NCBI GenBank assembly: GCA_947498705.1
Contig: CANMLW010000001.1
Location: 744,001 to 808,000 of the forward strand
DNA length: 64,000 nucleotides
Reading direction: 5' to 3'
Source of the DNA: an uncultured Aquimarina sp.
Lineage (GTDB): Bacteria; Bacteroidota; Bacteroidia; Flavobacteriales; Flavobacteriaceae
The notes under the pieces were generated by a model. It was given only the letters and a program-made list of their open reading frames with translations, was not told where the DNA came from and ran no database searches. The position numbers and the translations under genes were made by a program. This document shows positions 1 to 64,000 of this stretch, one piece after another (position 1 is the stretch's first letter; each line of letters begins with the position of its first letter).

Positions 1-1459
1 CTTCTTTTAATGCTCTTACAAAATTAGGGCCTAATTGCTGAATGAATACTCCATCATTTGATCCACTAAAACTAAAAATAACCGATTTAAACAATAGAAA
101 AACTACCGCTATCCCTCCTACTATGGCTGTTGCATATTTTAGAGCTTTTAATTTTACTTCTTTGTCTACAGAGCTTTTTAAAAATTTATGTACTCCAACA
201 ATAGCCAATATCGGAAAACACAATTCTATAATTACTTGTATCGACGATACCGCTCTAAACTTATCATATAATGGGAAATAGTCGATAAACAAAACCGTCA
301 AAAACTTTAGGTTACGCCCCCAGGACAATAATAATGCTAATACTGATCCCCCGACAATCCACCATTTTAATCTCCCTTTTATAAGAAATAAAGCCAATAC
401 AAATAAGAAAATAACTACAGCGCCAATATAAGCCGGAGCACCTATATAGGTTTGATCCCCCCAATAGGTAGGAGCTCTTTCGACAATAGATTTTGCTTGA
501 CTAGCCGGCATCCCAAGGTTTAGCAACTCTGTATAGGTTTCAGAATCTGTGCCTATATCTTCTGCGCTAGACCCTCCCATAAATCTTGGTATAAACAAAT
601 TAAAAGTTTCTGCAATACCATAGCTATACTCTGTTATATAATCAAAGTCCAATCCTGATGCTACTTTTTCCTTTCCATTTGCCTGTATGGTAAGTCCAGA
701 ATCTCCTCTTGTACTGTATTGCGTATATTCTTTTGTTGCCATCAAATTAGTAGCATTAAGCAATAACGAAAAAACAACGGCTATTACCATTACCCCTATC
801 GATTTGAAATATGCTGGTATTTCTTTCTTTTTATAAGCATCTATCAAATAAGCAATACCCAATGCCAATACCAGTAAAAATAAATAATAGGTCATCTGAA
901 AATGATTGGCGGCGATTTCTAACCCCATAGCGGCGGCCAACAATAGTCCTCCCCAGATATATCGCTTCCTAAAGGTTAAAATAATTCCGCTTAATACCAA
1001 TGGCATATACCCTATTGCATGCGCTTTTGCATTGTGACCAACCCCAATAATTATTATAAAATAAGTAGAAAAACCAAATGCCAAACTCCCTAAAAATGCA
1101 AGTTTATAATCTACTTTCAATACCAATAGTAGGATATAGAAGCCTACAAAATATAAGAATAGGTAATCAGCAGGTCTCGGTAAAAATCGAATTAGTCTAT
1201 CTAATTTTTTAATATAACTATGAGGGTACTGTGCGCCTAATTGATAGGTTGGCATTCCTCCAAATGCATTATCTGTCCAATAAGGCTCTTCACCCGTTTG
1301 GTTTCTATAATCTGTTTGTTGTTTTGCCATACCGGTATATTGCACAATATCACTTTGTCTCATTTTTTTTCCACTTAAAACTGGATTAAAATAAGTCAAC
1401 GATACTATTACAAAACCTAGAACAACAAATAAGTGAAGTAAGATTTTTTTGAAAGGCAT
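1..1459 (-). CDS. YfhO-family multi-spanning membrane protein, C-terminus cut by window edge
   Basis: Reading the reverse strand from ATG at 1459 gives an open frame with no stop to base 1, at least 486 codons. It starts MPFKKILLHLFVVLGFVIVS, a membrane segment, followed by a soluble stretch with QSDIVQYTGMAKQ and DNAFGGMPTYQLGAQYPHSY, then repeated hydrophobic helices. This pattern (one helix, a short loop with the GGMPTYQ motif, then many helices) is typical of the Bacteroidetes YfhO-like proteins, which are GT-C-like membrane proteins and are usually more than 800 residues. The substrate is unknown; family members in Firmicutes act in lipoteichoic acid glycosylation, which does not transfer directly to this Gram-negative. 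The DUF4834 gene lies 33 nt upstream on the same strand, so the two are probably co-transcribed. Confidence 0.85.
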   Translation of the reverse strand, partial: MPFKKILLHLFVVLGFVIVSLTYFNPVLSGKKMRQSDIVQYTGMAKQQTDYRNQTGEEPYWTDNAFGGMPTYQLGAQYPHSYIKKLDRLIRFLPRPADYLFLYFVGFYILLLVLKVDYKLAFLGSLAFGFSTYFIIIIGVGHNAKAHAIGYMPLVLSGIILTFRKRYIWGGLLLAAAMGLEIAANHFQMTYYLFLLVLALGIAYLIDAYKKKEIPAYFKSIGVMVIAVVFSLLLNATNLMATKEYTQYSTRGDSGLTIQANGKEKVASGLDFDYITEYSYGIAETFNLFIPRFMGGSSAEDIGTDSETYTELLNLGMPASQAKSIVERAPTYWGDQTYIGAPAYIGAVVIFLFVLALFLIKGRLKWWIVGGSVLALLLSWGRNLKFLTVLFIDYFPLYDKFRAVSSIQVIIELCFPILAIVGVHKFLKSSVDKEVKLKALKYATAIVGGIAVVFLLFKSVIFSFSGSNDGVFIQQLGPNFVRALKE

Positions 1460-1492
1460 GATTTGTGAGAATTTACTAAATGAACCGCCAAA

Positions 1493-1762
1493 TTAATCAA
1501 TTTCCTCATAATCGATATATTCTCCTACATCTTTATTAGAAGAATTTTTCTTTGTTCTTTTCTCTATAGTAACTTCTCCTTCTGTCGATTGCTGTGGTTG
1601 CTGGTATTGATTAAACTGCTGTTCGAACTTTTCTCCAGCTTTCTTTGTAACATACTTAAGCAATAGAGGACCGAATAAACGCGTTAATACTTTAAGTCCA
1701 TAATATACCAAGATTATAATGAGAATTATCTTTAATACCCCTTGCAATGATGCTTCTTGCAT
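1493..1762 (-). CDS. DUF4834 family small membrane protein
   Basis: An 89-residue protein starting MQEASLQGVLKIILIIILVY. One transmembrane helix covers about residues 6-24, followed by a conserved amphipathic stretch (GLKVLTRLFGPLLLKYVTKK) and an acidic, Gln-rich tail ending YIDYEEID. This matches the flavobacterial DUF4834 family, whose function is unknown. An in-frame TTG five codons upstream (1777) was rejected in favour of the ATG, which places the membrane segment at the N-terminus as usual. It is followed at 33 nt by the YfhO-like gene on the same strand, a pairing common in Flavobacteriia, and is divergent from the gene at 1863. Confidence 0.8.
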   Translation of the reverse strand: MQEASLQGVLKIILIIILVYYGLKVLTRLFGPLLLKYVTKKAGEKFEQQFNQYQQPQQSTEGEVTIEKRTKKNSSNKDVGEYIDYEEID

Positions 1763-1837
1763 AAAATTTTTTTCCAAAAATAATGAACTCTATATACAAA
1801 TAGGTGCTGTCTGTCCTAAAAAAATGATAAAATCCGC

Positions 1838-1845
1838 TATATTTG
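1838..1845 (+). promoter_or_regulatory. Bacteroidetes -7 promoter element
   Basis: TATATTTG matches the Bacteroidetes -7 consensus TAnnTTTG and lies 17 nt before the ATG at 1863, predicting a transcript start near 1852. No clear -33 TTG is seen at the right distance. This position makes more upstream start codons (1719, 1824) unlikely. Confidence 0.5.
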
Positions 1846-1862
1846 AACCAAATCAATGGAGT

Positions 1863-3518
1863 ATGAGCCCTAAACATATACTATTACTATTTTCTTTATT
1901 TATTTTTGGTCAATTTGCTTCTGCACAGTATACAGAAAAGATCAACACGAATCGCCCAGGAACATCACAAGGTGCATTTTCTGTAGGGAATAATGTATTG
2001 CAGTTAGAAGGTGGTTTTGGTTTTGGTAAAGAAAAACATAAAATCCTTTCGACCAAAAGCAATGTTTTTAATTTAGATTATTCTATACGATATGGACTTC
2101 TTATAGAACAATTGGAAATTAGATTAAATGGTAAATTTCGTGCCGATGGTGTTACGCAAACTATAGGTGGTGATGAACAAAAAATAAAGAGAAGTAATTT
2201 TGAAACAAATACCATAGGAGCAAAATATTTGATTTATGACCCTTATAAAAAACCAAAAGACAAAGATTCTCTCGATTATTCTTCTTTAAAAAGCTGGAAA
2301 GAACATCATCGATTTAAATGGAAGAGTCTTATTCCTGCGGTTTCTGCATATTTGGGTGCTAATTTTGTTTCTAAAAACAATCCTTTTACGGCACCTGATG
2401 ATGAAGGGTTTAGTCCAAAAATTGTTGTAATGACACAGAATAACTGGACCACAAGTATAAACGGAAATTGGGTGCTTGTTACTAATTTGATCGTAGATAA
2501 AATCACTACCAAAGACCCTATTATGGGGTGGATTATCACTTCTACACATACCATAAATGATAAATGGGCTGCTTTTGGAGAATATCAGGGTCAAAAAAGT
2601 GATTTTTATAGTGATGATATCATGAGATTTGGTGGGGCATACCTCTACGACCAGGATTTACAATTTGATGCAAATATTGCATTTAATTTTAAAGACACTC
2701 CTTCTATATTTACATTAAGTTTTGGAGCTTCTTACCGATTTGATTGGCATAATAAAGATGAAATTATAGAAAAACCAGGGTTAGAAAGCGGTGTTAAAGA
2801 AGGTGAAGAAGAGGAAGAAGATGAAGAATTAGAAGAAGATGAAGAGAATTTTGATGAATTCGACGAAAAAGATGAAATTGAAAATGACAGTCTTAAACTA
2901 GGAAAAACACCTTTTGTAAACGATTTTGAAGAAGATAATTTTAGGGACGCCATAGAAAAAGATCTTGACGAAAGAAGAACAGAGCAACGACTAGAACGTG
3001 AGCGAATTGAAAATGAGAAGATTGCTAAAAAAGAAGGGAAGAAATTTAAGAAAGAAGAATCAAGACGCTTAAAACGAGAAGCTAAAGAAGCACGAAAAGC
3101 TGAAAAAGATAAAATACGTGCCGAAAAAGAAAAGCAAAAAATGATCGATGATATTGATGCCGAATTAGATAAAATGGAAAAAGAAAAAGGCGTTGATCAA
3201 GAACTGCAGGATATTGATCAAGAACTCAAAGAACTTGAAAAAATGGAAAAAGAGTTCGAAAACGAAGAGAAAAAGACCGACGAGAAAGCTAAAGAAAAAG
3301 AAGAAGAGGAAAAGCAAAAAGAACAAGAAGATGAGGATATAGATGCTGAATTCGAAAAATATGAAAAAGAACAGGCTAAAATCAAAAAGGCCGAAGAAAA
3401 ACGTAGAAAAAAAGAAGAAAAGAAACGTCTAAAAGAAGAGAAAAAGAAGAAAAAAGAAAAGAAGAATAAAAAAGATGACGAATCAGAATTGGACAAAGCA
3501 TTAGAAGAATTAGAGTAA
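1863..3518 (+). CDS. outer-membrane transporter-like protein with long charged C-terminal tail
   Basis: A 551-residue protein from ATG 1863. Signal peptide MSPKHILLLFSLFIFGQFASAQ ends at a typical A-x-A-Q site. Residues about 25-295 are beta-rich with NTNRPGTSQGAFSVGNNVLQ near the start, the signature of the MetA-like/phenol-degradation outer-membrane barrel family (PF13557). From about residue 300 to the end the sequence changes completely: a Glu/Asp block with many DE repeats, then about 180 residues of K/E/R-rich heptad-like sequence that should form a long charged helix. Family members normally stop after the barrel, so the tail is an unusual addition. It probably reaches into the periplasm. 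The upstream in-frame stretch (1719-1862) overlaps the opposite gene and is not coding. Substrate unknown. Confidence 0.75.
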   Translation: MSPKHILLLFSLFIFGQFASAQYTEKINTNRPGTSQGAFSVGNNVLQLEGGFGFGKEKHKILSTKSNVFNLDYSIRYGLLIEQLEIRLNGKFRADGVTQTIGGDEQKIKRSNFETNTIGAKYLIYDPYKKPKDKDSLDYSSLKSWKEHHRFKWKSLIPAVSAYLGANFVSKNNPFTAPDDEGFSPKIVVMTQNNWTTSINGNWVLVTNLIVDKITTKDPIMGWIITSTHTINDKWAAFGEYQGQKSDFYSDDIMRFGGAYLYDQDLQFDANIAFNFKDTPSIFTLSFGASYRFDWHNKDEIIEKPGLESGVKEGEEEEEDEELEEDEENFDEFDEKDEIENDSLKLGKTPFVNDFEEDNFRDAIEKDLDERRTEQRLERERIENEKIAKKEGKKFKKEESRRLKREAKEARKAEKDKIRAEKEKQKMIDDIDAELDKMEKEKGVDQELQDIDQELKELEKMEKEFENEEKKTDEKAKEKEEEEKQKEQEDEDIDAEFEKYEKEQAKIKKAEEKRRKKEEKKRLKEEKKKKKEKKNKKDDESELDKALEELE

Positions 3519-3632
3519 CGTTTTCATTTTAAACATGAGTCGATTATCTAATATTTTTAGTAAATAAATAATCAATATCATATTTTACTAAAAATGATCG
3601 ATCGGCAATCATAATATTTGTTAAAAGGATTA

Positions 3633-3640
3633 TATATTTG
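3633..3640 (+). promoter_or_regulatory. Bacteroidetes -7 promoter element
   Basis: TATATTTG matches TAnnTTTG and ends 20 nt before the ATG at 3661. No well-spaced -33 box is evident. Confidence 0.45.
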
Positions 3641-3660
3641 TGATGAATTAGAGATGATAT

Positions 3661-4779
3661 ATGATTACGATTAAAGAAATTACTTCAAAAGGAGATTTAA
3701 CCACATTCGTTAAGTTTCCTTTTGGGCTATATAAAAACTCCCCCTATTACGTTCCTTCTATTATCAAGGAAGAAATAGACGTAATGAATCCTGAGAAAAA
3801 TCCAGTATTTAAAAATGCGGTAGCAAAATACTTTCTTGCTTATAAAGGTACTACCATTGTGGGGCGTATTGCGGCTATCATTAATTGGATCGAAGTTAAA
3901 GAACAAAAAAAGCCTAAAGTGCGTTTTGGATGGTTTGATGTAATAGATGATATCGAGGTAACCCGTGCTTTATTGGATAAAGTTGCCGAGTTTGGCGCTC
4001 AACATTCGTTATCATATATGGAAGGGCCAGTAGGGTTTTCTAATATGGATAAAGCAGGCATACTGATCAAAGGTTTTGAAGAGTTAAATACAATGATTAC
4101 CTGGTACAATTATCCATACTACTCTCAACATCTAGAACAATTAGGTTTTGAGCAAGCTGCAACTTGGGTAGAATACAAAATTAAAGTACCTAAAGAGACT
4201 AAAGAAAAGGTAATTAAATTTTCTAAAGTCATCAAAGAACGTTACCAACTGCAACTTCTTAAATTCAAAAAAAGTAAAGAAATATTACAATACGCAGATG
4301 ATATGTTCGAACTACTAAACAAAACTTATAGTAGTTTACAAACATTTGTTCCTATACAACAGTACCAGATAGATATGTACAAGAAAAAATATCTTCCATA
4401 TCTTAATCCAGAGTACATTACATGCATTGCAGATAAAACAGGAAAGTTAATTGCTTTTTCTATTGTTATGCCATCTTTTTCAAGAGCACTAAAAAAGATG
4501 AATGGAAAAGTATACCCATTAAGGTTCTTACATATCCTAAAAGCACAACGTAGAAATGATACTGCTGCCTTCTATCTAATTGGAGTTGATCCAGAATATC
4601 AAAACAAAGGGGTTACTGCTCTTATTTTTAAAGAAATGAATGAGGCTTTTTTACGCAATGGTATTGAAATGGTAGAAACTAACCCCGAATTAGTTGAAAA
4701 TAAGGCAATACAAGCACTTTGGAATGATTATGAGCATGAACAACATAAAATGAGACGAACGTTTAGAAAGGATATTTAA
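3661..4779 (+). CDS. GNAT-like N-acyltransferase (YghO-type)
   Basis: 372 residues with no signal peptide. The N-terminal half begins MITIKEITSKGDLTTFVKFP and contains FGLYKNSPYYVPS; it resembles the Bacteroidetes family annotated GNAT acetyltransferase/YghO. The C-terminal half carries FYLIGVDPEYQNKGVTALIF, the acetyl-CoA-binding motif A (Q/R-x-x-G-x-G/A type), and a second part EMVETNPELVENKAIQALW. The DNA encodes a cytosolic enzyme that probably acylates a small molecule or amine; the substrate is unknown. It is monocistronic or leads into the TIGR02757 gene, which has its own promoter element. Confidence 0.8.
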   Translation: MITIKEITSKGDLTTFVKFPFGLYKNSPYYVPSIIKEEIDVMNPEKNPVFKNAVAKYFLAYKGTTIVGRIAAIINWIEVKEQKKPKVRFGWFDVIDDIEVTRALLDKVAEFGAQHSLSYMEGPVGFSNMDKAGILIKGFEELNTMITWYNYPYYSQHLEQLGFEQAATWVEYKIKVPKETKEKVIKFSKVIKERYQLQLLKFKKSKEILQYADDMFELLNKTYSSLQTFVPIQQYQIDMYKKKYLPYLNPEYITCIADKTGKLIAFSIVMPSFSRALKKMNGKVYPLRFLHILKAQRRNDTAAFYLIGVDPEYQNKGVTALIFKEMNEAFLRNGIEMVETNPELVENKAIQALWNDYEHEQHKMRRTFRKDI

Positions 4780-4818
4780 AATAAAACAACACCCCATAAA
4801 AAACTTAATGTATTTTGA

Positions 4819-4826
4819 TACTTTTG
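4819..4826 (+). promoter_or_regulatory. Bacteroidetes -7 promoter element
   Basis: TACTTTTG fits TAnnTTTG and lies 12 nt before ATG 4839. It predicts a very short leader and rules out the upstream in-frame TTG at 4815 as a start. Confidence 0.5.
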
Positions 4827-4838
4827 CCATCAAATTTC

Positions 4839-5633
4839 ATGCAAATGGATCAAAGTAGTTTTAGTAAAATTTCTAATATACAACTCAAAGAATTTCTAGA
4901 TGAAAAGGCAGTCTTCTATGAACAACCTAAGTTTATAGAAACTGACCCCGTTCAAATTCCTCATCTGTTTTCTCAAAAAGAGGATATAGAAATTTCTGGG
5001 TTTCTTACAGCTACCATATCATGGGGAAATCGCAAAAGTATTTTAAAAAATGCTCATAAATTAATTACCCTACTAGGGAATAGTCCTTTAGACTTTGTAA
5101 TGAATCATAAGGCTTCTGATAATCATTATTTTGATGGGTTTGTACATAGGACATTCAATAGTACAGATCTCTCCTATTTTATTTGTTCATTACAGCATTT
5201 GTATAACACCTATGGTAATTTAGAGAACTTTTTTAATCAATATAAACAAGAAGAAACTCTACAAAATGCCATTCATCATTTTAAGAAAGAATTTTTTAGT
5301 CTACCTCACCCTTCTAGAACAGAAAAGCATATAAGTGATCCTCACAAAAATTCTGCAGCCAAACGAATAAATATGTTTTTAAGGTGGATGGTTCGTGATG
5401 CTAAAGCCGGAGTCGATTTAGGGGTTTGGAGCACAATTTCCGCATCTCAATTATCATGCCCATTAGATGTACATTCTGGAAACGTTGCTAGAAAACTAGG
5501 ATTGCTTACACGCAAACAAAATGATGGAAAAGCGTTAACAGAACTAGACAAAAAACTTCGAGAATTCGATGTAAACGACCCTGTTAAGTACGATTACGCC
5601 TTATTTGGATTAGGAGTTTTTGAAAAATTCTAA
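4839..5633 (+). CDS. TIGR02757 family protein (DUF2400)
   Basis: 264 residues, starting MQMDQSSFSKISN (a second ATG two codons later is equally possible). Recognisable family blocks are EFLDEKAVFYEQPKFIETDP, DIEISGFLTATISWGNRKSI near residue 60, KRINMFLRWMVRD, GVDLGVWSTI and PLDVHSGNVARKLGLL. These match TIGR02757/DUF2400, a family conserved in Bacteroidetes and some epsilonproteobacteria. The helical C-terminal half, with LDVHS and RKLGLL, recalls helix-hairpin-helix DNA glycosylases, but no enzymatic function is established. The end YALFGLGVFEKF is as in complete family members, so the gene is intact. Confidence 0.85.
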   Translation: MQMDQSSFSKISNIQLKEFLDEKAVFYEQPKFIETDPVQIPHLFSQKEDIEISGFLTATISWGNRKSILKNAHKLITLLGNSPLDFVMNHKASDNHYFDGFVHRTFNSTDLSYFICSLQHLYNTYGNLENFFNQYKQEETLQNAIHHFKKEFFSLPHPSRTEKHISDPHKNSAAKRINMFLRWMVRDAKAGVDLGVWSTISASQLSCPLDVHSGNVARKLGLLTRKQNDGKALTELDKKLREFDVNDPVKYDYALFGLGVFEKF

Positions 5634-5744
5634 CCTTAGAATGATTCTAAACATTGACATTAATTTTACGTTCTAAACACTAAGGTGACTTTTCTTTAAT
5701 AAACATAAAACACTTACATAAAGCCCAACGATGGTGTCGTGGAT

Positions 5745-5752
5745 TAAATTTG
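5745..5752 (+). promoter_or_regulatory. Bacteroidetes -7 promoter element
   Basis: TAAATTTG fits TAnnTTTG, 27 nt before ATG 5780; it is the probable promoter of the DUF839-like/peroxidase operon. The -33 box is not obvious. Confidence 0.45.
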
Positions 5753-5779
5753 TAAAAACAAAAAAATAACACACACATC

Positions 5780-7237
5780 ATGAAAAATTATCTATTTTTC
5801 GCCTCTTTAGCTTCTGCTTTGGCGTTAACTTCTTGTGATCTTGATGATCATATTGGTACCCCTAACAACCCTAAAATTGAATTAAAAAACCATTCTAAAT
5901 CTCCTGTATTAATAGAAACAACTCCAGAATTTTCTGATATAGAAGTATACAACTTACTTTCTTCTGAAGATACATACATACCTAATTTTACGTATGGTTC
6001 TATGGCAGATGGTGCTGGACTACTAAGTAATAATGACGGTACATATACCTTAATTAATAATATAGAGGCAGACTATGCTATAGCTAGAATTACATTAGAT
6101 AAAACTTTTAAACCTATTAAAGGTGAGCATATCCTTAACGCGGTGGCAACAGCTAATACTGCACAATGTTCTGGATCAATGATTACACCATCAGAGCATG
6201 GTTTTGGCCCACTATATCTTTCTGGAGGAGAATGGGGAGGAAACTCTAAAGGAGTATTCGCAACCAATCCTTTTAGAAATGAAGGTGAAGCATCGGCCGC
6301 CAGAATGCTACCTGCTTTAGGGCAATGGTCTACAGAAAATGCAGTTGCCTTAAATAAGAAAGCATATCCAGGAAAAACTGTTGTTTTTATTGGAGATGAC
6401 AATAGTAACAACGAAGTTCCTTCTGGTCAATTAGGAATGTATGTTGGTAAAAGAGGAGATTTAGATAGTGGTAAATTATATGGATTAAAAGTAACTTCAC
6501 CTGGAGTAACTTATGAAATGGATATGGAAGAAGGAGTATCCTATCAAATGGAATTCGTAGAACTTAAGGAAAAAGATATTGATTTATTAGATGCAGAAGC
6601 CAAAGAAAAGGGTGTTATGGGATTCTCTAGATTAGAAGATATCGACTGGAGAAGAGGAAACAAAAGAAATAACAGAGAATTATACTTGGCTGTTACGGGT
6701 AGAGATAAACCAGGATTAATCGGAAAAGGAACTCGTTCTGGAAGAATCTATAAAGTAGAATTAAATCCATACAACCCTCAAGGACCTGGTAAAATCACTT
6801 GTATCTTAGATGGTGATAAAGAAGGTGGTGTAGCAGAAGCTTTCCATAGTCCAGACAATATTACAGTTACTAAAAATTACGCTTACATTCAAGAGGATCC
6901 TAACGGAATTCAGGATTTCAAACCAGCGGCAGATCACTACGCAAGATTATACCAATACAACTTAAACACCGGAGCGTTAAAAGTAGTACTAGAGTGTGAT
7001 CAAACAAAAGCTACAGCAGCAGGGTATGGTAACTTAGATAAAATGTGGGAAATAACTGGTATGATCGACATTTCTGATGTGATTGATGTTGATGATACTT
7101 TCCTACTAATAACTCAAAATCATGGTTGGGAAAAAGCAGACGGAACAGCATTTACAGATCCAAAAGCAAACCCAGACGTAGCTAACAGCCGAAAAGAAGG
7201 AAGTATGCTATACGTGATCAAAGGATTAAATAGATAG
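5780..7237 (+). CDS. PhoX-like (DUF839) lipoprotein
   Basis: 485 residues. The N-terminus MKNYLFFASLASALALTSC is a lipoprotein signal with lipidation Cys19. The body looks like the DUF839/PhoX beta-propeller family: DGTYTLINNIEADYAIARIT near residue 87 (compare NHE-type motif of PhoX), RLEDIDWRRG in mid-protein (PED-like motif), LYLAVTGRD, and HSPDNITVTKNYAYIQEDPN (the SPDN-D segment). PhoX enzymes are Ca/Fe phosphatases; here the exact metal ligands could not be verified, so enzymatic activity is not certain. It lies one base upstream of the di-heme peroxidase gene on the same strand, so the two are an operon and both products sit at the cell envelope. Confidence 0.7.
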   Translation: MKNYLFFASLASALALTSCDLDDHIGTPNNPKIELKNHSKSPVLIETTPEFSDIEVYNLLSSEDTYIPNFTYGSMADGAGLLSNNDGTYTLINNIEADYAIARITLDKTFKPIKGEHILNAVATANTAQCSGSMITPSEHGFGPLYLSGGEWGGNSKGVFATNPFRNEGEASAARMLPALGQWSTENAVALNKKAYPGKTVVFIGDDNSNNEVPSGQLGMYVGKRGDLDSGKLYGLKVTSPGVTYEMDMEEGVSYQMEFVELKEKDIDLLDAEAKEKGVMGFSRLEDIDWRRGNKRNNRELYLAVTGRDKPGLIGKGTRSGRIYKVELNPYNPQGPGKITCILDGDKEGGVAEAFHSPDNITVTKNYAYIQEDPNGIQDFKPAADHYARLYQYNLNTGALKVVLECDQTKATAAGYGNLDKMWEITGMIDISDVIDVDDTFLLITQNHGWEKADGTAFTDPKANPDVANSRKEGSMLYVIKGLNR

Positions 7238-7238
7238 T

Positions 7239-9056
7239 ATGACATTAGTATCGTTTAAAAATAATAAAGGGGCTTATTTTTTTATAAGCCTCTTTGTGCT
7301 ATTATTAATTTTAGTTTCCTGCACAAAAACCAAAGAAACTAAACAAATAAATACCGAAAAAATACCCTATCATACATTAATAAAAAAACAATTTATGACG
7401 GATATTGGTATGGCTATTAATTTGTTGGATAGTGCAAAAATTAATTCAGCCAATACCAAAAAATATTTTTTAAAATCAAGAACGTATTTTAAAAAAATGG
7501 AACCCATCCTTGCATCGTTAGACATAGAAAATTATGGTTTCCTAAACCAACCAAACATTTTAAAAATTGAAGAAGAAGATTATACAGATATAAAAATTAA
7601 AGACCCTAGCGGTTATCAGGTATTAGAAGAAGAAATATTTACCGAAGAAATGGATTCTATTAAGGTGTTTAAACATCTTAATTTAGTTACGAACAGATTA
7701 AAATTAATTGAGCAAAATATTAGCTTTAAGCATCTACAGACTTATCACTTTTTATGGATATTACGAAAGTCAATTGTTCAAATAGCAGTAACAAGAACCA
7801 CAGGATTTGATTCTCCTGTACTCGAAAATTCTTTAGAGGAGTCCAAAACGGTGTATAAAAGTCTAAAAACATATCTATCTTTATTTGAACACGAATTTGT
7901 TGATAAAGAACTTTTAAAAAAATGGAATGATGAAATCGATACTTGTATTCAAACATTAACATCTGATTTTGATACTTTTGACAGGTATAGTTTCATCAAA
8001 AACCACACACACAAACAATTAACATTGTGGAATGAGACGGTTGCGGATTGGAATGTAAACTTTCCTTTCGAACTAAGCATCAAAAATAATGCGACTTCCC
8101 TATTTTCTAATAATACCTTTAATCATACTTTTTTTGCAGATAGAAATGCAGGAAAAACTACGCCAGAAAAAATAGAACTAGGCAAAAAGTTATTTTATGA
8201 CACTAATTTATCGGCCAATAAAAAAATAAGCTGCGGGACTTGTCACCTTCCTGAAAAAGCATTTACCGATGGACTAAAAATAGGAAAAGGAGTTACAAGA
8301 AATACCCCTACCCTTTTATATGCAGGATTACAACAAGCTTTTTTTTATGATAAAAGAGCTGGTAGTTTAGAAGGTCAAATTATTGCAGTTGTTCAAAACA
8401 AGAATGAGTTTCATACAGATCTTAAAACACTAGAAAAGACAGTCACAAAAGATAATGCATACTTACAAAGTTTTAATAAAGTATATCAGACAGAAAAAAT
8501 TAGTGATGCACATATTCGAAATGCAATAGCTAGTTACATAAGAAGTCTTGCTCCTTTTAACTCAAAATTTGACCGAAATATAAACACAAAAGAAAATACA
8601 CTTACAAAAAGTGAAATTAACGGTTTTAATCTTTTTAGTGGTAAAGCAAAATGTGCTACTTGTCACTTTGCTCCATTATTTAACGGTACAGTACCTCCTA
8701 ACTATAGAGAGTCTGAAATAGAACTTATAGGAACTCCAGAACAAAATGATACTATAAATGCCAAAATAAGTAAGGACTTAGGCAGATATCATGTATACAA
8801 AACAGATCAAAGAAAACATTTTTTTAAAACACCAACTGTTCGAAACACAAATCAAACAGCACCTTACATGCATAACGGTGTTTATGCTTCTTTAGAAGAG
8901 GTTCTTGATTTTTACAATCGTGGTGGTGGCGTTGGAATAGGAATCGAGAGTGAATATCAAACACTACCTCCAGATCCTTTAAACCTAACACCACAGGAAA
9001 TAAAAGATATCATTGCTTTTATAAAAACACTAGATGATGATGTAAGTAAATACTAA
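7239..9056 (+). CDS. di-heme cytochrome c peroxidase / MauG-like lipoprotein
   Basis: 605 residues, starting one base after the previous stop (coupled operon). Lipoprotein signal with LILVSC, Cys28. Residues 30 to about 290 form an all-helical region with no domain I can name. Residues about 298-600 are the CcpA/MauG module: first heme motif CGTCH at 332-336 followed by PEKAFTDG, second CATCH at 472-476, and PTVRNTNQTAPYMHNGVYAS with LEEVLDFYNRGGG near the end, all conserved in this family. It should reduce hydrogen peroxide in the periplasm or oxidise a partner protein, as MauG and MbnH do. The long N-terminal helical domain and the PhoX-like partner suggest a dedicated substrate, but this is inference. 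Confidence 0.85.
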   Translation: MTLVSFKNNKGAYFFISLFVLLLILVSCTKTKETKQINTEKIPYHTLIKKQFMTDIGMAINLLDSAKINSANTKKYFLKSRTYFKKMEPILASLDIENYGFLNQPNILKIEEEDYTDIKIKDPSGYQVLEEEIFTEEMDSIKVFKHLNLVTNRLKLIEQNISFKHLQTYHFLWILRKSIVQIAVTRTTGFDSPVLENSLEESKTVYKSLKTYLSLFEHEFVDKELLKKWNDEIDTCIQTLTSDFDTFDRYSFIKNHTHKQLTLWNETVADWNVNFPFELSIKNNATSLFSNNTFNHTFFADRNAGKTTPEKIELGKKLFYDTNLSANKKISCGTCHLPEKAFTDGLKIGKGVTRNTPTLLYAGLQQAFFYDKRAGSLEGQIIAVVQNKNEFHTDLKTLEKTVTKDNAYLQSFNKVYQTEKISDAHIRNAIASYIRSLAPFNSKFDRNINTKENTLTKSEINGFNLFSGKAKCATCHFAPLFNGTVPPNYRESEIELIGTPEQNDTINAKISKDLGRYHVYKTDQRKHFFKTPTVRNTNQTAPYMHNGVYASLEEVLDFYNRGGGVGIGIESEYQTLPPDPLNLTPQEIKDIIAFIKTLDDDVSKY

Positions 9057-9078
9057 TAAACTATATATTTTGTTGTTG

Positions 9079-9132
9079 ACACCTATTTTGAAGCTCACTT
9101 TAAAAAAAAATGCTCAAAATAGGTGTTTTTTA
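9079..9132 (+). terminator. intrinsic terminator of the peroxidase operon
   Basis: Arms ACACCTATTTTGA (9079-9091) and TCAAAATAGGTGT (9113-9125) are perfectly complementary, with the second arm running into TTTTTTATT. It lies 23 nt after the stop at 9056. Confidence 0.8.
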
Positions 9133-9400
9133 TTAATAGAGATATACTATTCTTGCATAATTTACGTTATGATTTCTTTATGAACTATAAATGCATATAA
9201 GCTTTTTATTTTTACCCCAAATACAATTATAGCTTTTCATAATGTGCATTTTTACCTAAGCTATAGGCTCCTTTTTTACGGAAAGTGATACTATACTAAT
9301 GGAAAACCGTGAAAATCTACGGTATTAACGCAAAATTATTACGAAATACTAAAAAATTCGTAATATCTAAGTATTTTTTGTTAATTTTATTAAGAATTGA

Positions 9401-9417
9401 GTATTGATAATCAATAC
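9401..9417 (+). promoter_or_regulatory. 17-bp palindrome just upstream of the GAF histidine kinase
   Basis: GTATTGAT-A-ATCAATAC, perfect 8-bp arms around one base, 11 nt before ATG 9429. A second inverted repeat (ATTACGAA / TTCGTAAT) lies about 60 nt further upstream. This 296-nt gap holds no gene; these two elements are the only structure seen, and the palindrome is a plausible operator. No protein is known to bind it. Confidence 0.4.
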
Positions 9418-9428
9418 ATTGGAAAAGG

Positions 9429-10640
9429 ATGATATCACCTACTGTACCCATTAATGAAAACTTCAGACTAGAAGCATTAAGATCATTAGATATTCTGGAT
9501 ACCGAATCTCAGAAAGAATTTGATGAAATTACTGCTTTAGCTTCCTATATCTGTGATACCGATGTAGCTCTAATTTCATTAGTAGATAGTGATAGACAGT
9601 GGTTTAAATCTAAACACGGAATAACCACTTGTGAGACACCTCGTAAAAATTCACTTTGTTCTCATGCAGTCTTACATCCAGATGCACCTTTAATTATTAA
9701 AGATACTCGCAAAGATCCTCGTTTTAACTCAGAACCAATTTTTCTTGAAGGTAGACCTGTTATTTTTTATGCAGGAATTCCATTAATAGATACTAATAAT
9801 TTTGCTTTAGGTTCTCTATGTGTTATGGATAGTAAGCCAAGAGTACTTAACAAAAAGCAAATAGAATCCATTAATTCGTTAGCAAAACAAGTAATTGTTC
9901 TTTTCGAATTGAATAAGAAAAATAGAGATCTTCAAAAAATTCAGGATCAGCTAGAGAAAAAAAACGAATCATTACGTGAATTTGCCAGGGTAATCTCACA
10001 TGATTTAAAAACTCCTTTAGCAAATATTATTACGTCTACAGATTTATTAAAGTTAAAACTCACGAGCAAATTAGATGAAGAAAGTCTAGAATACTTTAAG
10101 TATATAAAAATATCTTCTTTTTCGATGAGTAATTACATAAGTGACATTCTAGAGCATTATGAAAGTGATAATTTACTAAATAATAAACCCGAAGAGTTTT
10201 ATTTAAACCATCTCTTAAAGGATATTATTAATTTATTAAGTATAAAATCAAACGTGGTCATTAATTTCCCTGAGCATGACCCAGTCCTGGAATGTAATAA
10301 ACTGGCGCTTAAACAAGTTTTATTTAACCTTATCGTGAATAGTGTTAAATACAATGATAAGGAAAAGGTTATTATATCTATAGAATCTTCAGAAGATGAG
10401 AATTTCTTTTATTTTAGAATTACAGATAATGGAATGGGGATTCACCAGAGCAAACTAGATACTGTTTTTGAGCTTTTCACTACAGCCAATGTAACCGACA
10501 AAGACGGAAACAAAGGAAACGGTATTGGTCTTTCTACTGTAAAAAAACTGATTGAAAAACAAGGAGGAAGTATTAATGTAACTTCAACAGAAAAAGTATT
10601 TACCACCTTCGAGTTTTCAATTAGTAAACACCTAGGCTAG
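9429..10640 (+). CDS. GAF-domain sensor histidine kinase
   Basis: 403 residues, no membrane segment, so cytosolic. A GAF domain (about 25-165) has the common block SDRQWFKSKHGI ... CSHAVLHPDAPLIIKDTRKD ... AGIPLI ... GSLCVMD, then a short coiled coil. The kinase part has the H-box VISHDLKTPLANI with phospho-acceptor His191, N-box LFNLIVNSVKYNDKEK, G1 DNGMGI and G2 GNGIGLSTVKKLIEKQGG. All catalytic motifs are intact. No response regulator is adjacent, so it is an orphan kinase. The GAF type is the FhlA-like one often found with PAS/HisKA; the ligand is unknown. A palindrome at 9401-9417 may control it. Confidence 0.9.
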   Translation: MISPTVPINENFRLEALRSLDILDTESQKEFDEITALASYICDTDVALISLVDSDRQWFKSKHGITTCETPRKNSLCSHAVLHPDAPLIIKDTRKDPRFNSEPIFLEGRPVIFYAGIPLIDTNNFALGSLCVMDSKPRVLNKKQIESINSLAKQVIVLFELNKKNRDLQKIQDQLEKKNESLREFARVISHDLKTPLANIITSTDLLKLKLTSKLDEESLEYFKYIKISSFSMSNYISDILEHYESDNLLNNKPEEFYLNHLLKDIINLLSIKSNVVINFPEHDPVLECNKLALKQVLFNLIVNSVKYNDKEKVIISIESSEDENFFYFRITDNGMGIHQSKLDTVFELFTTANVTDKDGNKGNGIGLSTVKKLIEKQGGSINVTSTEKVFTTFEFSISKHLG

Positions 10641-10670
10641 TACTTTTTTCTTCATAAGACAAATAACCTT

Positions 10671-11735
10671 TTATTTTTTGATCGTTCGATTAAGCAACCA
10701 ATAATCTACCAAAACTAATGCGGCCATTGCTTCTACAATAGGTACTGCTCTTGGTACGACACATGGGTCATGTCGTCCTTTACCTTGCATGGTTACAATT
10801 TCACCTTTTTTATCTATGGTTTCCTGATCCTGCATAATGGTGGCTACCGGCTTAAAAGCAACATTAAAATAGATATCCATTCCGTTAGAAATCCCACCCT
10901 GTATCCCTCCAGAAAGGTTCGTTTTGGTTGTACCATCGGTATTAAAAAGATCGTTGTGTTCGCTTCCTTTTAGTGCCGCGCCCTCAAAACCACTACCATA
11001 TTCAAAACCTTTAACAGCATTAATAGATAACATTGCTTTTCCTAGCTCTGCATGTAATTTATCAAATACAGGTTCTCCCAAACCTACAGGAACACCAGAT
11101 ATAACGCAACTTACAATACCTCCAACTGTATCGCCTTCTTTTCTTATTTGTTTAATATAATTCTCCATTACACCAGCAGTTTCTGTATCTGGGCAACGTA
11201 CAATATTACTTTCGGTTAAGGAAAAATCAATCTCAGTATGATTTTTTTCTAACTTAATAGGACCAACACCACTCACATACGCATTGATTTGTATCGATGA
11301 CAAAACTTGTTTGGCAATGGCACCCGCCACCACTCTACTGGCAGTTTCTCTTGCAGAAGAACGACCTCCACCTCTATAATCTCTTACACCATATTTTTGG
11401 TCATAGGTATAATCTGCATGTGATGGCCTATAAGAATCTTTGATATGTGAATAGTCTTTAGACTTCTGATTTGCATTTTTTATAGCAAAACCTATTGGGG
11501 TACCTATAGTAACACCTTCAAAAATACCAGAATAAAATTCTACTGAGTCTGGTTCTTTACGTTGTGTAACAATAGCTGATTGGCCCGGCTTACGACGATC
11601 TAACTCTGCCTGAATAGCTTCTAGATCTAATGTAACTCCTGCAGGGCATCCATCAATAACGCCTCCTATTGCAACTCCATGTGATTCCCCAAAAGTGGTA
11701 AGTTTAAATATATTACCAAAAGTATTTCCTGCCAT
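10671..11735 (-). CDS. aroC: chorismate synthase
   Basis: 354 residues from ATG 11735: [20 protein letters not shown], the canonical AroC N-terminus with the first conserved His. Further motifs are [84 protein letters not shown] and [20 protein letters not shown]. It converts EPSP to chorismate with reduced FMN in the cytosol, the last step of the shikimate pathway; aroQ of the same pathway is also in the window, far away at 62787. A longer frame reaching 11804 is rejected because a -7 element lies at 11752-11759. Length is as usual for the family. Confidence 0.97.
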
Positions 11736-11751
11736 GCAAAATGATTTTTTG

Positions 11752-11759
11752 CAAATGTA
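11752..11759 (-). promoter_or_regulatory. -7 promoter element of aroC
   Basis: On the minus strand TACATTTG fits TAnnTTTG, 16 nt before the aroC ATG. It supports the start at 11735. Confidence 0.5.
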
Positions 11760-11964
11760 ATTGTTAATATTTAAAAATCCTCTAGTAAAAGGATACAAAA
11801 ACATTTCAGTTATATAAAAAATAAAGAGGTATTTATTAAAATAATTTTACAACAATCATTTTTAATGCCTTAACATACTGATAAAGACTTCATAACAATA
11901 TACTTACAGTTTATTAACTTAAGGTTTAGCTTTACTTCTTTACTTTGAATAACTATTAGATTTT

Positions 11965-12822
11965 ATGAAAAAACGTACTGTAGAGCTTGTCGTAATTTCA
12001 GACATTCACTTGGGCACTTATGGGTGCCAAGCCAAAGAACTTCTTAATTATTTAAATAGTATCAAGCCAAAAACATTAATTCTTAATGGCGATATTATCG
12101 ATATTTGGCAATTTAGAAAACGTTATTTTCCAAAGGCGCACCTTAAAGTAATCAAAAAGATCATTTCTTTTGCTTCTAAAGGAACCGAGGTAATATATAT
12201 CACAGGTAATCATGATGAAATGCTTCGTAAATTTAGTGATACCCAAATGGGTAACTTCAAACTTGTTGATAAATTGGTATTAGAATTAGATGGAAAAAAG
12301 GCTTGGTTTTTTCATGGAGATATATTTGATACTTCTATCCAAAATGCAAAATGGCTTGCTAAGTTAGGTGGTTGGGGATATGACATGTTAATCCTGTTTA
12401 ATCAGCTTATAAATTGGTTTTTGGTAAAGGTGGGAAAAGAAAAATTCTCCCTTTCCAAAAAAATTAAAAATAGTGTAAAAAAAGCTGTCAAATATATTAA
12501 TGATTTTGAAGATGTTGCAGCAGAATTGGCAGTGAAAAATAAGTACGATTATGTAGTTTGCGGCCATATTCATCAACCACAAATGAGAGAATACAACGAT
12601 AAAAATGGTTCTTGTTTTTATCTAAATTCTGGAGACTGGATCGAAAACCTTACTTCTTTAGAATACCATGAGCAGGAATGGAAATTGATACATTATGAAA
12701 AAGAATCTATGGAGTCTTATGCAGAAACTATCGAAGAGGCAGAAAACCTTTCTATAGAGCCAGAAACTTTACAAGCTTCTTTCATGATTAACCACATGAT
12801 TACTTCAGTAAAGAAATCTTAA
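11965..12822 (+). CDS. UDP-2,3-diacylglucosamine diphosphatase-like metallophosphoesterase
   Basis: 285 residues, cytosolic. Calcineurin-like metallophosphoesterase motifs are all present: ISDIHLGTYGCQAKEL, LNGDIIDIWQFRKR, YITGNHDEML, FFHGDIFD, CGHIHQPQMR, and LNSGDWIENLTSLE. The order and the IDIWQFRKRYFP segment match the UDP-2,3-diacylglucosamine diphosphatase (LpxH-like) family common in Bacteroidetes, which makes lipid X for lipid A synthesis. The SGDWIE ending distinguishes it from generic phosphoesterases. No lipid A gene is adjacent. The substrate assignment rests on family resemblance. Confidence 0.8.
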   Translation: MKKRTVELVVISDIHLGTYGCQAKELLNYLNSIKPKTLILNGDIIDIWQFRKRYFPKAHLKVIKKIISFASKGTEVIYITGNHDEMLRKFSDTQMGNFKLVDKLVLELDGKKAWFFHGDIFDTSIQNAKWLAKLGGWGYDMLILFNQLINWFLVKVGKEKFSLSKKIKNSVKKAVKYINDFEDVAAELAVKNKYDYVVCGHIHQPQMREYNDKNGSCFYLNSGDWIENLTSLEYHEQEWKLIHYEKESMESYAETIEEAENLSIEPETLQASFMINHMITSVKKS

Positions 12823-12870
12823 TCAGTACTTCTATCGAGTTATTTTTTAAACCATTATAAAACCACTCAA

Positions 12871-14169
12871 ATGAAATCTATTAAAAAATTACTCCTATTA
12901 GCAGTTTTTACGTTTATTATTTCATGCCAATATCTCGATGACCCAACTGGGGGACCAATTTCTGTACCTCCTCAACTTGTATTAGAAGAAAACGTAGCAT
13001 ATAAACTCCCTTTTTCTGTCTTAACATCTATAGAAAATGATGTCGAAATACGTAATGGTGGATATGGATCTGCTGCTACCGCACATCCACAAAGAAAAGG
13101 TGAGTTCTATGCCATAACAGATCGAGGTCCTAATACCGATTTTTTGGATGGAAAAAAGTTTCCTATAGCAAACTATACTCCTAGAATTGGTCATTTTGCA
13201 GTGTTAGCAAATGGCAAACTAGCTTTAAAAAAAGAAATTTTACTAAAAAACCCTAATGGTATGGATATTTCTGGGCTTCCTAACCCCGAAGGGAAAGGTG
13301 CTACAGGAGAGGTTCCTTATGACATTGATGGCAACCAATTACCGTTTGATGATTTTGGATTGGATTCTGAAGGTCTGGTAGCTCTCAAAGACGGTACTTT
13401 TTGGGTATCTGATGAATATGGCCCACATATCGTTCACTATTCTTCTCAGGGAGTCGAGCTAGAACGTATATCACCAATTGGGGTAAATGAAGGAAATGGA
13501 GGTAGAAAAATACCCGCTGTCTTTGCAAATAGAAGACCTAATCGCGGTATGGAAGGTTTAGCAATAACTCCAGATGAAAGGACTTTGGTTGGTATTATGC
13601 AATCTACCTTATACAATCCAGTAAAAATAAGAACAGATCTTACTCGTATTGTTACTTTTGATCTAAATACAGGCAAAACAAAACAATACCTCTATAGGCA
13701 AGAAAAATCTAATCTTTCTAATTCTGAAATCGTAGCGTTATCTAACACAGAATTTCTCGTAGTAGAAAGGGATGGTAAATTTTCTGGAGAAGGAATAGCC
13801 CAAAAACATATTTATAAAATAGATCTATCCAATGCAACCGATGTTACTGGAGAAGACATCAACGCTGTAAATGGATTACTAATAAATGGTCAAACCATTG
13901 AAGAGTCTACCTGGGAAGAGATTGAAAATGCAGGAATACGATCAGTAAAAAAAGTTTTGGTCGCTGATTTGGTATCAAAAACAGGGTATCCGCATGACAA
14001 ACTAGAAGGAATCTGGTTAATAGATAATCAGACACTAGGCTGTCTAAACGACGATGATTTTGCAGTTACAGACGAAGATGATAATGGTATTATAGAACAA
14101 AAATTACTACCGGGAAGTAATTCTAAAATTGATGCTAGTTCTTTGTATATGATTCATGCAAACTTCTAA
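12871..14169 (+). CDS. esterase-like activity of phytase family lipoprotein
   Basis: 432 residues. Lipoprotein signal MKSIKKLLLLAVFTFIISC with Cys19. Propeller-like motifs of PF13449: RNGGYGSAATAHPQRKGEFY, AITDRGPNTDFLDGK, DFGLDSEGLVALKDGTFWVS, DEYGPHIVHY, and NRGMEGLAITPDERTLVGIM, later YPHDKLEGIWLIDNQTLGCL near the end. Members act on phosphate esters or are annotated only by the fold; the precise substrate is unknown. It should be anchored in the periplasm or on the surface. 48 nt after the phosphatase gene on the same strand; a bidirectional terminator follows. Confidence 0.85.
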   Translation: MKSIKKLLLLAVFTFIISCQYLDDPTGGPISVPPQLVLEENVAYKLPFSVLTSIENDVEIRNGGYGSAATAHPQRKGEFYAITDRGPNTDFLDGKKFPIANYTPRIGHFAVLANGKLALKKEILLKNPNGMDISGLPNPEGKGATGEVPYDIDGNQLPFDDFGLDSEGLVALKDGTFWVSDEYGPHIVHYSSQGVELERISPIGVNEGNGGRKIPAVFANRRPNRGMEGLAITPDERTLVGIMQSTLYNPVKIRTDLTRIVTFDLNTGKTKQYLYRQEKSNLSNSEIVALSNTEFLVVERDGKFSGEGIAQKHIYKIDLSNATDVTGEDINAVNGLLINGQTIEESTWEEIENAGIRSVKKVLVADLVSKTGYPHDKLEGIWLIDNQTLGCLNDDDFAVTDEDDNGIIEQKLLPGSNSKIDASSLYMIHANF

Positions 14170-14227
14170 ACAATTCGTTATTATAGACTACTTAAGTATT
14201 TTATTAGGCAAAGCAAAGTTATAATAA

Positions 14228-14258
14228 AACAGCTACCCACAATTAGTTGGTAGCTGTT
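14228..14258. terminator. bidirectional terminator between convergent genes
   Basis: AACAGCTACC (14228-14237) pairs with GGTAGCTGTT (14249-14258); T-rich sequence follows on the plus strand (TCTTATTTTT) and on the minus strand (TTATTATAAC). It serves the phytase-like gene and the metalloprotease. Confidence 0.7.
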
Positions 14259-14298
14259 TCTTATTTTTAATATCGTTAATTTTTCCTGAAATAATTCA

Positions 14299-16212
14299 CT
14301 ATTCGGCTTCAATCTCTATATAAGCTACATCCAATGTATTTGCTTGTCCAGCACTACCATAATGAATTAGCGCTATTTTATAATCTCGACGCACATTACC
14401 AACACTATTGGGGATTGTTGCCTCAAAATCAATCCAATTATTGTTATTTAAGAATCTTACTTCTTCTCCACTTGGGTTAGGATCTCCCCCTAAAAGTAAT
14501 GTTGTAAAATCACCATTTTCATTGGCATTATCATTATTTGGAGTAGGTAATCTAGGAGCATTACTATTTGTACTTAATCGCAATTCAAACTTAGATTGTG
14601 CATTGTTAATACCTGCAACTCTAAATTTTACCTTATCCCCTGCCCTAAGTTGTAATACAGGACTTATCAACCAATCACTAAAAACAGTAGTATTTACAAA
14701 ATTAGAAGAACGTGTAGATCTAAGTCCCCAATTTACCGTAGAAAAGCTGTTAACACCATTAGGTTCTTCACTATCATTAAGTCTAGTATACCCTCCAAAA
14801 CCATTGGTGAAATTTTGTAAAGAAATAGTTTTATCTAAATAATTAGCCGTACCATCACCATCTGTATCATCATCTACAGGATTGTTATTATTATTAGCAT
14901 CTTCATTTCTGGTAAGAACACCATCATTATCATCATCAGCATCCAAATAGTTTAAAATAGTGTCACTATCAGTATCAGCAGAATTACCTTCTGTACTCGT
15001 AGGAATATTATCACCATCATCATCATTATCCAGGTAATTAAGAACCCCATCATTATCCGTATCTGTTGCCCCACCTTCAGTAGCAGTTAGAATACCGTCT
15101 CCATCATCATCATTATCTAAATAATTAAGAATTCCATCATTATCTGTATCTGCAGTACTTCCCTCTGTAGCAGTTGGAATACCGTCTCCATCATCATCAC
15201 TATCTAAATAATTAAGCACACCATCGTTGTCGGTATCTAATACACCTTCTTCTGTGGCGGTTGGGATACCATCTCCATCATCATCGGTATCCAGGTAATT
15301 AGGAATATTATCATTATCGGTATCGTCATTTGTAGGATCTGTATCAGTACCATCTTCATCAACGGTATCAATACCATCACCATCAGCATCTCCTGTATCA
15401 TTAAAGATATAATCGATTGCCTTGGTATCATCTTCAGACCAGTCTGTAGCAGTTTCGGTCCATTTACAAGTATTTACAGGTGTTCTCATTATAGATCCAC
15501 AACCATTGGTTTGATGCCATGCAAAATCATGGGTACCAGGTATTGCTGTTCCACCTCCGTTATCTACATTGGCATGGGTAAAACCAAGGGCATGCCCTAT
15601 TTCATGTAGCATTAGTGTTAAGTTTTGCTCTTTGGTATAAGTAGTATTAAACTTATTATTCACATAGATACGATTTCCTACATTACCGTTTGCCGGAAAC
15701 TCTGCTCTACCTACCGATGCAATAGTACCCGAGTGTTCACAAACTATATCAGCTTCTGTAGCTGTATTCACCTCGGTTATAGTAATGTTATCGTGCTTAT
15801 TACTCCAATACTCCATTGCTTTTTTCAAAGGCTTTCTATAATTAGAAGGAAATGCATTATCACCATCAGTATCTATAAAATAAGTAATATTTCTAGAGTT
15901 TTCTCTACTTATCAAACCATGAGTAATTCGATGTCCATTCTTAGTTTTGATTAAATGTTTAGTAGTAAAAACGATATCCTCATCATAGATAATTTCATCG
16001 CTGGATGCACTATAAACAAATCTGTTTACATCAAAACCTTTTAATGCCAATTCGTCGATCAATCCTACATACTTTAGAGGAATATCTTTGGATTCGATGT
16101 TTTCTATAGCCTCGGTTTCTGCAGGAATTGTATCATCCTTAGAACAAGAAACTACTACTCCTAACAAGGTAGCAAGCATAAAAGAGCCCATTAGTAAGCC
16201 TTTCTTTTTCAT
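14299..16212 (-). CDS. secreted matrixin-like metalloprotease with calcium-binding TSP3 repeats and C-terminal jelly-roll
   Basis: 637 residues. Lipoprotein-type signal MKKKGLLMGSFMLATLLGVV with VSC (Cys23). A metzincin catalytic domain covers about 100-270: zinc motif HEIGHALGFTH at 203-213 and Met-turn GSIMR with Met242. Residues 275-460 are aspartate-rich thrombospondin type 3 repeats (DxDxDGxxD), with five near-identical 29-residue units at 297-441. Residues 465-637 form a choice-of-anchor J / cleaved-adhesin-like beta domain (WLISPVLQL, then FEATIP). The protease probably acts at the cell surface or is released; the repeats bind Ca and stiffen the stalk. No T9SS sorting tail is seen. Divergent from the gene at 16562, with a 21-bp repeat in between. 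Confidence 0.88.
   Translation of the reverse strand: MKKKGLLMGSFMLATLLGVVVSCSKDDTIPAETEAIENIESKDIPLKYVGLIDELALKGFDVNRFVYSASSDEIIYDEDIVFTTKHLIKTKNGHRITHGLISRENSRNITYFIDTDGDNAFPSNYRKPLKKAMEYWSNKHDNITITEVNTATEADIVCEHSGTIASVGRAEFPANGNVGNRIYVNNKFNTTYTKEQNLTLMLHEIGHALGFTHANVDNGGGTAIPGTHDFAWHQTNGCGSIMRTPVNTCKWTETATDWSEDDTKAIDYIFNDTGDADGDGIDTVDEDGTDTDPTNDDTDNDNIPNYLDTDDDGDGIPTATEEGVLDTDNDGVLNYLDSDDDGDGIPTATEGSTADTDNDGILNYLDNDDDGDGILTATEGGATDTDNDGVLNYLDNDDDGDNIPTSTEGNSADTDSDTILNYLDADDDNDGVLTRNEDANNNNNPVDDDTDGDGTANYLDKTISLQNFTNGFGGYTRLNDSEEPNGVNSFSTVNWGLRSTRSSNFVNTTVFSDWLISPVLQLRAGDKVKFRVAGINNAQSKFELRLSTNSNAPRLPTPNNDNANENGDFTTLLLGGDPNPSGEEVRFLNNNNWIDFEATIPNSVGNVRRDYKIALIHYGSAGQANTLDVAYIEIEAE
14890..15324 (-). 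repeat. five tandem 87-bp repeats encoding TSP3 units
   Basis: Inside the metalloprotease gene, five consecutive 29-codon units of the form DTDNDGVLNYLDxDDDGDG (then IPTATEGSTA) follow one another without spacers. Neighbouring units are very alike in DNA too, so slippage or unequal exchange could change copy number. Confidence 0.8.
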
Positions 16213-16295
16213 AATATTGTATTTAAGTAATTATCGCCGGAAGATATACAAGAAGTAAGTTTTTACTTACTGCAATTGTATTAAATACACGTTTC

Positions 16296-16337
16296 AATGT
16301 ATAAAAGGTATATTTTAATGTATAAACGGTATATTTT
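16296..16337. repeat. two tandem 21-bp repeats between divergent genes
   Basis: Two 21-bp copies (16296-16316 and 16317-16337) differ at one base: AATGTATAAAAGGTATATTTT and AATGTATAAACGGTATATTTT. A weaker related copy (CAATTGTATTAAATAC) precedes them. They sit in the 349-nt gap between the metalloprotease (start 16212) and the lipoprotein gene (start 16562), which holds no gene. Two turns of helix per unit suggests a protein-binding site. Regulator unknown. Confidence 0.5.
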
Positions 16338-16561
16338 TGGGTATTTCATGCCCTAAAAATCAGTTATCTGTACTTTTTGGATGACACATAGAAACATAAA
16401 AATCTAATAACTAAATAGTTAAAAAACCAATTATAGTTAATTTACATCATACTAGCTGACCTTTTAAAAAAGAGCTTATTTCAACAAATAGAGAATGAAA
16501 TGAAATCCGTTTTTTTTCGACCAAGTGAAAAACTTTCAAACTTTATTAGAAAAAACGACCT

Positions 16562-17257
16562 ATGAAAAAAAGTTTACATTTCCTATATATAAGTATGATG
16601 ATACTTTGTTTTAGTGCTTGTATAGGTGAAGATATTATAGATGATTTTGTAAATCCTGTTTTACGAATTGATAATCCACTCGTATCTTTGGCAGTGGGAG
16701 AAGAATATCAATTCGAAGCCACTTATCTTAATAATATCGGACAAGAAGAAGAGGTAACATTGCAGTGGGAAAGCTCGGACCCCACGACGATAAGCATTGA
16801 TGCCTCCACCGGACTTGCTACCGGAGTTAAGAACGGAACAGCAACCATTAGTGTTTCTTTAGCCGATGGTGGCGAGACATTAGTTACCAATAGCCCCGTA
16901 GCGATAGCAGAAGAAACTGTACTGGATAATCCATCCAGAGCTGGTACTATTATGACCACAAGTAGTTATGCCCTATCGGGAGATTTTGTAATGGAATCTG
17001 TTCTCGACCAAAATATCATACGAATATCGGTAGCCAATAATTATACAGCAAGTTCTGCCCTACCCGGGTTATATTTATACCTTACTAATAATCCCAACTC
17101 TATCAACGATGCCTACGAAGTGGGTGCAGTAACTGTTTTTAACGGAACTCATACCTACGAAATTAGCGATACCGAGGTAGCATTAAATCAATACCAATAC
17201 CTGCTGTATTGGTGTAAACCCTTTTCTGTAAAGGTAGGTGAAGGAAGAATTAACTAA
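16562..17257 (+). CDS. BIG2 plus DM13-like domain lipoprotein
   Basis: 231 residues. Lipoprotein signal MKKSLHFLYISMMILCFSAC (Cys20). Residues about 35-115 are a bacterial Ig-like (BIG2) domain with SLAVGEEYQFEATY, WESSDPTTISIDASTGLATG and VKNGTATISVSLADG. Residues about 125-231 look like a DM13 domain: GLYLYLTNNP in the middle and the diagnostic ending YQYLLYWCKPFSVKVGEG with the single WC-x-P-F-S-V motif. DM13 domains are proposed electron-transfer or redox modules in which the Cys is conserved. The product is probably surface or periplasmic. It lies 22 nt ahead of the outer-membrane protein gene and is most likely co-transcribed. Confidence 0.75.
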   Translation: MKKSLHFLYISMMILCFSACIGEDIIDDFVNPVLRIDNPLVSLAVGEEYQFEATYLNNIGQEEEVTLQWESSDPTTISIDASTGLATGVKNGTATISVSLADGGETLVTNSPVAIAEETVLDNPSRAGTIMTTSSYALSGDFVMESVLDQNIIRISVANNYTASSALPGLYLYLTNNPNSINDAYEVGAVTVFNGTHTYEISDTEVALNQYQYLLYWCKPFSVKVGEGRIN

Positions 17258-17279
17258 CATACATTCGTAAAACTAACAC

Positions 17280-18143
17280 ATGAAACTAAACTATATACTA
17301 CTAGTTGTAGCCACTCTTTTTGTAACACAAATTACTAATGCGCAATGGACAAAAGGTAAAAATAAAGGATATTATAAACTAAATAGCTGGTTATTGGTAT
17401 CTGATCAGCATTATACCAACTCAGGAGCTATCGATCCTAATGTTACCCGAAGTACATTTAACCTTAGCTTTTATGGCGAATATGGTATTACAGATAGATT
17501 AGACGCTATAGCCTACATTCCTTTTTTTACCAGAGTAGCACAAAATGACCAGATATCGGGTACGATCAACGAACTTATCCAGGAAGGTGAAGCTTTTAAT
17601 AGTATAGGCGATGCCGATATTGCCATACGATATGGTATCTTAAAAAAGAGCCGCGTTGCTTTATCTACCACCCTAAAATTAGGGATTCCTATCGGGGATG
17701 ATGCCGGAGGTTCTGATGGTAGTTTTCAGACCGGAGATGGTGAGTTTAACCAACAGCTACAATTGGATCTGGGAGTACCTTTTACGATAAAAGATCTACC
17801 CTTATATGCCAAAACTTATTTTGGATATAACAACCGTACACAGGATTTTTCTGATGAATTGCACTGGGGTGCAGAAACGGGCATCTCTTTTTTAAAGAAA
17901 AAACTATGGGTTATAGGACGCCTAAATGCAGTACAATCTCTTAAAAACGGAAGTCGATCTGCTCAGAACTCGCAAGGAAGTATTTTTGCAAATAATATCG
18001 AATACACCAGTATTGGTGGTGAAGTAGCCTATTATATTACCAAAAAACTCGGAGTATCTTTTGCATATACTTCTGCGGTGAGCGGACGAATTATTTATGC
18101 CAATCCATCGATATCTGCAGGTATTTTTCTGGATATTAAATAA
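17280..18143 (+). CDS. outer-membrane beta-barrel (transporter-like) protein
   Basis: 287 residues. Signal peptide MKLNYILLVVATLFVTQITNAQ ends in NAQ. The mature part alternates polar and aromatic residues as in a barrel: GYYKLNSWLLVSDQHY, YGEYGITDRLDAIAYIPFFT, KLGIPIGDDAGG, and the end ISAGIFLDIK. The phrase GEYGITDRLD with IPFFTR is typical of the TsdC/MetA-like outer-membrane transporter family. The substrate is unknown. It follows the BIG2-DM13 lipoprotein by 22 nt, so the two may form one envelope system. Confidence 0.7.
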   Translation: MKLNYILLVVATLFVTQITNAQWTKGKNKGYYKLNSWLLVSDQHYTNSGAIDPNVTRSTFNLSFYGEYGITDRLDAIAYIPFFTRVAQNDQISGTINELIQEGEAFNSIGDADIAIRYGILKKSRVALSTTLKLGIPIGDDAGGSDGSFQTGDGEFNQQLQLDLGVPFTIKDLPLYAKTYFGYNNRTQDFSDELHWGAETGISFLKKKLWVIGRLNAVQSLKNGSRSAQNSQGSIFANNIEYTSIGGEVAYYITKKLGVSFAYTSAVSGRIIYANPSISAGIFLDIK

Positions 18144-18199
18144 TGTGGATATGAAATAACTATTAAATGATGAAAAGCCGTCGAATTGAGTGGTTTTTC

Positions 18200-18320
18200 A
18201 TAGTGATCTCTCGACTGCGCTCGAGATGACACGGAGAAAAATTGTATCGAAATTAGGCTTTTACCCGAAAACTTACTTGTCTTCGATACAATTTTCTATC
18301 GAAAATCACTCTGACTGACG
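18200..18320. repeat. structured intergenic element of flavobacterial REP type
   Basis: In the 461-nt gap between 18143 and 18605 there is no gene. It holds a small hairpin TCTCGA (18209-18214) / TCGAGA (18221-18226) around CTGCGC, then long arms AGAAAAATTGTATCGAA (18235-18251) and TTCGATACAATTTTCT (18282-18297), then TCGAAAATCACTC. The wording CTCGACTGCGCTCGAGATGAC resembles dispersed intergenic repeats common in Flavobacteria genomes. No transposase is present. Confidence 0.5.
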
Positions 18321-18381
18321 TAAATTTTCTTACCCTCAATTCATATTAAATAATAAGAAGTCTACCACTAAATAACCACCA

Positions 18382-18411
18382 AAAACTCGGAACTATTTTC
18401 CGAGTTTTTTT
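18382..18411 (+). terminator. intrinsic terminator of the outer-membrane protein gene
   Basis: AAAACTCGGAA (18382-18392) pairs with TTCCGAGTTTT (18398-18408), followed by more Ts. It lies about 240 nt after the stop, beyond the REP-like element. Confidence 0.65.
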
Positions 18412-18490
18412 ATAGAGTATAACAAAAGTTTATCTTGATAAAATTGTCTGTCTGAGTCGAAGACATTTTTACAATTTAAAATGATATAAA

Positions 18491-18520
18491 AAAACCAGTT
18501 ACATTGCTATAACCGGTTTT
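18491..18520 (-). terminator. terminator of the Rhs operon
   Basis: AAAACCAGTTA (18491-18501) and TAACCGGTTTT (18510-18520) pair with one mismatch; on the minus strand a run of seven Ts follows. It lies about 85 nt beyond the last gene of the Rhs locus. Confidence 0.65.
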
Positions 18521-18604
18521 ATCATTTCAATTTATGTATGTACTCTTATCTACCAACCGCTATTGGGCAGGGATGACAAACTTTTTATCCATAATATCAC
18601 AAGA

Positions 18605-19258
18605 TTACCAATTTACTTTTTTTAAGAGGCTATTTTCGTCTATACCATCTTTGTAAATTCCAATCTTAATTTTAGTTATTAAACTATCTTCTATCTTAAA
18701 GAAAGCTTTTTTCCTATTATTTCGATATGTCAATGTTTTGTCATTTATCTTATAATCACTACCTAATTCCTTAATCAAGTCAGATAGTTTCATTCCTACT
18801 TCAAGTTTATTATCATAAAGGCTTATTCCTTTGTCTTTTAAGGTGATTTCAACAAATTCATCAGTATTTTTTTCATACTTGTATGGATTAATCGAATCAT
18901 AAATGACCATATTTCCAACTATATTTGTAGGATTCCCCCCCTTATCTTTTTTGATAAGAGTATAATACCCATAAAAGTTATTCTTTGCTCTATCAGGAAA
19001 AATCAAAGTATTTGTTTTGGATAAAAAAGTTGTAGTAACTCCATCTAATTGTGATTTTACGTTTTGCACATCAATATCCCTATCCAACAAATTTAACGTT
19101 TTATTATTTAAAGATGTGTTTAGAATGTCATCGATTTTTTGAATAACATCTTGATTTTCTTTTTTTTCAATATTATTACTTTTATTACAAGATGAACAGA
19201 AAATCAAAACTAATATTATTATTTTAACTGTTTTTCTATTTATAGAATCTCCTTTCAT
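18605..19258 (-). CDS. small lipoprotein downstream of Rhs protein, candidate immunity or accessory protein
   Basis: 217 residues from ATG 19258 with signal MKGDSINRKTVKIIILVLIF and CSSC lipobox (Cys27). The rest is beta-rich: FYGYYTLIKKDKGGNP, NMVIYDSINPYKYEKN, FVEITLKDKGISLYDN, and a repeated lysine-rich end ITKIKIGIYKDGID. I do not recognise a domain. The start lies 4 nt after the Rhs stop, so translation is coupled. Polymorphic toxins are commonly followed by their immunity gene; since the Rhs tip is secreted through the envelope, a periplasmic lipoprotein immunity protein is plausible. Equally it could be an unrelated accessory protein. A longer frame reaching 19420 overlaps the Rhs gene and lacks the signal at its start. 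Confidence 0.6.
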   Translation of the reverse strand: MKGDSINRKTVKIIILVLIFCSSCNKSNNIEKKENQDVIQKIDDILNTSLNNKTLNLLDRDIDVQNVKSQLDGVTTTFLSKTNTLIFPDRAKNNFYGYYTLIKKDKGGNPTNIVGNMVIYDSINPYKYEKNTDEFVEITLKDKGISLYDNKLEVGMKLSDLIKELGSDYKINDKTLTYRNNRKKAFFKIEDSLITKIKIGIYKDGIDENSLLKKVNW

Positions 19259-19262
19259 AATT

Positions 19263-22200
19263 TTAATAACGATTTGGTTTAATAAAATCATTGTCATGTA
19301 ACCTCTGGCTATCGTAATTCCAAGCCCTTCTAATAGCTTCTCTTCTTTTTCGATCACAATCTGGACAACCTTGTTGAGTAGTGCCTGTTGGCGCGGGAGT
19401 AATAGATGGAGTAATTCCATTAGGAGTTAAGCTATTTACAGATGTAGGAGGGTTCATTGCTCTATTCAAATGTCTAATTACGTCCGTACTACCATCCATC
19501 ATAGTAGGTACTCCATCTACAAAAGATATAAATCTATCAACATTGGGGTTATACATCCAATAGATCATACTTTCTGGATTTTCTATTTGTGACCCATCAG
19601 GACCAACACCTACAGATGCGTTACCACCTATTACTGTCGCTCCTGTAATTTTTGATAACTCTGCGGCAAATGACCTAGTATCACTAGAACCACAAGTAGC
19701 ACCATTACAATTACCCATGTATATTATTGCACTACTAGTGAAATTGATTTCTCCATTTTTAATAGCATCATTTAAAACACTTAAATCAGAAGTGCTAATA
19801 TCAGTATTTCCAGAAGATCCACTACCCCAGATATTACCTGGAACACCATGACCCCATATAGCAGCAAAACCAATACCATTTGGATCAGAAGCAGATGCAT
19901 TTCTAAAAGCATTAACAAAACTATTTATACCTCCTGATTGTATGTTAGTATGTTGTGTATTAGGATGTGCTCTCTCTAAAATATCACCCCTATACTTCAC
20001 ATCATTACCAAGTGTAATTGCCAAAACAGCTTCTAATCCTTCAAGCTCAAAGTGACTTATAACTTTATTTTCAGAAAAGGCATATGTAGAATTATAAACA
20101 AATTTTTCAGCCAAAGGATCAACTTGCCAGAATCTTCCAATTGCAGGATCATGAATACGCCATCTAAACTCATGAACATTTAGCTCTAAATCTTCCGTAT
20201 GCTCTTGACCTTGAAAATTCCAATTATACTCTCTACCAACAATTCTGTTATTGTATCCTTTATGTTCAAGTCCAAAAGGATAATAATTCTTTTCTTCTTT
20301 AATAGTAAGTTCTCCTTTGGATAATTTTACTTCATCCACATAAAAATAGGTGGTTTGATCCTCATGGGTATTGTTTTTATCAATTCGTAATACAATCTTT
20401 TTACCAGTTTTTACAGTATATGGATATGAGTATGTTCCTGTAGACAAGTTACTCTCTAGAATATTCCAGCTAAGGTGGTTTCCATTAGCATCCAATTCCT
20501 GGATATATAAACGCACATTAGCATTGGTGTTTCCTTTATCAAAAGTAAGTTGTACAGTGAGTTTATCTCCTGATTGTACTGCAAAATCAGAAAGACTGTG
20601 GCGTAAACCTTCCCAACTCTTATCAACAGTTACTTTTGTCCTACCATTTTCCAATACAGAATTGGCAGCCCCATTATCTTGCCAACCGTCTTTATCATCG
20701 GTAAAACTACTGGCCAAAATGTTTTGATAATCCCCATCGCGATCTGCGTAGGATAGTCTAACGTTTCCTAAATGATCTTTATACTGATAAATATACGTAA
20801 ATCCTGTTAATTGCTGGGTACCATCCCTTCCATCACTATAAACGGGTTCTACATATCCTTCGGCATGGTTAAAGAACTTGAGTTTGGTTCTGGAGGATAC
20901 TCCTGGATCCCAATTCTGGAAAAATAAGTCATATACATAATTACCTGCATATTGTGTTAATACACGCCCTCCTCGTTCTCCTGTAGCTTCTTTAACCAAC
21001 TTGGTACCCGTAGCATCATATCGATATAACATATCCATGGTAGATCCCGGTGGGCCATATTCTCTGCTAGATTGTACATGAATAGGTAGGTTTAAATGAT
21101 TATATCGTATCTCGGAAATTTGCTTATTAAGATCCTTTGTAAGATTGCCATTGGCATCATAGGCATAGTCATCACCAAATGTATTACCATCATTAAACCC
21201 TGTAGAAATATTACTTTGGTCTGTTACCGACATCAATTTATTTCCCTGATCAATACCTTTACTATTTCTATACGAATACACTAAGTTGTCCATTACACCA
21301 AAGCTGGTGGTCTCTTCGTTACGGTGTCCATTCCTGGTTAATGAAAGAATGTTTCCATTTTTATCATAACGAACATTGGTTAGATTATAACTCCCATTAC
21401 TACAATAGGCATCGGTAAGTCTATTTATGGCATCATAACCATAGGAATAGGATCGTTTGGTATTATCATTAGCCGTTTTCCAGATCGTTTCGCTAATATT
21501 ACCATTATATAACGCATCGGCTCTAGCTGTATTTTCGGTTACCTGATCATAGTTAATACCAAAACCAAATAAATCATCTCCTAAAGCAGCGGTATCATTA
21601 ATCCCTTTTAACCATCCTCTAATATTATAAGTATAATCTATCGTTTGCAAAGGACTGACTTCACTATTCCCTACTTTTTTCTGTACTACTTGTCCCAACT
21701 CATCGTACACATTAGAAGCAATCATCTCTACTGCCCGATCATTGATCTTTTGGGTATGGGTTAATTGCCTACCCATATGATCATAGGTAAAGTTGTCTAT
21801 GGTAGTAATTAATGGATTATTATCTTTACTATGAATAGTTTGGCTTTTTAAGACTTTACCTGTAAAATCTAATTCCATCTCTACGATATCTATAGTATTG
21901 AGGTAGTCATTTTTGGCAATGGTAGCAATTACTCTTCCTTTATCATCATAATAAGAAGCCATATGAATCCATTTTCCAGTGCTTAGTACTTTTACCTTGC
22001 TATTACCAGGTAAGCCTTTAAGCTTATTAGTTACCGTTATACCAAATACAGTGCCCGGATTTGGAAGTGCATCATTATAGAACTGATATCCATCATAATA
22101 GTTGATAGTTAGTAGTTCTATATTGGTTTTAGGAAAACTATTATTAGTGTACATAGCATATGTACCCCCTATTAGATGAGGTGAACCATTATTTTCTGAT

Positions 22201-23939
22201 AATGGATTTTGATCGATTTGTTGTTGTATTTGTTCACTAGTCAAATTTCCACTAGTATACAGCCCCGTATAGATTACACGACCAAACGCATCATACTTGG
22301 TAAATGTCCATTGTTTACTGGATCGTTGATTTACATCTTGTGTCAATACAGGTTGATCCAGTTTATTATAAAGAATGTATTCTCGTCCTTTACCCGGTAT
22401 TTTCTTTTGGATCAAACGATTTCTATAATCGTATATATATTGATAACATAATTCTGATAATTCTGCGGGTGATACTCCGTCGGTCACATTTACTTTTGGC
22501 GGAATTACATACGTCAAATTTCCATAGTCATCATATACATAATAGGTGTCATGTGCATCAAACCCAGATACTCCTCTTTCTCCATTGGCATTAAACGTTC
22601 GTTTTAAAATGACCTGCCCTTTCTTATTTTTATATTCACGTATGGTATGATCATTACCAGTATTACTTGCCCAGTTTTCGTCTTTGGTAATCGAGATATA
22701 TAACTGCCCTTCACTATAGGTTCCTTCTTTTCTTAGGTTTGGGTGGTGGGTATTGTGGGGATTAGAAAAGGTTACCTTAAAATAAGGGATGGCATCGGCT
22801 GTCGTATTGGTTTGCCAATCAAATTTTATGGTATGATCTGCATCACTTTCTGGATTCGCTTTCCAAGATGCTCCCGGAGCCCCTTGTTCTAAAGTCCTGT
22901 TAAGCGGTGACGCTTCTAATACACTTTCGGTATATGGATTGGTGGTGTTTTCATATTTTGAAGTATTATAGAAAGCATTTAACTCTGCCAAAGGATTGGT
23001 ATAGATATCCCCTTTTTTAGTACTGGCTGCGGCATACGATAAATATTCTTTGGTCTTTCTTCCTAGATCATCATACTCATGATACGTAACTATATCTCTT
23101 GGTTTAGCGTATTTTACATAGTCTTTTATAGACTGGCTATTATTGGATTGTATGATCTGCGGATTCCAGAAATATTGTCGTACCGATGTGTCGACTGCAT
23201 AGTACAAATAACTTCTAAAGTTAGCATTAACCGTATTGCTTCTCCATTTAAAATCATTCCCTCCTTTTACTCTGGTTCCATTCATATCATACACTCCACT
23301 TATACCACTATTACCACCGGTATAGGTATGAGGATGGATATATCCTACCATCAAATACCAGGTATCTAACTGGGGTAAATCACCTGCCCAAAAGTATGGG
23401 TTATCTTGTGATGTACCGTTTAAGTGATTTACATTATGAGTACCGTGATAGGTCATACCATCTTGTGATCCGGTACGTTTTACCCAAACCATATAACGAT
23501 ACCCTACATTTTTATCCACAGAAAAGTAATCTGTATTCCATCCACCATCGCCATCTCGGGCTGCATCATTTCCACAGCGCCATAACATCGATTGTTCTCC
23601 AAAAGGATTGGTTCCAAAAATACGTTCGTTATCAGAAGATTGCCCATTCATATTATAGGTAGCAGTATGCCCCGTTCCTAAAGTCCAATCGGTGGTCCAA
23701 TCTAATATGTTGGTACTTTGTGTCTGTCCTCCTGCACGTACCGCAACAGATTGTTTGGCACGGCCTAATCCATCAAAATAATTAACAGAAACGACCTTGT
23801 CGCTTTCGAGCACCTTATACTCTTCACCTTCTTTTACCGCTTTTTGATACGCAGTGGTTTTTACATAATTCTCTGTTTGTGTCTGTGCACATACTACTGT
23901 ACTTATTAATACAGCTATGGCCAAAAATATATTTCTCAT
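19263..23939 (-). CDS. DUF6443 Rhs-repeat protein with C-terminal caspase-like (DUF4347-like) tip
   Basis: 1558 residues from ATG 23939, giving the signal MRNIFLAIAVLISTVVCAQ. An in-frame ATG at 23978 would overlap the upstream gene by 26 nt and bury the signal. The N-terminus (TQTENYVKTTAYQKAVKEGE ... SVNYFDGLGRAKQSV) is the DUF6443 domain of Bacteroidetes Rhs proteins. YD repeats follow, then the Rhs core with YQYKDHLGNVRLSY, YYPFGLEHKGYN and the plug DPAIGRFWQVDPLAEKF. The final 254 residues are variable tip: AAIWGHGVPG (tip His60) and IIYMGNCNGATCG (tip Cys107) followed by AELSKITGATVIGGNASVGV. This His...Cys pattern resembles the DUF4347/CHAT-like caspase fold. The tip ends with a CPDC-containing basic tail. 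Likely a polymorphic toxin or protease effector. Confidence 0.88.
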   Translation of the reverse strand: MRNIFLAIAVLISTVVCAQTQTENYVKTTAYQKAVKEGEEYKVLESDKVVSVNYFDGLGRAKQSVAVRAGGQTQSTNILDWTTDWTLGTGHTATYNMNGQSSDNERIFGTNPFGEQSMLWRCGNDAARDGDGGWNTDYFSVDKNVGYRYMVWVKRTGSQDGMTYHGTHNVNHLNGTSQDNPYFWAGDLPQLDTWYLMVGYIHPHTYTGGNSGISGVYDMNGTRVKGGNDFKWRSNTVNANFRSYLYYAVDTSVRQYFWNPQIIQSNNSQSIKDYVKYAKPRDIVTYHEYDDLGRKTKEYLSYAAASTKKGDIYTNPLAELNAFYNTSKYENTTNPYTESVLEASPLNRTLEQGAPGASWKANPESDADHTIKFDWQTNTTADAIPYFKVTFSNPHNTHHPNLRKEGTYSEGQLYISITKDENWASNTGNDHTIREYKNKKGQVILKRTFNANGERGVSGFDAHDTYYVYDDYGNLTYVIPPKVNVTDGVSPAELSELCYQYIYDYRNRLIQKKIPGKGREYILYNKLDQPVLTQDVNQRSSKQWTFTKYDAFGRVIYTGLYTSGNLTSEQIQQQIDQNPLSENNGSPHLIGGTYAMYTNNSFPKTNIELLTINYYDGYQFYNDALPNPGTVFGITVTNKLKGLPGNSKVKVLSTGKWIHMASYYDDKGRVIATIAKNDYLNTIDIVEMELDFTGKVLKSQTIHSKDNNPLITTIDNFTYDHMGRQLTHTQKINDRAVEMIASNVYDELGQVVQKKVGNSEVSPLQTIDYTYNIRGWLKGINDTAALGDDLFGFGINYDQVTENTARADALYNGNISETIWKTANDNTKRSYSYGYDAINRLTDAYCSNGSYNLTNVRYDKNGNILSLTRNGHRNEETTSFGVMDNLVYSYRNSKGIDQGNKLMSVTDQSNISTGFNDGNTFGDDYAYDANGNLTKDLNKQISEIRYNHLNLPIHVQSSREYGPPGSTMDMLYRYDATGTKLVKEATGERGGRVLTQYAGNYVYDLFFQNWDPGVSSRTKLKFFNHAEGYVEPVYSDGRDGTQQLTGFTYIYQYKDHLGNVRLSYADRDGDYQNILASSFTDDKDGWQDNGAANSVLENGRTKVTVDKSWEGLRHSLSDFAVQSGDKLTVQLTFDKGNTNANVRLYIQELDANGNHLSWNILESNLSTGTYSYPYTVKTGKKIVLRIDKNNTHEDQTTYFYVDEVKLSKGELTIKEEKNYYPFGLEHKGYNNRIVGREYNWNFQGQEHTEDLELNVHEFRWRIHDPAIGRFWQVDPLAEKFVYNSTYAFSENKVISHFELEGLEAVLAITLGNDVKYRGDILERAHPNTQHTNIQSGGINSFVNAFRNASASDPNGIGFAAIWGHGVPGNIWGSGSSGNTDISTSDLSVLNDAIKNGEINFTSSAIIYMGNCNGATCGSSDTRSFAAELSKITGATVIGGNASVGVGPDGSQIENPESMIYWMYNPNVDRFISFVDGVPTMMDGSTDVIRHLNRAMNPPTSVNSLTPNGITPSITPAPTGTTQQGCPDCDRKRREAIRRAWNYDSQRLHDNDFIKPNRY

Positions 23940-23952
23940 CTCTAATGCTGTA

Positions 23953-26900
23953 TTAGTTGTTTTTATAATTGTATTCATTTCTTGATAAAATGTTGGCGTC
24001 TTTATCTTTTACCAACTTAAGACGGTTAAATTCATCATAAGAATAATAGGTAGTGTTACCTCTGGGGTCAGTTACGTTATCCACACCAATAAGAGGAATA
24101 TGGGTCATACTGGTAAACTGTGCATTTCTAAAGTAAGAATGATTGCGTAAACTATTTAACTGAGCCTGCACATATTCATTGGTCCCTGCAGTAATGAAAC
24201 TAGTACTTAAGGTATTTTTAATCTGTGCTATGTTATCCAAAACATCCTGTGGCATCCCTTCATATGAAGCATTTACAATTTTAGCAATAGGTAAGGTATC
24301 ATCATATCCCCAGATATAGATAATACGAATACCGTCTGATTGGGAAACCTCTAATGGGTTACCATAGTTGTCATAACGATGATAAGTCAATCGGGTTTCC
24401 AGGCCATTTTCTCCCTTACCTATTTTAACTTCTTTTAGCGCCCGTAGATTTGCTTGAAAACTACCGTACACCTTATAGACAATATCCAACGGCTTTAAGT
24501 TATCTCCTCTAGGATCATTCGATTCATCGACTACCTCATTATTACTAATCCATATCGGTTGGGTATCACGATACAGCAAGCGTTGTTTAAACGTTCTGGA
24601 CACTCCATTTTCTTTAACTTCTCTGGTAATCCAATTGGGTTGATAACTATTTGTATCATAGTCATACGTTTCAGAATTCTCTACAATAGATGGAGTGTCA
24701 TTAGTATCATAAAAATATGCTTTACTGATTTTACCCGTTTGATACACTCTACTGTGATATAGGGGGTATTTATAAGCTTCGATAGAAGGATGTGGTAAAC
24801 AGTTTTCATAATAAGGAGCATGTGGATCATAACTTATATTTTGAGATTTTGGAAAAGGACGATCTGGGAAATCCTGATCATAGTATCCATGATATCTTCC
24901 ATAAAATTGATTCCAAACACAACGTTTTCGTTCTATAAATATAGATTCTGCTATTTGATCAGAGGTGCTTCTATAATTTAACGAATCTTTAGAAAGAATT
25001 CTTTTTTCTTGATCATATACGGTTTGAGTCAATAAATTACCGTGCAGATAAGACATATCTTTTACAGGAGGAAAGGGATAATCATAATTTATGTCATAGG
25101 TTGGGTGATCTACCGCAGAAGAATACGTATATTCAGTACTTCCGTTTCCGGTCTTAACTACTTTTACCTTTTTATACCCCACAAAACTTCCTTGACTCAT
25201 CGCTACATCTTGCCTGGCAGGATATTGATATACTTTATAGTTTACAATTAATTCATGAGGTATAGGCCCCCTTGTAGCATTTGAACGGCTTGCCAACAAG
25301 ATATGCTCCTCTCTCATAGTATATGATCTGGTTTTGGTTAAAAAACCATCTATAACTCCAGAAGAAACTATATGACTAATTCTACCTGGTCTGGGATCAA
25401 TGGGTTCTCCAGACTCTGTTTCGTGATATTCATACAACGTATTGGTAGCTACTTGATCTGCATCGGTAAAACGAATTTCTTTAATTCGGATTCCTCCACC
25501 ATACATAAATTTTTTCAAGTTTCTTTTAAAATTTCGGTAATAAATTGTAGTGTGAGTAGATACGTATTCGCTATCTCCAGGACGTGGGTTATCTGCTATA
25601 GAAAATAATCTTACGGTATACGTTCCTGCATCTAATCTTGATTTTACTCCATTGGCATCCAATTCGAACTGAGCAACTCTATTCCCACCTCTATCCAAAA
25701 TATGAATTCTAGAGTTTTCAATAGCTGGCCTATTATTCACTAAAACATTGGATTGTATTACTATTTCTGTACTTTCATTAATGCTAAATGAAAAAGATTC
25801 ATCAGACAAGCCATTAGTATTGCTATTTGCATTATCAAAATCACCAAATTTATACTCTATTGTAGCATTATCGGGATTGTACTCTCTAAACTCCTGATCA
25901 GTAAACATACGGCTCCCTTCATGTGTAAAGGTATTGGATTCGAAAATAAATTCTTTTTTCCCTCCTGTAGGGTATGAGATACTTTTTAAAGCCCCGGTCA
26001 TAACCACATCTTTATTGGCACTATAAGGAAAATCATAGGAATAAGAGATGGTTCCTTTTCGATATCCCCAAATATCGATTTTATTGTTTTCTATACCTCC
26101 AGATAAAGGAAATTCATTATACGATAAATGATATGTAAGTGTATTATTACCATATACTTCTTGCAAAGTGTTTAAAAACAATGGATTTCCAGAATACGTA
26201 AACACCCATTTTTTAATTTCATCTCCTTTTTTGTTAAGTACTTTGACCTCTTTTAATTGTACCCCCGTATTATCTTTATATTCGGGGTGTGGGCCCTGTG
26301 AAATAAATTCCACTTTGGTTTGGTCTCTAAAAACTACAGAACTAAGTTTTTTTGATAGTACGTCTATTTCGGATAATGTTTTACTATAAGCAGGCTTCAA
26401 AATTCCATCATTATAAGACCCATGATAACTATGTATACCACTGGTACTAGCTTGTACATAGCTATCTCTCACATTCTGATCTATCTCATAAAATATCTCA
26501 GAATGAGGAGGGTTAAATATTTCTCTTACATTTTTATAATTAAAACTTGCTAACAAAGCACCACTATCTTTTTTAACACTGCTTATTTTCCAGGCTGAAA
26601 TATATCTACTTTCCTGAGAACTAACGCTACTTGTGGATATAGAAGAACTTTGAAACCTAGGAGCAACAGTTACTCTAGAGGTGCTCTCTTCTGTTTGGTC
26701 TAATAAGTACTTATTTCCTTTTCGATCGGTTACAGTAAAAGATTCGATCTCATATGGATTTTTATATTTTACAGATACTTGTAACTGTGATTCATTAGAA
26801 ATCATTTTAATTTTATAAAGATGATTTTCTTTAATGATTACAAAACGTGCGGTTGCTCCAAAAAGATTTAACTGAAAAAGATCCAGTTCGTTATCATAAT

Positions 26901-27420
26901 TCCCTTCAAAAGTACCTGCACTATTACCGTTGGCTTTCCACATAAAAGCATCTTTTTCGGTACTAGAAAAATTATCCCAATTAAAAAAAGTATTATGCTG
27001 TACGCCTATTTGGTACTTCTGTTGTATTCCAGGTTGAGGAGATTCAATTTGATCGATCTCATCGGCAATATCACGTACGGTCCTAGAGATTACTGCTTCT
27101 CCGTCTAATGCCCAGCCTTTGCCGACCCAACCAGATCGTTCTTCTGCTCGTATACCAAGTGTACTATAACTTAACCCAATATTATACCCCAATTCACTGG
27201 TAAGGGCTTTACTAAATATGGGCACACCAATACTTGGTTGCCCACTATAGTTGTTTACAGGTACTTCTTCAAAATGCATCAAAGCAGCAACTGTAGGCGA
27301 TGGGGGTAAAATTGTGGGTAAGTCTGATGGCTTACTTTGTTGATCCCCTCTAGGAGGTTGCTGTGCAACAACAACTGCCATAAACAGAAAGTGTATTGCA
27401 AGACCAATAATTTTTCTCAT
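23953..27420 (-). CDS. Rhs/SpvB-like N-terminal partner of the Rhs locus
   Basis: 1155 residues from ATG 27420 (MRKIIGLAIHFLFMAVVVAQ signal; an in-frame ATG four codons upstream is also possible). The start of the mature protein, PPSPTVAALMHFEEVPVNNY with IGVPIFSKAL, and LSYSTLGIRAEERSGWVGKG are the SpvB/TcaC-like opening of Bacteroidetes Rhs proteins. Long beta-rich repeats follow, and the end NTTYYSYDEFNRLKLV is a YD repeat. There is no Rhs core or toxin tip, so this is the cocoon half and the downstream gene, 13 nt away, carries core and tip. Two-gene Rhs loci with this order are common in Flavobacteriia. Secretion route is not shown by the sequence; both have Sec signals. Confidence 0.85.
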   Translation of the reverse strand: MRKIIGLAIHFLFMAVVVAQQPPRGDQQSKPSDLPTILPPSPTVAALMHFEEVPVNNYSGQPSIGVPIFSKALTSELGYNIGLSYSTLGIRAEERSGWVGKGWALDGEAVISRTVRDIADEIDQIESPQPGIQQKYQIGVQHNTFFNWDNFSSTEKDAFMWKANGNSAGTFEGNYDNELDLFQLNLFGATARFVIIKENHLYKIKMISNESQLQVSVKYKNPYEIESFTVTDRKGNKYLLDQTEESTSRVTVAPRFQSSSISTSSVSSQESRYISAWKISSVKKDSGALLASFNYKNVREIFNPPHSEIFYEIDQNVRDSYVQASTSGIHSYHGSYNDGILKPAYSKTLSEIDVLSKKLSSVVFRDQTKVEFISQGPHPEYKDNTGVQLKEVKVLNKKGDEIKKWVFTYSGNPLFLNTLQEVYGNNTLTYHLSYNEFPLSGGIENNKIDIWGYRKGTISYSYDFPYSANKDVVMTGALKSISYPTGGKKEFIFESNTFTHEGSRMFTDQEFREYNPDNATIEYKFGDFDNANSNTNGLSDESFSFSINESTEIVIQSNVLVNNRPAIENSRIHILDRGGNRVAQFELDANGVKSRLDAGTYTVRLFSIADNPRPGDSEYVSTHTTIYYRNFKRNLKKFMYGGGIRIKEIRFTDADQVATNTLYEYHETESGEPIDPRPGRISHIVSSGVIDGFLTKTRSYTMREEHILLASRSNATRGPIPHELIVNYKVYQYPARQDVAMSQGSFVGYKKVKVVKTGNGSTEYTYSSAVDHPTYDINYDYPFPPVKDMSYLHGNLLTQTVYDQEKRILSKDSLNYRSTSDQIAESIFIERKRCVWNQFYGRYHGYYDQDFPDRPFPKSQNISYDPHAPYYENCLPHPSIEAYKYPLYHSRVYQTGKISKAYFYDTNDTPSIVENSETYDYDTNSYQPNWITREVKENGVSRTFKQRLLYRDTQPIWISNNEVVDESNDPRGDNLKPLDIVYKVYGSFQANLRALKEVKIGKGENGLETRLTYHRYDNYGNPLEVSQSDGIRIIYIWGYDDTLPIAKIVNASYEGMPQDVLDNIAQIKNTLSTSFITAGTNEYVQAQLNSLRNHSYFRNAQFTSMTHIPLIGVDNVTDPRGNTTYYSYDEFNRLKLVKDKDANILSRNEYNYKNN

Positions 27421-27525
27421 AAAGTGATTCATTGATTTTTTTGTTTTGATATCGTATTACTACAAACTATTTTCAGGCACCAAAACTACGGCAAAACCTT
27501 ACATACTAACGAATATATAGGAGGG

Positions 27526-27571
27526 AAATAAGTCCTGTATCTTCAAGTAGTTTAAGATACAGGACTTATTT
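27526..27571 (-). terminator. perfect 18-bp hairpin after the FAD/Fe-S dehydrogenase gene
   Basis: AAATAAGTCCTGTATCTT (27526-27543) and AAGATACAGGACTTATTT (27554-27571) are exactly complementary with a 10-nt loop. The nearest upstream gene on this strand ends at 27750; the Rhs gene starts at 27420. T-richness after the stem is modest, so it may also be a transcription attenuator. Confidence 0.6.
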
Positions 27572-27682
27572 AGCACGTTTTACTAAGAAATAAAGAGGTA
27601 TTTCGAATTTGATTAAAAAAGGGTTACAAAAAATATTGACAGTGGATAATTCTGACTATCAAAAATCGTATTATTTATATGT

Positions 27683-27717
27683 TTCTGCATACTTCGACAG
27701 GCTAGTATGAACTGTGC
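27683..27717. repeat. second REP-like fragment
   Basis: Within the 27572-27749 gap, CTGCATACTTCGACAGGCTA followed by GTATGAACTGTGC resembles the dispersed flavobacterial ACTTCGACAGGCTCAGT-type intergenic sequence. No other feature is seen in this gap. Confidence 0.35.
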
Positions 27718-27749
27718 TTAAAATTATAAACGAAGTGTATCTGATTGTT

Positions 27750-30671
27750 TTACACCAACGCATTTTTCAAAATACTCACCGGGTGTAACGACTCTCGTTG
27801 CGTACCATCCTTGATTTGATGTCTGCAACTAGTTCCTACCGCGGCTATGATAGTATTTTCTGTTGCTTTTCTTACTGCCGGAAACAAGGTTTGCTCCCCT
27901 ATCTGCATACTGATATCATAGTGCTCTTTTTCGTACCCAAAAGATCCTGCCATTCCGCAACATCCCGACGGAATGATCGTAACCTTATAATTCTCGGGTA
28001 AGTTTAGGGCTGCAAATGTATTTTGAACAGTAGATAATGCCTTTTGATGACAATGCCCATGTAATTTGATAGTTTGCGCCGATTTGGTAAACTGATTTGT
28101 GGTTATATTTCCTTGTTTGATTTCCGTAAACAAAAACTCGTCGATCAAAAAGGTATGATTAGCTATGCTTTTTGCTTTTACCTGATCATCGGCCAATCGT
28201 AGGTACTCGTCTCTAAAGGTTAAAATTGCAGAAGGTTCTAACCCAATTAACGGAGTGTCAGAACTAACAATCTCACTAAAAACAGCAATATTATGATTCG
28301 CTACTACCTTGGCTTGTTCTAACAATCCTTTTGAGATAAAAGTTCTCCCACTTTCTTTATGAGCTACTACTTTTACTTCATACCCTAATCGTGTTAACAA
28401 CTCGATGGCATCGATACCGATATGCGCTTCCAGATGATTGGTAAATTCATCGATAAAAAAGTATACACTCTTTTTGGGTGATTTGGGTTGTATATTTTTT
28501 AAATTCCTTTTACACCATTTTTGCAAGGATTGTTTACTTAATAAGGGTAAATCTCGTTCTTTGGCTACTTTTAATGTAGATTTAAGGATCCCAGAAGTTA
28601 ATTTATTTCTAAATAAAAAATTGGTTAATCCTGGTGTAATTCCCCCTAGAGAATTTAACTTATTATTATATGCAAATAGTTTTGTACGTAGTGAGACACC
28701 ATGTTCTTTTTGATATTGATATTCGAACTCGGCTTTTAGCGTGGCTACATCTACATTAGAAGGACATTCTCCAGAACATCCTTTACAGCTTACACAAAGG
28801 TCAAAAACTTCTTTTAGCTCGCTACTATCAAATTTGTTGCTCTTTTCGTTATTGGTTAATATCTCTCGCAATGCATTGGCCCTACCTCTTGTAGTATCCT
28901 TTTCATCCTTGGTCGCTCGATAACTAGGGCACATCGTTCCTCCTGCAGCTACAGATTTACGACAATCACCGCTACCATTACATTTTTCGGTAGCTCTTAA
29001 GATCCCTTGTGAGTCTGTAAAATCAAGTAATGTGTCAATTTCTGGTTCTTTTCGATCTACTTCATATCGCAATTGCTCATCCATAGGATACGCGTTTACT
29101 ATTTTACCAGGATTAAAAATATGCTGTGGGTCAAAAACGTCTTTAATTCGTTTTATAATAGTATAATTCTCCTCTCCTATCATAAACGGAATATAACTTG
29201 CTCTTACAATACCATCACCATGTTCTCCACTCATCGAACCCTTATATTTCTTTACCAATGTGGCCACATCATCTGTTATTTTTTTAAACAAGACCACATC
29301 TTCGCTTTTCTTAAGATCTAAGATTGGACGTAAATGAATCTCTCCGGCCCCAGCATGCGCATAATATACAGCCTGTTGGTCATATTGCTTCATAACATCA
29401 GAAAACTCTGATATGTAGTTGGCAAGATCAGGTATCGCAACTGCAGTATCCTCTATACAGGCTACTGCCTTCTTATCTCCTACAATATTACCCAACAACC
29501 CTAAACCAGCTTTACGTAGTTCTAAGGCTTTATCAATATCGTTCCCTCTTAAAATAGGGTTGGCATAACTTAGTCCAGAATCATTCAGTGTTTTTAATAA
29601 AGCTCTTTCTTGTTGTAATAAGTCATCTTCTATATCAGCTCTTAATTCGAGCATAAGAATAGCTTCTGGATCTTCTTCTATAAAAAATCGATTCTTAAGT
29701 TGCTCTGTATTGTTTTTAGTACAATCCAAAATGGTTTTATCCATCATTTCGCAGGTAAATAAGGGATGTTGCATTACGGGGGCTACTGCATTAAGACAAT
29801 CATCGATTGATTTAAAATGCGCTGCAACCATAACAGACTCTTCGGGTGGTAAATCGTCTAATTGTAAAGTAACCTGTGTAGTAAAAGCCAAAGTACCTTC
29901 ACTACCCGAAAGCAAATCACACATAGAGAAAGGAATAGCTGTATCTGCAAATACTTCTGACTTGATTAACTCATCAATAGCATACCCCGTATTACGTCGA
30001 TGGATTTCTGGTTTAGGGAAATTAGTAATTATTTGTTGCTGAACAGCTTCAGGAGAAAGTTCCTCATAAATAGATCGATAAATATCACCTTCTAAAGTAT
30101 CCAGATCTCTTTTAGCTTTAAGCTCTTCTTTAGAAATGTCAGAAAAAACTACTTCGCTCCCATCAGACAACAGCGTGTGTAAAGCTACCACCTTATCTCT
30201 TGTCACTCCGTACTGAATCGATGTGGTACCACTACTGTTATTACCGATCATCCCTCCTATCATACAGCGATTCGAAGTAGAAGTATTGGGTCCAAAAAAC
30301 AAACCATACGGTTTAAGATACCGATTTAAATCATCACGTATCACCCCGGGCTCTAAAGTCACTGTCTTCTTTATCTTATCTACAGCAATGATCCTAGTAA
30401 AATACTTAGAAACATCAACTACGATACCATCTCCTACACATTGCCCTGCTAACGAGGTTCCCGCTGTTCTCGGGATTAGCCCAATAGCATGTTCTGATGC
30501 AAATGTTATCAGTTTTTTGATATCATCTTTTGTTTTTGGAAAAGCAACTGCCAGGGGAACTCTACGATATACAGAAGCATCTGTTGCATATATAGATGTG
30601 GTCAATACATCAAACTGTAACTCACCCTCTAATTGGTTCTTTAAACCATTCAGTACCTTATTGTCCTTCAT
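27750..30671 (-). CDS. FAD-linked oxidase / Fe-S / CCG-domain dehydrogenase, probable D-2-hydroxyglutarate dehydrogenase
   Basis: 973 residues, cytosolic or membrane-associated. The N-terminus (about 1-530) is a PCMH-type FAD domain with AFPKTKDDIKKLITFASEHA, PRTAGTSLAGQCVGDGIVVD and NNSSGTTSIQYG, then an FAD-linked oxidase C domain ending EHGDGIVR ... FNPGKI. Around 565-660 lie cysteine clusters CNGSGDC, MCPSYRATKDEKDTTRGRA and CVSCKGCSGECPSNVD (4Fe-4S). The C-terminus has HCHQKAL and GCCGMAGSFG (CCG domain). This single-chain order and length match YdiJ-type proteins; YdiJ of Pseudomonas oxidises D-2-hydroxyglutarate to 2-oxoglutarate. The Lrp gene overlaps its start by 14 nt, and DUF1338, which produces D-2-hydroxyglutarate, is divergent next door. 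Confidence 0.88.
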   Translation of the reverse strand: MKDNKVLNGLKNQLEGELQFDVLTTSIYATDASVYRRVPLAVAFPKTKDDIKKLITFASEHAIGLIPRTAGTSLAGQCVGDGIVVDVSKYFTRIIAVDKIKKTVTLEPGVIRDDLNRYLKPYGLFFGPNTSTSNRCMIGGMIGNNSSGTTSIQYGVTRDKVVALHTLLSDGSEVVFSDISKEELKAKRDLDTLEGDIYRSIYEELSPEAVQQQIITNFPKPEIHRRNTGYAIDELIKSEVFADTAIPFSMCDLLSGSEGTLAFTTQVTLQLDDLPPEESVMVAAHFKSIDDCLNAVAPVMQHPLFTCEMMDKTILDCTKNNTEQLKNRFFIEEDPEAILMLELRADIEDDLLQQERALLKTLNDSGLSYANPILRGNDIDKALELRKAGLGLLGNIVGDKKAVACIEDTAVAIPDLANYISEFSDVMKQYDQQAVYYAHAGAGEIHLRPILDLKKSEDVVLFKKITDDVATLVKKYKGSMSGEHGDGIVRASYIPFMIGEENYTIIKRIKDVFDPQHIFNPGKIVNAYPMDEQLRYEVDRKEPEIDTLLDFTDSQGILRATEKCNGSGDCRKSVAAGGTMCPSYRATKDEKDTTRGRANALREILTNNEKSNKFDSSELKEVFDLCVSCKGCSGECPSNVDVATLKAEFEYQYQKEHGVSLRTKLFAYNNKLNSLGGITPGLTNFLFRNKLTSGILKSTLKVAKERDLPLLSKQSLQKWCKRNLKNIQPKSPKKSVYFFIDEFTNHLEAHIGIDAIELLTRLGYEVKVVAHKESGRTFISKGLLEQAKVVANHNIAVFSEIVSSDTPLIGLEPSAILTFRDEYLRLADDQVKAKSIANHTFLIDEFLFTEIKQGNITTNQFTKSAQTIKLHGHCHQKALSTVQNTFAALNLPENYKVTIIPSGCCGMAGSFGYEKEHYDISMQIGEQTLFPAVRKATENTIIAAVGTSCRHQIKDGTQRESLHPVSILKNALV

Positions 30672-31146
30672 ATGTATTTTTCTTTCCTAAAGAATCTAAT
30701 GATACTTGTCTTCTAAAATTAGTATCAAAACAAATAAAACTATCGGTTCCTGCTACCCCTTCTATCTGATGTACCTGATCGTATAGGATACGTCTTAAAT
30801 GTTGATTATCGTAGGCAAAAATAAGAAAGAAGATAGCATATTGTCCCGAAACATAATTACATTCTAATATTTCTGGAATTTTTTTAAGCCCCTCTACCAC
30901 TTCTGCAGCAAACCTTGCTTCTTTAAGCCTAATCCCCACATAAGATTTGGTTTTATAACCAATACGACCTTCATTGACCATAAACTCTGCCTTATGGATA
31001 ACTTTATTTTCCTTCAATTTCTTAATTCTTTGGTGTACCAAAGAGTTAGATATTTTAAGATCTTCTGCTATTTGCGAGAACGGTTTTCTAGCATCTTCTC
31101 TAATCTGCAAAAGGATTTGTTGGTCGATATAATCAAAATGACTCAT
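30658..31146 (-). CDS. Lrp/AsnC family transcriptional regulator
   Basis: 162 residues from ATG 31146. N-terminal AsnC winged helix: FDYIDQQILLQIREDARKPF, then SQIAEDLKISNSLVHQRIKK with the recognition helix SNSLVHQRIKKL. C-terminal RAM ligand domain: YVGIRLKEARFAAEVVEGLK, VSGQYAIFFLIFAYDN. Lrp proteins sense amino acids as octamers. The stop lies inside the start of the dehydrogenase gene, so both are one transcript; the divergent DUF1338 gene starts 160 nt away. The regulator probably controls both in response to lysine or a lysine catabolite, by inference from context. Confidence 0.9.
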   Translation of the reverse strand: MSHFDYIDQQILLQIREDARKPFSQIAEDLKISNSLVHQRIKKLKENKVIHKAEFMVNEGRIGYKTKSYVGIRLKEARFAAEVVEGLKKIPEILECNYVSGQYAIFFLIFAYDNQHLRRILYDQVHQIEGVAGTDSFICFDTNFRRQVSLDSLGKKNTYEGQ

Positions 31147-31275
31147 AGCACTAAAAAAATTAAAAATCATGTGTCAAAATGATAATTAAGAAGCAAGACA
31201 AAATCAATATGACACAAAAAATGTTTATTAAAAATTAAATACACTAAAAAAAGTATCTATAATAGTCAAAAATAA

Positions 31276-31283
31276 TAATTTTG
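31276..31283 (+). promoter_or_regulatory. -7 promoter element of the DUF1338 gene
   Basis: TAATTTTG fits TAnnTTTG, 23 nt before ATG 31307, in the 160-nt divergent region shared with the Lrp gene, where the Lrp protein would be expected to bind. Confidence 0.45.
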
Positions 31284-31306
31284 TAATATATCAAAACATA
31301 TTAAAG

Positions 31307-32119
31307 ATGAATTTAACGTATTTTTTTGAGGAGCTTTGGAAACAATATTCTGCAAAAACCCCCTCTGCAGAGAAAGTAAAATCTTTATTAGAAGCAGAAG
31401 GTAACAAAGTGTTTAATGATCACATTGCGATTAGAACATTTAATGATCCAAGAGTAGGAATTGATGTGTTGGCTCGTCCTTTTATAGAAATGGGATACGA
31501 AGCTAAAGGCGAGTATCATTTTAAAGCCAAAAAGTTATATGCTAAACATTTTGAACATACAACCGATACAGATGCACCAAAAATTTTTATTAGTGAATTG
31601 TTACTAGAAGAATTATCTAACGAATTACAAGAAATTATTGGTAGTATTTTAGACCAAACAGATGCTGATACTTTATCCCAAAATGATTTACTATTACAGG
31701 GTCGTATCTGGAATACACCTTCGTATACCACTTACAAAAGACTTCTTAAGGAATCTGAGTATGCAGCATGGTTATATGTTAATGGTTTTTGTTCTAACCA
31801 TTTTACAGTAGATGTAAATAAACTTAAAACCTTTAGTACACTTAATGAAGTAAATACATTTTTGAAGGAGCAAGGTTTTGCAATGAACACCTCTGGTGGA
31901 GAAATTAAAGGATCTCCTGAACAATTACTTGAACAATCAAGTATTCTGGCTGATGTGGTTAAAGTAGAATTTATGGAAAGTACCGAAGAAATCACCTCTT
32001 GTTACTATGAGTTTTCTTATCGATATCTAAATGATAATCAGAGAATTTTCACAGGTTTTATAGCCGGTTCTGCAGATAAAATATTCGAGAGTACCGACAT
32101 GAAATTACAACAGAACTAG
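31307..32119 (+). CDS. DUF1338 protein, probable 2-oxoadipate dioxygenase/decarboxylase (HglS-like)
   Basis: 270 residues. Family blocks are FFEELWKQYSAKTPSAEKV, FNDHIAIRTFNDPRVGIDVL with the metal-ligand His in NDHIAIRT, GEYHFKAKKLYAKHFEHTT, and NHFTVDVN with a second His. DUF1338 includes HglS of Pseudomonas putida, an Fe(II) enzyme that turns 2-oxoadipate into D-2-hydroxyglutarate in lysine catabolism. HglS is longer (about 460 residues), so this short Bacteroidetes type may differ in detail, but the context supports the same reaction: a YdiJ-like dehydrogenase for D-2-hydroxyglutarate and an Lrp regulator are divergent from it. Confidence 0.85.
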   Translation: MNLTYFFEELWKQYSAKTPSAEKVKSLLEAEGNKVFNDHIAIRTFNDPRVGIDVLARPFIEMGYEAKGEYHFKAKKLYAKHFEHTTDTDAPKIFISELLLEELSNELQEIIGSILDQTDADTLSQNDLLLQGRIWNTPSYTTYKRLLKESEYAAWLYVNGFCSNHFTVDVNKLKTFSTLNEVNTFLKEQGFAMNTSGGEIKGSPEQLLEQSSILADVVKVEFMESTEEITSCYYEFSYRYLNDNQRIFTGFIAGSADKIFESTDMKLQQN

Positions 32120-32209
32120 CTTAATATTAACAAAAATTTAAGACTCATTGATGCACAATAGAAGTTTTGTGACGTTATATTCGGGAATCAAACTTTAAAC
32201 TATTCACTT

Positions 32210-32698
32210 ATGTTAAAACGTGTTTTAATTTTCGCAGCTTTACTATTAGGTACAATAAGTACCATGCACTCCCAAGAGTTTTCTAAAAATGCTTTAGGTA
32301 TTCGATTTGGAGACAATGATGGTTTTGGAGCTGAGATTTCATACCAGAGAGGATTAACCGATAACAATCGGTTAGAATTTGATTTGGGATGGAGAGATTT
32401 TGACTTTGGAAATGCCATAAAAATTGCCGCAATTTACCAATGGGTATTTAATCTTGACAAAGGATTTAACTGGTACGTTGGTCCTGGTGGAGGAATCGGA
32501 TTAATCGATTATGATAACGATACTGTATTTAATGACAGTAGCGATAGTTACTTCTTTCTTGCAGGTGATATTGGTATCGAATACAACTTTGACATTCCAA
32601 TACTAATCTCATTAGATTTAAGACCAGAAATAGGTTTTGGCGATGTTAATGATGATTTAGATTTTGATATCGGTTTAGGAGTTCGTTATCAATTCTAA
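32210..32698 (+). CDS. small outer-membrane beta-barrel protein
   Basis: 162 residues. Signal MLKRVLIFAALLLGTISTMH with SQ cleavage. About eight alternating strands: NALGIRFGDNDGFGAEISYQ, RLEFDLGWRDFDFG, WYVGPGGGIGLIDYDN, FFLAGDIGIEYNFDI, and the barrel-type ending DIGLGVRYQF with terminal Phe recognised by BAM. OmpW/OmpX-size barrel. Function unknown. Single gene. Confidence 0.75.
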   Translation: MLKRVLIFAALLLGTISTMHSQEFSKNALGIRFGDNDGFGAEISYQRGLTDNNRLEFDLGWRDFDFGNAIKIAAIYQWVFNLDKGFNWYVGPGGGIGLIDYDNDTVFNDSSDSYFFLAGDIGIEYNFDIPILISLDLRPEIGFGDVNDDLDFDIGLGVRYQF

Positions 32699-32729
32699 TC
32701 AAATATTACTAAAAATATAGAGATCGTTC

Positions 32730-33857
32730 CTAAGCCATTGCTAACGCCTCCTGGTAAATAGCAATATACTTAGGAACGATTTCATTTACATCAAATTTTC
32801 TCGCTTCATTATAAGCATTTTGCTTAAAACGCTCCAGAGTTATATCGTCTTTTAAAATCTTAATAGCATTTTCTGACATTTCTTTTACATCACCAACATT
32901 ACTCAAATATCCTGAAACACCTTGATTATTTACTTCGGGAATTCCCCCTGCATTACTCGATATTACCGGTACTTTATTAACCATTGCTTCGAGTGCTGCC
33001 AAACCAAAACTTTCACGTTCTGAAGGCAATAAAAACAAATCAGAAAAGCACAATACTTTATCAATCTCATTACTATTACCTAAGAAGATTACTTTATCTT
33101 TTATACCTAGTTCTTTACATTTTTGCTCTGCCGGTTCTCGTTCTGGTCCTTCTCCTACCATTAATAATTTAGCAGGTATCTCTTTTTGTATGGTATAAAA
33201 AATATCGACCACATCAGTAATACGTTTTACAGCTCTAAAATTACTAATATGGGTTACAATTCGTTCTTCTGGTGTTGCCATCAACTCACGCTGGCAATCG
33301 GTAAAACTTGTCTGTCTGATACCAACATCTATAAAATTAGGAACCACTTCTATATTTCCTTTGATATCAAATAAACGTAAAGTGTCATCTTTTAGGCTCT
33401 GAGAAACAGAAGTAACTACATCACTTTTATTAATACTAAAGGTAACAGCTGGCTTATAAAACGGGTGATTTCCTACCAGAGTGATATCAGTACCATGCAA
33501 TGTGGTTACCATTGGGATATAAATCCCTTCTTCTTCCAACATTTTTTTGGCCATATACCCTGCATATGCATGTGGTATCGCATAATGCACATGCAAAACA
33601 TCTATCTTGTATTTTTTTACCGTATCTACTAATTTACTAGACAATGCCAATTCATAAGGTTGATAATGAAATAAAGGGTAATCTGGAACATTTACCTCGT
33701 GAAAATGGATATTTGTACTTAAAAGGTTTAAGCGTACCGGCTGTTTATAGGTTATAAAATGTACTTCATGGTTTAATTTGGACAAGGCAATACCCAATTC
33801 TGTGGCTACAACACCACTACCCCCAAAAGTTGGGTAACAGACGATAGCTATTTTCAT
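32730..33857 (-). CDS. bshA: N-acetyl-alpha-D-glucosaminyl L-malate synthase (bacillithiol)
   Basis: 375 residues from ATG 33857: MKIAIVCYPTFGGSGVVATE, the exact BshA N-terminal block. Also DVLHVHYAIPHAYAGYMAKK, TTLHGTDITLVGNHPFYKP, SINKSDVVTSVSQSLKDDT, VVPNFID and the GT-B donor motif FLLPSERESFGLAALEAMV with the E-x7-E pattern. It is a retaining GT4 glycosyltransferase that joins UDP-GlcNAc and L-malate, the first step of bacillithiol synthesis in the cytosol. bshB and bshC are not in this window. The cell is therefore expected to use bacillithiol as its low-molecular-weight thiol. Seven codons upstream to 33878 are not needed. Confidence 0.95.
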   Translation of the reverse strand: MKIAIVCYPTFGGSGVVATELGIALSKLNHEVHFITYKQPVRLNLLSTNIHFHEVNVPDYPLFHYQPYELALSSKLVDTVKKYKIDVLHVHYAIPHAYAGYMAKKMLEEEGIYIPMVTTLHGTDITLVGNHPFYKPAVTFSINKSDVVTSVSQSLKDDTLRLFDIKGNIEVVPNFIDVGIRQTSFTDCQRELMATPEERIVTHISNFRAVKRITDVVDIFYTIQKEIPAKLLMVGEGPEREPAEQKCKELGIKDKVIFLGNSNEIDKVLCFSDLFLLPSERESFGLAALEAMVNKVPVISSNAGGIPEVNNQGVSGYLSNVGDVKEMSENAIKILKDDITLERFKQNAYNEARKFDVNEIVPKYIAIYQEALAMA

Positions 33858-33917
33858 ACGCTTACTTTTTGGGTACAAGTTACAAGAAAATTGTCATTAC
33901 CCGCTGTTAAAGTAATT

Positions 33918-34370
33918 TTAAAAATCCTTTTCAATTTTTGTCAAAACTAACTCAAAAGAATTTATCTTTTCTACCATAAACAAAGTACCTCCTAAAAATT
34001 TTGAGTCTAAAATCGTTAAAATCCCTGTATTCTCATTATAATGCCAAACAGCTTCTTTCTTACTGGAGCCTCTATTATGTTTTCTCGAATGATCATTGCC
34101 ACATCTGCGACGTTGCTTCTTTGGAGGAGATATAAGAGAAAAGAATTTAATCTTCTTTTTACCTGTGAACTCTCCAATAAAAAATTCTACTCCTTTTTCA
34201 ATTATAGCCCTCGAAAAACCAGAGTTAATAAGGTACAATTTTGACGGATCATTAATATCACGTTCTACTCCCCATCTACCATATAGTTCCTTCCTAACTG
34301 GAATAGAGTTTTGGGCAAACATAAAATTAAAAGAAAATAATAAAAAAAGTGCTAGTGTAATAATTTTCAT
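33918..34370 (-). CDS. secreted hypothetical protein
   Basis: 150 residues from ATG 34370 with signal MKIITLALFLLFSFNFMFAQ. The mature part has KELYGRWGVERDINDPSKLY (lipocalin-like G-x-W), a very basic stretch KKQRRRCGNDHSRKHNRGSS with two charged runs in the middle, and WHYNENTGILTILDSKFLGG. No family recognised. It stands alone between bshA and rnpB. Reliable as a gene because of the signal and lack of any better reading; function unknown. Confidence 0.6.
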   Translation of the reverse strand: MKIITLALFLLFSFNFMFAQNSIPVRKELYGRWGVERDINDPSKLYLINSGFSRAIIEKGVEFFIGEFTGKKKIKFFSLISPPKKQRRRCGNDHSRKHNRGSSKKEAVWHYNENTGILTILDSKFLGGTLFMVEKINSFELVLTKIEKDF

Positions 34371-34422
34371 GGTTATGTGTTTGCCTATGGCAATCAAACA
34401 ATATACCAAACAAAATAAAAAA

Positions 34423-34722
34423 GCAGATCATAAGCCGGATTCTGTTTTCTGATACATCAGACCCCTTATCATTTATCTAGACTAATAATTACTTATTAGT
34501 TCAAACCGCCTACCCTCCAACATCGAACGCGCAATTCTCAAAAGCTGGTTTACATGGCGTTGCACCGTATAGAGTTTACCTGGTTTCACTACAGCATTAC
34601 CTGTACATACTTTCTGCTGCACTTGTCCTCGCCTCACGACGGACGGGCGTTACCCGCTATACTGCACTATGGTGTCCGGACTTTCCTCTCTCTGATCAAC
34701 AGACAGCGATAAGGTGATCTGC
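34423..34722 (-). ncRNA. rnpB: RNase P RNA (class A)
   Basis: About 300 nt on the minus strand. The 5' part has GAGGAAAGTCCGGACACC (P3/P4, J3/4), GGGTAACGCCCG, GAGGCGAGGACAAGTGCAGC with the ACAG-type core, AGTGAAACCAGGTAAACTC, GGAGGGTAGGCGGTTTGA, and the 3' end ACAGAATCCGGCTTATGATC. The 5' GCAGATCACC and 3' TGATCTGC ends pair to form P1. These are the universal RNase P core elements. It processes the 5' ends of tRNA precursors with the RnpA protein. The plus strand carries no gene here. Confidence 0.95.
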
Positions 34723-34803
34723 TTTTTTGCAAAAATAGGATAATTAACATGGATTTTGCAAAATATAGTAACTGTTATAAGATATTTTAAATCATCAATA
34801 AAA

Positions 34804-34828
34804 AAAAGACCGCTAAAAACGGTCTTTT
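34804..34828 (-). terminator. terminator of the gene at 34868
   Basis: AAAAGACCG (34804-34812) and CGGTCTTTT (34820-34828) pair around TAAAAA-type loop; on the minus strand more than seven Ts follow. Confidence 0.75.
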
Positions 34829-34867
34829 CATAAATAATTAGGTTAGTTCAGGGTAATAGATTAAATC

Positions 34868-35227
34868 TTAATCCCCAGCCAATAACACATATGACCCGGG
34901 AATCGGAGAAACATAAAAGTCTTTTACTTTTTTTATGTCCTTAATATATTTTTCAGCCTCACTAAAAGCGGTTTCTAAGGCACTTAATTCTGACTTTTTT
35001 CTAACTACAATGGTTTTAGATATAATATTTCCATTGGTATATTCGATCGTAATTTTCCATTTTTTAACCGAATGAAGATTCTTATTATTTGCTTTATTTT
35101 TTTCTTCTTCATTCTTTTTATCAACCTTCTCCTTCTTTTCATTATCAACTGGTATCAATTCTGTAAAACTTGAAGTTGCACTTACGATAGTAGTGCAAAA
35201 CAGGGCTATTGCGATTAAGTTTCTCAT
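34868..35227 (-). CDS. small secreted hypothetical protein
   Basis: 119 residues with signal MRNLIAIALFCTTIVSATSS. Residues 30-50 are a Lys/Glu/Asn-rich linker (EKKEKVDKKNEEEKNKANNK), then an alpha/beta part WKITIEYTNGNIISKTIVVR and AFSEAEKYIKDIKKV. No family recognised. It is divergent from the Cro-like repressor gene; two copies of TAATATACAAA at 35255-35265 and 35274-35284, 19 bp apart, may be its promoter. It has its own terminator. Confidence 0.65.
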   Translation of the reverse strand: MRNLIAIALFCTTIVSATSSFTELIPVDNEKKEKVDKKNEEEKNKANNKNLHSVKKWKITIEYTNGNIISKTIVVRKKSELSALETAFSEAEKYIKDIKKVKDFYVSPIPGSYVLLAGD

Positions 35228-35306
35228 AATTAGATGATTTGAATTTGTTTGTGCTAATATACAAACGTTTTTTTAATATACAAATATTTTTTTAATAAAA
35301 ATTTAC

Positions 35307-35336
35307 TTGATTAATCAAATTTTATATGTATATTTG
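35307..35336 (+). promoter_or_regulatory. promoter with overlapping palindromic operator
   Basis: -33 box TTG at 35307-35309, then 19 nt, then -7 box TATATTTG (35329-35336). The perfect palindrome TTGATTAATCAA (35307-35318) covers the -33 box. The ATG at 35341 is only 5 nt after the -7 box, so the mRNA is nearly or fully leaderless. The downstream HTH protein is the obvious candidate to bind the palindrome. Confidence 0.75.
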
Positions 35337-35340
35337 CACT

Positions 35341-35568
35341 ATGACGAATCGAAAACTAAAAAAGCTCCTTAAGAGAAGTAAAGGAGCTAAAACTGTCTAC
35401 GGTATTTCAAAAGCACTTGGTGTTAGTCCCCAGGCAGGAGATTATGTGGTTAAAAGAAAAGATCTCGCAAAAGATTTTGAGCGATTACAAATAATTGCAG
35501 ATTATATGGGGGTAGAAATAAAAGACATTATCGATTCTAATAATAAAAAGAAAAATCCTATAAAGTAA
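35341..35568 (+). CDS. small Cro-like helix-turn-helix repressor
   Basis: 75 residues from ATG 35341 (MTNRKLKKLLKRSKGAKTVY). The part VYGISKALGVSPQAGDYVVK is a helix-turn-helix of the Cro/C1 type with a Gly turn, followed by FERLQIIADYMGVEIKDIID. Basic N-terminus and tail. It is the size of a phage or plasmid-type Cro repressor but no phage genes are adjacent. The first in-frame ATG (35326) lies inside the -7 promoter box and is rejected. Likely represses its own promoter and perhaps the divergent secreted protein gene. Confidence 0.7.
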   Translation: MTNRKLKKLLKRSKGAKTVYGISKALGVSPQAGDYVVKRKDLAKDFERLQIIADYMGVEIKDIIDSNNKKKNPIK

Positions 35569-35619
35569 TTAAAGTTGAGTTTGTGTTATATCGTAGTATT
35601 GGAGAATACTACAAAAAAG

Positions 35620-35656
35620 AATAATCCCTGAATAGAAAACCTATTCAGGGATTATT
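35620..35656. terminator. bidirectional terminator, perfect 16-bp stem
   Basis: AATAATCCCTGAATAG (35620-35635) and CTATTCAGGGATTATT (35641-35656) are exactly complementary with a 5-nt loop. It separates the convergent Cro-like gene and S41 peptidase. The A-run before and T-run after give activity in both directions. Confidence 0.85.
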
Positions 35657-35700
35657 TAGTTATTGAAGGGGGGTATTCCAATATATTTAATGTGCACTCA

Positions 35701-37011
35701 CTATAGAGATTTAATTTTTTGTAACATTTCTTTGGCATTTTCTCCTACCCATCCTTCTGGGTCCATTTTCAATGCTTTCTCATAGTACTTGGTTGCTTTT
35801 TCTTTATTTTCCATCTTCAAATATGCTTCTGCAAGGCTATCCCAGGTATTAGCAGAATTTGGAAACAAACGCGTATTAATTTCAAAAATAATTAAAGCTG
35901 GTTTTATATTATTTTTTTCTACATACGAATATCCCAACGTGTTAATTTCACTTTCATTAAGCATTTTCACCTTCACCAATACGTCAAACTGCTCGAATAA
36001 GGTTTCTTTTTCACTTTCTGTAGCTTCTGTGCTTTCTATACTGATTAATGCTTTTTTTAAGGGTTCAAAAAATGCACCTCTATACTCTTTTGCTTTATCA
36101 AGGGCCAAGTTCTTAGCTTTCTCAAGCGCATCGTTGGCAGATATTTTTATATCAGGTTGAACACCTACTCCCTCCCAATTTGTTTTAGTTATAGGATTGA
36201 TCGTTCTTGCAAAGGGTATTCCAATATCAAAACCACCTTTTAGCAAAAACCCTCTTGTTGGGTGAGCTCCTCCGCCAGTAACCTCTCCTATAATAGTAGC
36301 TCTTCCTCTACTTTGCATGGTATATGAAAAATCCTCGGCTCCAGAAAATGTTTTTTTACTAGTGAGTATATAAACAGGTACCTTTGGTCTTTTAACACCT
36401 TTTACATCGACCACAGATAATTCTTCTGTATAATCCTGTGCACGCGAATAAATACTATTTAAAAGTAATTCTTGATTAAAAAAGTAACTCGAAAGATAAT
36501 TTACAGTTCTAGGACTACCCCCAGTGTTATTTCTCATATCAATAATGATAGCATCTGCTGCTTGCATCCCACGCATAGCCAGGTCTATTTTTTCTAAATG
36601 TGTAGCTCCACCACCAAAAAATGCAAGGTCAATATAACCAATGTTAGATTCGAACAACTGAAAACCTCTAAGCATAGGGGTTTGGTATCTAGACAAGTTC
36701 TCTATAAAAGATTTTTCTGATACTTTTTTTGCCTTTTCTCTGGGTGGCCAGAGCTTTAAATGTTTATCCTTAGTTATTTTTTGTAGTTCCTCGGTAACTG
36801 CAGTCGCAAATTCGTCTGGTGACATTTTTGTAAAAAAATCATTTTTTACCAGCTCATTCAAATGCACATTTGACTCTTTTGCCTTATCCAGAAAAATATA
36901 ATTAGTTTCTAATAGGGTTTGTATCTCTTTTATTACATCATTATTAGTGATGGGTTGACCAAAATGTAGACTTGTTGTAAATAACAATATAATTACAAAA
37001 GTTCTTTTCAT
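35701..37011 (-). CDS. S41 family tail-specific-type peptidase with C-terminal TPR
   Basis: 436 residues with signal MKRTFVIILLFTTSLHFGQ. N-terminal lid region (MSPDEFATAVTEELQKITKD then HLKLWPP). Catalytic part: NIGYIDLAFFGGG, DAIIIDMRNNTGGSPRTVNY, then TSKKTFSGAEDFSYTMQSRG, where the Ser of FSGAE is the predicted nucleophile, followed by ATIIGEVTGGGAHPTRGF. There is no PDZ domain; this is the interphotoreceptor-retinoid/DUF-type S41 subclass. Residues about 370-436 contain a TPR pair (TWDSLAEAYLKMENKEKATK). Periplasmic or outer-membrane peptidase; substrate unknown. 105 nt downstream of the AraC gene on the same strand. Confidence 0.85.
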   Translation of the reverse strand: MKRTFVIILLFTTSLHFGQPITNNDVIKEIQTLLETNYIFLDKAKESNVHLNELVKNDFFTKMSPDEFATAVTEELQKITKDKHLKLWPPREKAKKVSEKSFIENLSRYQTPMLRGFQLFESNIGYIDLAFFGGGATHLEKIDLAMRGMQAADAIIIDMRNNTGGSPRTVNYLSSYFFNQELLLNSIYSRAQDYTEELSVVDVKGVKRPKVPVYILTSKKTFSGAEDFSYTMQSRGRATIIGEVTGGGAHPTRGFLLKGGFDIGIPFARTINPITKTNWEGVGVQPDIKISANDALEKAKNLALDKAKEYRGAFFEPLKKALISIESTEATESEKETLFEQFDVLVKVKMLNESEINTLGYSYVEKNNIKPALIIFEINTRLFPNSANTWDSLAEAYLKMENKEKATKYYEKALKMDPEGWVGENAKEMLQKIKSL

Positions 37012-37116
37012 AACTACAGTTCGTTTTTTGATTGATGATTGACTGATTCTATTTTGTAAAGAAAAAAATAATAAACAACCTAAAATAGTATGAAATTAGC
37101 CTAAGGAAAATTTCTT

Positions 37117-37905
37117 CTATAATTTTCTAAATTCGTTAGGTTTAAATCCTGTAGTCAACTTAAAAGTTTTTGAAAAATGACTTTGATCAGAAAAACCGCA
37201 AAGAAATGCAATCTCTGTTAATGTTTTTGTAGAGTGTTTTAACAGCACCATCGCTTTTTCAATCTTTACTCTACGCATAAACTCTCCCAACGTACAATTA
37301 AAATATCTAGAAAAATGTTTTGAGATAGTAACAGGATGAACATTTAATTCTTTTGATAATTCTTCTAACGAAATGAACTCATCCCATCTGTCACATAATA
37401 ATTCTTGTATCATAGCTACCCATAAAGGTTTATGATCACTAATTGTATGGTAACCCGAAAACAAACTAAGTAAAGAAGCATGAATAGAATCTGATGATAC
37501 TTTATCTTTTACACGTAGTTCTTTGTAAATTTTTAAAAGCTGAAATTGAATCTCTGGGTTCTTTAGAACAGATGTTTTAAAACTAGAAGTAGAAAGCTCG
37601 TTTTTTTTAAAAAAATCATCATCTATTTCTATGTTCAAATTCTCTGAAGGAAATGCCGTATGTCTATTACGATGTATTTCATGTTTGTCATACAACATAA
37701 TACTTCCCGAAGTGGCCTGAATATCTTCTTTTTTACGAGATTCTAAATTACCTCCCTGCAACACCAGGCATAAATGATATTTTTCATGCGAATGCCAATC
37801 TTCAGAAACCGGACTCGTGTACTTCACCAAAGAAACATCATAATCTTTGAAAGAAAATTGTTCTGCGGTTTTACCCAAAAATTCTTTGGCTTTTAATTCT
37901 ATCAT
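37117..37905 (-). CDS. AraC family transcriptional regulator
   Basis: 262 residues. An N-terminal cupin-like sensor includes HSHEKYHLCLVLQGGNLESR and SGSIMLYDKHEIHRN. The C-terminal 100 residues hold two AraC helix-turn-helices: SLEELSKELNVHPVTISKHF and LTEIAFLCGFSDQSHFSKTF with the signature FKLTTGFKPNEFRKL. Divergent from the aldehyde dehydrogenase gene (397-nt gap); it is the likely regulator of that gene or of the S41 peptidase gene on the same strand. Inducer unknown. Confidence 0.88.
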   Translation of the reverse strand: MIELKAKEFLGKTAEQFSFKDYDVSLVKYTSPVSEDWHSHEKYHLCLVLQGGNLESRKKEDIQATSGSIMLYDKHEIHRNRHTAFPSENLNIEIDDDFFKKNELSTSSFKTSVLKNPEIQFQLLKIYKELRVKDKVSSDSIHASLLSLFSGYHTISDHKPLWVAMIQELLCDRWDEFISLEELSKELNVHPVTISKHFSRYFNCTLGEFMRRVKIEKAMVLLKHSTKTLTEIAFLCGFSDQSHFSKTFKLTTGFKPNEFRKL

Positions 37906-38302
37906 GAAATACTTTTTTAAGCTAAAAATTTAAAATTAAACGCACAACAATAATGCCATTATACTTGTAAAATACAAAAAACTATCTTAAAAACAAGAAC
38001 AAGTCCTATAGAAATTATTTTAAGAAACCTTTACCGATTTCAATTTATTAAAACTTATGTCATATAAATAAGCGCGCTATCAGGTGTAAATGACCTTTTG
38101 AAAACGAGATAATGAGCTCTAAAAATGTGGTGATTACGTTTAAATACCTCTAAGAAAACATTAACAGTATACAGTCCTATTAAAAGGAAAAAATGCACTA
38201 TATTTAAGCATAGATCCCTTCTTGTCAATGCACTACTATTATTGACAATACAACACACATTTTTATCACCTATCATCCCTTATAAACCTTAATTCTAAGA
38301 TT
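37906..38302. other. 397-nt divergent intergenic region
   Basis: No gene or convincing promoter could be recognised. A weak -7-like TATATTTA occurs about 110 nt before ATG 38303. No sigma-54 motif (TGGCAC-N5-TTGC) is seen. Sites for the AraC protein are expected here but not identified. Confidence 0.4.
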
Positions 38303-39826
38303 ATGAGTATCTCACAAGCATCCCCTAAAAGTAAAAAAGAAAGACCTAGTTTTAAAAGTCAATATGAGAACTATATTGGCGGAAAATGGACTGCCCCTAT
38401 AAAAGGGCAGTACTTTGACAATATCTCTCCTGTAGATGGTGTTAGTTTTACCAAAATTGCACGCTCTACCAGTGAAGATATAGAACTTGCAATTGACGCT
38501 GCCTGGAAAGCAGCTCCCGAATGGAACAATTCCTCTCCTTCCTATCGAAGTAACTGTCTATTAAAAATAGCAGATATCCTTGAAGAAAATTTGGAAACAT
38601 TAGCTCGAGTAGAAACTTGGGACAATGGTAAGGCACTTCGCGAAACACTAGCCGCCGATTTGCCTTTGGCTATCGATCATTTTAGATATTTTGCTGGTGT
38701 CATTAGAGCCGAAGAAGGCACAGCCAGCGAACTAGATGCCAATACTGTATCTATTAATATACAGGAGCCCCTCGGAGTTGTAGGCCAGATTATCCCGTGG
38801 AATTTCCCCTTGCTTATGGCTACCTGGAAAATTGCCCCTGCTCTTGCAGCTGGTAACTGCGTTGTATTAAAACCAGCAGAACAAACCCCGGTAGGTATTA
38901 TGATCCTTATGGAATTAATCGAAGGTGTATTACCACCTGGGGTTCTAAATATAGTAAATGGCTATGGTATTGAAGCAGGTAAGCCATTGGCTTCGCATCC
39001 TAAAATAAACAAAGTAGCCTTTACTGGTGAAACTACCACAGGACAACTAATAATGCAATATGCTTCTAAAAACATTACTCCTGTAACACTCGAGTTAGGA
39101 GGAAAATCACCTAATATTTTCTTTGAAAGTATTATGGAAGCAGATGATGAATTTTTTGACAAAGCTATAGAAGGTGCCGTATTATTTGCGCTTAACCAAG
39201 GTGAAGTATGCACCGCACCATCTCGAATTTTGATTCAGGAAAGCATTTATGATAAATTTATCAAACGTGTTATAGAACGTACCGAAGCCATCAAACTAGG
39301 ACATCCTTTGGATCCAGAAACTATGATGGGAGCACAAGCTTCTAATGATCAATTCGAAAAAATCTTAAATTATATCAATATAGGAAAAGACGAAGGTTGC
39401 GAAGTTTTAACAGGTGGTGAAGAAGCCTATATAGAAGGACTTGAAAAAGGGTATTACATAAAACCTACCCTATTAAAAGGAAATAATAAAATGCGCGTGT
39501 TTCAGGAAGAAATATTCGGACCTGTAGCTTGCGTAACCACCTTTAAAGATGAGAAGGAAGCGATAGAAATTGCTAATGATACTCTTTATGGATTAGGAGC
39601 AGGAGTTTGGACTCGGGATACGCATCAAGCATATCAAATTTCGCGAGCAGTACAGGCAGGACGAGTTTGGGTAAATTGTTACCATACATATCCGGCTCAT
39701 GCTCCTTTTGGAGGGTATAAAAAATCAGGTATTGGTAGAGAAACACATAAAATGATGCTTAATCACTACCGTCAAACCAAAAATATGCTTATATCCTATG
39801 ATAAAAAGCCAATGGGTTTCTTTTAA
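38303..39826 (+). CDS. aldehyde dehydrogenase, AldB/ExaC (acetaldehyde) type
   Basis: 507 residues, typical length. NAD-binding and catalytic motifs are present: IIPWNFPL with Asn167, [24 protein letters not shown] with general base Glu264, [14 protein letters not shown] with nucleophile Cys303, and QEEIFGPV. The opening [20 protein letters not shown] with [10 protein letters not shown] and the variant NQGEVC instead of NQGQVC are characteristic of the AldB/ExaC-type enzymes that oxidise acetaldehyde and other short aldehydes. It is followed at 10 nt by DUF779, its usual partner, and preceded by a divergent AraC gene. Confidence 0.92.
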
Positions 39827-39836
39827 ATAAAAGATC

Positions 39837-40226
39837 ATGATTGCACGTGTCAAGATTACCGATAAGGCCAAGGCCGTAATCGATACCCTTAGTGCAGAAC
39901 ACGGGGAGTTGATGTTTCATCAAAGCGGAGGTTGCTGCGATGGCTCCTCCCCGATGTGTTTTCCTAAAGGTGAATTATTAATCAATGAAAATGATATATG
40001 GCTCGGAAACGTATATGGTTGTGATTTTTATATGTCCAAAGATCAATTCGAATATTGGAAACATACGCAACTTACCATAGATATTGTAAAAGGTAGAGGA
40101 GCAAGTTTCTCTTTAGAAATTCCGCTAGGAATTCGTTTTGTCATCAAATCCCGTATGTATCGAGAAGATGAACTAGAAAAATTAACTCCGGTATATACCG
40201 GAGAGAAGACACTCTTAAAAAACTAG
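39837..40226 (+). CDS. DUF779 family protein
   Basis: 129 residues, cytosolic. Family signature HGELMFHQSGGCCDGSSPMC with a CC pair, then FPKGELLI, NDIWLGNVYGCDFYMS, and IVKGRGASFSLEIPLGIRFV at the C-terminus. DUF779 genes regularly follow acetaldehyde dehydrogenase genes, as here with 10 nt spacing. Its role is not established; the Cys cluster and small size suggest a redox or metal-related helper of the dehydrogenase. Confidence 0.9.
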   Translation: MIARVKITDKAKAVIDTLSAEHGELMFHQSGGCCDGSSPMCFPKGELLINENDIWLGNVYGCDFYMSKDQFEYWKHTQLTIDIVKGRGASFSLEIPLGIRFVIKSRMYREDELEKLTPVYTGEKTLLKN

Positions 40227-40243
40227 ATTAATACAAAATACTA

Positions 40244-40642
40244 TTACTCTATAAATACACGGTCTTCCCCTTTAAACTCAGGAGTTTGTACCGAAATCAA
40301 TTTCAAAGGGGTTTCTGATACTACTTTTACACCATGAATAGTCTGTTCTGGTATAGTAATCCAGTCCCCTTTTTGAACAATTATCTCCTTATCATTAAGT
40401 TGTACTTTTGCTTTTCCTTCTAAAACCAATACTTGTTCTGTATGTGTTAAATGTTTGTGAAGTTTAACACCCTTTTTTATCCATACTACAAATGTAGAGG
40501 TATGTGTATCACTGTATATCTTCTTTACCAGTAAATTTTCATAATCTTCTTCTGTTGTCATATTTTCGACAGAAATAGAAGTTTGTGCTAACCCGGTAAT
40601 ATGAGATAGCAAGATAAAAGTAATCGAAAAAAATAGCTTCAT
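40244..40642 (-). CDS. secreted cupin-domain protein
   Basis: 132 residues with signal MKLFFSITFILLSHITGLAQ. Cupin core: GVKLHKHLTHTEQVLVLEGK, AKVQLNDKEIIVQKGDWITI and PEQTIHGVKVVSETPLKLIS, with ligand-type His at HKH and at HG. Convergent with the DUF779 gene, 17 nt between stops. Periplasmic cupin of unknown ligand. Confidence 0.8.
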   Translation of the reverse strand: MKLFFSITFILLSHITGLAQTSISVENMTTEEDYENLLVKKIYSDTHTSTFVVWIKKGVKLHKHLTHTEQVLVLEGKAKVQLNDKEIIVQKGDWITIPEQTIHGVKVVSETPLKLISVQTPEFKGEDRVFIE

Positions 40643-41069
40643 AATACGTTTATTTGAATGTATGGAATGTATATTAATTCATCGTTGTCAAACTTATTTC
40701 AAACTAATCTTTGTGAACACTAATAAACGCTATTTAATACAATTACCTAATAATTCTTGTAATTAAAGAGTTGTAACCATTTGCTAGTGTTTTCTTAAAT
40801 GCATTTAAAAACCTAAATTATTTAACCTATGTTTGACCATATTTTTTTTATTAGACCTGAATACAAATACTCAAATTAGAATTCGGTAAAATATTATTGC
40901 ATAAAAGTAAAAAAAACAAAGAAGGAAAACACCCGATAGCATTACGCTTTATAAAAACAAAATTCCAAAATACAAATTCCTTAAGTATATAGGTACTAAA
41001 GATTGAAATGAGAAAAAAGGAAAGGTTAAACTGTCGTATCCTAAATGATCGATACAAATTATTTAGGAC

Positions 41070-41300
41070 GCGGTAAACATCTTTGCTTTTTAGACTATCC
41101 CCCATCTCTTGAGTCATCCACATCAAAATCACTCTCATCTACATAAACTATGGGATGCTTGTCAACAAACTACTAGCCAAAGATCTTGAATAGAAATAAC
41201 ACTCTTACACTCATCTGTTTTAGAGTTGAACAACATTTTTTACTATGTAAATCAACACCACATAAATAGATTGCTCTCAAAAAATCCAAACTTTGTGTAA
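41070..41300 (-). pseudogene. decayed IS630-family transposase remnant
   Basis: The minus strand reads, across frames, FT**KMLFNSKTDECK then SVISIQDL, then after a frameshift HPIVYVDESDFDVDDSRDGG (41157 to about 41098), then *SKKQRCL. This aligns in order with the IS630 core VTYKKTLKHPKADE ... KPIVYVDESGFAHDMPRTHG-YS-KRC. It has stops and frameshifts and no ends were found, so it is a relic. The surrounding 40643-41574 region (932 nt) holds no intact gene; only this relic and an inverted repeat TCCTAAAT / ATTTAGGA (about 41039-41067) were seen. Confidence 0.6.
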
Positions 41301-41415
41301 TTATGATGTTTTTATAATCGAGAGGTATATTTTTCTCTAAAAACAAGATATACACTCTTTAATTAATCGAAATTCAAGAATATCGCACAAAATTCCGGAA
41401 TATCTATAGAGAACT

Positions 41416-41448
41416 TTTGTTCTTATCCTTTATCTCTTTATATGTTTG
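41416..41448 (+). promoter_or_regulatory. promoter of the peptide/isoprenyl synthase cassette
   Basis: -33 box TTTG at 41416-41419, 21 nt spacer, -7 box TATGTTTG at 41441-41448, matching TAnnTTTG. The predicted start near 41455 gives a 120-nt leader before the small peptide ATG at 41575. Confidence 0.65.
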
Positions 41449-41574
41449 GTACCACTCAGAAACATTAATATCAAAAAGAAATTATAATTAAAAAAATTGA
41501 ATAACAACTAAATAGGACTATGCTGATGCCTATTAATAAAGAAAGCTAATATTAATTTAAAAATTTTTATACAA

Positions 41575-41733
41575 ATGTCAAAATTAGATGATTTTAAAGT
41601 AGAAGAACTAGAACAACGACTTGAAATGGCTCAATGGTCAGCAAAAGTGAAAGGCAACCGAGACGGCTGGACAGGTGAAATTGGGGTTGTTTGGGGGCAA
41701 CCCGGTAATGAAGGGCAACCTGGTATGCCATAA
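41575..41733 (+). CDS. 52-residue candidate RiPP precursor peptide
   Basis: ATG at 41575, stop TAA at 41731-41733. The peptide has an acidic-amphipathic leader-like part MSKLDDFKVEELEQRLEMAQ (helix with EELEQRLE), then WSAKVKGNRDGWTGEIG, and a Gly/Pro tail VVWGQPGNEGQPGMP with two GQPG repeats. Trp residues are at 21, 32 and 40. There is no Cys, so it is not a lanthipeptide. It is followed by two hairpins and then genes for a prenyl-synthase/cyclase fusion and a PqqD-M50 protein. The pattern leader-helix plus Trp-bearing tail plus prenyl-synthase-fold partner recalls ComX/ComQ, where Trp is isoprenylated. It has its own promoter at 41416-41448. Confidence 0.7.
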   Translation: MSKLDDFKVEELEQRLEMAQWSAKVKGNRDGWTGEIGVVWGQPGNEGQPGMP

Positions 41734-41746
41734 CTAATTGAAATAT

Positions 41747-41815
41747 CAGGAATATTGTTAATCAACAATATTCCTGGTTCAGTAATCAAAAATATGTTTT
41801 TTGAATCAAAAAACA
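41747..41815 (+). promoter_or_regulatory. two hairpins between peptide gene and modification genes
   Basis: First stem: CAGGAATATTGTT (41747-41759) with AACAATATTCCTG (41764-41776), perfect 13 bp, 4-nt loop, no T tract. Second stem: TGTTTTTTGA (41795-41804) with TCAAAAAACA (41806-41815), perfect 10 bp around one A. Together they look like a partial terminator or RNA-processing site that lets the peptide mRNA accumulate over the enzyme mRNA, as is common between RiPP precursor and enzyme genes. Confidence 0.6.
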
Positions 41816-41878
41816 CCAAACAAATCTCAGGATCATAATAATCAAATGCAACTCTTTATAATTTAATATCAAATAAAT

Positions 41879-43846
41879 ATGCAGCTTAAAACAAACGCAA
41901 ATTATATTTCAATACATAAAATTAAAAAAGATTTAGAAAAAGAAGTTAAACTTGAATTATTAAAGTACCTGAAGTCGAAATCATATACTATTGAGATTAT
42001 TGAACAAATCATAGATGAAGATTTTATAGCTTATAATCCTAGCTACTATTTATATTATCCATATTTATTTAATGAATATTTTGAAATTACAGATAAAAAA
42101 ACCCTAAATCAGTTATCTATATCAGGTTTTTTATATTATAAAGCAATCATTTTAATTGATGATATTTTTGACAATCAGCACAGCACTGAAAAGTTTAAGC
42201 AATACATGATTGCAAACATTTGTCAAGAAGAAGCTATAAAAATTTTGAGTGCTTTATTTTCTCAAGGTTCTAGTTTTTGGAACACTTGGAATAGAAGGAA
42301 ATTTGAATATTCTAAAGCATATAAGCTTGACAAAAGTATAATCACAATTAAAAACTTTTCTGAATACGAAGTCTTAGCAGATTACAAGAGTGCTTTTGGT
42401 AAAATTGCAATTGATTGTTTATTTCACTTATCTAATAAAAAGAAGAAAGATACATATGATAATCTCTTAAAAACCCATTCATTTTTTTATACTGGATTTC
42501 AGATAATTGATGACATAAATGATTATGAGGAAGATGTTAAAAATGGTCAATTCAATATTTCAAAACACGAACTAATTAAAGTTTTATCAAAAGAGAATGA
42601 CTTGATTGAAAATTACTCTGTCGAAGAACAAAAAAAATTAATCTACCTAAAAAAAGTTTCTGAAAACTTATATATCAAAGCAATAAACTATTTAGATAAA
42701 GCCTCTAATCTTATTAATTCATTTAACAATAGTAAAAAATGTCTATGGTTACAGGAAATATATAATTTACACAATACAAGCATTTCACATTTTTTAAATA
42801 TAAATGGCTTTATTGAGGTTTATGAAACAAAAAAAAATAAAGTCACCTATTTTAGTAAGCACCATTCTATAAGTGATGTATTAACTAATGCTATCAATTA
42901 TTTACAAACCAATCAACAAACAAATGGTAATTGGAACGATATATTTAATGATGCGGGTATTAGTGATGTTTGGACTACTTCCTTTGTAACATATTCCTTA
43001 TTGAAATATGATATAAAAGATTTCAAATTAACAAAAACCAAAGAGTTTATATCTAGAAGTAGATCATCTGATAACCTTTGGGGTTATAATAAGTCTTGGG
43101 TTAACGATGCAGACTCATCTTCTTTTGCATTTCTTTGCTTACAAAGTGATATAGAAATTAAGAAATCTCTTGAAAAATGGTTAAGTTTTCAAAATAAAGA
43201 TGGTGGTTTTTCAACTTACAATAACGAAAATACTTTATTATCATCTTTAAATAGTCCTAATATACAAAATACAGACGGATGGCTACAATCACATTTTTGC
43301 GTGAGTGCCGTAGCTTATTTAGTTTTTATTGAATTAAAAATTACTGATTCTAAAAGTTTTAAAGAACTTAGGGATTATCTGATTTCTAAATTTAATTCTA
43401 ACGAAAAACATTTATCGTATTGGTGGAGCGAAGATATTTATGCCATTAATTACATTTTATTAGGAGCAGTACAATTTAAAGATGAGCAAATCATATCTTT
43501 TTGCGAAAATTTTATCGAAAAAATAATCATCACAAACGAAGATAATTATTTTTTTAAAGGATTGCTATTACACACTTTATGCTTAACTGACAACCTTTTT
43601 AATAAACATAATAAAGTAATTACAGAATTAGTTTTTCAAATCACATCTAATCAATATAAGGATGGTTCTTGGGTCGAGAATTTCTCGTTAAGAATACCCC
43701 ATCCAAGTATAATAAATCCAAACAATGAGAATCTTGTTTGGGAAAAAGGAAATAACGGCACAAACATTATTGTAAAAGATTATAATAGAATATTTACAAC
43801 CTCATCTTGTTTAACAGCTTTAAAGGCATATGAAAGAAGAATATAA
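41879..43846 (+). CDS. isoprenyl synthase / terpene-cyclase-like fusion, candidate peptide prenyl-cyclising enzyme
   Basis: 655 residues, no signal peptide. Residues about 1-310 form a class I isoprenyl synthase domain: first Asp motif DDIFD (94-98), second DDIND (211-215) followed by YEED, plus W-N-R-R at 137-140. Residues about 330-655 are an alpha/alpha-toroid of the squalene-hopene cyclase/prenyltransferase type, with QW-like motifs QQTNGNW (346-352), QNKDGGF (438-444) and QYKDGSW (592-598), and D410-A-D412-S413 in place of DxDD, which keeps the catalytic middle Asp. ComQ, which prenylates Trp in ComX, has the first fold only. The next gene overlaps by 17 nt. Free terpene synthesis remains an alternative. 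The gene looks AT-richer than its neighbours. Confidence 0.75.
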   Translation: MQLKTNANYISIHKIKKDLEKEVKLELLKYLKSKSYTIEIIEQIIDEDFIAYNPSYYLYYPYLFNEYFEITDKKTLNQLSISGFLYYKAIILIDDIFDNQHSTEKFKQYMIANICQEEAIKILSALFSQGSSFWNTWNRRKFEYSKAYKLDKSIITIKNFSEYEVLADYKSAFGKIAIDCLFHLSNKKKKDTYDNLLKTHSFFYTGFQIIDDINDYEEDVKNGQFNISKHELIKVLSKENDLIENYSVEEQKKLIYLKKVSENLYIKAINYLDKASNLINSFNNSKKCLWLQEIYNLHNTSISHFLNINGFIEVYETKKNKVTYFSKHHSISDVLTNAINYLQTNQQTNGNWNDIFNDAGISDVWTTSFVTYSLLKYDIKDFKLTKTKEFISRSRSSDNLWGYNKSWVNDADSSSFAFLCLQSDIEIKKSLEKWLSFQNKDGGFSTYNNENTLLSSLNSPNIQNTDGWLQSHFCVSAVAYLVFIELKITDSKSFKELRDYLISKFNSNEKHLSYWWSEDIYAINYILLGAVQFKDEQIISFCENFIEKIIITNEDNYFFKGLLLHTLCLTDNLFNKHNKVITELVFQITSNQYKDGSWVENFSLRIPHPSIINPNNENLVWEKGNNGTNIIVKDYNRIFTTSSCLTALKAYERRI

Positions 43847-45044
43847 AAAAGAAATAGTTTATAAATCAACTAAAATTGAAATTGGAGTATTCAATAATTC
43901 TTCAGAATATATCGTAACACAAAAAGAATTAGGTAATAGAATTGTTATAAATGCCAAAACACTAGAAATACTCAATTTAATAGATGGTAAAACTTCTTTA
44001 GAGGGAGTCGTTTTAAAATATAATAAACAAAACCCCCTAGCTAAATTAGATGTAAAAACTGCCTACTTCATACTTTATGAAAAACTTTCAAAAGTAGGTA
44101 TTATTGAAAATAAAAATATTACATATAACAAGAAAAAAGTAGCCTCATATTTGGCTTTAAGTTTTACATTAGTAAACAAAAAAGCGCTTGGCTTTTTTAT
44201 AAAAATACTATCACCTATATTTATATTTAAACATTTCTATAAAATTTTATTTACTTCTCTAATCATTGTTTTATATACTGTAATCATAAACTATGATTTA
44301 TTATCTAACAATATACTCACAACAACTGCAACAAATTGGGTTTTCTACCTAATAATAAGTGGTTTAACTCTTTTTTTACATGAATTTGGGCACGCAACTG
44401 CTTGTAAAAAATTAGGTGCAGAACCAGAAAATATTGGTTTTGGGTTTTACATGCTATCTCCTGTAATGTTTGCAGATGTTTCAGATGCATGGAAACTAAA
44501 AAAAAAGGAAAGAATCTATATTAATTTTGCAGGCTTGTATATGGAAGCTCTTATTGCACTAATACTAGCAATTGTATATATTTTTACTAAAGAGATTTCT
44601 TTACTTATTTTATGTTCTATGACACTACTTAGTTTTGTAGTAAATTTAAACCCATTACTAAGATATGATGGTTATTGGGTTTTGTCGGATATTACAAATA
44701 CGCCAAATTTGAGAAAAGTTTCACTACAAAAATTTGATTTATTTGTAAAATATTTATTGGGTAAAACCAAGTTTTATTTTTCCTCAAAAAATATATTTTT
44801 GATAATTTATGCTTTTATAAGTTATACATATATATTGTTTTTTCTAGGATATATTCTTTTAAATGATCCTAATTCGATTTTATCTTTTCCGATTGATTTA
44901 TATCATTTTTTTAAAGAATTTATAATCAGTAAGGAAAATTTTAATTTTTCGAATATCTCTAGATTTATCTTACCTTTTCTATTCTATTTTATTACAATTA
45001 AATTTATTATTAAATTAATAAGAAAAAAATTGATTCGACAGTAA
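43830..45044 (+). CDS. PqqD-like domain / M50-type membrane metallopeptidase
   Basis: 404 residues. Residues about 8-95 look like a PqqD-type RiPP recognition element: EYIVTQKELGNRIVINAKTL, EILNLIDGKTSLEGVV, AYFILYEKLSKVGII. Then several membrane helices; the zinc site HEFGH (184-188) lies in a membrane segment, and NPLLRYDGYW (274-283) supplies the third ligand Asp280 and the site-2-protease-like loop. Related fused proteins (peptide zinc metalloprotease, YydH-like) process or export modified peptides in RiPP clusters. The start overlaps the prenyl-synthase fusion by 17 nt, so the two are translationally coupled. Role: binds the leader and cleaves or exports the peptide, by inference. Confidence 0.85.
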   Translation: MKEEYKKEIVYKSTKIEIGVFNNSSEYIVTQKELGNRIVINAKTLEILNLIDGKTSLEGVVLKYNKQNPLAKLDVKTAYFILYEKLSKVGIIENKNITYNKKKVASYLALSFTLVNKKALGFFIKILSPIFIFKHFYKILFTSLIIVLYTVIINYDLLSNNILTTTATNWVFYLIISGLTLFLHEFGHATACKKLGAEPENIGFGFYMLSPVMFADVSDAWKLKKKERIYINFAGLYMEALIALILAIVYIFTKEISLLILCSMTLLSFVVNLNPLLRYDGYWVLSDITNTPNLRKVSLQKFDLFVKYLLGKTKFYFSSKNIFLIIYAFISYTYILFFLGYILLNDPNSILSFPIDLYHFFKEFIISKENFNFSNISRFILPFLFYFITIKFIIKLIRKKLIRQ

Positions 45045-45149
45045 TAAGCAATATATTCACTTCTTATTCACTATATAATTAGTATTCGAAAACTTTCTAT
45101 ATAATTTCTTTCTTGGCATTTTAGTAAAAGAAATACGTCAAAAGTAGTA

Positions 45150-45992
45150 CTAATTTTTAGTATTAAATTTTGATCCTTTCGGGGGTCTATAGTTAGAAAA
45201 TGGTAATTTTAATAAAGTAACAATCTTTGTATTTGTATCAATTTCAGGATAGGTATCTATCCCATATTTGAGGTCTTTACATTGCATTTTTGAAAAAGTT
45301 CCAAAAATTCGATCCCATATAGAAAATATATTACCATAATTAGTATCGGTATAAGGTAACGTATGATGATGATGCACCTTATGCATATTGGGTGAAACGA
45401 TCACCCAACTAATCAAACGATCTATAGGTTTGGGCAAAGAAATATTTGCATGATTAAACTGAGATAAAATAACAGACAGGGATTGATACAACATAATAAT
45501 ACCTACAGGAGCTCCTGCTATAAAAACAGCTAACGTTGTAAACAAAAACCTGATCACACTCTCTCCTGGATGATGTCTATTTGCTGTAGTAGTATCTATA
45601 TAAGTATCTGTATGATGAATTAAATGAAACATCCATAAAGGTTTTATAATATGTTGTAAATAATGCGCAAGCCATGCTCCTATCAAATCCAAAATAGCAA
45701 CTCCCAATACTATCGTAGCCCATAATGGCAATGAAAACCATTGCAATACTCCAAAGTTATTAGTGATCGTCCAATCACTAGTTTTTAATAATATAAATGC
45801 AAGAAAAAAGTTAACAATAATGGTAGTTAGTGTAAAAAAAATATTAGGCCATGCATGTTTAAACTTTTGATACTTAAACTTGAATAAAGGAGCTGCATAT
45901 TCGATAAGCCAAAAAAAAGCAATGCCTCCTACCAACAATATACTCCTATGAGAAGAAGGAATCGTCTCAAAATACTGTAACAAATTTTCCAT
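45150..45992 (-). CDS. sterol desaturase / fatty acid hydroxylase family protein
   Basis: 280 residues with about five membrane helices. The three histidine boxes of the di-iron membrane hydroxylase family are present: HYLQH, HLIHHTD, and HKVHHHH, with NRHHPGES between them. This family hydroxylates fatty acids, sterols, carotenoids or alkylglycerols. Substrate unknown. It is convergent with the peptidase (105 nt gap) and so probably separate from the peptide cassette, though an oxidation role on the same lipid product cannot be excluded. Confidence 0.88.
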   Translation of the reverse strand: MENLLQYFETIPSSHRSILLVGGIAFFWLIEYAAPLFKFKYQKFKHAWPNIFFTLTTIIVNFFLAFILLKTSDWTITNNFGVLQWFSLPLWATIVLGVAILDLIGAWLAHYLQHIIKPLWMFHLIHHTDTYIDTTTANRHHPGESVIRFLFTTLAVFIAGAPVGIIMLYQSLSVILSQFNHANISLPKPIDRLISWVIVSPNMHKVHHHHTLPYTDTNYGNIFSIWDRIFGTFSKMQCKDLKYGIDTYPEIDTNTKIVTLLKLPFSNYRPPKGSKFNTKN

Positions 45993-46077
45993 ACACTAAA
46001 ATATCTTATTTAAAACTATTATACAAAAGGTTTCCTGCACACCTCTCCTACTTCATAAATAATTAACATTATTTTAC

Positions 46078-46134
46078 GCAACCAAAAAGTTGCTTAAATT
46101 AAAAATGTATTTATATTTGCAACCATATAGTTGC
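46078..46134 (+). promoter_or_regulatory. promoter with two ArsR-type operators
   Basis: Two inverted repeats, GCAACCAAAAAGTTGC (46078-46093) and GCAACCATATAGTTGC (46119-46134), share GCAACC...GTTGC arms and are 41 bp apart. The -33 TTG (46090-46092) lies in the first and, 19 nt on, the -7 box TATATTTG (46112-46119) abuts the second, which also covers the predicted transcript start. Two sites so placed would block transcription. The ArsR protein of the operon is the natural candidate. Confidence 0.8.
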
Positions 46135-46190
46135 GCATTAAAACTTCTATATGATATTTACTAAATTGTAACCTTTAAATATTCTTTAAA

Positions 46191-46619
46191 ATGAAAGACG
46201 TAATTAAGAAAGAACATTCATTCAATCATTCAATCGATACAGTATGGAATGCTATTACCAAACAAGAAGAGATTTCTACCTGGTTTATTCAAGCAGATTT
46301 CAAAGCTGAGCCTGGTTATAAATACACTTTTACGGCATCAGAAGAGCAAAATTGTACACAAATAACGGGTGAAGTAAAACAAGCTACACCCTATACGCTA
46401 ATTTATACCTGGATTGTTGGTGACACTAAAGTAGAAACCACTGTTAAATGGGAATTAGAAAAAACAGCATCAGGTACCAAATTGAGCCTGGAGCATTCTG
46501 GAATATCAAACTACGAGGGTGAAACCGCTGTTAAAATGTTCAATCACTTTAACGGTGGATGGGACAACTGTGTTTCTGAACTATCGGCATATTTAAAACA
46601 ACCTATTCATGCAAGATAA
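46191..46619 (+). CDS. SRPBCC (AHSA1-type) domain protein
   Basis: 142 residues. START-like fold motifs: FNHSIDTVWNAITKQEEIST, WFIQADFKAEPGYKYTFTAS, TPYTLIYTWIVGD, and SGISNYEGETAVKMFNHFNG with GWDNCVSEL. It belongs to the AHSA1/polyketide-cyclase-like group, small ligand-binding proteins. The next gene begins inside its last codons (11-nt overlap). This AHSA1-ArsR order is common in bacteria and the regulator probably responds to the same, unknown ligand. Confidence 0.85.
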   Translation: MKDVIKKEHSFNHSIDTVWNAITKQEEISTWFIQADFKAEPGYKYTFTASEEQNCTQITGEVKQATPYTLIYTWIVGDTKVETTVKWELEKTASGTKLSLEHSGISNYEGETAVKMFNHFNGGWDNCVSELSAYLKQPIHAR

Positions 46620-46938
46620 GATCACCAAAATATTAAAAGCAATAGCCGACCCTACCCGACGTGAAATATTTCATGCATTGGTAGTGGCGGCTACTGCATT
46701 ACCAATTACTCAAATATCGGGGCAGTTTGATATGAGTAGACAAGGCGTTACCAAACATTTAAAAACACTCGAAGATGCCGGTTTGGTATCTATTGATACG
46801 AAAGGTAGGGAACGTTTTTGCTATGCAAATGCCACCCCCTTAAAAGAGATCAAAAATTGGATTAAGTTTTATGAAAAATTCTGGGACGATGCATTGAGTA
46901 ATTTAGGTGATTATTTAGAGGGTAAAACAGAAAAATAA
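46609..46938 (+). CDS. ArsR-family winged-helix repressor
   Basis: 109 residues. Winged helix: ILKAIADPTRREIFHALVVA, then PITQISGQFDMSRQGVTKHL with recognition helix SRQGVTKHLKTL, wing GRERFCYANA, and C-terminal helix KEIKNWIKFYEKFWDDALSN. No metal-binding Cys pair of the ArsR CxC type is present, as in the SRPBCC-associated group. It should bind the two operators at 46078-46134 and repress its own operon. Confidence 0.88.
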   Translation: MQDKITKILKAIADPTRREIFHALVVAATALPITQISGQFDMSRQGVTKHLKTLEDAGLVSIDTKGRERFCYANATPLKEIKNWIKFYEKFWDDALSNLGDYLEGKTEK

Positions 46939-47053
46939 CCTCCCACATATTCATTATAATTTTGATATAAATAGGAAAGCGTAATAAATCATAACAATTT
47001 GTTTTTCAAAAGGTTTCCATTTGCATTGTAATCACAATTAATTATAAGTACTT

Positions 47054-47302
47054 ATGGAAACAAAAATTAAATTACCCATTTGGTTTTGGGTAGTAGGAAT
47101 TCTTGCACTGGTTTGGAACCTCATAGGAGTTAATGCATACATTGCACAAGCTTATATTACACCAGACGCTTTGGCTGCCTTAACAGAAGGGGAACAAAGT
47201 TATTATACCAATTCTCCTTCCTGGGTGACGGCTTCTTTTGCCATCGCGGTATTGGCGGGTGGATTTCTTAAAAACATAAATAACATTCTTATCAATTTAT
47301 AA
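47054..47302 (+). CDS. short membrane protein, possibly truncated (sugar-transporter-like)
   Basis: 82 residues: METKIKLPIWFWVVGILALV, WNLIGVNAYIAQAYITPDAL, then SYYTNSPSWVTASFAIAVLA with a second helix and an abrupt end GGFLKNINNILINL. The first two helices match Bacteroidetes small membrane proteins annotated as sugar transporters, which normally run to about 145 residues with two more helices. Here the frame ends after the second helix, and no remnant of the missing half was found, so it is probably a truncated derivative. 115 nt after the ArsR gene; may be part of the same operon. Confidence 0.5.
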   Translation: METKIKLPIWFWVVGILALVWNLIGVNAYIAQAYITPDALAALTEGEQSYYTNSPSWVTASFAIAVLAGGFLKNINNILINL

Positions 47303-47499
47303 GTAAATCTGAGTCATTTTTGATACTTCAGGCTTTTATCACCATAATAATAAAAACCTAAATACCAAACCTTTAACCAACTATCTATCATAGATTTAAG
47401 AAACTTTAACTTCTACTTTAACAGCGTCTTAAACACTAATTATGTACGATTCTTTGTTTTCTATTTGTGCGCACACTTAACTTATAATCAAAACACACA

Positions 47500-48666
47500 A
47501 TGAAAACTAAAAACAGATTGAACCAATTTAAAATTGGTATGCTTGCTATTGCCCTATCTTTTGCTTCTTGTACGAAGAATGATAATTTTGAAGAAGTACC
47601 GGATACAGAAGATCAACAAAATGAATTTATCGAAAAGTACTTTTTAGGCAACAAAGTTATGGTCAAAAAAGAAGAAGACGGTACGTTTAAATCTGGAGAT
47701 ATTCACTACATGCCAGAGCAATTAACTGATATTCCTGTAGAAATTGAAGAAAACCCAGAACCAGATGCCGCTGTAAGCTCTAAATTAGGACTATGGGGCA
47801 GTGTTAATAAATGGCCCAATAATACTATTGTTTACGTGATTAATGGACTAAGCCAAAGTGTTCGTAACGAACTTCAAAAATCTATGGATGAGTGGACAAA
47901 CAAAACCAATGTTCGTTTTAAAGAAAGAACCAATGAAAATTATTATGTTACGATAAGTAGTAATGGTAATAATTGTAATTGTGGATCTGCAACTTTAGGA
48001 GTAAATGGATCCAGAGGTTTTATTAGATTAGGAACGAGAACCACAGCGGTCGTAATCATACATGAAATAGGTCATACTCTTGGTTATATACATGAACAAA
48101 ACAGATCTGATAGAGATAATCATGTTAGAATAAACTGGGAAAATATCTCTGCTGGAGCAGAAAGTCAGTTTCAAAAAAGTAACTCTTCTACGCTTGTAAC
48201 TAGAGATTTTGATGTAAGGTCGACCATGATGTATGGTAGTTATACATTTAGTAAAAATGGACAGCCTACTATTGTACAAAATGATGGTAGTCTTATACCA
48301 AGAAGGCAAGCTGCATTATCTGCACTTGATATTGAAGGGACTAATAAAGTCTATCCCGGAAGTACTGATCCAGATCCGGATCCGACCAATCCTTGTACTG
48401 GTATAGACGAATGGCAAAGTGGTGTTCGTTATTCTGTAGGTGACAAAGTTACGTATAGAGGTTACTTATATGAAAGAGATTTTACCAGATGGAATCGAAT
48501 TGCAAAATGTGAGGTCACTACTAATCCAGCCGATATCTGCGATGGTGTTAGTGATTACAAAAGCGGAACAAGGTATTCTTCTGGTGACAAAGTAGTATAC
48601 AATGGTTTTTTATATACGCTAAATGAAAATAACCAATGGATCAATAGTGGTAGATGTGGTTCATAA
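47500..48666 (+). CDS. astacin-type (M12A) metalloprotease with CBM5/12-like tail
   Basis: 388 residues. Lipoprotein signal MKTKNRLNQFKIGMLAIALS with FASC (lipidation Cys24). Propeptide-like region to about 95, then catalytic domain: WPNNTIVYVINGLSQSVRNE, zinc motif HEIGHTLGYIHEQNRSDRD, and Met-turn STMMYGSYTFS. The zinc motif HExxHxxGxxHE is that of astacins. After a Pro/Asp linker (TDPDPDPTNP) there are two short modules W-x-x-G-x-x-Y-x-x-GD-x-V-x-Y-x-G-x-x-Y of the CBM5/12 chitin-binding kind. Probably acts at the cell surface or is secreted on polymeric substrate. Ends before a long palindromic terminator. Confidence 0.88.
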   Translation: MKTKNRLNQFKIGMLAIALSFASCTKNDNFEEVPDTEDQQNEFIEKYFLGNKVMVKKEEDGTFKSGDIHYMPEQLTDIPVEIEENPEPDAAVSSKLGLWGSVNKWPNNTIVYVINGLSQSVRNELQKSMDEWTNKTNVRFKERTNENYYVTISSNGNNCNCGSATLGVNGSRGFIRLGTRTTAVVIIHEIGHTLGYIHEQNRSDRDNHVRINWENISAGAESQFQKSNSSTLVTRDFDVRSTMMYGSYTFSKNGQPTIVQNDGSLIPRRQAALSALDIEGTNKVYPGSTDPDPDPTNPCTGIDEWQSGVRYSVGDKVTYRGYLYERDFTRWNRIAKCEVTTNPADICDGVSDYKSGTRYSSGDKVVYNGFLYTLNENNQWINSGRCGS

Positions 48667-48691
48667 CCTTTTCTAACCAAATAATTATAAT

Positions 48692-48723
48692 AAATGGAGG
48701 TATGTGCGCACATACCTCCATTT
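48692..48723 (+). terminator. 32-bp perfect palindrome after the astacin gene
   Basis: AAATGGAGGTATGTGC (48692-48707) is the exact reverse complement of the next 16 bases (GCACATACCTCCATTT, 48708-48723). As RNA it would fold into a long stem with a GCGC-type tip; few Ts follow, so termination strength is uncertain. GTGCGCAC also occurs upstream of the gene near 47466. Confidence 0.65.
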
Positions 48724-48771
48724 CCATGTATAGGTGCATCTTAATCCTATTAAAAGGCATCTTAAGAAATC

Positions 48772-49416
48772 TTAATCTTCTCTTATTATAACTAAATTAG
48801 CCGTATCTCCTGTTGTAAGATTCCATTGATTACGGGTAATAACGTTTCCTTTGTCATCAATCACAATAAACTCTGCGGTATTAGGACGAGCATCACCTTC
48901 ATTTAATGCTTCTATATACAAAGTATTAACTCCTTTGATAAGATCAATAACGATTCTTTTGTAATTTCCTTGAAGATAAGCTTTTCCTACCACCAAATCT
49001 TTATCTAAAGATATTCTAACTATATCTCCATCTACCTCACCATGATCTCTATACATTAACTCAATAAACTTTGTATTACTCTTAAACCTACCTAAAAAAG
49101 CATCCTTTTTTATACCCTTCTCTTTTAAAAACCATTTAGGTGTAATTTCGGTTTTTGGTTGAAAATAATCATTTTTATTTCCAGACATGTCCCAAGACTT
49201 ATTTCGACGACTATATGATTCCAAATTTTCAGGTAAACTATATAATGAAGAGTTTGTCGTTAACTTTTCATCAGAGATTTTATAATTGGTACTGCTTTTC
49301 TCTTCTTCTTCAGCATCAATACGCAATGATGTAGAACTCTCTATCTGGGCATACGTATTCATGCAGCTACAAACCACAAAAAAGAACAAAATTCTCACAT
49401 AAGGTAAATTCTTCAT
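48772..49416 (-). CDS. secreted hypothetical protein (flavobacterial, DUF-like)
   Basis: 214 residues. Signal MKNLPYVRILFFFVVCSCMN with TYA-Q cleavage. Acidic N-terminal part, then a compact beta domain: RDHGEVDGDIVRISLDKDLV, KRIVIDLIKGVNTLYIEALN, and EGDARPNTAEFIVIDDKGNV. The GVNTLYIEALNEG and PNTA motifs recur in Bacteroidetes secreted proteins of unknown function. It follows the palindromic terminator of the convergent astacin gene. Single gene; role unknown. Confidence 0.7.
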   Translation of the reverse strand: MKNLPYVRILFFFVVCSCMNTYAQIESSTSLRIDAEEEEKSSTNYKISDEKLTTNSSLYSLPENLESYSRRNKSWDMSGNKNDYFQPKTEITPKWFLKEKGIKKDAFLGRFKSNTKFIELMYRDHGEVDGDIVRISLDKDLVVGKAYLQGNYKRIVIDLIKGVNTLYIEALNEGDARPNTAEFIVIDDKGNVITRNQWNLTTGDTANLVIIRED

Positions 49417-49642
49417 TTCTGATGAAAAATTGAATGTATTTAATAGTATCTTTAAAATAAGATCTAAATTAAAAAATAAACCTTCATAATATAATAGACG
49501 CTACAAATTACTTATAATTACAGTAAAAATATTAACAATACTATAACACGCAAAAAGGCTATTTAACATTTTTCTACAAAAAACATACCAACAAAGTTGT
49601 AGGATTACTGTTATATTCATTATTTTGTTGTTAAAAACGGTT

Positions 49643-50902
49643 ATGATGTATTATATACTGGGAGGAGCACTTCTGATTTTGTCGGTAATGTTATCTCTAT
49701 TATATATAAGCAATAAAAGAAAGCTTAGAGAAAAAGAAATTGCTCTAAAGTCATTAAACAAAAAAACAGAAGAACAATTAGAATTACAACAAGAGCTTAT
49801 CTCTATATTAAGCCAGGAGTTAAGAATTCCTATGTATGGTATCATGGGGTTAACTAATATTCTGTCTGAAGAACACCCTAATTTAAAAGATGACAAGAAC
49901 TTAAAGTCTCTTAAATTTTCTGGCAACTATTTACTGACACTTATCAATAATGTTTTGCATGTAAACTTTTTAGACTCTAAAGAAGTTACGGTACAAAATG
50001 TTTTATTTGACCCCAGAGAATTAACCAGAAATATTATCAATTCTTTTAATTATGCTACAGAAAATAATAACACGCAATTAAGCTTTGATTTTGATGATGA
50101 AATAGATTCTATGTTGTATGGTGATCCAGCGGTATTATCACAAATATTAATGAACTTATTGAGCAATGCTTTACGATTTACCAAAAATGGAAGTGTCAAC
50201 TTTTCTGTAAATTTGATTAAGAAAAAGAAAGGAGTATCAAAGGTATCTTTTAAGGTAAATCATGATGGACATGAAGTTTCTTTAGAAGAACAAAACTCTA
50301 TTTATCAAGAATTTATAAATACAAGGAGTACGAATAAGTCACATTTAGGCATTGGGATTAATTCTAAAATAAGCCACAGACTGGCCAAAATCTTAAATGG
50401 TGAACTTATCATACAGGACAATTCACAAAAAGGTTCAGAATATGCTTTGGTTGTTAATTTTAATGAACCCGAAGTAAAAGAAAACAATGACAATCAGAGT
50501 CTAAAAGGTTTTGAAGCATTTGGAAAAAAGATAAGTGTACTAATTGTTGATGACAATAAACTAAACCTCTTGGTTGCCGACAAAATGTTATCCAAAGAAA
50601 ACTATAATTGTACGACTATAGATAACGGTTTTGATGCTATAGACTTGGTTAAAGAAAATGACTATGATATCATTTTTATGGATATTAATATGCCTAAATT
50701 AAATGGTATTGGAACCACAAAAAGAATACGAAAATTTAATACAGAAGTGCCTATCATAGCATTAACAGCAGTAGATGTAACTCAGTTAAACCGACAAATT
50801 GTACAAGCAGGATTAAATGATTATATACTTAAACCATATAACAAAAATTTACTGCTAGAAATAATTGATAAACATTTAAGCAGTAGTTCTGTAGAGCAAT
50901 AA
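49643..50902 (+). CDS. histidine-kinase-like protein with intact receiver but no phospho-acceptor His
   Basis: 419 residues from ATG 49643. An in-frame TTG at 49625 lies in a TATTTTG promoter-like run and is rejected. One membrane helix (YYILGGALLILSVMLSLLYI), then coiled coil, then an H-box ILSQELRIPMYGI in which the acceptor His is Gln (codon CAG at 49814-49816). The N-box LMNLLSNALRFTKNG is fair, but G1 reads NHDGHEVS instead of DxGxG. The REC domain (ISVLIVDDNKLNLLVADKML ... IIFMDINMPKL ... IALTA ... LKPYN) keeps the phospho-acceptor Asp and the Thr and Lys switch residues. Family: hybrid kinase; here the kinase half looks catalytically dead. It probably receives phosphate from another kinase. 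Confidence 0.85.
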   Translation: MMYYILGGALLILSVMLSLLYISNKRKLREKEIALKSLNKKTEEQLELQQELISILSQELRIPMYGIMGLTNILSEEHPNLKDDKNLKSLKFSGNYLLTLINNVLHVNFLDSKEVTVQNVLFDPRELTRNIINSFNYATENNNTQLSFDFDDEIDSMLYGDPAVLSQILMNLLSNALRFTKNGSVNFSVNLIKKKKGVSKVSFKVNHDGHEVSLEEQNSIYQEFINTRSTNKSHLGIGINSKISHRLAKILNGELIIQDNSQKGSEYALVVNFNEPEVKENNDNQSLKGFEAFGKKISVLIVDDNKLNLLVADKMLSKENYNCTTIDNGFDAIDLVKENDYDIIFMDINMPKLNGIGTTKRIRKFNTEVPIIALTAVDVTQLNRQIVQAGLNDYILKPYNKNLLLEIIDKHLSSSSVEQ

Positions 50903-50906
50903 AGGT

Positions 50907-51875
50907 TTAATTTATTATAATTTGCTGACCAATTTTCAACACAGAATTGTGTTTAATAGCATTGGCTTTGCATATTTCAGAAATAACTAACCCATATTTA
51001 TTTGCAATCCTATATAAGGTATCTCCTTTTTTAACAGTGTATACCTTTTGCTGTTGCTCCTTAATCAAGGAAATATCTTCTAAAGTTTTATGTACTACAA
51101 TAGTACTTTTACGTGTAGATCTATGATATCTGGGCGTTGCCCATTTTTTGGTAACCATCACTACATCAGATCTAATTTCGACATCTTCATTAAACTCAAA
51201 TACATATTCTGGATTAATGCTTTTTCCCTGGTAACGAACCTCCAAATGTAAATGGCTACCTCTTGCATTACCACTTACTCCTCCTTTACCAATTACATTG
51301 CCCTTTTTGACCAGATCATTTTCTTTAACTAATATTTTAGACAAATGGGCATAAACTGTTTCCAAACCATTATAATGTCTTACAATTACAGTATTTCCAA
51401 AGCCACTATAATATCCTACATATCGCACCTTTCCGTCCAAAATTGTTTTAACAGTATCACCTACCTGTAAATCAATATCTATACCTCGATGTGGACGCCC
51501 TCTTCTCCAACCATAGCGTGATGTTACTACCATTTTACGAGTAATCGGTGAAGAAAAATTCTCATCTCTAAATTTTAACTCAAAAGGAAAAGAAACAGAA
51601 GTATCCCAATATGGATTAAAACGTACTGTATCCCATCTATCATTAAACACTTCTTGATTCGATTTATTAACAGCACTTTCATCGTTTTGGTTCGACAAAG
51701 TGATGTACTTTTTCTTAAAAACTGGCATAGAAAGAATCTTATCTCCAGCTACAATTTTTTTTAGATCTACAATTAATTTACTGCCCTCTTGTTCTTGTAA
51801 TTCTTGTGCCGATATCTTAAAAAGTGAAAAAAACACAACAAAACATGATATACTTCTTTTATAACTAAAAAACAT
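50907..51875 (-). CDS. M23 peptidoglycan endopeptidase with LysM
   Basis: 322 residues. Signal-like MFFSYKRSISCFVVFFSLFK with ISAQ cleavage. M23 (lysostaphin-type) domain: SRYGWRRGRPHRGIDIDLQV with first zinc ligands His and Asp, YGSGF-type loop GNTVIVRHYNGLETVYAHLS, and GSHLHLEVR with the HxH pair. C-terminal LysM: KVYTVKKGDTLYRIANKYGL. It cleaves peptidoglycan cross-bridges and binds the glycan through LysM. Convergent with the HK-like gene, only 4 nt between stops. Function in cell division or separation is inferred. Confidence 0.9.
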   Translation of the reverse strand: MFFSYKRSISCFVVFFSLFKISAQELQEQEGSKLIVDLKKIVAGDKILSMPVFKKKYITLSNQNDESAVNKSNQEVFNDRWDTVRFNPYWDTSVSFPFELKFRDENFSSPITRKMVVTSRYGWRRGRPHRGIDIDLQVGDTVKTILDGKVRYVGYYSGFGNTVIVRHYNGLETVYAHLSKILVKENDLVKKGNVIGKGGVSGNARGSHLHLEVRYQGKSINPEYVFEFNEDVEIRSDVVMVTKKWATPRYHRSTRKSTIVVHKTLEDISLIKEQQQKVYTVKKGDTLYRIANKYGLVISEICKANAIKHNSVLKIGQQIIIN

Positions 51876-52220
51876 TATTTCTTACCGTTTACTTTATAAA
51901 GTAGATTTAATCTTCATTAAATATTTCCCATCCCATATGAGATAATAACTATAAAAGTAATAGGTTATTACAAAAAAACAAGAGCCTATCCCTATGTTAT
52001 CATCAATAGCGCTTCTTCAATAAACATACAATGCTAACATACAGCATTTTACCTGTTTTTATAAATATAGGATTTCCATAAATTAATTACGTTAAAATTC
52101 TCACCAACCATCTCCTTAACTTTTCCTTAAGAAATTGATATGAAAACATTAATATGGAAAATAACAATAAAAAAACCAAGAGGTAGTTTTAAGGTAGAAC
52201 AAATAATTAATTAAACAACC
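51876..52220. other. 345-nt intergenic region
   Basis: Between the divergent M23 gene and the OmpA-family gene. No gene. A small inverted repeat AATGCT / AGCATT lies near 52029-52047. No clear TAnnTTTG promoter was found for the plus-strand gene. Confidence 0.35.
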
Positions 52221-53054
52221 ATGAAAAGATCATTCACATTAATCGCAATGTCGGGAGCGTTAATCATGACATCGTGTGTATCAAAAAAGAAATACGTTGC
52301 TTTGGATCAAGAACTACAAAACACTCGTAGTACTTTACAAAAGACCGTTGTAGAAAAAGAAGAGTTAGAAGAAAAATTTGCTAAGATAGAAGCTAGAGTA
52401 GCAGATTACAATGCTAAAATTAACTCTTTAAAAGATTCTAATGATGAAAAAATGGTTATGGTAGGTGATGTTGCTGCTATATCTAATAAGACTAAGGAAA
52501 GAATGAAGGCTACTTTGGCCAATGTAGATCAACAAAAATTACAGGGAGCAACTTCGTTAAAAGATTCTATGAATATTGCGGTTTCTCACAACCTTAAGAA
52601 TTCATTATCTGATAACCTAAAAGAAGACGAAGATATTTCTGTAAACATAGATAATACGGTAGTAATGATATCAATTTCTGATAAAATGCTATTTAAAAGC
52701 GGTAGTTACAGGATAAGTAATAAAGCTAACGATATATTAACAAAATTAGCAGAGGTGATTAATTCTGAACCAAGTTTAGAAGTTATGGTAGAAGGTCATA
52801 CAGACTCTAGAACAATAAGTACTCCTGTATTAGAAGATAACTGGGATCTAAGTGTTAAAAGAGCAACCTCTATCATTAGAAAGTTACAAAATGAGTACAA
52901 TGTAGATCCTTCAAAATTAATAGCTTCAGGAAGAAGTAGTTACAAACCTTTAGTAGAGAACGATTCTAAAGAAAATATGGCTATCAATAGACGTACAAAA
53001 ATCGTATTATTACCAAATATGGATAAATTCTTTGCGATGTTGTCTTCTAACTAA
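52221..53054 (+). CDS. OmpA-family lipoprotein
   Basis: 277 residues. Lipoprotein signal MKRSFTLIAMSGALIMTSC (Cys19), then a coiled coil (about 25-70: QELQNTRSTLQKTVVEKEEL) and a helical spacer. The OmpA C-like peptidoglycan-binding domain covers about 145-270: VMISISDKMLFKSGSYRISN, VMVEGHTDSR (the Asp that contacts DAP), NWDLSVKRATSIIRKL and NRRTKIVLLP. It tethers the outer membrane or a complex to peptidoglycan. Strongly expressed type; a GC-rich hairpin follows. Confidence 0.9.
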   Translation: MKRSFTLIAMSGALIMTSCVSKKKYVALDQELQNTRSTLQKTVVEKEELEEKFAKIEARVADYNAKINSLKDSNDEKMVMVGDVAAISNKTKERMKATLANVDQQKLQGATSLKDSMNIAVSHNLKNSLSDNLKEDEDISVNIDNTVVMISISDKMLFKSGSYRISNKANDILTKLAEVINSEPSLEVMVEGHTDSRTISTPVLEDNWDLSVKRATSIIRKLQNEYNVDPSKLIASGRSSYKPLVENDSKENMAINRRTKIVLLPNMDKFFAMLSSN

Positions 53055-53087
53055 ATTTAGAAGATACTATAAAAATATTTTATTATA

Positions 53088-53124
53088 AGAAAGGGGGGTG
53101 ATTTTGAATCACCCCCCCTTTCTT
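53088..53124. terminator. GC-rich bidirectional hairpin
   Basis: AAGAAAGGGGGGTGATT pairs with AATCACCCCCCCTTTCTT, a strong stem with one extra C, separating the OmpA gene and the convergent methyltransferase gene. Runs of G/C are unusual for this AT-rich genome. Confidence 0.7.
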
Positions 53125-53154
53125 GTCTTGTATACAAAAAAACTATGTATCTTC

Positions 53155-54372
53155 TTATAATTGGTAATATCCACATTTTAGATATGCTCCTTCCTTAAAA
53201 CCTATTGGATGATCTACATCATGTGCGGTCTTTTGTATAACTTCGAAAGCTCTTCCTGTGTCCATTATATTTTTTTCTGAAATACTAAAAAACTCATCCG
53301 CCAATACTCTTGACGAACACGAGGCCAATACCAAAATACCATTTTGAGCTACCAACTGAGCCCCTAATTTTGATAATCGTGCATAGCTGTTTTTTGCTTT
53401 CTCTATCTCACTTTCTCTTTTTGCAAAAGATGGCGGATCAATAACCACAATATCAAAAAGCTTTTGAGCATCGATCAAAGATTGTAGTCCTTTAAAAGCA
53501 TCTGCAACCAAAACTTCATGCGTCCCTTTATGTGGGTTTAAAGCAGCATTGCTTTTGGCCATATCCAGAGCATGTTTACTTATATCCAAACTTACAACTT
53601 CTCTCGCTCCTCCTGTAAGTGCGTGAACAGAAAACCCTCCTGCATAAGAAAATACATCTAACACCGTTTTTCCTGAAGCCAACTCCCCTACCATTTTTCT
53701 ATTATGACGATGATCCAGAAAATAACCTGTTTTATGGCCTTTAATGACATTTGCAGAAAACAAGACTCCGTGCTCCCTAAAAACAACCACTTCATCTTTT
53801 AACTCTCCATAGACAATCTGCCCATCTTTAAGTCCGTATACATCTCCTTTTGTTTGCAATAACCTACTTAATCTTAGCACAACAGTTGTAACACCAGTAA
53901 TTGCTATTAAATGCTTAAGAATCCAATTAAAATAAGGAAACCATATATGCGAATATAACTTTATAACCAATACATTATCATACACATCTGCAATAAGCCC
54001 GGGAAGATGATCATTTTCTCCAAATAACAATCGATAACTATTGGTATCGGTAAGCAATAATGGTTTTCTTAGCTCATAGGCTTGAAATATCTTTTCTTTA
54101 AACCATGCTTCATTTATCTGGGCAGCTTTTTTAAATTGAATTAGTTTAATTCGAATAGGTGAGTATGGATCGTACAAACCACAAGCCAAAAAATTATTTT
54201 TGGCATTATCAAATATAATAACAAGATCTCCCGCAGTTCCTTCTAGGTTTTGTTTAAGAATACTATCTTCAAAAACCCATGGATGGTGTTTTTTCACCAT
54301 CTTCTCTGCGGCAGGCTTTAACTTTACCGCTAGTCGTTTTGTTGTTATAAAAGGTAGAGGGTTATGATCCAT
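53155..54372 (-). CDS. RlmI-like class I SAM-dependent 23S rRNA (cytosine-C5) methyltransferase
   Basis: 405 residues from ATG 54372; an upstream TTG (54381) is rejected. N-terminal PUA-like domain with VKKHHPWVFEDSILKQ and GDLVIIFD, then the EEHD-like domain, then the Rossmann part: YFLDHRHNRKMVGELA, VLDVFSYAGGFSVHALTGGA (SAM motif I) with EVVSLDISKHALDMAK, and the catalytic FDIVVIDPPSFAKRE and LASCSSRV. RlmI methylates C1962 of 23S rRNA in E. coli. Gene order with the helicase 15 nt upstream suggests one transcript. Confidence 0.88.
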   Translation of the reverse strand: MDHNPLPFITTKRLAVKLKPAAEKMVKKHHPWVFEDSILKQNLEGTAGDLVIIFDNAKNNFLACGLYDPYSPIRIKLIQFKKAAQINEAWFKEKIFQAYELRKPLLLTDTNSYRLLFGENDHLPGLIADVYDNVLVIKLYSHIWFPYFNWILKHLIAITGVTTVVLRLSRLLQTKGDVYGLKDGQIVYGELKDEVVVFREHGVLFSANVIKGHKTGYFLDHRHNRKMVGELASGKTVLDVFSYAGGFSVHALTGGAREVVSLDISKHALDMAKSNAALNPHKGTHEVLVADAFKGLQSLIDAQKLFDIVVIDPPSFAKRESEIEKAKNSYARLSKLGAQLVAQNGILVLASCSSRVLADEFFSISEKNIMDTGRAFEVIQKTAHDVDHPIGFKEGAYLKCGYYQL

Positions 54373-54387
54373 TACTGCCAAACATTC

Positions 54388-55908
54388 TTAATCTTCTCTA
54401 AACAGAAGATTGATCTTTGACCGAAGTTTTCGCTTATAATCTTCTTCTAACCAATCTCTATAATTCTTTGTACTTTTACTAATACAATAAGAATACCTAC
54501 GAACTCGATATTCTATATCTTGATCTAATAATTTACTTAATATTCGAGCATCAAAAACATCCTCGCTGTTTTCACAACACATTTTTGCATGTTGATCTAT
54601 AGATTTTTCTAGTACAGTTAAGCTTCTAAGACCAAACTTTTTGGTTTTGGCATACTCCTCTTCTATATCAAAATCTGTATCTTCAGATTTAGCAAACTCT
54701 CTTCTTAGGTCTTCTGGTAATACATATCTAAAATTACGCTCAATCTCTTCATCTCCCACCAGGTTATCATAATAAAAATCAGGAGATCTAAAAATCGATT
54801 GCCAATCTACATCAGAGTTCCATAGACCAAATCTAGCCGTATTATTTCCCAAATCGAGTATCGCAAACTCTTTTTTGGTTGGCAAAATCCTGGAACCTCG
54901 ACCAATCATCTGAAAATATAAGGTAAGTGATTTGGTTGCTCTGTTAAGAATAATGGTTTCAACAGTTGGTTCATCAAAACCTGTTGTCAAAATACTTACC
55001 GAAGATAATATGGCGTCATCGGTATTCTTAAACCAGGCTAATATTTCTTCTCGTTCTTGTTTACTATTTGTATTATCTAAATGTCGTATTGGATACCCTG
55101 CTTTTTTAAAAGTATCATATACATATATAGAAGTATTAATACCGTTATTAAAAATCAGTGTTTTCTTACCTTTACCCTTTTCTTCATAAGCATGTAACAG
55201 CTTATCCTGCATCATCATATTTGTGTAAAGCTCTTCTGAAGATTTTACGGTATAATCTCCATTCATCCCTATTTTAAGAGATCCTAAACCTACATCAAAA
55301 GTATAAGTAACCGGTTTGGCCAAAAAACCACTCTTAATCAAAGAATTAATCGTGTCTCCTACTATTAACTCATTATAGTTATCTTTCATAGGAAGTTTCA
55401 TATTTGAACTAAGCGGTGTTGCTGTTACTCCTAATATAAAACAGTGTTTAAAAAAGCGAAAAAGCTTTCTAAAAGAATTATAATGTGCTTCATCGATAAT
55501 CACCATTCCAACATCCAACAGCTCCAAACGATTTTCATTAAGCCTGTTATTTAGCGTTTCGACCATGGCCACAAAACACATGTACTCGCTTTGATCATCT
55601 AGTTCTTTTACAGAGCTATTAATGATTTTGTTCTTTACCTTAAATTCGGTAAGCATTTTAGAAGTTTGCCCACAAAGCTCTATACGATGCGTAAGAACAA
55701 CCACCTTCTTTTTGGTAGTTTCGGTATATCTCCTTACTATTTCAGAAAATATAACAGTCTTCCCTCCTCCTGTAGGAAGTTGATACAACAAATTGTATTT
55801 TTCGGGAAATTCATTTAAGCGCTTAAAAATCTTATCGATATCACGTTGTTGATAATCATATAAAACTTTCCTACCTTTATTATGTATCTCTGCGGGTTTT
55901 AATCCCAT
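54388..55908 (-). CDS. DEAD/DEAH-box helicase (SSL2/Rad25-like)
   Basis: 506 residues from ATG 55908 (an upstream TTG is rejected). Helicase motifs: LYDYQQRDIDKIFKRL (Q-like), GGGKTVIFSEIV (Walker A), MVIIDEAHYNSF (DEAH), GVTATPL (motif III), KTLIFNNG, SVSILTTGFDEPTVETIIL, and FQMIGRGSRILP (motif VI). Superfamily 2 type I restriction/RNA helicase-like, without extra nuclease domain. C-terminal 100 residues of unknown fold. Probable DNA or RNA unwinding; substrate unknown. Upstream of the RlmI-like gene on the same strand, 15 nt apart. Confidence 0.87.
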   Translation of the reverse strand: MGLKPAEIHNKGRKVLYDYQQRDIDKIFKRLNEFPEKYNLLYQLPTGGGKTVIFSEIVRRYTETTKKKVVVLTHRIELCGQTSKMLTEFKVKNKIINSSVKELDDQSEYMCFVAMVETLNNRLNENRLELLDVGMVIIDEAHYNSFRKLFRFFKHCFILGVTATPLSSNMKLPMKDNYNELIVGDTINSLIKSGFLAKPVTYTFDVGLGSLKIGMNGDYTVKSSEELYTNMMMQDKLLHAYEEKGKGKKTLIFNNGINTSIYVYDTFKKAGYPIRHLDNTNSKQEREEILAWFKNTDDAILSSVSILTTGFDEPTVETIILNRATKSLTLYFQMIGRGSRILPTKKEFAILDLGNNTARFGLWNSDVDWQSIFRSPDFYYDNLVGDEEIERNFRYVLPEDLRREFAKSEDTDFDIEEEYAKTKKFGLRSLTVLEKSIDQHAKMCCENSEDVFDARILSKLLDQDIEYRVRRYSYCISKSTKNYRDWLEEDYKRKLRSKINLLFRED

Positions 55909-56162
55909 GAAGCTTCTATTAAAAATAAGCAACAAAATTAAGTACTTTTAAAGGTTAAATGAAGGAATTAATGAAATATATTTCTTCATTTTTTTTATAA
56001 TTTACATGCAAATCTAATTTTAGGATAGAAATTATGGTCTATCCCGATACATTTCAGAATGTTAATTAATCATAATTATTAATTTTCGTTACGCTCATAT
56101 TTTAATTTTGAAATTAGCAATCACGCACCATTCGGTAAAACATGAAGTAAATAGCAATTTTA

Positions 56163-57032
56163 ATGACAAAAACTGATAAAGATTTAATCCCAGTACAGGC
56201 ACTTTTAATGCCAAAATCAATCGTACATACTGCCAAAATACTAAATTGGATCTCTCCATTTTTGGCTTCAAGATTTGCTGCCAGGATATTTTTAACACCC
56301 TATAGTTACAAAAGACCTGATAGAGAAAAAGGAATGCATCAAAACAGTAAAAAAGAGAATATCTATATTAATGCTATCAGACGAAAAGTAGTCGTCTATA
56401 CCTTTGGGGATTCGCCCAAAAAAATCCTTTTGGTTCATGGTTGGTCTGGTAGTGGTACACAGCTATCAAAAATTGCTGAAGCTCTTTTACAACAAGGATA
56501 TAGTACGATCAGTTTTGATGCTCCTGCGCATGGAGATGCCCCAGGTAAACGAAGTATGTTGCCTTTTTTTATAGAAACTATTTATCAATTAGAAAAAACA
56601 CATGGCCCCTTCGAAGCTGCTATAGGACATTCCTTGGGCGGAATGTCTTTACTAAGAGCTACCAAATGTGGACTTCAAATTAAAAGACTTATCATTATAG
56701 GTACAGCCAATAGTATTACAGCAGTGACCAAAAATTTTGTAAAAAACCTGCAATTAGGACAAAATGTAGGCCGTCTTATCAAAGCCTATTTTGATGACCG
56801 ATATGGCGAGGATATCGACAACTATTCTGGAGCCGTATCTGCTGCAGATGTTACCATACCAACCCTAGTAATTCATGATAAAAATGATGTAGATGTACAT
56901 TATAGTGCTGCTCATGAGATAGCCGATAATTTAAAAAATGGTGAACTTTTGATTACCGAACAATTGGGCCACAGAAAAATCTTAGGAAACAAAGATGTTA
57001 TAGAAAAAATATTAAAATTTATTTTGGAATAG
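56163..57032 (+). CDS. alpha/beta hydrolase
   Basis: 289 residues, no signal peptide. Alpha/beta-hydrolase motifs: ILLVHGWSGSGTQLSKIAEA (oxyanion HGW), AAIGHSLGGMSLL (GHSLGG with nucleophile Ser), LVIHDKNDVDVHYS (acid Asp), and TEQLGHRKILGN (base His near the end). N-terminal helix-rich cap. Substrate unknown. Promoter not recognised; the msrB genes follow on the same strand. Confidence 0.87.
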   Translation: MTKTDKDLIPVQALLMPKSIVHTAKILNWISPFLASRFAARIFLTPYSYKRPDREKGMHQNSKKENIYINAIRRKVVVYTFGDSPKKILLVHGWSGSGTQLSKIAEALLQQGYSTISFDAPAHGDAPGKRSMLPFFIETIYQLEKTHGPFEAAIGHSLGGMSLLRATKCGLQIKRLIIIGTANSITAVTKNFVKNLQLGQNVGRLIKAYFDDRYGEDIDNYSGAVSAADVTIPTLVIHDKNDVDVHYSAAHEIADNLKNGELLITEQLGHRKILGNKDVIEKILKFILE

Positions 57033-57104
57033 TTATTGATTGGTTATGTATCATATTTTTGTACGACTACTCGTTATATAAATATTCAATTAAAACAGAG
57101 AATT

Positions 57105-57599
57105 ATGAAACGTGTTATTTTAGTAATGATGGCTATATTAGCAATAAGTTGTACAGGAACTGCTCAAAAAGAAGGCAAAACCACCAAAAAGGTTTACGAA
57201 GTATCTAAGACCAATGCAGAATGGAAAAAAATACTGACCAACGAACAATATTATATCTTGAGACAGGCAGGAACCGAAAGGCCTCATTCTAGCCTATTAA
57301 ACAAATTATATGCCTCTGGTACATTTCATTGTGCAGGATGTAATACACCGTTATATGAAAGCAAATATAAATTTGATAGCGGAACGGGGTGGCCAAGTTT
57401 TGACAGAGCTGTAAAAGGAAATGTTGATAAAGATGTAGATTACAAATTAGGATATGCAAGATCAGAATTATTATGTAGTACCTGTGGTGGGCATTTAGGA
57501 CATGTTTTTAACGACGGCCCTAGAGAAACTACCGGTATGAGGCATTGTATTAATGGAGATGCCTTGATTTTTAAACCAACCAAAACCAATAATGAGTAA
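57105..57599 (+). CDS. msrB: periplasmic MsrB lipoprotein (peptide-methionine R-S-oxide reductase)
   Basis: 164 residues from ATG 57105; upstream in-frame starts would displace the signal. Lipoprotein signal MKRVILVMMAILAISC (Cys16). MsrB motifs: HCAGCNTPLYES and CSTCGGHLGHVFNDG (zinc CxxC pairs), SGTGWPSFDRA, and MRHCINGDA with catalytic Cys. The recycling Cys of the GCGWPSF motif is Thr here, so it must be reduced by another route, as in one-Cys MsrBs. It repairs R-methionine sulfoxide in envelope proteins. The downstream paralog overlaps by 8 nt. Confidence 0.92.
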   Translation: MKRVILVMMAILAISCTGTAQKEGKTTKKVYEVSKTNAEWKKILTNEQYYILRQAGTERPHSSLLNKLYASGTFHCAGCNTPLYESKYKFDSGTGWPSFDRAVKGNVDKDVDYKLGYARSELLCSTCGGHLGHVFNDGPRETTGMRHCINGDALIFKPTKTNNE

Positions 57600-57990
57600 A
57601 TACCCAATACATAAATCAGAAACCGACTGGAAATCGCAACTAACTGAAGAGCAGTATAAAGTGCTACGAAAAAAAGGAACCGAAAGACCTTTTACCGGAG
57701 CTTATAATATGCATTCCGAAAAAGGAACCTATCTATGTATGGGATGTAATACGCCACTTTTTGATAGTGCAACAAAGTTTGATTCTGGCTGCGGATGGCC
57801 AAGTTTTGATGAATCTATAGAAGGTGCAATAGAATATATTAGAGATACCTCTCATGGGATGATACGCACAGAAATCGTTTGTTCGAATTGCGGTGGACAT
57901 ATTGGCCATGTTTTTAACGATGGCCCTACGCAAACAGGACAGCGCTATTGTGTAAACTCTGTAAGTATCGATTTTGATAAAAAGCAATAA
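57592..57990 (+). CDS. msrB: cytosolic MsrB (peptide-methionine R-S-oxide reductase)
   Basis: 132 residues, no signal peptide. MsrB motifs: CMGCNTPLFDS, SGCGWPSFDES with the recycling Cys present, CSNCGGHIGHVFNDG, and QRYCVNSVS with catalytic Cys. It reduces free and protein R-methionine sulfoxide in the cytosol with thioredoxin. It overlaps the upstream MsrB by 8 nt, giving a compartment-split pair in which this copy has the two-Cys type and the exported copy the one-Cys type. Confidence 0.94.
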   Translation: MSKYPIHKSETDWKSQLTEEQYKVLRKKGTERPFTGAYNMHSEKGTYLCMGCNTPLFDSATKFDSGCGWPSFDESIEGAIEYIRDTSHGMIRTEIVCSNCGGHIGHVFNDGPTQTGQRYCVNSVSIDFDKKQ

Positions 57991-58009
57991 TTAACAAATA
58001 AAAACACGT

Positions 58010-58489
58010 ATGAGAAAAATTTTCACTTTGGTATGCTTGATGGCGGTTATGCTTACTTCTTGTTCTAACGATGATGATCGTGTCGATAATGATACTATTG
58101 GACTCACATTTGAGACCACAGTTGATTTTACGCCTAATAATGAATATGGAACGCGCTTTGAATTTCCTGAAAATATTTTTGAATCTGATGTGGTATTGGT
58201 TTATCGTAGAGAAAATGTTGACAATCAACTTGAAGTCTGGGAACCATTACCTACGGTCACTATATTCCTAAATGATAATGCTGATACTTCTGTACAATAT
58301 AGATTTAATTATACCATTGGAGATGTTGATATTTTATTAGAAAGTAATAACCCTGATTTGGTTCCGGCTGATCTTACAGATAATCAAAAGTTTAGAATTG
58401 TGGTTGTTCCTGCTAATTTTGCCAAAAATACCAAGATAGATTTATCTGATTTTAATGCCGTACAGAAAGCACTACATTTGGAATTATAA
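58010..58489 (+). CDS. small flavobacterial lipoprotein, function unknown
   Basis: 159 residues. Lipoprotein signal MRKIFTLVCLMAVMLTSC (Cys18), followed by acidic NDDDRVDND, then a beta-rich part with FTPNNEYGTRFEF, VVLVYRRENVDNQLEVWEPL and FRIVVVPANFAKNTKIDLSD. Close relatives in Flavobacteria are annotated as hypothetical, sometimes wrongly as dihydrolipoamide dehydrogenase. It follows the msrB pair by 19 nt, so it may be in the same transcript. Function unknown. Confidence 0.75.
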   Translation: MRKIFTLVCLMAVMLTSCSNDDDRVDNDTIGLTFETTVDFTPNNEYGTRFEFPENIFESDVVLVYRRENVDNQLEVWEPLPTVTIFLNDNADTSVQYRFNYTIGDVDILLESNNPDLVPADLTDNQKFRIVVVPANFAKNTKIDLSDFNAVQKALHLEL

Positions 58490-58554
58490 AATAACACTAA
58501 ATAATCTTTAAAAAAATATAAAACTTTCAGGACTCAAAATATTGTTATATAAAA

Positions 58555-58587
58555 TATAAAGGCTCAAAGTAATTTTGAGCCTTTATA
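58555..58587 (+). terminator. intrinsic terminator of the msrB operon
   Basis: TATAAAGGCTCAAA (58555-58568) pairs exactly with TTTGAGCCTTTATA (58574-58587), 5-nt loop. It ends the msrB-lipoprotein operon. Confidence 0.75.
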
Positions 58588-58639
58588 ATTTGTTGTTGTT
58601 TGTCATGGCAGATATAATGTAACAACTCATAAATGATAA

Positions 58640-59209
58640 TCACGCTACCCACTCTAAGTATGCAGGATCGTTTGCTATCATTTTAAACAATCTCTTTTTG
58701 GATTCGCATTTCTTTTTACGCACATATCCTTCAGAAAACCCCATTATAGAAGCTATTTCTCTGGCACTCTTACCGTCAAAATACAGTTCCCATAGATTTT
58801 GAGTATTTTCTCCTAATTGGTTATAGTATTTTTTGAATACAGCTTTTTCATCCTTATTAATAAGCTGATCCAAGGTATCATTCTTTCCAAAATCTACATA
58901 ATCGAATACCTCTGGTATGTATTGCAGTTTTTTTGTGTTTTGCAAATGTGTTCTCCAAAGATTTTTGCAAATACCAAATAGATAATTTCTAACATTAGAA
59001 TGTATACAGGAGGGTTTATCCTTAAGTACCATTAACAATTGTAATATGGCTTCTTGCATAATATCCTGAGCATCTTCTACCCTTCCCCCTTTTTTAAGTA
59101 TATAAGATTTAAATCTGGGATAAATGAACTCATAAAGTTCTTCCAACGCATTGGTATCATTAATTAATTTTTTTATGCCCGGAGGTAAACATTTTACTTG
59201 TGTATTCAT
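58640..59209 (-). CDS. ECF-type RNA polymerase sigma factor
   Basis: 189 residues. Sigma region 2: ELYEFIYPRFKSYILKKGGR, EDAQDIMQEAILQLL and FGICKNLWRTHLQNT. Region 4: LWELYFDGKSAREIASIMGF with SEGYVRKKKCESKKRLF. It is in the sigma-70 family with the Bacteroidetes ECF arrangement, but no anti-sigma factor or TonB partner is adjacent. Its target promoters are unknown. It reads away from the 59210-59863 gap, which holds phased repeats. Confidence 0.85.
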   Translation of the reverse strand: MNTQVKCLPPGIKKLINDTNALEELYEFIYPRFKSYILKKGGRVEDAQDIMQEAILQLLMVLKDKPSCIHSNVRNYLFGICKNLWRTHLQNTKKLQYIPEVFDYVDFGKNDTLDQLINKDEKAVFKKYYNQLGENTQNLWELYFDGKSAREIASIMGFSEGYVRKKKCESKKRLFKMIANDPAYLEWVA

Positions 59210-59475
59210 CTTCTTTTTCTTTACTTTTTCTTACCGTTCTCTAAAAACAACTTGTCTATCAAGACAGGTATTTTTGCTGATGTAAAAGTAGATTGAAATG
59301 AAGGTGTGATACAAGAAGAGTAACTCGTAATTACGGGAATTAAGCGTGGTTTTTCTGTAAATCCGTGTAATGATATGGCCCGAACAGGGTAACAAAAAAA
59401 GTATTCAAAAACACCTAAGGCATTATGTATCAATATACATAACAACATCATTGACTGTTATGAAATACTTCTAAA

Positions 59476-59622
59476 ACATTTTGCGACATGATTGAAGCAT
59501 TTTATACTATGATTCGTTCATTTTATAGTATTTCTCATACATTCTGGAATATATAACAAGCATTTTGAAACGTGACTTACCTATTAAGTAATATTCTTAC
59601 ACATTTTGTTACCCTATTGATG
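59476..59622. repeat. seven degenerate 21-bp repeats in the gap upstream of sigma factor and lpdA
   Basis: Units begin at 59476, 59497, 59518, 59539, 59560, 59581 and about 59601; the first six are exactly 21 bp apart. Consensus nCATTTTnnnAnnATnATTnn: e.g. ACATTTTGCGACATGATTGA, GCATTTTATACTATGATTCG, TCATTTTATAGTATTTCTCA. They occupy the 654-nt gap between the sigma gene (59209) and lpdA (59864), with no gene in it. Two-turn phasing points to protein binding on one face of the helix. No binding protein is known. Similar periodicity occurs at 16296-16337. Confidence 0.55.
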
Positions 59623-59863
59623 AGAATTATCTAATTAATAAAGTGAGTCATTCCAGATTTGATATGGAGTTTATTTACTAGGTCAAAAACTTCGTAATAA
59701 TATTTAACAATTAAGAAACTAACATCGTGTCCATAGGCATCGTGTTTTTGTTTTTATAACAATTTACTCTCCTAGTTATACCAAATAAATTAAGGAAAGC
59801 CTAAATCGCTTTCTGATTATCCTAATTATCCTTAAATTCGTGGCTTCAAAAATAAACACATTT

Positions 59864-61255
59864 ATGAGCACATATGATATCATCGTTTTAGGTAGTGGTC
59901 CTGGAGGATATGTAACCGCAATACGAGCTTCACAATTAGGTTTTAAAACCGCTGTAGTAGAAAAAGAAAACCTGGGAGGTGTTTGCCTTAACTGGGGATG
60001 TATACCCACAAAAGCATTGTTAAAAAGTGCACAGGTATTTGATTATCTTAAACACGCTTCTGACTATGGATTAACGGTAGAAAAATTTGACAAAGATTTT
60101 GATGCAGTAGTAAAACGTAGTCGTGGTGTTGCAGACGGAATGAGCAAAGGTGTGCAGTTTCTAATGAAAAAGAATAAAATCGATGTGATCGAAGGGTTTG
60201 GTAAGCTAAAAGCAGGTAAAAAAGTTACTGTAACAGCTGCCGATGGAAAAGAGACTGACTATGAAGCAAAAAACATCATCATCGCTACAGGAGCAAGATC
60301 TAGAGAATTACCAAACTTACCGCAAGATGGTCAAAAAGTAATTGGATACAGAGAAGCAATGACTTTGCCAACACAACCCAAGAAAATGATTGTTGTGGGA
60401 TCTGGTGCGATTGGTGTAGAGTTTGCACATTTTTATAATGCAATGGGAACAGAAGTTACTATTGTAGAGTTTTTACCAAATCTGGTTCCTCTGGAAGATG
60501 AAGAAGTATCGAAGCAATTTGCCCGTAACTTCAAAAAAGCAGGAATCAAAGTAATGACCAATTCTTCTGTAGAAAGTGTTGATACCAGTGGTGATGGCGT
60601 AAAAGCAACTGTAAAGACCAAAAAAGGAGAAGAAATCCTAGAAGCAGACATTGTTTTATCGGCAGTAGGTATTAAAACCAATATAGAAAACATAGGATTA
60701 GAAGAATTAGGAATTGCAACCGATAGAGACAAGATTGTAGTAAATGATTGGTATCAAACTAATATCCCAGGAGTTTACGCGATTGGAGATGTAGTACCCG
60801 GTCCTGCATTAGCGCATGTTGCCTCTGCAGAAGGAATTACTTGTGTAGAAAAAATAGCAGGAATGAACGTTGAAGCTATCGACTATGGTAATATTCCTGG
60901 GTGTACGTATGCATCACCCGAAATTGCAAGTGTAGGAATGACAGAAAAACAAGCTAAAGAAGCAGGTTACGAATTGAAAATTGGTAAATTTCCTTTCTCT
61001 GCCTCTGGAAAAGCGAGTGCCGCAGGAACCAAAGACGGTTTTGTAAAAGTAATTTTTGATGCGAAATACGGAGAATGGTTAGGTTGCCATATGATAGGTG
61101 CTGGTGTTACCGATATGATTGCAGAAGCTGTTCTTGGAAGAAAATTAGAGACCACAGGTCATGAAGTACTAAAAGCTATTCATCCTCACCCAACAATGAG
61201 TGAAGCCGTGATGGAAGCTGTAGCTGATGCTTATGACGAAGTAATTCATCTATAA
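59864..61255 (+). CDS. lpdA: dihydrolipoyl dehydrogenase
   Basis: 463 residues from ATG 59864 (upstream GTG at 59840 rejected). FAD site DIIVLGSGPGGYVTAIRASQ, redox disulfide GGVCLNWGCIPTKALL, NAD site MIVVGSGAIGVEFAHFYNAM, YAIGDVV, and C-terminal HPHPTMSEAVMEA with the active-site His. It is the E3 flavoprotein of 2-oxoacid dehydrogenase and glycine cleavage complexes; no E1, E2 or glycine cleavage genes are adjacent, so it is a stand-alone copy. Intrinsic terminator follows. Confidence 0.95.
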   Translation: MSTYDIIVLGSGPGGYVTAIRASQLGFKTAVVEKENLGGVCLNWGCIPTKALLKSAQVFDYLKHASDYGLTVEKFDKDFDAVVKRSRGVADGMSKGVQFLMKKNKIDVIEGFGKLKAGKKVTVTAADGKETDYEAKNIIIATGARSRELPNLPQDGQKVIGYREAMTLPTQPKKMIVVGSGAIGVEFAHFYNAMGTEVTIVEFLPNLVPLEDEEVSKQFARNFKKAGIKVMTNSSVESVDTSGDGVKATVKTKKGEEILEADIVLSAVGIKTNIENIGLEELGIATDRDKIVVNDWYQTNIPGVYAIGDVVPGPALAHVASAEGITCVEKIAGMNVEAIDYGNIPGCTYASPEIASVGMTEKQAKEAGYELKIGKFPFSASGKASAAGTKDGFVKVIFDAKYGEWLGCHMIGAGVTDMIAEAVLGRKLETTGHEVLKAIHPHPTMSEAVMEAVADAYDEVIHL

Positions 61256-61283
61256 TAGCTATTTATAATATACTATTACAAAG

Positions 61284-61316
61284 AAATGCCTTACTGAAAT
61301 AGTAAGGCATTTTTTA
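61284..61316 (+). terminator. intrinsic terminator of lpdA
   Basis: AAATGCCTTACT (61284-61295) pairs with AGTAAGGCATTT (61301-61312) and is followed by TTTTTATTG. Confidence 0.85.
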
Positions 61317-61870
61317 TTGTAAAAACTTTTGAGAGTGTTTTCAAAAAATATAATTGTATTACTAACAATTTATAAAAACGTGTGAATAACAGTTACTCAT
61401 AAAATCGTATCATTTCATCATCAATTACCATTCATTTTTAGCATTTCAAAACAAGAACTTCATCATAAAATGATCATTTTAACTTTCTTTTTGGTTTGAC
61501 CAAAAAATAAGACTTAAACCAACATTTAACCTTTACATAAGACTTTCAAAACACCTACTTAAAATACAGACCACATCCCGTACACACAATACAAATTAAA
61601 CATCTGTTTGACAAGTCAATAACTTAAAACCAACTAGTTTCAAAACGTAAATATATGGCTAGATTTCCGTAAGATTTTATTAGAATTTATTTATACATTT
61701 AGTATGCAAATCACACGATTTAACACCTCATTAATGAGTATTAAACCAACGGTAATCAGAAGTAAAATATTCGATTGAGTAGCTACTATCATCATTTTTT
61801 GATTACAAAAAAAGAGGCACCCGAAAATCTTTTTAATTAGAGTAGGGATTACAATTAAAACTAATAAACT
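61317..61870. other. 554-nt intergenic region before an unknown gene
   Basis: No gene or clear promoter. A TAGCTACTATCAT motif at 61780-61792 recurs downstream of the next gene as AAGCTACTATCAT (62673-62685), the shared 12 bases being AGCTACTATCAT. TTTGAC near 61607 resembles a -33 box but no matching -7 was found. Confidence 0.35.
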
Positions 61871-62626
61871 ATGTCAACAATTAACTGGAACAACGGTAGA
61901 TTAATTGAGCTTGAAGAAGGGACAACTGCAACAAGTAACGGAAGTCTAAATAATGGGCAATTATATTGTTTATTTTTTTACAATGCAGCAGGAAATGATG
62001 CTAATACTACAGTAAATGTAGTTTGGTCAAATTCTAAGCCACCTATTCAAGTAATCGTTCCTGGTACTACTATGAATCAAGGATTGGCTGCGTTATGTTT
62101 TGTTGATGGAAGCCAAACTAATACAGTTTCTGCTTCTGTTACAAATGGAAATCAAGGAGCTAAAATTCAAGCTTTTATAGGAAGTGTAAAAATGCCTTTA
62201 GATACAGAAGGAATCAACAATAAGCAACTACCATTAAATGGTCAGGAGCAAGGTTTCCAGAAGTTTACTCGTTTTTATGCTGTACCAGAATCACACTGGT
62301 ATTCTGGGCAAATCCAAAGTAATATCAATCAGTTTACATCAGTACAGTTTACAGAGCATAAAGCACAAGTGATCATTGTAAACAAATTAGTTGATCCAAA
62401 TACAGTAATAAAATATGCAGGAGATACTCAGAGTTTGGTAGAAGTGATTACTTCTGAAACTCAATCTCAGCCTTTTAGCTTACAAGGTAACGGTCAGCAA
62501 ATTGTTTGGATTAATGCAGATAGCACACAAAACAGCACTGATGCTACCATATCTGTTCAGTCATTAAGTGCTCTTTACCAAGAAAACTTAACAACAGAAG
62601 CAGAAGCATTAGCGAGCTTAGCTTAA
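61871..62626 (+). CDS. hypothetical beta-rich protein
   Basis: 251 residues, no signal peptide, no membrane segment, no Lys/Arg-rich region. Sequence is rich in Asn, Gln, Thr, Ser, Val: MSTINWNNGRLIELEEGTTA, NNGQLYCLFFYNAAGNDANT, GLAALCFVDGSQTNTVSASV, and a second module with RFYAVPESHWYSGQIQSN, IIVNKLVDPNTVIKY. This suggests two beta-sandwich modules, lectin- or particle-like. I recognise no family. Good codon use and a clean start suggest a well-expressed gene. Flanked by 12-bp direct repeats and followed by a long inverted repeat. Confidence 0.7.
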   Translation: MSTINWNNGRLIELEEGTTATSNGSLNNGQLYCLFFYNAAGNDANTTVNVVWSNSKPPIQVIVPGTTMNQGLAALCFVDGSQTNTVSASVTNGNQGAKIQAFIGSVKMPLDTEGINNKQLPLNGQEQGFQKFTRFYAVPESHWYSGQIQSNINQFTSVQFTEHKAQVIIVNKLVDPNTVIKYAGDTQSLVEVITSETQSQPFSLQGNGQQIVWINADSTQNSTDATISVQSLSALYQENLTTEAEALASLA

Positions 62627-62635
62627 AATTAGTTT

Positions 62636-62737
62636 AAATATAGGCTTAGTATCGATAGCTCGGGTTTAGGAAAAGCTACTATCATTTAATAACATAAGTT
62701 ACTATTTTGTTTTATAGTACATACTAAGCCTATATTT
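62636..62737. repeat. 102-nt inverted repeat between convergent genes
   Basis: AAATATAGGCTTAGTAT (62636-62652) is the exact reverse complement of ATACTAAGCCTATATTT (62721-62737). The 68-nt inside also has CTACTAT...ATAGTA pairing. It may act as a terminator for the unknown gene or be a remnant of a small non-autonomous element; no transposase is present. Confidence 0.55.
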
Positions 62738-62786
62738 TAAATTATATTGGTGATTTATTTTAGGTAGATCCCTTGAAATATATCTT

Positions 62787-63218
62787 TTACACTATCCCAT
62801 ATTGAGTTCTAAAACTTTGAATTGCCAACTCATAACTTTGCAATCCAAACCCTAAGATCACTCCTTTTGCATTGGGTGATATATAAGATTGATGTCTAAA
62901 CTCTTCTCTACCAAAGGTATTAGAGATATGCACTTCTATTACAGGTGTAGCAACAGCTTTTATTGCATCACCAATGCCAATAGACGTATGTGTATAGGCC
63001 CCTGCATTAAGAATAACACCATCATACTGGTCATCAGCTTCCTGAATTTTGGTAATCAATTCTCCTTCAATATTGGATTGAAAATAGGATAAATCTACAT
63101 TTGGAAATCGAGCTTGTAATTGTTTGTAGTATTCTTCAAAAGTTTGACTTCCGTATACTCCCGGTTCTCGTTTCCCTAGCAGGTTTAAATTTGGACCATT
63201 AAGAATAAGTAATTTCAT
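62787..63218 (-). CDS. aroQ: type II 3-dehydroquinate dehydratase
   Basis: 143 residues, usual length. MKLLILNGPNLNLLGKREPG with catalytic loop Arg and Tyr (GVYGSQTFEEY), SNIEGELITKI, NAGAYTHTSIGIGDAI, VIEVHISNTFGREEFRHQSY (active-site His) and ISPNAKGVILGFG. It dehydrates 3-dehydroquinate to 3-dehydroshikimate, step 3 of the shikimate pathway; aroC of the same pathway is at 10671-11735. The outer-membrane gene upstream (stop 63241) is on the same strand, 22 nt away, but not functionally related. Confidence 0.96.
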   Translation of the reverse strand: MKLLILNGPNLNLLGKREPGVYGSQTFEEYYKQLQARFPNVDLSYFQSNIEGELITKIQEADDQYDGVILNAGAYTHTSIGIGDAIKAVATPVIEVHISNTFGREEFRHQSYISPNAKGVILGFGLQSYELAIQSFRTQYGIV

Positions 63219-63240
63219 AAAAAAAATTGATATGGATCAC

Positions 63241-63864
63241 CTAAAACGGTTGATCATCTTGTCGTCTGTTATTTTTTGTTTTAAATAAATACCCTACAGA
63301 AAGCTGGCCAACACCATGTTTATTGGTTATATCTATCGTATCTATTGCATTTATATTGGTTAACCCCAATACATATCTTGCCTGAAAAAACAAGCCACTT
63401 TCTAGCATGTAACTACCACCAAACCCCCAGCCAAAATCAAAACTCTCGAACGAATTATAAAACTCGTCTGTGGGATCATCTGCAGACGTCGTAGCATTAG
63501 CTAATGTTGCTAATTGAGGACCAGTTTCTAAACTAATTTGATTCGTTATATAGAACTTAGCCATGACAGGTAATGCAAGGTAATTTAAGCTTATTTTATT
63601 TTCTACTCCCTCATCGTCAAAAGTATATCCTTGTGCAGAATACAACACTTCTGTCTGAATATAAAAACGGGATAATACTGGAAACTCAATAACAGCTCCC
63701 AAATGCATACGAAATCTTGGATCAACATCATTTATATCTCCATTAATCGAAGCGTAATTAGCACCTATTTTAAACCCTGCTCTTGTATACAAAACTTCCT
63801 CCTCTTCTTGGGCATAAAAAAAATTTGTTATTAATAAAACAACACCAAAAAAAATAGTTCTCAT
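63241..63864 (-). CDS. PorT-like outer-membrane beta-barrel protein
   Basis: 207 residues with signal MRTIFFGVVLLITNFFYAQ. Barrel features: RAGFKIGANYASINGDIN, DPRFRMHLGAVIEFPVLSRF, YIQTEVLYSAQGYTF, SLNYLALPVMAKFYIT, ETGPQLA, and GVGQLSVGYLFKT. The NYLALPVMAKFY block is typical of PF13568 (outer membrane protein beta-barrel, PorT family). Function unknown. Upstream of aroQ on the same strand. Confidence 0.85.
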   Translation of the reverse strand: MRTIFFGVVLLITNFFYAQEEEEVLYTRAGFKIGANYASINGDINDVDPRFRMHLGAVIEFPVLSRFYIQTEVLYSAQGYTFDDEGVENKISLNYLALPVMAKFYITNQISLETGPQLATLANATTSADDPTDEFYNSFESFDFGWGFGGSYMLESGLFFQARYVLGLTNINAIDTIDITNKHGVGQLSVGYLFKTKNNRRQDDQPF

Positions 63865-63928
63865 AGTAAAAAGGCTTTTCCTTCCAAAAGTAGCTTTATT
63901 TTTTAAAAATCCAGAGTTTGTATAAAAA

Positions 63929-63956
63929 AAAGCATCCCGAAATATCGAGATGCTTT
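63929..63956 (-). terminator. terminator for a gene entering from the right edge
   Basis: AAAGCATC (63929-63936) and GATGCTTT (63949-63956) pair with an inner CGA/TCG; on the minus strand eight Ts follow. A minus-strand stop TAA at 63987-63989, preceded by codons for F-K-F, may be the end of that gene. Confidence 0.6.
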
Positions 63957-64000
63957 AGTATACTATTATTTTCTAAAGTATAATCCTTAGAATTTAAAAC

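What the first reader, a model, noticed from the sequence alone, without database searches (positions are those of the whole stretch)
41416..45044. Candidate new peptide-isoprenylation/cyclisation cassette: RiPP-like peptide, prenyl-synthase-cyclase fusion and PqqD-M50 peptidase
Seen: a 52-residue Trp/Gly/Pro peptide gene with its own promoter, two hairpins, a 655-residue fusion of a class I isoprenyl synthase (DDIFD, DDIND) with a cyclase-like toroid (QW-type motifs, DADS), and an overlapping PqqD-like/M50 peptidase. Known: ComQ, a polyprenyl-synthase-fold enzyme, isoprenylates Trp of the Bacillus ComX precursor; PqqD-like domains bind RiPP leaders; class II cyclases use a DxDD acid. Inferred: the enzyme transfers an isoprenyl chain to Trp (W40 in VVWGQ or W32) and the fused domain cyclises it, and the M50 protein trims and exports the product. 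I know of no described system with this composition.
Basis: partly seen in the sequence, partly recalled or inferred. Interest (0 to 1): 0.95.

Follow-up and report, generated by a model that had tools for sequence, protein, structure and literature searches.

The report
Peptide with a cyclised terpene tag
Three adjacent genes in a Bacteroidota genome encode a small peptide, an enzyme that joins an isoprenoid-transferase-like half to a terpene-cyclase-like half and would likely build a ringed terpene on one tryptophan of that peptide, and a membrane protease predicted to trim it; enzymes of this kind have been described since 2024, so this is a new member of a known kind rather than a new invention.

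The parts
41416..41448 (+). Bacteroidetes-type promoter-like match TTTG-N21-TATGTTTG (consensus recalled), unproven
   Evidence: 6 matches in the window, 5.57 expected by chance
41575..41733 (+). precursor peptide gene, 52 aa, leader FKVEELEQRLEM followed by a Trp-containing core
   Evidence: only match in the own genome
41635..41637 (+). codon of W21, the Trp at the family-conserved place (predicted modification site)
   Evidence: in 57 of 64 distinct precursors the first Trp lies 2 or 3 residues after the residue that follows RxE; no Trp in the leaders (0 of 1366 residues)
41747..41776 (+). perfect hairpin with 13-nt arms just after the precursor stop (predicted attenuator or mRNA stabiliser)
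   Evidence: strong hairpins of other sequence follow the precursor stop in L005, L008, L010, L012 and L017 (0 of 200 shuffles as low for each); L007 gave no simple hairpin
41795..41815 (+). second hairpin, 10-nt arms
41879..42838 (+). P half of the fusion (residues 1-320): trans-isoprenyl-synthase-like prenyltransferase
42500..42502 (+). codon of Q208, the Gln before the second Asp-rich motif implicated in Trp binding
   Evidence: 90 of 90 proteins, own included; role from PMC13290415 section 2.4
42839..43846 (+). C half of the fusion (residues 321-655): MstE-like class II terpene cyclase
43106..43117 (+). DADS motif; D412 aligns with the MstE acid D109
   Evidence: alignment, numbering offset of one read by eye; D410 in 89 and D412 in 88 of 90 proteins
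43830..45044 (+). M50 site-2-type protease with an N-terminal RRE/PqqD-like domain, 404 aa
   Evidence: NF041824 daptide protease E 5.4e-40, below cut-off; model pLDDT 87.5; fold matches
43851..44117 (+). RRE/PqqD-like domain (residues 8-96, predicted to bind the leader)
44379..44393 (+). zinc motif HEFGH of the protease
   Evidence: H184, E185, G187 and H188 invariant in the 19 aligned sequences, own included

Best explanation
The cassette is predicted to make a ribosomal peptide carrying a cyclised terpene on one tryptophan: the precursor's leader would be held by an RRE-like domain, the P half of the fused enzyme would likely attach a C10-C20 isoprenoid to W21, the C half would likely cyclise it, and the M50 protease would likely cut off the leader. 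Shown here: the three genes, the two enzyme folds (as confident models) with their catalytic residues, the RRE-like plus site-2-protease fold (as a model), and the conserved leader and Trp across the family. Known from the literature for a fused trans-IDS-like enzyme, ChrPC: transfer of C10-C20 donors to an internal peptide Trp and cyclisation by the C domain. Inferred: that this enzyme does the same, that W21 is the site, and the order of steps. My proposal for the last step: the terpene pulls the leader-core junction into the membrane, where the intramembrane protease, gripping the leader with its RRE-like domain, cleaves close to the modified Trp. The mature product would be a terpene-anchored peptide of roughly 30 residues. 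Its target, the chain length and the export route are unknown.
Confidence: 0.8

Rival explanations
1. Same pathway, but the modified residue is W40 (or W32) in the C-terminal part, as in relatives whose only Trp is C-terminal.
For: Precursors of L035 (VVWRF), L049 (CWIG, CWWGGE) and L075 (CWLA) have no leader-proximal Trp but a C-terminal one; the window's VVWGQ resembles L035's end.
Against: 60 of 64 distinct precursors have the proximal Trp, 54 of 64 have exactly one Trp. L035 has the other cyclase type, and the L049 fusion is only 27% identical to the window's. The nearest relative with context, L005, has the proximal Trp and a second one at its C-terminus.
Confidence: 0.15
2. The fusion makes a free terpene (diphosphate or aromatic meroterpenoid), and the peptide and protease are a separate neighbouring RiPP system.
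For: The C half is closest to MstE, whose ligands are small prenylated aromatic acids (PDB titles); class II cyclases usually act on small molecules (recalled).
Against: The precursor and the M50 protein accompany the fusion in most loci, while besides a CarboxypepD_reg protein no other gene cluster is shared by more than 10 of the 39 stretches compared; the Gln of Trp-specific transferases is invariant; several tandem precursors lie directly before the fusion in L006, L008, L010 and L040.
Confidence: 0.05
3. Only prenylation takes place; the C half binds the chain or peptide but has lost cyclisation.
For: Its acid motif is DADS rather than DxDD.
Against: MstE itself has DADT, with D109 the mutated acid (PDB titles; alignment); D410 and D412 are kept in 89 and 88 of 90 proteins.
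Confidence: 0.07

Closest known systems
ChrPC and NctPC, fused prenyltransferase-cyclase maturases of ribosomal peptides (Hubrich et al. 2024, Chem, doi 10.1016/j.chempr.2024.07.026; seen only through passages of the review PMC13290415)
   Same: Fused P and C domains; trans-IDS-like P domain with Gln-SARM signature as in ChrPC; MstE-like C domain as stated for NctPC; a Trp-bearing ribosomal peptide as likely substrate.
   Different: No experiment here; ChrPC's sequence, precursor and gene neighbours were not available. C. defluvii (L040) and another genome of that genus group (L046) carry a different cyclase type from the window's, while L048 and L049 of that group carry the window's type, so which type ChrPC has cannot be told here.
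MstE, merosterolic acid synthase (PDB 6sbb-6sbg)
   Same: Cyclase fold, acid position, LRIP-P motif near the C-terminus.
   Different: MstE is a single domain crystallised with prenylated dihydroxybenzoates; the window's C half is fused to a transferase and lacks Arg and Tyr opposite MstE R337 and Y157.
Daptide biosynthesis intramembrane metalloprotease (NCBIfam NF041824)
   Same: Match over residues 25-340, N-terminal domain plus M50 core, RiPP setting; a daptide protease (TfDapP) is predicted to remove the leader (PMC12338566, passage).
   Different: Below the family cut-off (137.7 of 300 bits).
ComQ, PalQ and Ord1, trans-IDS-like Trp prenyltransferases
   Same: Superfamily fold and Trp-recognition Gln (PMC13290415).
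   Different: None is described in the section read as carrying a fused cyclase.

Membership tests
Fused prenyltransferase-cyclase RiPP maturases (ChrPC kind) | trans-IDS-like P domain with FARM and SARM | tested here: met
Fused prenyltransferase-cyclase RiPP maturases (ChrPC kind) | Gln just before the SARM (Trp recognition) | tested here: met
   Q208 in 90 of 90, own included; role from PMC13290415
Fused prenyltransferase-cyclase RiPP maturases (ChrPC kind) | class II terpene cyclase domain on the same chain, with acid motif | tested here: met
Fused prenyltransferase-cyclase RiPP maturases (ChrPC kind) | neighbouring precursor with leader and Trp-bearing core | tested here: met
Fused prenyltransferase-cyclase RiPP maturases (ChrPC kind) | transfer of an isoprenoid to peptide Trp and its cyclisation | not testable with these tools
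   needs enzyme assay and MS
Fused prenyltransferase-cyclase RiPP maturases (ChrPC kind) | sequence kinship with ChrPC itself | not tested
   sequence and primary paper not held
MstE meroterpenoid cyclases | cyclase fold with the DxD acid | tested here: met
MstE meroterpenoid cyclases | MstE residues R337 and Y157, which were mutated in the PDB entries | tested here: not met
   no Arg or Tyr opposite them in the pairwise alignments (read by eye)
Daptide protease NF041824 | score above the curated cut-off | tested here: not met
   137.7 of 300 bits
RRE-bearing site-2 (M50) proteases | HExxH, NPxxRxDGYW and site-2-protease core | tested here: met
RRE-bearing site-2 (M50) proteases | RRE/PqqD-like fold at the N-terminus | tested here: met

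The most novel reading that the evidence does not exclude
Bacteroidota and Balneolota carry a modular terpene-peptide platform: one conserved leader (F-x-V-E-E-L-E-x-R-x-E), one Trp-prenylating domain, and interchangeable cyclase domains (an MstE-like and a squalene-hopene-like type exchanged on related transferases), finished by an RRE-bearing intramembrane protease that uses the freshly installed terpene as the membrane anchor that presents its own cleavage site; accessory modules (MauE-thioredoxin for two-Cys cores, radical SAM) add further rings. Each cassette would then give a different terpene skeleton on a different peptide.
Probability: 0.3. Interest if true: 0.72.

Novelty: new member of a known kind. 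Interest (0 to 1): 0.48.

Why it matters
Enzymes that build polycyclic terpenes directly on a ribosomal peptide are recent; the passages of the review seen here name two fused examples. This cassette and its relatives (90 proteins, 40 loci) supply a compact three-gene case with a conserved leader, a predictable Trp site, two cyclase types and a candidate leader protease, so leader rules, cyclase swapping and maturation become directly testable.

Tried and rejected
Rejected: (a) a new kind of system, because ChrPC and NctPC are described; (b) W32 or W40 as the main site; (c) export by the M50 protein; (d) a promoter better than chance; (e) a known RNA family in 41000-45500: none at gathering scores; (f) plasmid-borne relatives: none in the plasmid collection; (g) a second precursor copy elsewhere in the own genome: none found. 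Led nowhere: NCBIfam and Pfam for the precursor and NCBIfam for four other precursors; a literature search on PqqD-M50 proteases.

Literature: the searches behind 'described as ChrPC/NctPC' were made, all in the open-licence PMC library only. Papers: PMC13290415, abstract and outline, passages, section 2.4 and part 1 of 4 of the references; PMC12715784 and PMC12338566, passages only; Hubrich 2024 not seen. Not resolved: which cyclase type ChrPC has; chain length; export; target. Foldseek gave no row under E 0.001 for the protease model; the RRE reading rests and on the TbiB1 rows (E 0.07 and above).

Rows dropped: L014 and L018 as near-copies of L013; L001, L002, L003, L045, L047 and L051 as duplicates or halves. 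The first tree wrongly labelled L036 and L038 as the window's cyclase type; I rebuilt it as without L014, L016, L018, L031, L033, L034, L036 and L038 (near-copies, fragments or no full cyclase seen). A count of 3 forced type changes fell to 2.

Full report
What is there. The window holds three same-strand genes: a 52-residue peptide (41575-41733), a 655-residue protein (41879-43846) and a 404-residue protein that overlaps it by 17 nt (43830-45044). Two perfect hairpins lie between the peptide and the fusion, and that stretch folds far better than its shuffles (z -4.59). Of six other loci whose stretch after the precursor was folded, five (L005, L008, L010, L012, L017) have a strong hairpin of different sequence, 0 of 200 simple shuffles folding as well; L007 gave no simple hairpin.

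What that points to. A 2026 review (PMC13290415, section 2.4) describes the trans-IDS-like P domain of ChrPC as acting on an internal peptide Trp with C10-C20 donors while its C domain cyclises the chain, and names a Gln just upstream of the second Asp-rich motif as a mark of Trp recognition. It also describes NctPC, whose cyclase domain resembles MstE (passage). Q208 sits there (QIIDDIND). The primary paper (Hubrich et al. 2024, seen as a reference) is not held, so I could not compare sequences with ChrPC.

Gene neighbourhood. A scan of one genome per species found 40 loci. An M50 match is present in 33 of 40. Of the 7 without it, L033, L034, L038, L041 and L043 end inside or soon after the fusion, and L031 and L044 have a truncated or fragmentary fusion. 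A small ORF with the leader pattern lies upstream in 36 of 40; of the 4 without (L016, L030, L041, L043), L016 and L030 have under 120 nt of upstream sequence. The pattern gave 67 hits in these 40 loci, 1 in the window and 0 in ten codon-shuffled sets. It was written after seeing the peptides, so the fairer test is regions seen later: of the 14 stretches, three are duplicates and three (L084-L086) had been seen in part; of the 8 others, 4 have a motif peptide (L075, L079, L080, L081) and 4 do not (L076, L083, L087, L088). The 4 with the peptide also have an M50 match; the 4 without have none. L084, which has fusion and M50 and a radical SAM gene beside the fusion, has no motif peptide.

Where the terpene would go. 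Trp was not part of the pattern, so its place is an independent observation. In 64 distinct precursors the first Trp falls 2 or 3 residues after the residue that follows RxE in 57, and within 6 in 60; 54 of 64 have a single Trp; the leaders have none in 1366 residues. Within the leader the R and second E are fixed by the pattern; the Phe (pattern also allowed Leu) is in 64 of 64 and the Leu at R-3 (pattern also allowed M, I, V) in 63 of 64. In the window the conserved Trp is W21. The exceptions: L035 and two L049 peptides and, in later regions, L075 have only a C-terminal Trp, one L006 peptide has it one residue further on, and L080 has no Trp.

Family-wide features. Cyclase halves fall in two types: 27 of 37 fusions with frames over 500 residues (own and some near-copies included) resemble the window's, 10 resemble that of Chryseobacterium defluvii, which has a DIDDLGQ motif and whose best PDB matches are squalene-hopene cyclases. 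On the P-domain tree (37 rows) the types are interspersed: 6 changes on the best tree, of which well-supported branches force 2. The clearest case is Balneolota: L029, with the window's type, sits inside a well-supported set (99/92) with L037 and L039, which have the other; its P half is 59% identical to theirs, its C half 27-29% over short stretches, while the C halves of L037 and L039 are 60% identical. A MauE-thioredoxin module is fused to the M50 protein in L006, L008, L009, L010 and L012, beside it in L023 and L025, and present in L038 where no M50 was seen (Pfam MauE confirmed in three of these and in L023). These 8 of 34 loci all have precursors with two Cys in the core, against 7 of 26 others (Fisher p 3.5e-4, near-copies not fully removed). 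A CarboxypepD_reg-like protein lies upstream of the fusion, usually between precursor and fusion, in 20 of 38 loci, not in the window. The fusion is sporadic: 4 of 140 genomes, own included, match at all (own and one congener with the window's type in full), and 18 of 395 genomes of the phylum, own included, several by weak partial matches.

Verdict. The cassette is a conserved terpene-peptide RiPP cassette by prediction and a new member of the ChrPC/NctPC kind, not a new kind.

Noticed in passing
L029:7959-9965 against L037:7956-9953 and L039: Closely related transferase halves (59% identical) carry different cyclase types, which looks like a domain swap in Balneolota.
   Followed up: partly
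L006:9913-11997, L008, L009, L010, L012, L023:16174-17046, L025, L038: A MauE-thioredoxin redox module is fused to or beside the M50 protease in 7 loci and present in an eighth (L038, no M50 seen); all 8 have two-Cys precursor cores, which would suggest disulfide-containing products.
   Followed up: partly
L005:980-2164, L020:6674-7837, L029:7114-7950 and 17 other loci: A CarboxypepD_reg-like protein (276-417 aa) with a signal-like N-terminus (by eye) lies upstream of the fusion in 20 of 38 loci (of three scanned, one above and two below the Pfam cut-off); role unknown.
   Followed up: no
L048:2330-3646 (also L027 and L042): A radical SAM protein is encoded beside the fusion in L048 (Pfam); L027 and L042 have 449-478 aa genes downstream that look similar by eye (not scanned), perhaps a second modification.
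   Followed up: no
L047 and L051: In one genome of the Chryseobacterium group the fusion gene is split by a transposase-like gene (by eye).
   Followed up: no
L036, L080: Transferases with no cyclase half detected stand beside an M50 protease and a leader-bearing peptide; the L080 peptide is Cys-rich without Trp.
   Followed up: no
window 19263-27432: Two very large adjacent minus-strand proteins (1571 and 1159 aa) with RHS-like repeats, by eye.
   Followed up: no
window 47500-48666: A 388-aa protein that looks like a secreted astacin-type metallopeptidase (HEIGHTLGYIHEQNR) with a repeated C-terminal module, by eye.
   Followed up: no
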